Shown here: positions 1 through 34,687 of the stretch, piece after piece | Layout of the letters: each line of letters opens with the position of its first letter | How positions within the stretch are numbered: the stretch's first letter is position 1 | Source: Clostridia bacterium DTU068 | GTDB taxonomy: Bacteria > Bacillota > DSM-12270 > Thermacetogeniales > Thermacetogeniaceae | Direction of reading: 5' to 3' | Length of the DNA stretch: 34,687 bases | Assembly: GCA_001513545.1 (NCBI GenBank) | Contig: LFTQ01000125.1 | Span: forward strand, 1 to 34,687 | Program-made: the position numbers and the translations under genes | The notes under the pieces: model-generated | Databases searched by the model: none | What the model was told of the DNA's origin: nothing | Seen by the model: only the letters and a program-made list of their open reading frames with translations

Positions 1-689
1 GGAAGCCCGTACTTTTTGACAATAGAAAGAATATCAACCCCTGGCTCACCCACAGCTCCGAAACGCTCGATAACTCTTCCCTCTGGATTTCTCCGCTCTT
101 TTGGCCAGGAGGTTATTTCCACAACCACTTTATCTCCATTACGAGCACCCTTGGCCTGGGTTGTGGGGATAAAAATGTCCCATCCCAACCTCTTGTCATC
201 TGGAACAACAAAGCCGAACTGCCGTTTAGCCTCTTCAAATGTTCCCACAACTGTGGTGTTTGCCCGCACCAAAACCCTGATTACTTCCCCTTCAACATGC
301 TTCCTCTGCAAGCTGAATCCCAGCGGCCTGACAACAACCCGATCACCATGCATTGCTCCGTCCATATTTTCCCTTGAGATAAAAATATCTTCCTTTTTAC
401 TGTCAGGGATCAGAAACCCATACCCTTTCGGATGTCCTTGAATTGTTCCTACGATCAGATTCATTTTCTCAGGCAATCCATATCTGTTTTTGCGTGTCCT
501 GATTACCTGACCCCTTGCCTCCATCTCCTGCAGCATAGGTTCAAGGACACCCGGCTCTTGCCCCAACTGTTCTGATAGATCCGCTAAATTCAGAGGCTTG
601 CTGGCCGACTGTAGACAATCAATAACTTTTTTCTCTTGATTGTTGTTTCTGCCGATTATTCTTTTTCTTTGCTGTGTTTTCTCCGCCAT
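1..689 (-). CDS. rnr: Ribonuclease R, N-terminal part (truncated by window edge)
   Basis: Absent from the ORF track because it has no stop inside the window. Reverse-complement translation from ATG at 689 reads MAEKTQQRKRIIGRNNNQEKKVIDCLQ...NRYGLPEKMNLIVGTIQGHPKGYGFLIPDSKKEDIFI..., typical of the RNase R N-terminus/cold-shock domains. It follows secG, a common Firmicutes order. Confidence 0.9.
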   Translation of the reverse strand, partial: MAEKTQQRKRIIGRNNNQEKKVIDCLQSASKPLNLADLSEQLGQEPGVLEPMLQEMEARGQVIRTRKNRYGLPEKMNLIVGTIQGHPKGYGFLIPDSKKEDIFISRENMDGAMHGDRVVVRPLGFSLQRKHVEGEVIRVLVRANTTVVGTFEEAKRQFGFVVPDDKRLGWDIFIPTTQAKGARNGDKVVVEITSWPKERRNPEGRVIERFGAVGEPGVDILSIVKKYGL

Positions 690-1046
690 AAACTACCTCA
701 CTCATTTCTTTCTCAATTTTAGTATTACACGGCAGCAAAAACAACCGCCAACTGCATGATTCCACAAATAAGATTGTTTCTGTTCACAAAACTGGTATTA
801 TTGTTATTCTGCCTTAAGTGAAATTCAAATTATTCGTGAATTTGTACATCTGTAAGACTAGAATAAAAAGGAGGCTAAGTGCTTAAATCATCCGCGGCAA
901 CCTCCATCAGGGTTAAAGGAGTGGCAATCTACAGATAATATAAAAAGGGATATATTGTTATATACCCCTTCTCTCATAATAAGTATTTTTGCTTCAGGTA
1001 TTTTTAACATTTAATAGTACCGGTTTTATAAAAAAATTACTATCAT

Positions 1047-1274
1047 TTATTCGATAAAAGTTAGCAGTAAAGTGATGACTAAGAACGCAGCGGCAAGCCC
1101 TGCAGATATCTTGCTGAGGAACTCATCAAGCCCCTTCTTTTTTCCCAACAGTGACTGGGCGCCACCAGCGATCGCACCTGATATGCCTGCAGCCCGTCCG
1201 GACTGCATCAAAATTGTAGTAATTAAACCAACACTGACCAAGACCTCTAGAATAATCAAAATGGTCCTTAACAA
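1047..1274 (-). CDS. secG: Preprotein translocase subunit SecG
   Basis: 75 aa, two hydrophobic helices, SecG-like 'LMQSGRAAGISGAIAGGAQSLLGKKKG' loop; between eno and rnr. Confidence 0.95.
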   Translation of the reverse strand: MLRTILIILEVLVSVGLITTILMQSGRAAGISGAIAGGAQSLLGKKKGLDEFLSKISAGLAAAFLVITLLLTFIE

Positions 1275-1371
1275 ACTATAGTCTCCCCTTTGCTTAACTT
1301 ACTTCACCAGCTCAAAGATACATCTATTTTAGCACTGGGAGGAACCAGTTGTAAAGCATATTCCGCAGCCC

Positions 1372-1500
1372 ATCCATCGCGCTGGGTACAATCGCTCTGA
1401 TCTGTCCGATCAGTCAACCCGTCCCACTGATCGCGCGGGGGGACAGTCCCGGTGATCGGGCCCGATCACCCAACCTGTCCCCCTGATCGCGATCGGTCAG
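1372..1500. repeat. REP-like palindrome cluster (GGGGACAGTCCC / TGATCGG units), no internal 203-bp element
   Basis: Contains gcgcggggggacagtcccggtgatcgggcccgatcacccaacctgtccccctgatcgcg, nearly identical to sequence at 23790-23860; GGGAC/GTCCC self-complementary arms. Confidence 0.8.
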
Positions 1501-1506
1501 TATTAA

Positions 1507-2796
<1,290 letters not shown>

Positions 2797-2838
2797 TTAG
2801 AAACAGGAAGAACCCAGGCTTACCTCCCTTCTTTTGAT

Positions 2839-4380
2839 TTATATTTCCTCAATTAACGAATTACCGGTCATCTCCGGGGGTTTAGGTATCCCCAGAATTT
2901 CCAGCATAGTTGGTGCTATATCCTCTAGGGAGCCGCCGTCTCTAAGCCGCACCTCCTTGAATCTTTCACCGACCAATATCAGGGGTACGAGATTTGTGGT
3001 ATGTGCGGTATGGGGCTCTTCACTGCCATTTTCCAGCATCATCTCAGCATTCCCATGATCCGCGGTAACTAGAGCTGTCCCTCCCCTCTCCAAAACAGCG
3101 TCCACCACCCGCTCAAGACAGCTATCCACCACCTGAACCGCCTTAACAGCTGCATCCAGTACACCTGTGTGTCCAACCATATCCGGATTGGCATAGTTTA
3201 AGATGATCACATCGTAAAGATCCCGGTTGATCTCAGCAATAACCCGTTCTGTAACCTCCGGGGCACTCATCTCCGGTTTCAGGTCATAGGTGGCAACCTT
3301 GGGTGATGGGATCAGAATCCTTTCCTCCCCTGGATTGGGAGTTTCCACACCTCCATTGAAAAAGAAGGTCACATGGGCATACTTTTCGGTCTCAGCTATA
3401 CGCAGCTGTTTAAGGCCATTGGCTGCCAGGATCTCCCCTAAAGTGTTCTCCAGTGTTTGAGGCGGAAAGGCGACAGGCGCTTCAATTGTGGCATCATACT
3501 GGGTCATGCAGATAAAATGGACATCAGGGTACTCTTTTCTGGTAAAACCACTGAAATCCCGGTCCACAAAGCTGCGGGTGATCTCCCGGGCCCGGTCGGC
3601 ACGGAAGTTATAAAAAATCACCACATCACCGGGACGGACCGATCCTTTCGGTTTTCCCTCATGATCCAGAATTACCTTGGGTACTACAAACTCATCTGTC
3701 ACCTCATCTGCATATGATTCTCTGACAGCTGCAGCTGCTGATGAGGCCTTTTCCCCTTCACCATATACAATAGCCCGAAAGGCTTTCTCCACACGTTCCC
3801 ATCTTTTGTCCCGGTCCATCGCATAATATCTTCCGCTTACAGTGGCTATTTCACCAACACCCAACTCACTGCACTTCTGCTCTAAGCTCTCGATATAACC
3901 CAAACCACTGGTCGGAGGAACATCACGACCATCAAGAAAAGCGTGAACATAAACCTTATTCAATTCACAGCGCTGTGCCATCTCCAGGAGAGCATAAAGG
4001 TGGGTCAGATGGCTGTGCACCCCACCATCGGAAAGCAGGCCGAAAAGATGCAGAGAGCTCCCTTTTTCCTTTACCCTCTGCATTCCGTCCGCCAGAACGG
4101 GATTATGATAAAACTCACCGGTTTGGATGGACCTGGCGATCCTTGTGATATCCTGATAGACCACCCTCCCAGCACCGATATTAAGGTGGCCCACTTCCGA
4201 GTTCCCCATCTGCCCTTCGGGTAGTCCTACTCTTTCTCCTGATGCTATTAATAATGTATGGGGATTGTTGTTCTGAAGATGTGTAAAATATGGTATTTCA
4301 GCCAGCCGGAGGGCGTTTCCCCGTTGTTCAGAAGAAATCCCCCAGCCATCAAGGATTACCAGCGCTAATGGGCTTTTCAA
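2839..4380 (-). CDS. gpmI: 2,3-bisphosphoglycerate-independent phosphoglycerate mutase
   Basis: 513 aa; [38 protein letters not shown] motifs; overlaps tpiA stop by 4 nt. Confidence 0.98.
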
Positions 4381-5219
4381 ACACTTTTCCCCCTTATTTC
4401 TGCTGTAGACTGTATGATTGCTACAAATTTTTCGATATTTAAGCTGGCTCCACCCACCAGTAGTCCATCGATCTCCTCTTCATTCATAAAAGAGGGGGTG
4501 GATTCAGGTGTCACACTTCCCCCATAAAGAAAACGAAGCTGAGAAGCAAATTCTTCTCCATACATCTCAGCAACCTGTTCACGCAGGGCTTTGATGACCT
4601 CTACAGCATCCTCTGGGGTTGCTGTCTTTCCGGTTCCAATAGCCCAAACAGGCTCATAAGCAACAACAAGAGATGCCGGCTGGCCCTCCTTGATACCGGA
4701 AAGCCCAGCCTTCAACTGTTCCAGGCAGTACGGTACTGCCTTTCCGGCCTCCCGAATTTCCAGGTTCTCCCCCAGGCACAAAATTGGCCACAACCCACAG
4801 GTAACAGCAGTGACCAGCTTTTTAGCGATCACCTCATCGGTTTCTCCAAAATGAGTACGGCGCTCTGAGTGCCCCAGTATAACATAACGGCAGCCCATGG
4901 CCTGCAGCATAGGACCGGATACTTCTCCGGTATAAGCACCCTCTGTTTCCCAGTGCATGTTTTGAGCGCCCCAGGCAATATGACTTCCCGCAAGCTTAGA
5001 AGCAACTGCAGCAAGTGCAGGGAAAGGCGGACAAACCAGGACCTCCACACTATCCCCATTTGTCACTCTCTCCCGCAGCAGTTTAGCAAAATTCCCCGCT
5101 TCGGCAGGTGTTTTGTTCATTTTCCAGTTGCCTGCTATCAAAGGCATCCTTTTTGTTTTCACTATAATGAGTTCTCCTCCCTTAACATAATGACCAGTAA
5201 CACCATAATGGTGCCGCAT
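4377..5219 (-). CDS. tpiA: Triosephosphate isomerase (likely start GTG near 5162, [17 protein letters not shown])
   Basis: [33 protein letters not shown] motifs; GGGAGGAG Shine-Dalgarno upstream of the internal GTG. Confidence 0.97.
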
Positions 5220-5271
5220 GATCAGTATGATCTTTAATAAGCAGTTCCGGTTCGCTCCTCAAGTCAGCAAT

Positions 5272-6450
5272 CTAGTCCCTGCAGAGAACCGCAACTCCAG
5301 GCAATTTCTTGCCTTCCAAAAACTCCAGAGAAGCGCCACCACCTGTAGACGCATGGGTTACCTGCTCTTTGAGCCCGTACTTTTCCAGTACCGCCAGTGA
5401 ATCACCACCACCAACCACAGAGACCAAATCCGGATTAGTCAAGGCTCTGGCCACTGCTTCACTTCCACCGGCAAATTCATCCTTTTCAAAAACACCCATT
5501 GGGCCATTCCAAAAAGCGGTTCTCGCTTTTTTAATCAATTGAGCATAACACTCTGCTGTACGGGGACCGATATCCATGGCCTTCCAGCCATCAGGCACCT
5601 TTTGGGAATCCACAGTCTTTACTTCCCCTTCTTCACCAGCGGTTACCAGCAAGTCCACAGGAAGTTCCACCCGTACTCCCCGCTCTGTTGCTTTGTTTAG
5701 AAAATCAGCCGCATATTCCAGGTTATCCTCATCAACTAGGGAGTCTCCCATCTGGGAACCTTTAGCCTTTAAAAAGGTATTGGCCATTCCACCGCCTAAA
5801 AGTATGGCATCCACCTGTCCTAAAAGATTATTAAGAACACCGATTTTGTCACTTACCTTTGCCCCACCGAGCACAGCCACAAAGGGATGATCCGGATCAG
5901 CAAGGATACTGCCCAATGCCTTGATCTCCTTTTCCATCAACAGGCCTGCAGCTGCAGGCAGGTATGAGGCAACCCCTGCAGTGGATGCGTGAGCTCTGTG
6001 GGCTGTACCGAAGGCATCATTGATATAGACCTCTGCCAGTGAAGCCAAACTCCTGGCAAACTCAGGGTCATTTTTCTCTTCTTCAGGGTGAAAGCGCAGG
6101 TTTTCTAAAAGAAGAACCTCCCCCGGTTTGAGCTCCTGTGCAGCTTTAGCTGCTTCAGGCCCAATACAGTCATCCACTTTTTTTACGGTTTTTCCTAGGA
6201 GTTCTCCTAAACGCCGGGCCACATCATCCAGTCTGAGTTTATCCACCACCTTACCCTTGGGGCGCCCCAAATGGCTCATCAGTATCACTGATGCCCCACC
6301 ACCCAGAAGGTATTCTATTGTTGGCAGAGTAGCTTTGATTCTAGTGTCATCAGCTACCTTCCCCTGATCATCTAAAGGAACATTAAAATCAACCCGCACT
6401 AAAACCTTTTTTCCTTTTATGTCCAGACTCTTAATGGTTTTCAGGTCCAA
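5272..6450 (-). CDS. pgk: Phosphoglycerate kinase
   Basis: 392 aa; VLVRVDFNVPLD, GRPKGK, VLGGAKVSDKIGV, WNGPMGVFE motifs. Confidence 0.98.
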   Translation of the reverse strand: MDLKTIKSLDIKGKKVLVRVDFNVPLDDQGKVADDTRIKATLPTIEYLLGGGASVILMSHLGRPKGKVVDKLRLDDVARRLGELLGKTVKKVDDCIGPEAAKAAQELKPGEVLLLENLRFHPEEEKNDPEFARSLASLAEVYINDAFGTAHRAHASTAGVASYLPAAAGLLMEKEIKALGSILADPDHPFVAVLGGAKVSDKIGVLNNLLGQVDAILLGGGMANTFLKAKGSQMGDSLVDEDNLEYAADFLNKATERGVRVELPVDLLVTAGEEGEVKTVDSQKVPDGWKAMDIGPRTAECYAQLIKKARTAFWNGPMGVFEKDEFAGGSEAVARALTNPDLVSVVGGGDSLAVLEKYGLKEQVTHASTGGGASLEFLEGKKLPGVAVLCRD

Positions 6451-6470
6451 TTATTGATGCCACCTTTCCT

Positions 6471-7493
<1,023 letters not shown>

Positions 7494-7849
7494 TCAATAA
7501 TAAAAAATATTGTGTTCACTCGATAATAATATTATGTGACTTTATCTGCATTATATAGGTCTTGTGCCATCAGCCGGCATATGAGCTCTTAAGAAAAGCA
7601 TCTGCCGCCCAGCTGATACTTGTAAACTATTGCATACTGTTTGCCTGATATACTGCTACATCATTTATTAAAAAACACCTATATAATACATAACATTTCA
7701 AATAAAATTATATACTATTTGATTGGCAATGCAACCCAGAAATTAACGCAAGTACCCCATCTTTACCATGTGACACCCCTCCCTGCTGTTGCCTTCCCGC
7801 AGATTAGGTCTCTTTTAACCCACCGGTTCAGTAGAAATGCCAAGCAAAT

Positions 7850-7872
7850 TAAAAAGGCGCATTAACAGCGCC
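7850..7872 (-). terminator. Rho-independent terminator of rpoN
   Basis: Minus strand GGCGC-TGTTAAT-GCGCC followed by TTTTTTAATTT, just after the rpoN stop. Confidence 0.75.
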
Positions 7873-7897
7873 AGGGATTTTCATATTATTTTTTCTA

Positions 7898-9301
7898 TCA
7901 GCGGTAGCGTTTTCGCTGACGCACAGGAGGGATACCGATTTCCTTCCTATACTTCGCTACAGTTCTGCGGGCGATATTAATCCCTTTAGTGGTCAGCATT
8001 TCACATATCTGCTGGTCACTATAAGGTTCATAGGGGTCTTCCCCTTCAACCATTTCTTTAATGAACTGTTTGATGGTTTCAGTAGCCACCATCTTGCCAG
8101 CTGCTACATTTTCCACCCCACTGGTGAAAAAGAACTTGAGCTCAAACAGCCCCTGGGGTGTTTGGATATACTTATTGGCAATAGCCCTGCTCACAGTGGA
8201 TTCATGCATCTCTGCTATTTCCGCAATGTTCTTGAGATTAAGGGGCTTTAGGTATTTGATACCCCGATCCAGAAACTCACGCTGGTAGTCAACTATACAC
8301 TGAACCACCCGGTAAAGGGTAAGCCTTCTCTGCTCAATACTGCGAATCAGCCAAAGAGCGGATTTCATCTTATTTTGTATAAACTCAACGGTCCCTGAAT
8401 CACAGTTATTTTTCTGATTGATGAGGAGCTTATAATTGCTGTTAATCATCAAGCGGGGTACAGCTACATCATTAACAATAATAATATACTCATTATTTAC
8501 CTTTTCCACCACTACATCTGGGGTAATATAGCGGTTATCACTGGGTTGGGCGAAATTGCGCCCAGGTATGGGGTCAAGTGATTTGATTAAATCAGCCTGT
8601 TGCTGCACTTCCTGCACAGTCAGTCCCAGGCTTGAGGCGATCTTCAGCAAATTTCCGTTGGCAATATCATTCAAATGGCAATCAACAATCTTCTCTATAA
8701 CCGGGGTGCGCTGACCTCGCTGCTCCAGCTGAATAAGCAGACATTCCTTAAGATCACGGGCACCTACTCCAGGGGGATCTAGGCTTTGGATCATTTTCAG
8801 AACCCGTTCAAGATCCTCCTGCCGATATCCTGATATAAGACTGGCATCTTTAAGGCAGATATTCAAATATCCCCGGTCATTGATATTCCCAATAAGAAAT
8901 TCACCGATTTCAATGTCTTTGTTTCTGGAAAGGACAAGACGCAGTTGGAGGTACAAATGTTCCTGCAGAGTAGGGATTTCGGGAACAAAATGTTCGAGGT
9001 TGTACTGCTCTTTTTCCTCGTGTTCTGCCCAGGCCCGATCAAAGGAACGGTCAATCTGGCCGCATTCAGAAAGATAATCACACCACTCCTGAGCAAAATC
9101 ATCTTTATTTTTATCAGCTGGCGGCTTATCCTCTGCTTCTTCTTCTGACACCTCAAGAAGTGGATTTTCCAGAAGGGCATCCTCTATATACTGTGCTAAA
9201 TCCATCGATGACAACTGCAATACCATGATTGCCTGGCGAAGTTCTGGCGTCATGATCAGCTTTTGCGTTTGTTCAAGCTTCATGCCATAACTCAAGCGCA
9301 T
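7898..9301 (-). CDS. rpoN: RNA polymerase sigma-54 factor
   Basis: 467 aa; N-terminal Q-rich activator region (LEQTQKLIMTPELRQAIMVLQ) and C-terminal RpoN box 'ARRTVAKYRKEIGIPP'. Confidence 0.97.
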   Translation of the reverse strand: MRLSYGMKLEQTQKLIMTPELRQAIMVLQLSSMDLAQYIEDALLENPLLEVSEEEAEDKPPADKNKDDFAQEWCDYLSECGQIDRSFDRAWAEHEEKEQYNLEHFVPEIPTLQEHLYLQLRLVLSRNKDIEIGEFLIGNINDRGYLNICLKDASLISGYRQEDLERVLKMIQSLDPPGVGARDLKECLLIQLEQRGQRTPVIEKIVDCHLNDIANGNLLKIASSLGLTVQEVQQQADLIKSLDPIPGRNFAQPSDNRYITPDVVVEKVNNEYIIIVNDVAVPRLMINSNYKLLINQKNNCDSGTVEFIQNKMKSALWLIRSIEQRRLTLYRVVQCIVDYQREFLDRGIKYLKPLNLKNIAEIAEMHESTVSRAIANKYIQTPQGLFELKFFFTSGVENVAAGKMVATETIKQFIKEMVEGEDPYEPYSDQQICEMLTTKGINIARRTVAKYRKEIGIPPVRQRKRYR

Positions 9302-9397
9302 AATAATAACCCCCCAACCTTTCTCACAGTAATAATTCTCTTTTCATTGAAGGATTCCTTCTTTCCCTTATAAGATATGAGATCTGTTTTACTGTGA

Positions 9398-10366
9398 TTA
9401 ATTGTTCGGGCTTCCATCTCTCTTTACCATACTCTGTTTTTTCCTTAGTTGGTCTGCAATCCGACTGATTTCCCGGAAACGATGATAGACACCGGATTTG
9501 CTCAAAGAAGGGGTAAGGAGTTTACCGAGATCAGCCAGGCTGGCCTCCGGATAGAGCAGACGCAGTTCGGCCAACTCCCGCAAGGCAGGAGACAAGACAC
9601 CCAAACCAGCCAATGACTGGATCTCCTCGATCACTGCAACTTGTTTTAGGCCAGCCTCCACCGATTTTTCCAAATTTGCAGTCTCACAATTGACCAGCCT
9701 GTTAACCTGGTTGCGCATATCTTTTAAAACACGGCAGTTTTCTACTTGCAGAACAGCTTGATTTGCTCCGATAATCCGCAAAAACTCTACTACCTGATCC
9801 GCTTCTTTAAGATAAACCTCATACCCATCACGGTGCTCCCTGGTGTTGGGTTTTACACCGAAAGAGGCCAGGGCTTTCACAGCCTCCCTTGCTCCGGCCG
9901 GGGTTTTAAAGGACAATTCCAAATGGTAAGCATTATTAGGGTTACCGACAAAACCACTGCCCAGAAAACATCCCCTTAAGAATGCTTTTCTGCAGCAGTT
10001 CTTTTCCAGGATATTGGGATCAAGGGTATCCATCAAAACCTGATCCCTATCAACAAAACCCAAATCCTGAAGCAGGTAATGTTGCTGCTTCACTAAGGGA
10101 ATCTGTACTGTAAACAGACGGCGGCGGCGCGGCCGGGAATAGCGGTTGATGGTAATCAAGCTACTCCACCCCAGTTTTTTGGATAGCAGAAAAATGCGCC
10201 TGGCCACCACAGCAGCCTCTGTTTCCATTACCAGCATCTTCTGCTTACCAAGGCGGACAACACCCAACACCCTTGCCAGAGCTGCTAGTTCCGCCCACCG
10301 ACAGCACTGTAGCTCAAAAGGGAGCCGCGCAACCTCACCCTTTACCTGCATAGAAAAGGACATCAC
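9398..10366 (-). CDS. whiA: WhiA-family DNA-binding protein
   Basis: 322 aa; LAGLIDADG-like N-domain (FLRGCFLGSGFVGNPNNAYHLE), C-terminal HTH (LREL AELRLLYPEASLADLGKLL..SKSGVYHRFR). Confidence 0.95.
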   Translation of the reverse strand: MMSFSMQVKGEVARLPFELQCCRWAELAALARVLGVVRLGKQKMLVMETEAAVVARRIFLLSKKLGWSSLITINRYSRPRRRRLFTVQIPLVKQQHYLLQDLGFVDRDQVLMDTLDPNILEKNCCRKAFLRGCFLGSGFVGNPNNAYHLELSFKTPAGAREAVKALASFGVKPNTREHRDGYEVYLKEADQVVEFLRIIGANQAVLQVENCRVLKDMRNQVNRLVNCETANLEKSVEAGLKQVAVIEEIQSLAGLGVLSPALRELAELRLLYPEASLADLGKLLTPSLSKSGVYHRFREISRIADQLRKKQSMVKRDGSPNN

Positions 10367-10376
10367 TGATCACCCT

Positions 10377-11378
10377 TTATCTAATTAAAGAAAGCACCGC
10401 CAAGGCCAGTTTCTCCGGATCATGGCGCACTAATTCCTGTTCATTTAACAAATCTCCTCGCCAGACCTTAACCCCCATTCTCTGCAGAGTGCGCAGGTCC
10501 ACAGCTACTGGTTCAGCTCCTTCTCTGGCATACTTTACAAGGCGTACAGGGGCAATTTTTTTATTATTAATTATTATATAATCCAACCAGCCTTCTCCCA
10601 TATGATTATAAATAGCAGCCAGATGATCTGAGGCCTTAAAACCAGAGGTTTCCCCCGGCTGAGTCATAATATTACAAATATAGCATTTTACCGCACGAGT
10701 CTGTTTAACCGCCAGGCTGATTTCGGGAACTAATAAATTGGGCAAGACACTGGTAAAGAGACTTCCTGGGCCTAATAGGATCAGGTCAGCCCGCTTAATG
10801 GCTGCAGCCGCATCCGGTACTGCCCGGCAGTTGGCAGGGGTTAGAAAAACTCTTTTTATCGGGGTATCTACCTTAGCTATCCTGCTCTGCCCAAACATAT
10901 GTGTGCCATCAACCAGTTCTGCATTCAGTGTCACATGATCCAGAGTAGAGGGTACAACCTGCCCACAGACATTAAGCACATTGCTTATCTCCTGGATAGC
11001 TGTCTGAAAATCACCGGTTATATCAACCATCGCGGTGATCAGCAGATTTCCCAGACTGTGTCCCGCCAGGCCTTTTCCCTGGCCGAAACGGTAATTAAAC
11101 AGCTTTTCCGTAAGAGATTCTGTTTCTGATAAAGCCACCAGACAGTTGCGAATATCCCCTGGCGGCAATATACCGAATTCTCCCCTGAGCCTCCCTGAAC
11201 TCCCCCCATCATCTGCCACAGTCACAATAGCGGTAATATTGGAGGTATACTTTTTCAGCCCACGCAGCAGAACAGGAAGTCCTGTGCCCCCTCCAAGAGC
11301 AGCGATACGGGGCCCCCGTTTCAATGTCTGGCTGCGGAAAAATCCAGAGAAGAAACGAGCTATATCCCGCACCTTCAT
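10377..11378 (-). CDS. yvcK: YvcK/CofD-like gluconeogenesis factor
   Basis: IAALGGGTGLPVLLRGLK, VTVADDGGSSGRLR, PPGDIRNCLVAL motifs; rapZ-yvcK-whiA synteny. Confidence 0.95.
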   Translation of the reverse strand: MKVRDIARFFSGFFRSQTLKRGPRIAALGGGTGLPVLLRGLKKYTSNITAIVTVADDGGSSGRLRGEFGILPPGDIRNCLVALSETESLTEKLFNYRFGQGKGLAGHSLGNLLITAMVDITGDFQTAIQEISNVLNVCGQVVPSTLDHVTLNAELVDGTHMFGQSRIAKVDTPIKRVFLTPANCRAVPDAAAAIKRADLILLGPGSLFTSVLPNLLVPEISLAVKQTRAVKCYICNIMTQPGETSGFKASDHLAAIYNHMGEGWLDYIIINNKKIAPVRLVKYAREGAEPVAVDLRTLQRMGVKVWRGDLLNEQELVRHDPEKLALAVLSLIR

Positions 11379-12268
11379 TATGATCTATCCACCTTTGCCC
11401 TGGGAAGATCCCGATGGTGAACAAACAGATGGTATCCTTCCCTCTCCAATATCTCAGCCAGACTCTCGGTGAGAACCACGGATCTGTGTTGTCCACCGGT
11501 GCAACCGATAGCCACCACCAAATGGGTTTTCCCTTCATTGATATATAAGGGCAGCAGAAAGAGCAAAAGATCGCTGTAAAGGCGGAGGAAGCTTTTGGTT
11601 TCCTCATGTTCAAAAAGATATTCAACAACCCTCTGATCCTGTCCTGTACAGTTTTTTAATTCATCAACATAATTTGGATTGGGAAGAAAGCGGACATCCA
11701 TTACCAGATCCGCGTCAAGGGGTATCCCGTACTTATAACCGAAAGAAATCAGAGTAACTGTGAACAGGGCACCATTATCCTGATCCGAGAATTTTTCTTT
11801 GAGCTTCCTCTTCAGGTCATGGACGGTCAACTCAGTTGTGTCCAGGATAATGTTGGCTGCACCCCTCAGTTCCTCCAGTCGCTCACGCTCAGAGCGGATG
11901 GCATCCAGTACGGACCGGTCCTCCTCAAGGGGATGCTGCCGGCGTGACTCTTTGTAGCGTCTGACCAGAACAGCGTCAGAAGCCTCAAGAAATAACAACT
12001 CATACTTGATCCCCTGTTCTGATAATTTTCGCAGTTCTTCACCCAAAGAGTCAAAAAAGAGGGTGCCCCGCACATCCATTACCAGTGCTACACGGTTTAC
12101 TTTGCCCAATGACTGCTGACAGAGTTCGGTTATTTTGGGAATCAGCATCGGTGGTAGATTATCTACACAGAAAAAGCCTAAATCCTCCAGACATCTGATA
12201 GCCTGAGTTTTACCCGCACCGGAAAGCCCTGTTACAATTACCAGCCGAATCGGTTGAATCTCCCCCAT
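11378..12268 (-). CDS. rapZ: RapZ/YvcJ nucleotide-binding protein
   Basis: VIVTGLSGAGKTQAIRCLEDLGFFCVDNLPP Walker A region; GCTGGQHRSV C-terminal motif. Confidence 0.97.
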   Translation of the reverse strand: MGEIQPIRLVIVTGLSGAGKTQAIRCLEDLGFFCVDNLPPMLIPKITELCQQSLGKVNRVALVMDVRGTLFFDSLGEELRKLSEQGIKYELLFLEASDAVLVRRYKESRRQHPLEEDRSVLDAIRSERERLEELRGAANIILDTTELTVHDLKRKLKEKFSDQDNGALFTVTLISFGYKYGIPLDADLVMDVRFLPNPNYVDELKNCTGQDQRVVEYLFEHEETKSFLRLYSDLLLFLLPLYINEGKTHLVVAIGCTGGQHRSVVLTESLAEILEREGYHLFVHHRDLPRAKVDRS

Positions 12269-12370
12269 CTTTTCTCCCCTTTCTCTCCAGTTACATGACT
12301 CCTATCCCTGATACTAGTTTATCATATGGACAGATTCATATATACCCCTCAGCTGATCCCAACTTTGCAC

Positions 12371-12394
12371 AAAAAAAGCACAGAAACTGTGCCT
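12371..12394 (-). terminator. Rho-independent terminator downstream of dedA
   Basis: Minus strand GGCACAG-TTT-CTGTGC-TTTTTTTG. Confidence 0.7.
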
Positions 12395-12454
12395 TTGATC
12401 ATTGTTTTTTCATTTTACTCGCTATTTCAGCTTTTTCGGTGCAGGCCCATCAAC

Positions 12455-13069
12455 TCAATGTCCTATAAATCTTTTTTTGATGAAATAGACTGCGAATACT
12501 AATACAAGAATCACTAAAACCGCAGCGGTAATCATTGTATAATAATCCATATAAGAAGCAATTATTCCCCAGGCTTCTCCCGCCAAGCTGCCTAAATAAA
12601 CAAGCACAGCATTCCAAATAAAGGTACCCAGGATCGTTAACAGCAAAAACGTATCCAATCTCATCTTAGCCATCCCTGCTGGTATAGATATTAAACTCCG
12701 TACGATGGGAACAAATCTGCACAAGAATACTGCTTGATAACCATGCTTATTAAACCATTTCCCTGCTGTTCTCACATCTTCTACTTTCAGGTGCAGCATC
12801 TTTCCAAACTTGCTGTCAAATAACAGTTCGAGCCGGTCACCGTTTAATATCCTTCCAAGAATATATAAGACAACTGCACCTAAAGATGAACCTATTGTAG
12901 CAGATATAATAACCCCCCAAACAGTCATCCTGCTGCAGGTAGTCATGAAACCCCCAAAAGTCAGAATTATCTCTGATGGTATCGGTGGGAAAAAATTCTC
13001 TATTATGATCAATAAAAAAACACCGAGATAACCAAACCGGTTGATGATATCTATAATAAAATCCTCCAT
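12455..13069 (-). CDS. DedA family membrane protein
   Basis: 204 aa; ENFFPPIPSEIILTFGGF and FCRFVPIVRSLISIPAGMAKM motifs. Confidence 0.93.
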   Translation of the reverse strand: MEDFIIDIINRFGYLGVFLLIIIENFFPPIPSEIILTFGGFMTTCSRMTVWGVIISATIGSSLGAVVLYILGRILNGDRLELLFDSKFGKMLHLKVEDVRTAGKWFNKHGYQAVFLCRFVPIVRSLISIPAGMAKMRLDTFLLLTILGTFIWNAVLVYLGSLAGEAWGIIASYMDYYTMITAAVLVILVLVFAVYFIKKRFIGH

Positions 13070-13282
13070 TATTGCCTCCGTCTAGCTACATAATTTCCTC
13101 TGTCAATGATATCAGTGCTCACTCTCAACGAGCATACCTTATCTAAATAGCTATGTAAAGTACACTTCTTTGTAAAAAATAAAACAGCAGCCCCTTACAT
13201 AGATGGAATTTTTTTAGAAAATAGATAAAAAAAGAATGATTAACGAAAAGCGCTATGCTATAATTTTTGTTTAGGTGGTTAT

Positions 13283-13675
13283 ATGTTTATTAAAAAATAT
13301 GTTAACACAATTTTTATTATATTAGGAACATCGTTTGTTTTATTAGGGGTTATAGGTATTTTTGTTCCGGTGCTCCCTACAACACCTTTTCTGCTACTGG
13401 CTGCAGCTTGTTACACTAGGGGTTCAAAAAAGCTCTATGAGCGGCTGATTAACCACCCGGTGCTCGGTGAATATATTAAAAACTACAGGGAAGGGCGGGG
13501 TATTCCGCTCCACGCAAAAATACTGGGTATATCACTGCTCTGGCTGACCATAGGGTATTCAGTGTTATTTATTATTGAAAACCTTTTGCTGCGCATCCTG
13601 TTAATCATTATCGCGATTGGTGTTACCATCCATTTAGTATCCATTAAAACAATGCGTAATAGCCCACACAAATGA
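13283..13675 (+). CDS. DUF454/YbaN family inner membrane protein
   Basis: 130 aa; 'GVIGIFVPVLPTTPFLLLAAACYTRGSKKLYERLINHPVLGEYIKNYREGRGIP' is characteristic of DUF454. Confidence 0.92.
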   Translation: MFIKKYVNTIFIILGTSFVLLGVIGIFVPVLPTTPFLLLAAACYTRGSKKLYERLINHPVLGEYIKNYREGRGIPLHAKILGISLLWLTIGYSVLFIIENLLLRILLIIIAIGVTIHLVSIKTMRNSPHK

Positions 13676-13690
13676 TCCAAACCATTAACT

Positions 13691-14659
13691 TCAATCACCA
13701 GAAGGATTTCCTTGCTGCAATTGGTCCCAGGCATATGCTGCCGCACCCAGCAATCCGGAACGCCCCTTCAAAGCTGCTGGGATTATCTTCAGTTGTTCCC
13801 GGTAGGGTGGATAAGTTCGCCTGTATGCTTCATCATAGGCGGGTTCAAGCAGCAGTTCCCCTACCCCACAGGCAACCCCCCCACCGATGATGAACATCTC
13901 TGGATTTAACAGATTGGCCACACTAGCGATGGCCATCCCCAGATAACGGCCAGCAGCTGCCAGTATTTCCTTGGCTTCTGGATCACCTTCCAGTGCTGCT
14001 TTACCCACAGCACAGGCATCCACTCCTTCTATACCTTCAGCTGCAGCCAGTATGCCTTTGCCCCTGTCAGATCTCACCAGATCTCTGGCATCTCTCATAA
14101 TGGCACAGCCTGATGCTAACCCTTCTAGGCACCCCTTATTTCCACAGGAACAGATCGGGCCGTGAGCATCAACAATCATATGGCCAAACTCCCCGGCCCC
14201 ACCAAAAGCACCCCTGTAAAGCTGATTGTTAAGGATCAACCCGCCCCCTACCCCTGTGCTCACAGTTATATAAACCAGATCATGATATCCCCGGCCTGCA
14301 CCGTAACGGTGCTCTCCCAGGGCAGCCAGGTTGGCATCATTATCCATCCAGACTGGAAGGTTAAATGATTCCTCCAGTGCCCTTTTAAGATCAACATCTC
14401 TCCATTTAAGGTTGGGTGCAAACAGAATAACACCCTTTTCCGAGTCAATATATGCAGGTACAGCAACACCGATACCCAACGGTTGCTCACAGGCAGGGCA
14501 CACACACTTCAGGCTGTTAGTGATACGCTCAATAACTGCCTCTACACCCTTCTCAGGTCCAGTAAGGCATTTATCTTCACAGATAATCTCTCCACCCCTG
14601 CCCACCAGTGCCGAATAAATTTTAGTACCACCCAAATCCACAGCCAGCACCTTATCCAT
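13691..14659 (-). CDS. ROK family glucokinase-like sugar kinase
   Basis: VDLGGTKIYSALV, STGVGGGLI, CSCGNKGCLEGLASG zinc motif. Confidence 0.93.
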   Translation of the reverse strand: MDKVLAVDLGGTKIYSALVGRGGEIICEDKCLTGPEKGVEAVIERITNSLKCVCPACEQPLGIGVAVPAYIDSEKGVILFAPNLKWRDVDLKRALEESFNLPVWMDNDANLAALGEHRYGAGRGYHDLVYITVSTGVGGGLILNNQLYRGAFGGAGEFGHMIVDAHGPICSCGNKGCLEGLASGCAIMRDARDLVRSDRGKGILAAAEGIEGVDACAVGKAALEGDPEAKEILAAAGRYLGMAIASVANLLNPEMFIIGGGVACGVGELLLEPAYDEAYRRTYPPYREQLKIIPAALKGRSGLLGAAAYAWDQLQQGNPSGD

Positions 14660-14713
14660 GGATTACCTCCTAATCTCATCCAACAATTACTTTTTAAACA
14701 TGAAAAAGTATTG

Positions 14714-16105
14714 TTATTTTACTATAAAAACACGGCTTTCCTTGAGGTAAGCGTCCAGCATCTCCTGATATTCTTTCTGTCTGGGAAGGTGATCCTCTCT
14801 GCCCAAAAGGGAGTAGGCGATCTTTTTACCTTCCTCCACCCCAGGCTGGTCGTATGGATTTACATTAAACAGATTGGCCACAAAAATCGTCAATGCCTCA
14901 TATAAATAGAACAGCCCCCCCAGTGCAGCAGCAGACGCTTCCCTAACTGTGATCCGGTAACAGGGATGACCGGCATGGACCAAACTCACTTCTGTAGCCA
15001 TCTGCTCGATATACAGTTGTTCCTGCATGGTATGCCCGTCAAAATAAGCGTATTCTACCTCAAAGGGAAAAGCCCCTATTATTTTCGGGTCCTCAGGCAC
15101 ATGATGGATCCTGATAAATCCGAAGATCTTGTCAGCAGCCCCTTCCTTAAATAATTGGAGAAGAGAATGCTGATCAGTTGTCCCCAAGCAGGAAAGGGGT
15201 GTTGCTCCTACTTTAACCTCCTCTCCGGTCAATGTCACCCTTTTCCCCAAACTCTCCGCCCACAGCTGCATAAACCAAAGTCCAAACTGCTGCAGCAGGT
15301 CACTATAGTTGAACAGCACATGGAGGGTTCTCCCAGCCTGGAAATGCTCATAAATTGCCCCACCCAAAACCAGCAGCGGGTTCTCCTCTGATGGTTTTGT
15401 GGTCAACAGCTTGTGCACAGCGCCTGCCCCATCCAGAAAGCCCCGGCAGTCGATCCCTGCCAGTTCTGCCGGGAGAAAACCCACAGGGGACATGACCGAA
15501 TATCTCCCCTGCAGATTTTTGGGGAACCTGAGCAGATAACAGCCCAACTTTTTAGCAATACGATTGATCCCATTGTCTCCGGGGTCGCAGATGATCACAA
15601 TATCCCGTTCATCCCCGCCTGCTTCTTTGTATTTGTTATAAAAATAAATAAAATTAGCAGCAGTCTCTGCAGTTGAACCTGATTTACTGGTATAAATCAA
15701 AGCTGTTTTGCGGAAATCCAAAATCCTCTCTAATTGGGATATTGTAGCTGGATCTATATTATCCAAAATAAAGATGCGCGGCTTGTGCTGCTCCAATTGA
15801 TAATAACAGCCATACAAAAACTGCAGCATCGCCTTGGTTCCCAGAGCTGAACCACCGATCCCCAGAATCAGGATATTCTCATATTTCTCCCGCAGCTTCT
15901 TGGCAATGGATTTTAGCTCAGCGATGGTCTCCTCATCCAGGAAGGAAAGTGTGATGGGATTCCTCTTTTCCCGCAGATCATCCTGAAATCTGCTAAAGGT
16001 ATCCTTGATCTGAGAACTGAATTCCCCCCCCTTTTTTTCTATCAGGTGACCGGTATCAATAACCATCAACTCATCCATGGGTTTACTCCTTTCTGTAGGT
16101 GACAA
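14714..16105 (-). CDS. pgi: Glucose-6-phosphate isomerase
   Basis: 463 aa; ILGIGGSALGTKAML, YTSKSGSTAET, NPYDQPGVEEGKK motifs. Confidence 0.95.
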   Translation of the reverse strand: MSPTERSKPMDELMVIDTGHLIEKKGGEFSSQIKDTFSRFQDDLREKRNPITLSFLDEETIAELKSIAKKLREKYENILILGIGGSALGTKAMLQFLYGCYYQLEQHKPRIFILDNIDPATISQLERILDFRKTALIYTSKSGSTAETAANFIYFYNKYKEAGGDERDIVIICDPGDNGINRIAKKLGCYLLRFPKNLQGRYSVMSPVGFLPAELAGIDCRGFLDGAGAVHKLLTTKPSEENPLLVLGGAIYEHFQAGRTLHVLFNYSDLLQQFGLWFMQLWAESLGKRVTLTGEEVKVGATPLSCLGTTDQHSLLQLFKEGAADKIFGFIRIHHVPEDPKIIGAFPFEVEYAYFDGHTMQEQLYIEQMATEVSLVHAGHPCYRITVREASAAALGGLFYLYEALTIFVANLFNVNPYDQPGVEEGKKIAYSLLGREDHLPRQKEYQEMLDAYLKESRVFIVK

Positions 16106-16323
16106 GCTCCAACCTGTATCTTAATATATTAGTGACCTCAATTTCTCCAATATATACTTTTTACCCTTTCGCCTTGCGGTGCAAAGCTTGCTTTATTGCT
16201 AATCACCTTTCCGACTTCTGACTTCTAGCTTCCGACCTCTACTTCTGCAGCCTGGCCATTATCAATATCATGGGCATTGCCCACTATTGTCCAGCGATTA
16301 ACCACCAACCACTAAATTGCCGT

Positions 16324-17154
16324 TCACGGGGAGGTTTCTGCCGAGCGGAGAACCAGTTTTACCAGTGCCCGGGCAACACCATCCTCATTATTGGAGGAGG
16401 TAATATATTTTGCTTTTGAAAGCACCTCAGGATAGGCATTGGCCACAGCAACACTGCATCCTGCAAAATCCAGCATCTCCAAGTCATTGAAACTATCCCC
16501 ACAGGCCATAACCTCCTCCCGGCTGACCCCTAACCAATCTGCCAGTTTTTTTAATGCTGTTCCTTTGGTCGCTTGAGTGTGGTTGACTTCCAGATAGGTG
16601 GGCTTGGATATGGTCAGGTGAGCATCCAGCCCTTCCTTCTGTAAGATTTCCCGCAGTTCTTGTAATGATTGGTCAATCAACTGCTCCTCCTGAATGATCA
16701 GCAGCTTATAGGGAAGCCCGGCTTCCAGTAGTTCCTCCAGGTCATCCACCCTGGTAAAAGGAACCCCTGACAACTGCTCATAATGCTCCCCTACCGGTGT
16801 GACCCGCTCCACATAGAGCCTATCCTCCAAATAATAATTCACATGGATCCCTTTCTTGCGACAGTACTGGATTGCCAACCTGGCTACCTCTTCATTAAGC
16901 GGACACTCGTAAATAACTTCCCCTGAAAAAACACTCTTAACCAGCGCGCCCTGGTAAGTGATGATCGGGACATCAAAACCCAACTGTTCTGCATAAGGCC
17001 TGGCCGAAGGAAGCATCCGACCGGTGGAGATTGTAACCACAACACCACTCTCTCTCACCCGGCGCAGAATTTCCTGTGTGTACTCTGATATGGTCAGATC
17101 ATCCCGCAAAAGTGTATCATCAAGGTCAACAGCAACCAGTTTAATCCTCTGCAT
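16324..17154 (-). CDS. Cof-type HAD-IIB family hydrolase
   Basis: LVAVDLDDTLLRDD, STGR, KGTALKKLADWLGV, GDSFNDLEML motifs. Confidence 0.95.
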   Translation of the reverse strand: MQRIKLVAVDLDDTLLRDDLTISEYTQEILRRVRESGVVVTISTGRMLPSARPYAEQLGFDVPIITYQGALVKSVFSGEVIYECPLNEEVARLAIQYCRKKGIHVNYYLEDRLYVERVTPVGEHYEQLSGVPFTRVDDLEELLEAGLPYKLLIIQEEQLIDQSLQELREILQKEGLDAHLTISKPTYLEVNHTQATKGTALKKLADWLGVSREEVMACGDSFNDLEMLDFAGCSVAVANAYPEVLSKAKYITSSNNEDGVARALVKLVLRSAETSP

Positions 17155-17359
17155 TCTTAATTGCCTCCACTTTATATGTGATTATAGTTCTCCGGAGATA
17201 TGCCGGCTTCACACTAATTATATATGCTGCTACTAGTTTAACATATCAACAGCTGTTAGTTGGAAGCAACTTCGAGAGCGAAGGCCAACTAAACAGTCGC
17301 TCTTTTTATCCAGGAGACAGGATAAGGGAGTTAGGAGATCAGAAGACATGCCGGGCGAA

Positions 17360-17397
17360 CAAAAAAGCCGTTGAGGAACATTTGTTCATCAACGGCT
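17360..17397 (-). terminator. Rho-independent terminator of the cooS-like operon
   Basis: Minus strand AGCCGTTGATGAAC-AAAT-GTTCCTCAACGGCT followed by TTTTTT, just past the stop of the 17416-19152 CDS. Confidence 0.85.
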
Positions 17398-17415
17398 ATA
17401 ATGGAACTGATAACT

Positions 17416-19152
17416 TTAATCTCGTATAACCAGCTCAGGTGACAGGTAATAAGTATAATTTGTTGACAGCAGTTTTCCCTGATACTTGGAGGTATCAATC
17501 CTTTTTTTGATCAGTGTACCGAAAGTTCCTGCACCGGACAGATCCCCTTGAAATATTGCTCCCACAAGGCGCCCCTTTTTATAAATGACCTTCTGATAAT
17601 AATCAGGTGATACATCTGTTTCTACCTGATAGCTGTCATCAGGAGGCTCGGGCCAGCCAAAGGAGATCGTAGGAAGGCCAAAAAAGGACATGGCATTTTG
17701 ATAGGCAAAAGTGCCAACCAGTTCAACATCTTTCCCTACCATATTCAGTCCAGCTACCTCTCCCTGCTGTACCGCGGCAGGCCATATCGGTGTGAGAGAC
17801 ACCTTCCCGGTCAAGGTTTCCAGGGTTTCACAGACATCACCAGCAGCATAGACATCAGGTATTGTTGTTCTCATCTGCTGGTCAACTATAATACCTTTAT
17901 TCACAGCAATCCCTATATCAGAGAGGGACGATATTTCCGGCTTAACTCCGGCAGCCGCAATTATCAGGTCACAGGGAAGGTACCCCTTATCATCCAGTTC
18001 TACTCCTAACACATTGCTGTCTTCATCCAACTGGATCTTATCCGCTCTTTGTCCTGTTATGATCCCAACCCCATGTGAACGAAATAGCTCCGCATAACGA
18101 GATGAAGCATAACTATCCAACTGCAAGGGCAGGAGGTGTTCCGCCTGTTCAATGACTGTGACCCTTACACCCTTTGCAACCAGCGCTTCAGCCGCTTCCA
18201 GGCCCACCAGACCACCGCCCAGAATGATAACCCTCTTGTTCGTTTCCACTGAATCAATGATCCCTTCCGCATCCTCAAGGCTGCGCAGGACAAAAACCTG
18301 CCTCCCTGAGGCAAGGTTCTCCACCGGAGGCAGCACAGGTTTAGCACCTGTCGCAATTAAAAGCTTATCATATGTTGTCTTCCAACCATCCAGTGTAAAC
18401 ACCATTTTCTGGCGGGGATCTACTGCGGTTACTTTCTTACCAGGTATAAACTCGATCCCCTGATCATCAAAAAAGTTCTCTCCGATAAAATTGAGCTGTT
18501 CTTTATTTCTGGCACCGCTGATTATATCTTTGAGCAAACAGCGCGAATAGACCAGACTGTCTTCTGCTATAACAGTGACCTGTCCCCATGGGTCCTCCCT
18601 TCTGATTGCAGCAGCACAGGCAAGGCCGGCAGCACTGGCACCGATAATGAGGTATCTTGTTTTTTCCTCTTTCCTTTCTTCTGTTCCTATCCCTTCGGTA
18701 CTATCCTCTATCTCCTCAATTGAGAGAGCTCCTGTAGGGCAGTTCTCCACACAGTAGGGCTGCTCATTTCCTATACAAAAATCACACTTTACCGCAGCCC
18801 TACCGCGGGAATCAGGAGAAATCAAGTCATAGGGGCAGGACATGACACACATCCAGCAGCCTGCACACTGTTCCTGATTGTGCAACACCAGCCCTGAATC
18901 TGAGTCCCGATACATAGCCCCTGAGGGACAGGAGATCACACAAGGAGCCTCTTGGCAGTGTCGACAGGTTAAAGGTGATGGAGCACCATCATACCCGAGC
19001 AGCACAGTATTCCGGGGTTGGTTTCCTTGATCAGTTAGATCCAAAAAATATGGTGATTTTCCTTCACTATGAGCAACCATACAAGCAAACTGGCAGTTTT
19101 TGCAGCCCTTACACAACCCAGGGCGTATGACTATGGCCTTCAAAATCCTCAC
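17416..19152 (-). CDS. CooF-like polyferredoxin fused to FAD/NAD(P) pyridine nucleotide-disulfide oxidoreductase (FNOR)
   Basis: 578 aa; N-terminal four Cys clusters (LCKGCKNCQFAC; CRHCQEAPCVISC; CAGCWMCVMSC; CDFCIGNEQPYCVENC) followed by YLIIGASAAGLACAAAI...ATGAKPVLP...VIILGGGLVGLEAAEAL...VYAAGDVCE. Confidence 0.93.
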   Translation of the reverse strand: MRILKAIVIRPGLCKGCKNCQFACMVAHSEGKSPYFLDLTDQGNQPRNTVLLGYDGAPSPLTCRHCQEAPCVISCPSGAMYRDSDSGLVLHNQEQCAGCWMCVMSCPYDLISPDSRGRAAVKCDFCIGNEQPYCVENCPTGALSIEEIEDSTEGIGTEERKEEKTRYLIIGASAAGLACAAAIRREDPWGQVTVIAEDSLVYSRCLLKDIISGARNKEQLNFIGENFFDDQGIEFIPGKKVTAVDPRQKMVFTLDGWKTTYDKLLIATGAKPVLPPVENLASGRQVFVLRSLEDAEGIIDSVETNKRVIILGGGLVGLEAAEALVAKGVRVTVIEQAEHLLPLQLDSYASSRYAELFRSHGVGIITGQRADKIQLDEDSNVLGVELDDKGYLPCDLIIAAAGVKPEISSLSDIGIAVNKGIIVDQQMRTTIPDVYAAGDVCETLETLTGKVSLTPIWPAAVQQGEVAGLNMVGKDVELVGTFAYQNAMSFFGLPTISFGWPEPPDDSYQVETDVSPDYYQKVIYKKGRLVGAIFQGDLSGAGTFGTLIKKRIDTSKYQGKLLSTNYTYYLSPELVIRD

Positions 19153-19155
19153 CCC

Positions 19156-21021
19156 CTATATCTTCAAGGCTGTTCTCTTCTGGGAGATGATGTCAATCAG
19201 TTTTGCTGCAGCTGTTTCCACATTTCCGTCTACAATAACCCTGCCGCCGGTGAGTGTTTCCAGATCTTCGGTCAGAACCTTTGTGACCATTTTACTTCCG
19301 GTTATAAAAGGCGGTTGTGCCAGATGGAGCGGCAGTCCCAGAGCCAGAGCGAAACTCCCGTCAGCCAGAGCCTGCTCTTCCAGCCACTGGGGTGCAGACA
19401 ATACCAGCGGTAGCTGAGATAAATCAACATTCTGAGCACTTGCCAAAGCAACAGCTACCTCCTCAAGCCTGCCGATACCCAGGCAGGGGCCAAAGTTTAA
19501 CACCGGTGGTATATTGAGTGATTGACAGACCTGGCGCAGATTATCTCCAGCCAATTCCGCAGCCTGAGGTGTCATGAAACCGGTATTAGCCAGCCCGCTG
19601 CTGGTGCAGCCGGCGGAGAGCACCAGAATATCTTTTTTTATCAATTCTTTAGTTAGCCCGGTTGTGAAAACATCATGGCCCCCTGCGGTAAGATTAGAAC
19701 AACCGACTATTCCTGCCACACCCTTTATCTTGCCCTCTGTAATCAGCGAGATTAGCGGTTCATAATTGCCACCCAGGAAGAAGCGCAGATTTCTCTCACT
19801 GAATCCGGTCAATGAATTGTCATAACCGTGTTCGGGCAGATCGATATTAACACCCTTCCGGCGTTCCTGATAGCTGTCAGCGGCTTCCTTTGCCACCAGT
19901 CTGGCGATAGCTCTGCCGTTATCATATGTATAAGGAATCAGTTCCGCGTTCTTTTTTTTCGCCACATCATCGATACAGATTTGTTTGATCAGCAGCTTGC
20001 TACAGACCTCTTCAATACCCGGTATAGTACAGTTAAACTCACTGACCACCAGGTCAACAGCACCAGTGCTCAGCAGAACCTCACTGGTGAAATTATTGCC
20101 TGCGTGCCCGGCAAAGACCCGCCTGCAGTGGGCATGGCGGGACTCCATATCCTGGCCGACACAGGTGCAGCCTACGATCTTGAAGCCTTTTGCTCCCACC
20201 TGCTCAGCCACATTTTTTGCCCATTCTGTGGTTAGCTCATCCTGAATCCCTTTGAAAAGAGCGTGCTGGTGACCGGTAACCATAATATTGATGTGATCGG
20301 GATCAATCACAGAAAAGCCCACCTTTGTCATGCCAATTTCCGGTTCACCGAGTATGATATCATTAAGTTTGTTGGTCAAGTACAGGCCGTAAAGTCCGGT
20401 GGCAATACCCAAACGCAGAGCATGGAGCAGCATATCCAAAGGGTCACTGGAGAGGTTTGTGCTGGTTTTGACCAAGGCATCAAAAACCTCTGATTTCGCC
20501 CCTCCTGGCATCAGATTCAGCTTCTCCCAAACAGCCAAACGAGGCTTATAAGCCAGCTTATTGACCAGAGTCATTTTCTTGCTGCGGGGCAGATAGAGAT
20601 CATGGAGAATATAATCAGCTAAAACTGTCGCCTGTTCCCTGTGGTCATCTGCTGCAGCCTGACAGATTTCCACCATTTCTTGGAGCACCTGATTGTTAAA
20701 GGTAGTGTCTGGTTCCTCTGCAAGCTTTGCCAGAGTATGGGCAGCATTCTCCACAACATGCAGATAACAAGCAGCACCTGCAGCAACGGCCCGCAGGAAG
20801 TACCTGGCCACAATGGTATCAGAATCAGCACCACACACCCCCCGTGGTGAATCGGGCAGCACACGACAAGGTCCATTGGAACAGAGCCGACAGCAAACCC
20901 CCTGCAGACCAAAACCGCATTTGACAGACTGTCTTGGTTCACGAGAAAAGGATGTTTCTACATCTGGATGATCTTTCAGAAATTTAGTAATGGTTTTGTC
21001 TGCTGAAAGACATAACCTCAT
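19156..21021 (-). CDS. cooS: Anaerobic (Ni-Fe-S) carbon monoxide dehydrogenase catalytic subunit homologue, CooS family, with atypical active site
   Basis: 621 aa; D/B-cluster motif KCGFGLQGVCCRLCSNGPCRV...GVCGADSDTIVARYFLRAVAAGAA; C-cluster ligand positions retained (TGHQH, VGCTC, EFNC, VGCSN, AGCTS, GPCLG). Confidence 0.9.
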   Translation of the reverse strand: MRLCLSADKTITKFLKDHPDVETSFSREPRQSVKCGFGLQGVCCRLCSNGPCRVLPDSPRGVCGADSDTIVARYFLRAVAAGAACYLHVVENAAHTLAKLAEEPDTTFNNQVLQEMVEICQAAADDHREQATVLADYILHDLYLPRSKKMTLVNKLAYKPRLAVWEKLNLMPGGAKSEVFDALVKTSTNLSSDPLDMLLHALRLGIATGLYGLYLTNKLNDIILGEPEIGMTKVGFSVIDPDHINIMVTGHQHALFKGIQDELTTEWAKNVAEQVGAKGFKIVGCTCVGQDMESRHAHCRRVFAGHAGNNFTSEVLLSTGAVDLVVSEFNCTIPGIEEVCSKLLIKQICIDDVAKKKNAELIPYTYDNGRAIARLVAKEAADSYQERRKGVNIDLPEHGYDNSLTGFSERNLRFFLGGNYEPLISLITEGKIKGVAGIVGCSNLTAGGHDVFTTGLTKELIKKDILVLSAGCTSSGLANTGFMTPQAAELAGDNLRQVCQSLNIPPVLNFGPCLGIGRLEEVAVALASAQNVDLSQLPLVLSAPQWLEEQALADGSFALALGLPLHLAQPPFITGSKMVTKVLTEDLETLTGGRVIVDGNVETAAAKLIDIISQKRTALKI

Positions 21022-21051
21022 TTTTTATACCTCCCTTAAAATTGTGTTTAT

Positions 21052-21080
21052 ATAAACTATATCGTTTTGGTATAGTTTAT
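21052..21080. promoter_or_regulatory. Predicted Rrf2 operator at the cooS promoter
   Basis: Perfect inverted repeat ATAAACTATA-N9-TATAGTTTAT; on the minus strand it overlaps TTGTCA-N18-TATAGT ahead of the AGGGAGG Shine-Dalgarno of cooS. Confidence 0.8.
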
Positions 21081-21109
21081 GACAAAAATTTTTTGTGAGG
21101 GGGGATGCC

Positions 21110-21535
21110 TTATTTTGAATATTGCTTCGCATATTCCTTCAACTGCTCAAAATTGTACCTGTCAAATTCCTGAGATATGGTTTGCTGAATGGATGCAAGA
21201 ACACAGTGTACCGGACAGTGGGGTGTGGCTTGCTTATTACAATAGTCAGGGTCAATAAGGCATTTGTTGATGCGGATAGGACCTTCTACTGCTTCTAAGA
21301 CATCTCTGAGTGTAATATCAGCCGGTTTTTTCCCCAGTGAATATCCCCCTCCCACACCTTGATATGATTTTACGATCCCAACCCTCGCCAAACTGCGCAG
21401 AATTTTAAGCAAAAAGCGCAATGGTATATTCTGACTTTCGGAGATAACCTTTGCCTCAACTATTTCACCTGGCTGCAGTAAGGAAAGATAGAGAACTGCT
21501 CTGAATGCATAATCGGTTGCTTGATTTAAAATCAA
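21110..21535 (-). CDS. Rrf2 family transcriptional regulator, probable Fe-S sensor
   Basis: 141 aa, TTG start; NQATDYAFRAVLYLSLL..., wing motif VGGGYSLGKKPADITLRDVLEAVEGP, cysteine loop KCLIDPDYCNKQATPHCPVHC. Confidence 0.92.
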   Translation of the reverse strand: MILNQATDYAFRAVLYLSLLQPGEIVEAKVISESQNIPLRFLLKILRSLARVGIVKSYQGVGGGYSLGKKPADITLRDVLEAVEGPIRINKCLIDPDYCNKQATPHCPVHCVLASIQQTISQEFDRYNFEQLKEYAKQYSK

Positions 21536-21547
21536 TAAACTGCCTCC

Positions 21548-21576
21548 ATAAACTATACTTAATCAGTATTGTTTAA
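21548..21576. promoter_or_regulatory. Second predicted Rrf2 operator, at the rrf2 promoter
   Basis: ATAAACTATA-N9-TATTGTTTAA: left half identical to the cooS site, right half 8/10, same 9-nt spacer. Confidence 0.7.
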
Positions 21577-21579
21577 TAA

Positions 21580-21608
21580 ATTATAATTGCCATTTCACCT
21601 TGAGTCAA
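21580..21608 (-). promoter_or_regulatory. Sigma-A-like promoter of the rrf2 gene
   Basis: Minus strand TTGACT-N17-TATAAT upstream of the Rrf2 CDS. Confidence 0.65.
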
Positions 21609-21668
21609 GGGTTTCTAAATGCTCAAATGTAAAAAAATACGCATCATTTAAATATTGTTTACAATCAT

Positions 21669-23498
21669 TTAAGACTGATTAGAATCTCTTTTCAGGAATT
21701 CGTATAGGACCTCTGCTGTCTTTCTGTTCATCCCCGGTACAACGGCTAATTCCTCCACAGATGCCTTGCGTATACGAGCAAGAGAACCGAAATGCTTTAA
21801 TAAGGCTTCCCGTCTTTTCCTGCCGATTCCAGGGACTTGAGTCAATACAGATGCCTTCAATCTGCGCTGGCGCAGTTTTTCCTGGTAGCTGAGGGCAAAG
21901 CGGTGTGCTTCATCCCTAGCCTGCTGCAGTAGGTGCAGTCCTGGGTGACTGTGAGGAAGAAGTAAGGGTGCAGAGCGCCCAGGTAGATAGATCTCTTCCC
22001 CTTTCTCAGCCAGAGCAACGACATCCAGAGAGGAGGCATCTGACAGCTGGAGAACATCCAGAGCTGAACTGAGCTGGCCTTTACCGCCGTCGAAGACAAA
22101 CAGATCAGGCAGGTCCTTATTTTTTATCCTGCGCCTTACAACTTCCCTGATGGCAGCATAATCATCACCACATACCTTTGCCTTGATCCGGTAGTGCCTG
22201 TATCCTTTTTTATCAGGCTGACCGTCAGTAAAACGGACCAGAGAGCCTACTGTCTCCTGACCACCCAGATGTGAGATATCGATGCACTCTATTTTCCTGG
22301 GTGCTTTTTTCAAACCCAGAGCCTCCTGCAGTGCCATTACCAGGGTCCTACCTTTTTCCTGAGTTTTTAAGGAGCGCCGGTATCGCTGTTCAGCCATCAG
22401 GCTGGCATTTTCCAAAGCCATCTCCATCAGTTCTTTCCCCCGCCCACGTTTAGGAAACCGAATCTCCACTTTACTTCCCTTTAGATCAGCGAGCCAATGC
22501 TCAAGCAGTTCAGCTTCACCCACCGGAGAACTCACCAAAACCGCAGAAGGTATCTCCCTTCCACTCTGATAGTAACTTTTAATAAATGAAGCGAGAACCT
22601 CACCTACAGGTGTTTCCTCTGCTGCGGAAAGAAAATAGTGTTCCTGAGCAACCACTTTCCCACCACGGGCACGCAGTAAAAAAACACACACCTCATCCCC
22701 GTAAGTCCCCACTGCCAGCACATCCCGGTCACTGCCTGTTGCCTGAGCCACCCTCTGCTGTTCATGCAGTTTTTTCAGTGCATCCAACTGATTGCGCAGC
22801 CGGGCAGCCTCTTCAAAATCCATCCTTTCTGCAGCATCTTTCATCTGATGGTGAAGATTTTTTTCCACTTCACGGGTTCTTCCCTCTAAGAAAAGAACCA
22901 ACTGCTCAATCATCTCCCGGTATTTTTCAGGGGATACATTGCCCACACAGGGTCCCAAGCACTGTTTGATCTGGCCGTTAAGACAGGTTCTGCTGCGGGG
23001 CGCCAACCTGCGGTCAGAACAGGAGCGAAATGGGAAAAGCCTGCGCAGGAGGGTTAAGGTTTCCTTGACCGCACCTACATTGGGGTAAGGGCCGAAATAG
23101 CGGGAACCATCCCTCACCAGGTTGCGGGTCATCATCACTCTGGGAAATTCTTCTGCAGTCACCCTGATATAAGGATAGGATTTGTCATCCTTGAGCATAA
23201 TGTTATATTTTGGCCTGTACTCTTTGATCAGATTGCACTCCAGAACCAGGGCTTCAGCCTCAGTGTCAGTGATGATATACTCCAGATCTGCGGCTTCCTC
23301 CGTCATTTTCCTGATCCGTTCGATCAGACCCCGCGGCTGAAAATAGGACCGCAGGCGGTTAGGGAGAGAGACTGCCTTTCCCACATATATAACTCTCCCG
23401 GACCCATTGCGGAAGATATAAACCCCCGGACGGTCGGGGATCAGATCAATCTCTTTTTTTAGTTCTTCTACACTTTTAGTGGATGCCATATCTTTCAC
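21669..23498 (-). CDS. uvrC: Excinuclease ABC subunit C (start more likely ATG at 23489)
   Basis: 609 aa; GIY-YIG domain PDRPGVYIFRNGSGRVIYVGKAVSLPNRLRSYF, UvrC/RNase H-like and C-terminal HhH domains. Confidence 0.97.
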   Translation of the reverse strand: MKDMASTKSVEELKKEIDLIPDRPGVYIFRNGSGRVIYVGKAVSLPNRLRSYFQPRGLIERIRKMTEEAADLEYIITDTEAEALVLECNLIKEYRPKYNIMLKDDKSYPYIRVTAEEFPRVMMTRNLVRDGSRYFGPYPNVGAVKETLTLLRRLFPFRSCSDRRLAPRSRTCLNGQIKQCLGPCVGNVSPEKYREMIEQLVLFLEGRTREVEKNLHHQMKDAAERMDFEEAARLRNQLDALKKLHEQQRVAQATGSDRDVLAVGTYGDEVCVFLLRARGGKVVAQEHYFLSAAEETPVGEVLASFIKSYYQSGREIPSAVLVSSPVGEAELLEHWLADLKGSKVEIRFPKRGRGKELMEMALENASLMAEQRYRRSLKTQEKGRTLVMALQEALGLKKAPRKIECIDISHLGGQETVGSLVRFTDGQPDKKGYRHYRIKAKVCGDDYAAIREVVRRRIKNKDLPDLFVFDGGKGQLSSALDVLQLSDASSLDVVALAEKGEEIYLPGRSAPLLLPHSHPGLHLLQQARDEAHRFALSYQEKLRQRRLKASVLTQVPGIGRKRREALLKHFGSLARIRKASVEELAVVPGMNRKTAEVLYEFLKRDSNQS

Positions 23499-23510
23499 CC
23501 TTTTCGTGAT

Positions 23511-23570
23511 CGCAACCTGTCCCCCTGGTCGCGCGGGGGGACAGTCCCGGTGATCGGTCCGATCGGTCGG
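23511..23570. repeat. REP-like palindrome cluster, left flank of structured element copy 1
   Basis: gatcgcaacctgtccccctggtcgcgcggggggacagtcccggtgatcggtccgatcggtcgg. Confidence 0.75.
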
Positions 23571-23773
23571 TTTATCCCTGCTAGCGCAGCGACCTGCGAA
23601 GGTTGTTACTTGCCCTTGACGAAGGAGCAGTTAACGACAGGCAAAGCGAAACATGGATGTTGAGCTAGGCGACTATGCGCATGGACGGCGTCATAGGAGC
23701 CGGTTGGCTGTCGTCTGCGACAAGTTTTAGGGCAAGTTCAACCGAAGCTTATGTCGCAAGCGACAGGGATAAA
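23571..23773 (+). repeat. ~203-bp structured repeat element, copy 1 (possible ncRNA or non-autonomous mobile element)
   Basis: TTTATCCCTG...CAGGGATAAA termini; about 95% identical by eye to 29090-29291; nested inverted repeats GGTTGTTACTTGCCCT/AGGGCAAGTTCAACC and ACGACAG/CTGTCGT. Confidence 0.85.
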
Positions 23774-23775
23774 AA

Positions 23776-23893
23776 ATCACCCTGATCGGGCGGGGGGACA
23801 GTCCCGGTGATCGGGCCGATCACTCAACCTGTCCCACTGATCGCGTGTCCCACTGATCGCGCGATCACCCAACCTGTCCCGGTGATCGGTCTG
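23776..23893. repeat. REP-like palindrome cluster, right flank of structured element copy 1
   Basis: ctgatcgggcggggggacagtcccggtgatcgggccgatcactcaacctgtcccactgatcgcg... matching the cluster at 1420-1490. Confidence 0.8.
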
Positions 23894-23902
23894 AGCGGTC
23901 TG

Positions 23903-26827
23903 TTAACCGCTGGCCAAAGAGGTTTTATCAGCCCGGCGCCTGGTGGGACAGGAAACCTGCAGCACCTCTTTCAGATAACGCCCTGTATAGGAGTAGGGGC
24001 AGTCAGCTACCTCCTCAGGTGTGCCTGTGGTTACCACCTGTCCTCCCCTGTCTCCCCCTTCAGGGCCCAGGTCAATAATATAGTCGGCTGTTTTGATCAC
24101 ATCAAGATTGTGTTCAATGACAACAACCGTATTCCCGCTCTCCACAAGCCTTTCCAATACCAGCAGCAGTTTTCTGATATCATCCTTATGCAGCCCTGTT
24201 GTAGGCTCATCCAGGATATAAAGAGTGCGTCCATTGCTGCGCCGGGACAGTTCTGTAGCCAGTTTCACCCGCTGTGCCTCTCCACCTGACAGAGTGGTTG
24301 CAGGCTGCCCAAGCCTGATATATCCCAATCCCACATCCACCAGGGTCTGCAGTTTCCGTTTTACCTTGGGTATGTTCTGGAAGAACTCATTTGCTTCACT
24401 GACTGTCATGTCCAGGACCTCTGCAATGTTCTTCCCTTTGTATTTAACCTCCAGAGTCTCACGGTTATAACGCTTTCCCCTGCATTCTTCACAGGGGACA
24501 TAAACATCAGGTAGGAAATGCATCTCGATCTTGATAATGCCATCACCGCGGCAGGCTTCACAGCGCCCCCCGCGCACATTAAAACTGAATCGGCCAGGAC
24601 GGTAGCCCCGCATGCGGGCCTCTGGTGTCAGAGAAAAAAGTTCCCTGATCCCATCAAAAGCCCCTGTATAGGTAGCAGGGTTCGACCTAGGAGTGCGCCC
24701 GATAGGAGACTGGTCAATTTTGATAACTTTATCCAGATGCTCGATACCGTGCATCTCCTGGAAATCACCGGGGTGAGCCCGAGCCCTGTGGAGCTTTTGG
24801 GCCAAACCCTTATATATGATCTCATCCAGTAGAGTGCTTTTCCCAGACCCGGAAACACCTGTGATGCAGACAAAAAGCCCCAGAGGTATGTCCACATCGA
24901 TGTTTTTCAGGTTAAATTCATTTGCACCTATCACCTGCAGCCAGCGTTCCCCGGGCTCGCGCCGCCCTTCTGGCACAGGTATCTCACGCCGCCCGCTCAA
25001 ATACTGGCCGGTTATCGATTCCTCCACCTTAACCAGGTCCTCCAGTGTTCCCTGGGCTACCACCTTACCGCCATGCACTCCGGCACCGGGGCCGATGTCG
25101 ATGATCTCATCAGCATTAAGCATCATTTCATCATCATGTTCAACAACAATAAGGGTATTTCCCAGGTCCCGTAGATCTTTGAGTGTTTTGATCAACCTGG
25201 TGTTATCCCTGGGGTGCAGCCCGATACTGGGTTCATCCAGGATATAAAGAACACCTACCAACCCAGAACCGATTTGAGTGGCTAACCTGATCCGTTGGGC
25301 TTCACCCCCGGCCAGGGTTCCTGCTGAACGGTCCAGAGTAAGGTAGTCAAGCCCCACATTGACCAGAAATCCCAGGCGGGCATCGATTTCCTTGATCACC
25401 TGCCTGGCAATCTGCTTCTCCCGCTCTGTAAGTGAAAGATTATTGATAAAGGAGCGGGCTTCTAAAATTGTATACCTTGTTAGCTCTGCGATGTTCTTTC
25501 CACCCACCGTTATAGCCAAACTCTCCGGGCGCAGCCTTGCACCTTCACAGCCAGGGCAGGGACGGGAGGTCATAAACTGCTCTATCTCTTCCCGTATATC
25601 CTCTGATTCTGTTTCCCGGTAGCGGCGCATCAGATGGTTGACAACACCTTCAAAAGTGCCGTACCAGGACCTGGTCTGACCAAAAGCATCCTCATAATGA
25701 AAGCGAATCCTCTCATCTGTACCATAAAGGAGTTTTTCCTGCACTTCCTCTGGAAGGTCCTTATATGGAATATCCCAACCGCACCCATAGTGATCCATAA
25801 AGGACTTCACTATCTGCGGGTAATAGTGCTGAGTGGAATGGGTCCAGGGAAGCAGAGCCCCCTCTCTGACAGATCTCTCCCTATCCACCACCAATTCAGG
25901 ATCCACTTCCATCCTGTAGCCAAGGCCTGAGCATTCAGTGCAGGCTCCATAAGGACTGTTAAAAGAAAAAAGGCGGGGGGTAATCTCCACCAAACTGATC
26001 CCGCACTGGGGACAGGCGAAATTCTGGCTGAACACAACTTCTTTCCCCTCAAGGGGTGCAGCCACAGCGATCCCTTCACCAAGCCCCAGAGCAGTTTCTA
26101 GAGAATCAGCCAGGCGATTTTCCAATCCTGGACGCACCACTACCCTGTCAACAACAACATCTATATCATGTTTTTTATACCTTTCCAGTGTAATATCTTC
26201 ATCAAGTTCCCGAATCTCACCATTGACCCGTACGCGGACAAAACCCTTTTTCTGAAGATCCTGGAGGATCCTCTGGTGTTCGCCTTTTTTTCCACGAATG
26301 ACAGGAGCCAGTATTTGAATCTTGGTACCCTCAGGGTAAGAAAGAACATGGTCTACCATCTGGGAAACTGTCTGCTGCTGAACAGGCCTGCCGCACTCAG
26401 GGCAGTGAGGTCTGCCGATACGAGCAAACAACAAGCGCAAATAATCATAAATCTCAGTAACAGTTCCTACAGTGGATCTGGGGTTGCGGCTGCCTGCCCT
26501 CTGGTCAATGGAAATAGCCGGGGAAAGCCCCTCAATATAGTCCACATCAGGTTTTTCGGCAACTCCCAGAAACTGGCGGGCATAGGCAGACAGAGACTCC
26601 ACATAGCGTCTCTGCCCCTCGGCATAAATTGTATCAAAAGCCAGTGATGATTTGCCTGATCCGGAAATGCCGGTAATCACCACCAATTTATTACGGGGTA
26701 TCTCCACATCGATATTTTTCAGATTATGGACCCGGGCTCCCTTTATTACGATCTTATCCCGCATCGGGAGGTGAACATTTTTATTTAACCTGGCACACAT
26801 ACTTTTTTGCCTCCCTGTCATATCCAT
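23903..26827 (-). CDS. uvrA: Excinuclease ABC subunit A
   Basis: 974 aa; [32 protein letters not shown], two ABC signatures, CxxC zinc modules. Confidence 0.98.
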
Positions 26828-26833
26828 TCCTGT

Positions 26834-28870
26834 TTATCTGTTCTTGGTTTCTGAAGTTCTTCGCCCCCTACTCTTACGAGACCGGGAAAGCAGTTCTTTG
26901 CGCAATTCTATCATCAGGTCCCGAGCCTCAGCAGCTCTTTCAAAGGCCAGTTCCCGAGCAGCCTTGCTCATCTCATGCTCCATCTGAGAAATGAGCTTCT
27001 CCAGCTCAGTTTTGCTCATACTGGACAAGGGCTTTCTGCCATGATAAGATGCCTTTTCTTCGGCTACCTCTGCGGGAAGAGTAATCTCGATAACACCACG
27101 GACAGCCTTCTGGACGGTGCGGGGTGTTATGTTATGTTTTTTGTTATATTTCATCTGGATACTGCGTCTTCTGTTGGTCTCATCAATAGCCCGCCGCATA
27201 GAGTCAGTAATCTGATCTGCATACATGATCACCTTACCCTCCACATTCCGGGCAGCACGGCCGATGGTCTGAATAAGAGAGCGCTCAGAACGCAAAAAAC
27301 CCTCTTTATCAGCATCAAGAATCGCTACCAAAGACACCTCTGGAAGGTCCAAACCTTCTCTCAACAGGTTGATACCTACCAAAACATCAAAAACCCCCAG
27401 GCGCAGATCCCTCAAAATATCCATCCGCTCCAAGGCATTGATCTCAGAGTGCAAATAGCGCACTTTGATCCCCAACTCCCGCATATAATCAGTCAGATCC
27501 TCGGCCATCTTTTTGGTAAGTGTTGTCACCAGGACCCGCTGCTTCTTTTCTACTCGTAAACGGACCTCCTCAACCAGGTCATCCACCTGTTCCTTTGCAC
27601 TGCGCACCTCTACCTCAGGATCAACCAAACCAGTAGGACGAACAATCTGCTCCACCACCTGCTGGCTGTGATCTATTTCAAAAGGTCCAGGGGTTGCGGA
27701 AACAAAAACAATCCTCGGCACCTTGGCTAAAAACTCATCAAAGCGCAGCGGTCTGTTGTCCAGTGCAGAAGGGAGTCGAAATCCGTAGTCTACCAATGTT
27801 TTCTTCCTGCTGTAATCACCGGCATACATGCCATTGATCTGGGGCACAGTAATATGAGATTCATCAATGACAACCAAAAAGTCTTCCGGGAAAAAGTCAA
27901 GCAAACAGTAAGGAGGCTCCCCTGGTTTGCGGCCGGTCAAATGCCGAGAATAATTTTCGATCCCTTTACAGATCCCCACCTCCCGCAGCATTTCCATATC
28001 ATAGCGTGTGCGCTGTTCCAAACGCTGGGCTTCCAGCAGTTTTCCTTCTCTGCGCAGCTCCTCCAGGCGTTCTTCCAATTCCTGTTCAATCCCCTGGAGG
28101 GTCTTTTCCATCCTCTCCGGGGCGGTGACATAATGGGAGGCAGGGAAAACAACCGCATGCAAGCGGCGGGCCAACACCTCTCCGGTCAGCGTATCTATTT
28201 CCAAAATACGGTCGATCTGATCACCGAAAAATTCCACACGCAAGGCCTTCTCTGTAAAAGAGGCTGGGAAAATCTCCACTACATCCCCCCGTACCCGAAA
28301 GCGGCCTCTAGCGAACTCATAGTCATTGCGCTGATATTGGATATCCACCAGCCGGGAGATTACCTGATCCCTGTCCACCTCCATACCCTGGCGCAGAGAC
28401 ACAACCATATTCTTATAGTCTATTGGTGAACCCAGACCATAGATACAGGAAACACTGGCCACAATTATCACATCATCCCGCTCGAATAAGCTGGCAGTAG
28501 CCGAGTGGCGCAGTTTGTCGATCTCCTCATTTAAAGATGAGTCTTTTTCTATATAGGTATCAGTCTGGGGCACATAAGCCTCAGGCTGATAATAGTCATA
28601 ATAGCTGACAAAATACTCCACAGCATTGTCAGGAAAGAACTCCCGGAATTCCCCGCAGAGCTGTGCAGCCAGAGTTTTATTAGGTGCGATCACCAGGGTC
28701 GGCTTTTGCACCTCCTGAATCACTCCAGCAATAGTAAAGGTTTTCCCTGACCCGGTCACACCCAGTAGGGTCTGAAAGGGCACCCCACTGGTGATCCCAC
28801 TGCTCAACGCCGCAATAGCCTCTGGCTGATCACCGGTAGGAGAAAAGGGTGATTTCAGGACAAATCCCAT
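26834..28870 (-). CDS. uvrB: Excinuclease ABC subunit B
   Basis: 678 aa; [33 protein letters not shown]-terminal UVR domain. Confidence 0.98.
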
Positions 28871-29016
28871 GATTATACCCCCTGATCAAAATAGCCGCCG
28901 ATCCCTAAAAAGGAAAAGCTCCCCAGGAATCTCCGGTCCCAGGACCGGTAAAGCGGCAAAACAAAAGTTCTCTTTTCGCATTATAACATAAAGGATTTAT
29001 CTATCACAATAAGGGC

Positions 29017-29089
29017 TGGGCGGGTCAACCTGTCCACCTGATCGGGCGGGGGACAGTCCCCTGATCGGTCAGTCCCACTGATCGGTCGG
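29017..29089. repeat. REP-like palindrome cluster, left flank of structured element copy 2
   Basis: gggcgggtcaacctgtccacctgatcgggcgggggacagtcccctgatcggtcagtcccactgatcggtcgg. Confidence 0.75.
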
Positions 29090-29291
29090 TTTATCCCTGC
29101 TGGCGCAGCGACCTGCGAAGGTTGTTACTTGCCCTTGACGAAGGAGCAGTTAACGACAGCCGAAGCGAAACATGGATGTTGAGCTAGGCGACTATGCGCC
29201 AAGGATGGCGTCATAGGAGCCGGTTGGCTGTCGTCTGCGACAAGTCTTAGGGCAAGTTCAACCGGAGCTTATGGCGCAAGCGCAGGGATAT
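29090..29291 (+). repeat. ~202-bp structured repeat element, copy 2
   Basis: Near-identical to copy 1; helices TATCCCTG/CAGGGATA, GGTTG..ACTTGCCCT/AGGGCAAGT.CAACC, ACGACAGCC/GGCTGTCGT, CTATG-CGCCA-AGGA-TGGCG-T-CATAG. Confidence 0.85.
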
Positions 29292-29402
29292 AAAATCGCC
29301 CGAGTCGTGCGGAGGAACGGTTTTCGTGATCGTCAACCTGTCTCCCTGATCGGTCTCATAATAATGTGATCAGGGGAAATAATAAAAGAAAAGAACTTCG
29401 GA

Positions 29403-30140
29403 GTGACTGTATTGAATGAAGCTCTTGTTGTAATGGTGCGCGGGATCATCGCGTTCTTTACATTGCTGATCTTTGCGCGTTTGCTGGGGAAACAGCAGAT
29501 CAGCCAGCTAACCTTTTTTGACTATGTCCTGGGGATTACCATCGGCTCGATAGCCGCCAACCTGACCACGGACCTTACCAGCAGAGCCTGGCCCCACTGG
29601 GTGGGCTTGGCGGTCTGGACTATACTTGTATTGGCTTTACAGTGGCTGACCTTGAAGTGGCGGTATGCATCCAAATATATCGATGGGGAACCGACTGTGG
29701 TAATCATGAACGGTAAAATCATGGAGGATGCCATGAGAAAACTGCGCTACCGTACCAGTGAGCTCCTGGAACAGCTGCGTCAGAAAAATGTATTTGATAT
29801 ATCACAGGTTGAATTCGCAGTACTGGAGGTCAATGGCCAACTTTCAGTGCTTAAAAAGTCACAGCATCAGCCGGTAACCCCACAGGATCTCAACATTCCT
29901 ACTGATTATCAGGGAATAGACACTGAATTGATCTATGATGGGGTTGTGGTGGAACAAAACCTGAAACAGGTTAACCTGGATCGAGCCTGGCTGGACAACC
30001 AGCTGAAAAACCAAGGGATCTATGATCCCTCTGAGGTATTCCTGGCCAACCTTAATGCCCAGGGAAACCTGTATGTCGACAAGTATCAGGATCACCTAAA
30101 AAAACTTACAGATATCGGGGATTACCCTGGCCCTCATTGA
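29403..30140 (+). CDS. DUF421 (YetF-like) membrane protein
   Basis: 245 aa; FARLLGKQQISQLTFFDYVLGITIGSIAANLTTD and YIDGEPTVVIMNGKI are DUF421 signatures. Confidence 0.93.
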   Translation: MTVLNEALVVMVRGIIAFFTLLIFARLLGKQQISQLTFFDYVLGITIGSIAANLTTDLTSRAWPHWVGLAVWTILVLALQWLTLKWRYASKYIDGEPTVVIMNGKIMEDAMRKLRYRTSELLEQLRQKNVFDISQVEFAVLEVNGQLSVLKKSQHQPVTPQDLNIPTDYQGIDTELIYDGVVVEQNLKQVNLDRAWLDNQLKNQGIYDPSEVFLANLNAQGNLYVDKYQDHLKKLTDIGDYPGPH

Positions 30141-30151
30141 GGTGATAAGTT

Positions 30152-30517
30152 ATGAAAAAAATCATCTACTACCTGCTCCCAGTTGCTATGCTGGCTTTAT
30201 TCATCGCAATTATGCTCTCCGGTTCGTACCTCAAACAGCCCTTTGGAGAGGATGATAATGTGCCTCAGAAAATCGCTCTTGTCAAGGAACATGTCAGAAA
30301 TGCAGACTGGGAGAGTGCCCAAAGGGAGCAGAACAACCTAGAAATAGCCTGGGGAAAGGTAACACCAAGAATCCAGTTCAGCATGGAACGAAATGAAATA
30401 AACCAGCTGGATGTCAGCCTGGCTAGAGCAGGAGCGGCAATAACGGCTAAGGATCAAGCCGGAGCATTGATGGAACTCGAAGAAGCTGCCAGACACTGGC
30501 ACAACCTTGGAAGGTAA
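30152..30517 (+). CDS. DUF4363 family protein
   Basis: 121 aa, N-terminal signal/TM segment, follows the DUF421 gene by 11 nt, as commonly paired in clostridia. Confidence 0.75.
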   Translation: MKKIIYYLLPVAMLALFIAIMLSGSYLKQPFGEDDNVPQKIALVKEHVRNADWESAQREQNNLEIAWGKVTPRIQFSMERNEINQLDVSLARAGAAITAKDQAGALMELEEAARHWHNLGR

Positions 30518-30535
30518 GGGACGCAAATATACTGG

Positions 30536-31513
30536 TTAACTGGCTGTTTCCCTGATTATCCTGGATATGATAGCATCGATCTCTTCTGCTGTAAGATACA
30601 CCTCACCTTTCTCCAATTTCTTATGATATTTATCGAGTTCCTTTCCCGCTGCAGCAAGTTTCAATTTGATCTCTTCATGAGAAGTTCCTGAACAGGTGGG
30701 TACCACTACACCCTTCCCCAAATCCCATACAGTATCCCCTGATAACAGCGACAGCTCATTATAACAGCATGTTCCATTGATAACTGCCACCTGGATCTCC
30801 AGGATAAATAGCACCACCAAATCAGAAGGCTCAATAATGGAGTGATAAGCCTCCACAGTATATCTGCGGGATAGTGCCTCAACAAGGATATCATTCATCA
30901 CCACAGCTCCAGACCCTAAAGGGCCTCTAATCAGATAGCGCTTCTTACAGCACTCAAAAAAATCACAGGGGAAATTCAGCCCTCCAGAAACACTCCCGGC
31001 AAAATAATGCCTGAGGCTGGACGGTTTCTCCTGGAATTCCTCTATCCAGAAGTTTGCGCCTGAAGCACATTGTTCCGCTGCTGTGCTGCGGGTCCAGCTG
31101 CCTGAATAATAGACTTCTCTCGCGGACTTTACAAATTTGAGAACTCTCTCATATATTGTGCTCATATTATTGGGAACAGCACTTCCCGGTAGTTCCACTA
31201 TCACTGCTTCTAAATGAGCAGGAAAAAACTTCTGCACCGCATAGGGATGGTTCCCGCTCATTACACCAAACCCCTGTGAAGGCACTGTCAATCCTTCAAC
31301 CATTAAATGGTCCTCAGCCCGGTGATAATAATTAACACTATAGCCGCGGTCTGTCAGAGCCAACGCCAGTGACCGTAAAACCAGGCTGTGTGTCCCGGGT
31401 GTATTCCCCTGAAGCAGATACAACCGCTTCAACTCCTGGAAATGATCTGCCCAAAAAGACAAATAACCTCTACCTGTGAAAGCACTGGCAAAATAATGCC
31501 TGTTCTTTTTCAT
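30536..31513 (-). CDS. Tandem-domain P-loop-type protein (PRK06851-like) with degenerate Walker A motifs
   Basis: Two repeats of 'YFAxxx..G..F...L..L.R.Y.L.G.xG......L...L..R.Y.V..YH'; resembles from memory the duplicated clostridial/Bacillus ATPase with GGPGTGKST/GRPGTGKST loops. Confidence 0.7.
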   Translation of the reverse strand: MKKNRHYFASAFTGRGYLSFWADHFQELKRLYLLQGNTPGTHSLVLRSLALALTDRGYSVNYYHRAEDHLMVEGLTVPSQGFGVMSGNHPYAVQKFFPAHLEAVIVELPGSAVPNNMSTIYERVLKFVKSAREVYYSGSWTRSTAAEQCASGANFWIEEFQEKPSSLRHYFAGSVSGGLNFPCDFFECCKKRYLIRGPLGSGAVVMNDILVEALSRRYTVEAYHSIIEPSDLVVLFILEIQVAVINGTCCYNELSLLSGDTVWDLGKGVVVPTCSGTSHEEIKLKLAAAGKELDKYHKKLEKGEVYLTAEEIDAIISRIIRETAS

Positions 31514-31630
31514 ATAAGACTACCTGCTGTAGCAAAGCCAGGCAGCGCCTCACCCCCTGATATTATTTGTACATATTATTAAACAAGGGGGGCTATGGTG
31601 ACATTGGTTCTTTGCTTGAAAAAATGAAGA

Positions 31631-31664
31631 GCAAAAAAAAAGACTCAGTGCCAGCTGGGGCATT
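31631..31664 (-). terminator. Rho-independent terminator after the MinJ-like gene
   Basis: Minus strand TGCCCCAGCTGGCACTGAGTC followed by nine T, overlapping the stop codon. Confidence 0.65.
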
Positions 31665-32904
31665 AATGTAATTTTTTTCGAAAACGTTTGAGCAGATTCT
31701 TAAGAGGGCTTCCCATTACAAAATCCACATTAGGTAAGTCTCCGGGTTCGGGCACGGAAATTTCGCCCAGAGGTGCGCCTATCTCCCGGCGGACCCGGAC
31801 CCGCTTGGTCTCACCGGTTCCGTCAGTAAATTCCAACATAAATACAGAACCCACAAATGTTAGTGCCTGATGCAGTTCATAACGGGAATTGACCGGCTGG
31901 CCACCTACACTTTTGATCACATCCCCGGAACGAATGCCTGCCCTGTGTGCCGCTGAACCCTTAATCACATCCAATACCATTAATCCGGAAGAAGGGGGAA
32001 CAAAGCGGGGCCTTCCCTGCATCTCCTGCCGCCTTCCCAAAAAAATGACCAATTCATGGCCCAAAGGGGAAAAAAGTGCAGGAAGAACAGCCAGTTGATG
32101 GTAATGGGAAGCCAAAACAGACAGCCCCAACAAAACAATGCTGAAAACAGCCAAATGACCGGCTGATATCTTTGTTCTCTCCCGGGGAAGGCAGGTAATG
32201 GCCAGTTCCCCATAACCCAGTGCAGCCACAACAGGAAGGATCTGATATGTCATATCCTGATGGCCGGCAGTCTCCCAGGGGCGGATCAGCGGCCACCACT
32301 CAGGCATTTGTATCAGATCGCCTGGTAGTTGTTCTGCTGATCCCAGGAGGATCATCATCACAGCCAGGGGTATAGGCCAAAACTTCTGCAGATTAAAAGC
32401 CCCTACTACCCGCCCCCTTGGTGTGCGAACATAAACAGGAAGAGGATCCTGATGTCCGCTCAGCAGTATTAAAACACTCTCCACAAGATGTAATACAGCA
32501 ACCAACCCCATCAAACCTGGTATATTAACTTCCGGAAAGCCCAGCAGAATGGAAAATAGCGCAAGAACGCCACCTGCATAAGAGAAACACAAAAACCTAG
32601 GGCTGAACAGCATTAACAGCAGGGCAATCGCCCATAGCCAGGCAATGCCCAATCCATTGATGGTTACACCGAAAATGATCATTAATAAACTGCCCAGCAG
32701 TCCGCCAATAATCCCATAAACCAAAGAAACCAGCGAAATACGCAGTGCAGAATCCCGCTGGCCGTATATGGATTCTTTTGTTTTCATCATACGGCGGTAT
32801 TGCATCCAGACCAGGAGAACAACAAGCCAAAAAAAGGGCTGTATCACGATCTGCAGCACTGCAGCAGCAGAACTGGAAATAACCTCAACCCAGGGAAAGC
32901 TCAT
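31663..32904 (-). CDS. Polytopic membrane protein with C-terminal PDZ domain (MinJ-like)
   Basis: 413 aa; multiple TM segments, PDZ 'LMVLDVIKGSAAHRAGIRSGDVIKSVGGQPVNSRYELHQAL'; directly downstream of an S41 peptidase, as minJ follows ctpB in Bacillus. Confidence 0.75.
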   Translation of the reverse strand: MSFPWVEVISSSAAAVLQIVIQPFFWLVVLLVWMQYRRMMKTKESIYGQRDSALRISLVSLVYGIIGGLLGSLLMIIFGVTINGLGIAWLWAIALLLMLFSPRFLCFSYAGGVLALFSILLGFPEVNIPGLMGLVAVLHLVESVLILLSGHQDPLPVYVRTPRGRVVGAFNLQKFWPIPLAVMMILLGSAEQLPGDLIQMPEWWPLIRPWETAGHQDMTYQILPVVAALGYGELAITCLPRERTKISAGHLAVFSIVLLGLSVLASHYHQLAVLPALFSPLGHELVIFLGRRQEMQGRPRFVPPSSGLMVLDVIKGSAAHRAGIRSGDVIKSVGGQPVNSRYELHQALTFVGSVFMLEFTDGTGETKRVRVRREIGAPLGEISVPEPGDLPNVDFVMGSPLKNLLKRFRKKLH

Positions 32905-32916
32905 TAAAATTTCCCC

Positions 32917-34128
32917 CTATGCCGCCTGTTTTCCTTGATTTATACGCTCATACAAAACCTCAACAGCTTTCTCTAACTGCACATCCTCATCTGTATCCTC
33001 AGGCTGTTCCACAACAATATCAGGCTGGATTCCCTTATCATTGATGTCATGCCCATTAGGAGTCAGATATCTATTGGTAGTTAGCTTCAACCCCTCATTA
33101 TCCCCCAGGCTGTATAGGGTTTGAACTAATCCCTTACCGAAAGTTCGGGTTCCCAAAAGAAGTCCACTGCTGCTGTCCTTGATGGCTCCGGCAACAATTT
33201 CTGAAGCACTGGCAGTTCCCTCATCAATCAGCACAACAAGGGGCACCTGGATCTGGGTTAACCTGCTGGGATACCGAACCTCCTCATCTCCATCGCGACT
33301 CACAATACGGACAACCGGTCCTTCTTTCAAAAAATACCCTGCCAATTCTACTGCTGCCTCCAGGTCACCACCTGGATTACCCCGCAGATCCAAAATCAAA
33401 CCGCCCAATTGTTCCTTATTTAACTTATTCAGCTCTTTCTCCAGTTGGGCAATAGTACTGGTGCGGTTAAAATGCCAAACCTGCAAATAACCTATCTCCT
33501 GGTAATCAGGCAGTATTTCTCCTCTGACTGATGGTACTGCAATCTTCTCTCTGACCAACTTAACAATGAAAGAACGGTTTTCTTTTTCGCGCAAAATCTT
33601 CAAAGTAACACTTGTTCCCGGTTCCCCCCGAATAAGTGATGCTGCTTCAATAGCGGTCAGCTTAGCAGTCTCCTGTTCATCGACCTTTTCAATAATATCA
33701 CCGCTCTTGAGCCCTGCTCGGTCAGCAGGTGTTCCCGGAAGAGGAGTTATAACCACAAGCTGTTTGTTCTCGTCCTTATCGATCTCCACACCTATACCAC
33801 CAAAAGTGCCTTCAATCTGTACATTCAGGTTCTTAAAAGCATCTTTGTCCAAATAGACTGAATATGAATCATTAAGGGACTCCACCATACCCTTGATTGC
33901 ACCATTGATCAGTGTTTCTGTACTGACCTGCTCCAGGTATTCGTTTTTTATAAGATAATAGGTAGTGATCAGTTTTTCTAAGTTATATTTTTCGGCCCAA
34001 TAATACAATCCTCCGACTATACCAATCAGCAGTATCATGATCAGTACAGCAATTGTAACACGGACAACACGCGCTTTCAGCCTGTCCACCTCCTGATGGC
34101 AAATGCGATTTCGATCCCTGCTATCCAA
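32917..34128 (-). CDS. C-terminal processing peptidase, S41 family (CtpA/CtpB-like)
   Basis: 403 aa; PDZ (GTPADRAGLKSGDIIEKVDEQ), GGLILDLRGNPGG, catalytic Ser in GTASASE and Lys in TFGKG. Confidence 0.96.
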   Translation of the reverse strand: MDSRDRNRICHQEVDRLKARVVRVTIAVLIMILLIGIVGGLYYWAEKYNLEKLITTYYLIKNEYLEQVSTETLINGAIKGMVESLNDSYSVYLDKDAFKNLNVQIEGTFGGIGVEIDKDENKQLVVITPLPGTPADRAGLKSGDIIEKVDEQETAKLTAIEAASLIRGEPGTSVTLKILREKENRSFIVKLVREKIAVPSVRGEILPDYQEIGYLQVWHFNRTSTIAQLEKELNKLNKEQLGGLILDLRGNPGGDLEAAVELAGYFLKEGPVVRIVSRDGDEEVRYPSRLTQIQVPLVVLIDEGTASASEIVAGAIKDSSSGLLLGTRTFGKGLVQTLYSLGDNEGLKLTTNRYLTPNGHDINDKGIQPDIVVEQPEDTDEDVQLEKAVEVLYERINQGKQAA

Positions 34129-34468
34129 CTATATGTTTAACCTGGCACAATTATTATTACCAACAGCCCCCAGCTTTAGGGGCCATAATAAATAAGCAGT
34201 TTTAATTATACTATTTTATCATGTCACATTACAGATATCTTGACAAGATATTAGGTCCCCATTAACTTTTCAAAAAAAGACAAGTATCCAAAATTTTTTT
34301 TATACCCCCTTGAAGGATTTTATCCAATATCATAGAATATAAATAATAATAAAATATTTCTCCGAGTCCAATAGTGCCTGTTGTTTTTGTACTATGGTGA
34401 TTGGACCGTTAGGGTAGGTTGGGAAACCGGCCTGCCTCCCAGTGTGGAAAGGAGAAGCCTGTGAAATC

Positions 34469-34502
34469 AACTGGTCGTTTTTCCTTCCCGACCAGTTTTT
34501 TT
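34469..34502 (+). terminator. Strong rho-independent terminator
   Basis: AACTGGTCG-tttttccttcc-CGACCAGTT followed by TTTTTT; no + strand CDS precedes it. Confidence 0.8.
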
Positions 34503-34558
34503 ATCCCACACCTTCCTTTCCCATTATCCTGAAGATCGGCATCAGTACCATATATCCT

Positions 34559-34585
34559 GCTGTGGGGGTGTTCTACCCCCACAGC
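34559..34585. repeat. 11-bp perfect stem-loop
   Basis: GCTGTGGGGGT-gttct-ACCCCCACAGC. Confidence 0.8.
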
Positions 34586-34626
34586 AAAACCTCTTTTTCC
34601 CGACGACCTATGCCAGACCAACAACT

Positions 34627-34687
34627 ATCGAGTAGGGTAGCGCCGCAGTAGCTTTCTGCGGCGTTATCCCTCTCACAGAACCGTACG
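34627..34687 (-). mobile_element. Group II intron 3' end (domain V 3' strand, domain VI, 3' splice site), truncated by window edge
   Basis: Reverse complement CGTACGGTTCTGTGAGAGGGATAACGCCGCAGAAAGCTACTGCGGCGCTACCCTACTCGAT: ACGGTTCTGTGAGAGG domain V/joiner, domain VI hairpin CGCCGCAG/CTGCGGCG, terminal CTACTCGAT with candidate branch-point A. Confidence 0.8.

Follow-up and report, generated by a model that had tools for sequence, protein, structure and literature searches.

The window (the whole stretch of 34,687 nucleotides analysed in this work) carries on its reverse strand a putative operon in the order rrf2 - cooS - cooF::fnor, whose CooS would belong to group C-2 of clade C of the CODHs. 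The three genes encode a Rrf2-family regulator with a conserved C-x6-C-x7-C-x2-H motif, an IscR-like ligand set (21110..21535, reverse strand), a CooS-type prismane/CODH protein of 621 residues (19156..21021, reverse strand) and a CooF-like 4Fe-4S domain (the N-terminal ~160 residues) fused to a FAD/NAD(P)H oxidoreductase (FNOR; 17416..19152, reverse strand). The 621-residue open reading frame bears the clade C signature (H,C,C,C,C,C plus Tyr86/Gln550) and, in a profile search, matched TIGR01702 with 725 bits (cut-off 478). Elsewhere in the window, a 325-residue open reading frame (30536-31513, reverse strand) had no Pfam match at E 0.001.

The CooF::FNOR fusion was detected in the three same-genus genomes holding the operon, that of the window included, and in genome G014, CooF and FNOR being separate genes, or missing, elsewhere. 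The best PDB match of the FNOR was 8c0z, whose matching subunit is described as similar to ferredoxin:NADH oxidoreductases; together with the CooF/FNOR pairing, this points to NAD(P) as the electron partner. As far as the accessible portions of the two papers go, gene content and order are those of the Rrf2 - cooS - 4Fe-4S protein - FAD/NAD oxidoreductase clusters already described by Matson et al. in 2011 in Treponema and Clostridium (PMC3082573) and of the Group II CooS-CooF-FNOR clusters (PMC4703632), and the accessible portions of the related literature hold no CooF::FNOR fusion. At the relative locus L058 (7116-9381), a clade C gene is followed by genes for an unknown 164-residue protein and a cytochrome b-type membrane protein, with no CooF or FNOR, an arrangement that suggests another electron partner there.

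The Rrf2 regulator and its candidate operators

The C-x6-C-x7-C-x2-H motif was present, with small length changes, in 17/17 aligned Rrf2 proteins, the one of the window among them. IscR uses a Cys3His ligand set of this kind. The regulator scored well under the equivalog cut-offs for IscR (66.9 bits, cut-off 207.55) and NsrR (61.2 bits, cut-off 182) and also clearly missed that for CymR, indicating a distinct Rrf2 subfamily. The rrf2 gene was located directly upstream of the CODH gene in 16 of the 19 relative loci examined; two of the remaining loci (L067 and L068) contain truncated CODH copies.

A sigma-70-type promoter (TTGACT-N17-TATAAT; 21580..21608, reverse strand) precedes rrf2, and just past its -10 element lies a 25-bp palindromic operator candidate, AAACTATACT-N5-AGTATAGTTT, with one mismatch (21550..21574). 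A second operator candidate, also of 25 bp and with three mismatches (21054..21078), overlaps the promoter-like sequence that precedes the CODH gene (TTGTCA-N18-TATAGT; 21056..21085, reverse strand). Shuffles of the window gave an expectation of 0 operator sites, and neither further sites with up to three mismatches nor matches to a reversed control pattern were found in the genome of the window. A wider Rrf2 regulon was considered and, at up to three mismatches in this genome, not found, both candidate operators lying in this operon. Seventeen loci have rrf2 next to the CODH gene, and by our own count both sites recurred, with up to five mismatches, in at least 13 of them; L056, which has no adjacent rrf2, keeps one site before its CODH gene. 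The operator spacing resembles that of IscR type-1 sites. Judged from these sequence features, the Rrf2 protein would be a dedicated autorepressor of the rrf2 - cooS - cooF::fnor operon: probably carrying a Fe-S cluster on its Cys3His motif, it would repress the rrf2 and CODH promoters through the two 25-bp palindromes and be released when the cluster is lost or modified by O2, NO, metal or redox stress. In the accessible portions of PMC3082573 and PMC4703632, neither the paired operators nor the Cys3His motif is described for the clusters reported there.

Active-site residues and clade membership

Residues were assigned in an alignment of 50 rows, namely the numbering reference (L086), which matches residues 1-636 of C. 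hydrogenoformans CODH-II (PDB 1su6) with no mismatch, and 49 other CODHs. In the window protein, His93 of CODH-II is replaced by Tyr86 (codon at 20764..20766, reverse strand) and Lys563 by Gln550 (19372..19374, reverse strand), with further second-sphere exchanges of His96 for Val89, His99 for Asn92 and Ile567 for Asp554 (19360..19362, reverse strand). All six C-cluster ligands are kept, as His251, Cys287 (20161..20163, reverse strand; Cys295 in CODH-II and Glu in CooS-V), Cys331, Cys441, Cys472 and Cys513, and the position of the Cys526 ligand is 37 residues away from Lys563/Gln550 in both proteins. A sequence-only reading of this DNA had proposed a CooS homologue with intact cluster ligands and with Tyr and Gln in place of His93 and Lys563, had given the same two codon positions, the same three additional exchanges and the same gapless 37-residue spacing, and is borne out by the alignment on all of these points; positions 93 and 563, for which it had left room for another His or Lys, are occupied by Tyr86 and Gln550. 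Two of its six ligand motifs, all correctly recognized, could be made more exact, with the equivalent of His261 being the first His of TGHQH (H251) and that of Cys295 the second Cys of VGCTC (C287).

The window protein and CODH-II thus share the six C-cluster ligands and the fold at about 30% identity, whereas CODH-II has His93, Lys563, His561 and Ile567 and lacks an insert after the conserved RH; functional Ni,Fe-CODHs of the E/F type likewise differ in possessing the acid/base His93 and Lys563 that are replaced here by Tyr86 and Gln550. From its sequence, the D-cluster of the window protein is of type II (C35-x7-C43C44, fitting C-(X)7-13-C-C). C4 is the sole N-terminal Cys, the extra Cys motif of groups C-1 and C-4 being absent, and inspection of the segment between Tyr86 and His251 revealed no four-Cys motif. 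An AF2 model of the protein (pLDDT 91.5, pTM 0.92) matched CODH structures over its full length, with Z 55.9 for 6t7j and Z 55.6 for 7b7q, and CODH-IV was matched equally well (Z 55-56); the predicted fold therefore leaves the type of cofactor undecided.

Relatives were collected within the phylum, first in 149 and later in 398 genomes. Tyr and Gln were each present in 18/18 full-length rows of the clade (the window protein and 17 further proteins at 58-93% identity), Gln was also present in two partial relatives, and the Lys563 position was Lys in 32/32 rows sampled from other clades, which argues against a chance swap. The retention of all six ligands in 18/18 rows, down to 58% identity, indicates that a ligated cluster is under selection. 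Proteins at ~40% identity had Tyr/Lys, and further sets were characterized by Asn/Lys, by Tyr/Lys with Glu for Cys295 (CooS-V-like) or by His/Lys with one Arg/Lys (E/F type). In a maximum-likelihood tree each residue set occupied one side of a branch, and the Tyr/Gln set formed one clade (SH-aLRT support 100) whose stem is long, at 1.4 changes per column, so that the pair does define a clade, a matter that the sequence-only reading had left to a tree. The tree was built by a quick method, with SH-aLRT only and from our own sample without named published clade C references, and the order among the clades is less certain than the clades themselves because long branches meet.

That the Tyr/Gln pair might be peculiar to the window protein could be rejected, the pair being fixed across the whole clade. 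The acid/base pair and the relay histidines are indeed lost, as recognized from the outset, and this holds for the entire clade. The insert after RH (6 residues) is also present as initially proposed but is not special to this protein, since it occurs in all clade C and D rows and is missing from the E/F rows. As the exchange of Ile567 for Asp is equally common to all C and D rows, both features are older than the Tyr/Gln pair.

The early caution that such divergent clades may already be catalogued was justified. Tyr/Gln in place of the acid/base His/Lys is the stated signature of clade C, whose four structural groups keep every C-cluster residue according to Inoue et al. (2019), with groups C-1 and C-2 linked to FNOR, CooF and a NsrR/IscR-like regulator (PMC6344411). 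Bohm and Land (2026) found the same partners in most clade C operons (PMC13056359); with its 168 operons in the 2026 survey, clade C is one of the large CODH clades. By its sequence, the window protein fits group C-2 and is of a kind already known: it has the same CooS scaffold, six ligands, Tyr/Gln pair and type II D-cluster, no extra N-terminal Cys motif and the same linked CooF, FNOR and NsrR/IscR-like regulator, and the fusion of CooF with FNOR is the only tested feature that differs. A CODH of another kind was encountered at L118 (genome G068, contig C11): Cys333 is replaced by Asp and the Lys lies within an N-K-A motif. It is located beside a CooC match and resembles clade B.

Glu548 and nickel maturation

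Two residues before Gln550 lies Glu548 (codon at 19378..19380, reverse strand), a residue absent from the sequence-only reading, which occupies the position of CODH-II His561, CooS-V Glu556 and HCP Glu494/Glu434. It was fixed in 18/18 clade C rows and in the clade D rows as well, the position being His or Ser in the E/F rows. Alignment to 7b7q superposes it on CooS-V Glu556, which binds Fe3 of the hybrid cluster (PMC9311411), and in class III HCP the corresponding Glu434 is the seventh cluster ligand, whereas the CODH-II equivalent His561 is not a ligand (PMC10502027). On sequence grounds, clade C thus combines the complete Cys/His ligand set of CODHs with the Glu of HCP, and has lost the Lys. 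In the accessible part of their text, Inoue et al. name this Glu for group D-1 only, and their figure may show more (PMC6344411); its fixation in clade C was not encountered in the accessible portions of the related literature and may be new, although we do not claim priority.

The protein of the window can be compared with two relatives. It has in common with CooS-V (group D-1, PDB 7b7q) the Tyr at His93, the Glu at His561, the Asp at Ile567, the insert after RH and, in the AF2 model, the whole-length fold, but CooS-V has Glu for Cys295 (Cys287 in the window protein), Lys at position 563 and one extra D-cluster Cys, and binds a Ni-free Fe/S/O cluster. With Hcp-Hcr it shares the superfamily (PF03063), the Glu of the seventh HCP ligand and a NAD(P)H oxidoreductase partner, but its match to the HCP profile TIGR01703 (23.6 bits) is far under the cut-off of 360.8, it has Cys instead of the HCP Glu in the Cys295 region and Gln for Lys, and its flavoprotein partner is of a different type. 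The genome of the window itself contains a hybrid cluster protein gene with an N-terminal FCYQCEQTAKGTGC motif (L002, contig C120), so that the organism already has an HCP. It also contains a CooS-V-like (D-1) CODH gene (L089, contig C62, 12000-15815), whose frame is broken into two open reading frames by what may be decay or an assembly error, and a second, canonical-looking CODH with the His93, Cys295 and Cys333 equivalents, cut by the contig end (L003, contig C204).

An ACS match was present in 10 of the 20 clade C genomes and missing from the other 10, eight of which (97-100% complete) were searched for all CODHs. The clade C protein was the only CODH in G351, G366 and G362, and was accompanied by a D-2 protein in G312 and by a CooS-V-like protein in G133. 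In these five genomes, all without a canonical His/Lys CODH, no CooC match was found at E<=1e-15; the genomes with His/Lys CODHs gave strong CooC matches, with the exception of the incomplete assembly of the window, which gave a weak match only. G133 and G366 were also devoid of HypB and HypA above the cut-offs, with a NiFe-hydrogenase match absent from the former and present in the latter, and one CooC-less genome had none of the Ni maturation genes tested. Five genomes are few samples, and a gene may be missing from a draft artefactually, although the assemblies concerned are near-complete; they nevertheless indicate that clade C does not depend on CooC, a result compatible with Ni loading without a chaperone as well as with a Ni-free cluster. 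Genomes lacking CooC and ACS with clade C, or clades C and D, alone were not found in the accessible portions of the related literature. A role of clade C as a mere helper of CODH/ACS was rejected as a general rule, given the three near-complete genomes in which it stands alone.

CO chemistry and proposed function

The Thermoanaerobacter kivui CooS (TkCODH-I), assigned to clade C by Bohm and Land (PMC13056359), is the one enzyme of that assignment to have been purified, and it oxidizes CO slowly. Purified with CooF1, it displayed 13.9 U/mg in the CO:MV assay and 0.5 U/mg with CO:ferredoxin, with a Km for CO of 5 uM; deletion of cooS in a CO-adapted strain lowered the CODH activity of CO-grown extracts from 178.6 to 14.9 U/mg, re-introduction restored part of the activity, and the gene was needed for growth on CO (PMC8683389). 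By our own arithmetic from Table 2 of that paper, the ferredoxin/viologen ratios were 0.04 for the CooS and 0.5 for the AcsAB preparations, so that trace AcsAB is no easy explanation for the activity of the purified CooS. According to the accessible part of the same paper, T. kivui genomic DNA was the source of the cloned His-cooS, and DSM 2030 the strain in which it was produced. The PCR primers encode RDPKCGFG and ASAPQWL, and in our 50-row sample APQWL before the Lys/Gln position, like Gln-Trp, occurred in Tyr/Gln proteins only; the primers therefore agree with clade C without proving Tyr/Gln, a state that we infer for the T. kivui enzyme. The two systems share the clade C assignment, the CooF partner and the primer-encoded APQWL motif, but no FNOR is reported beside the T. 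kivui gene, which Bohm and Land place on an early, distinct branch; they doubt that it represents clade C and consider that it may be an adapted variant (PMC13056359), an objection against which the cloning from genomic DNA speaks.

Evidence from C. autoethanogenum, in which cooS1 adjoins CooF and FNOR genes, speaks against CO oxidation in vivo: an acsA mutant did not oxidize CO although cooS1 and cooS2 were intact. Inactivation of cooS1 did, however, alter growth, which was reduced on CO and improved on H2+CO2 (PMC4895105). A transposon screen showed both cooS1 and cooS2 to be dispensable for growth on CO. The loss of His and Lys probably means slow CO/CO2 chemistry and not necessarily a different substrate. 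The interpretation given in the sequence-only reading is supported in part: a chemistry other than CO oxidation goes beyond these data, but the fixed Glu548 and the lack of CooC in genomes with clade C, or clades C and D, alone make an altered cofactor conceivable.

Sequence, ligands, clade, operon order, operators, Cys3His conservation, fusion and co-occurrence pattern come directly from the analysis; the cofactor identity, direction, substrate and inducing signal of the clade C system are what we infer. The reading that we favour, with roughly even chances of being right, is that of a slow CO/CO2 redox enzyme with an electron path through CooF::FNOR to NAD(P), encoded in a Rrf2-repressed operon. 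CO/CO2 chemistry would be kept at a C-cluster-like centre; lacking His93 and Lys563, the enzyme would move protons by other groups, for which Tyr86, Gln550, Glu548 and Asp554 are candidates, at the cost of a low turnover, and the CooF domain would hand electrons to the flavoprotein joined to it, from which they would reach NAD(P).

A possible alternative, which we consider clearly less probable, is that the active site contains an Fe-S(-O) cluster, Ni-free or hybrid-like, to which Glu548 contributes an extra ligand, and that the system is a NAD(P)H-driven reductase of small oxidants such as hydroxylamine, NO or peroxide, comparable to Hcp-Hcr. The invariant Glu548, which is a ligand at the same position in CooS-V and HCP, and the five near-complete genomes without CooC, two of them also without HypA/HypB, fit such a cluster, as do the inclusion of NO and Fe-S sensors among Rrf2 regulators and the O2 induction of clade C in C. 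ljungdahlii, cited in the accessible part of PMC6344411. However, the Cys295 ligand is kept, whereas Glu occupies this region of the site in CooS-V and HCP, and the C295E variant of CODH-II was Ni-free and inactive (PMC9311411), suggesting that Cys295 goes with the Ni cluster. Moreover, CooS-V reduces hydroxylamine very slowly and NO not above background, the organism already owns an HCP and a CooS-V-like gene, and the CO oxidation by T. kivui CooS also disfavours this alternative. In a related and equally tentative form, a mixed-ligand site of five Cys, one His and the HCP/CooS-V Glu, matured without CooC, might house a Ni-free or redox-morphing Fe-S(-O) cluster, in a NAD(P)H-linked reductase or reversible low-potential enzyme acting on a substrate other than CO and induced through a Fe-S-sensing repressor.

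It is unlikely that the protein is a scavenger or safety valve removing CO leaked from CODH/ACS, as proposed for T. kivui. The low Km for CO, the much greater acetate production from H2+CO2 by the T. kivui deletion strain and the presence of ACS in half of the clade C genomes are compatible with this role, but ACS is missing from the other half; eight of these genomes are 97-100% complete, and three have clade C as their only CODH. Leakage from CODH/ACS cannot be the general reason for the enzyme, although CO of different origin could be. That the protein is a sensor or regulator of redox state or CO, with little or no turnover, is very improbable: Bohm and Land propose regulatory or redox-modulatory roles for clade C (PMC13056359) and the acid/base residues are lost, but a pure sensor would not need electron-transfer partners, here even fused, a sensor, Rrf2, is already encoded in the operon, and the T. 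kivui CooS accounts for the bulk of the CODH activity in cells grown on CO.

For the slow CO/CO2 redox enzyme that we favour, as for its alternatives, the leads are the fixed Glu alongside a full Cys set and the organisms that have clade C as their only CODH and no CooC, while the paired operators offer an easy route to the inducing signal. The metal content of a clade C protein from a CooC-less organism would bear both on the status of this clade as nickel enzymes and on the divergence of CODHs and hybrid cluster proteins.
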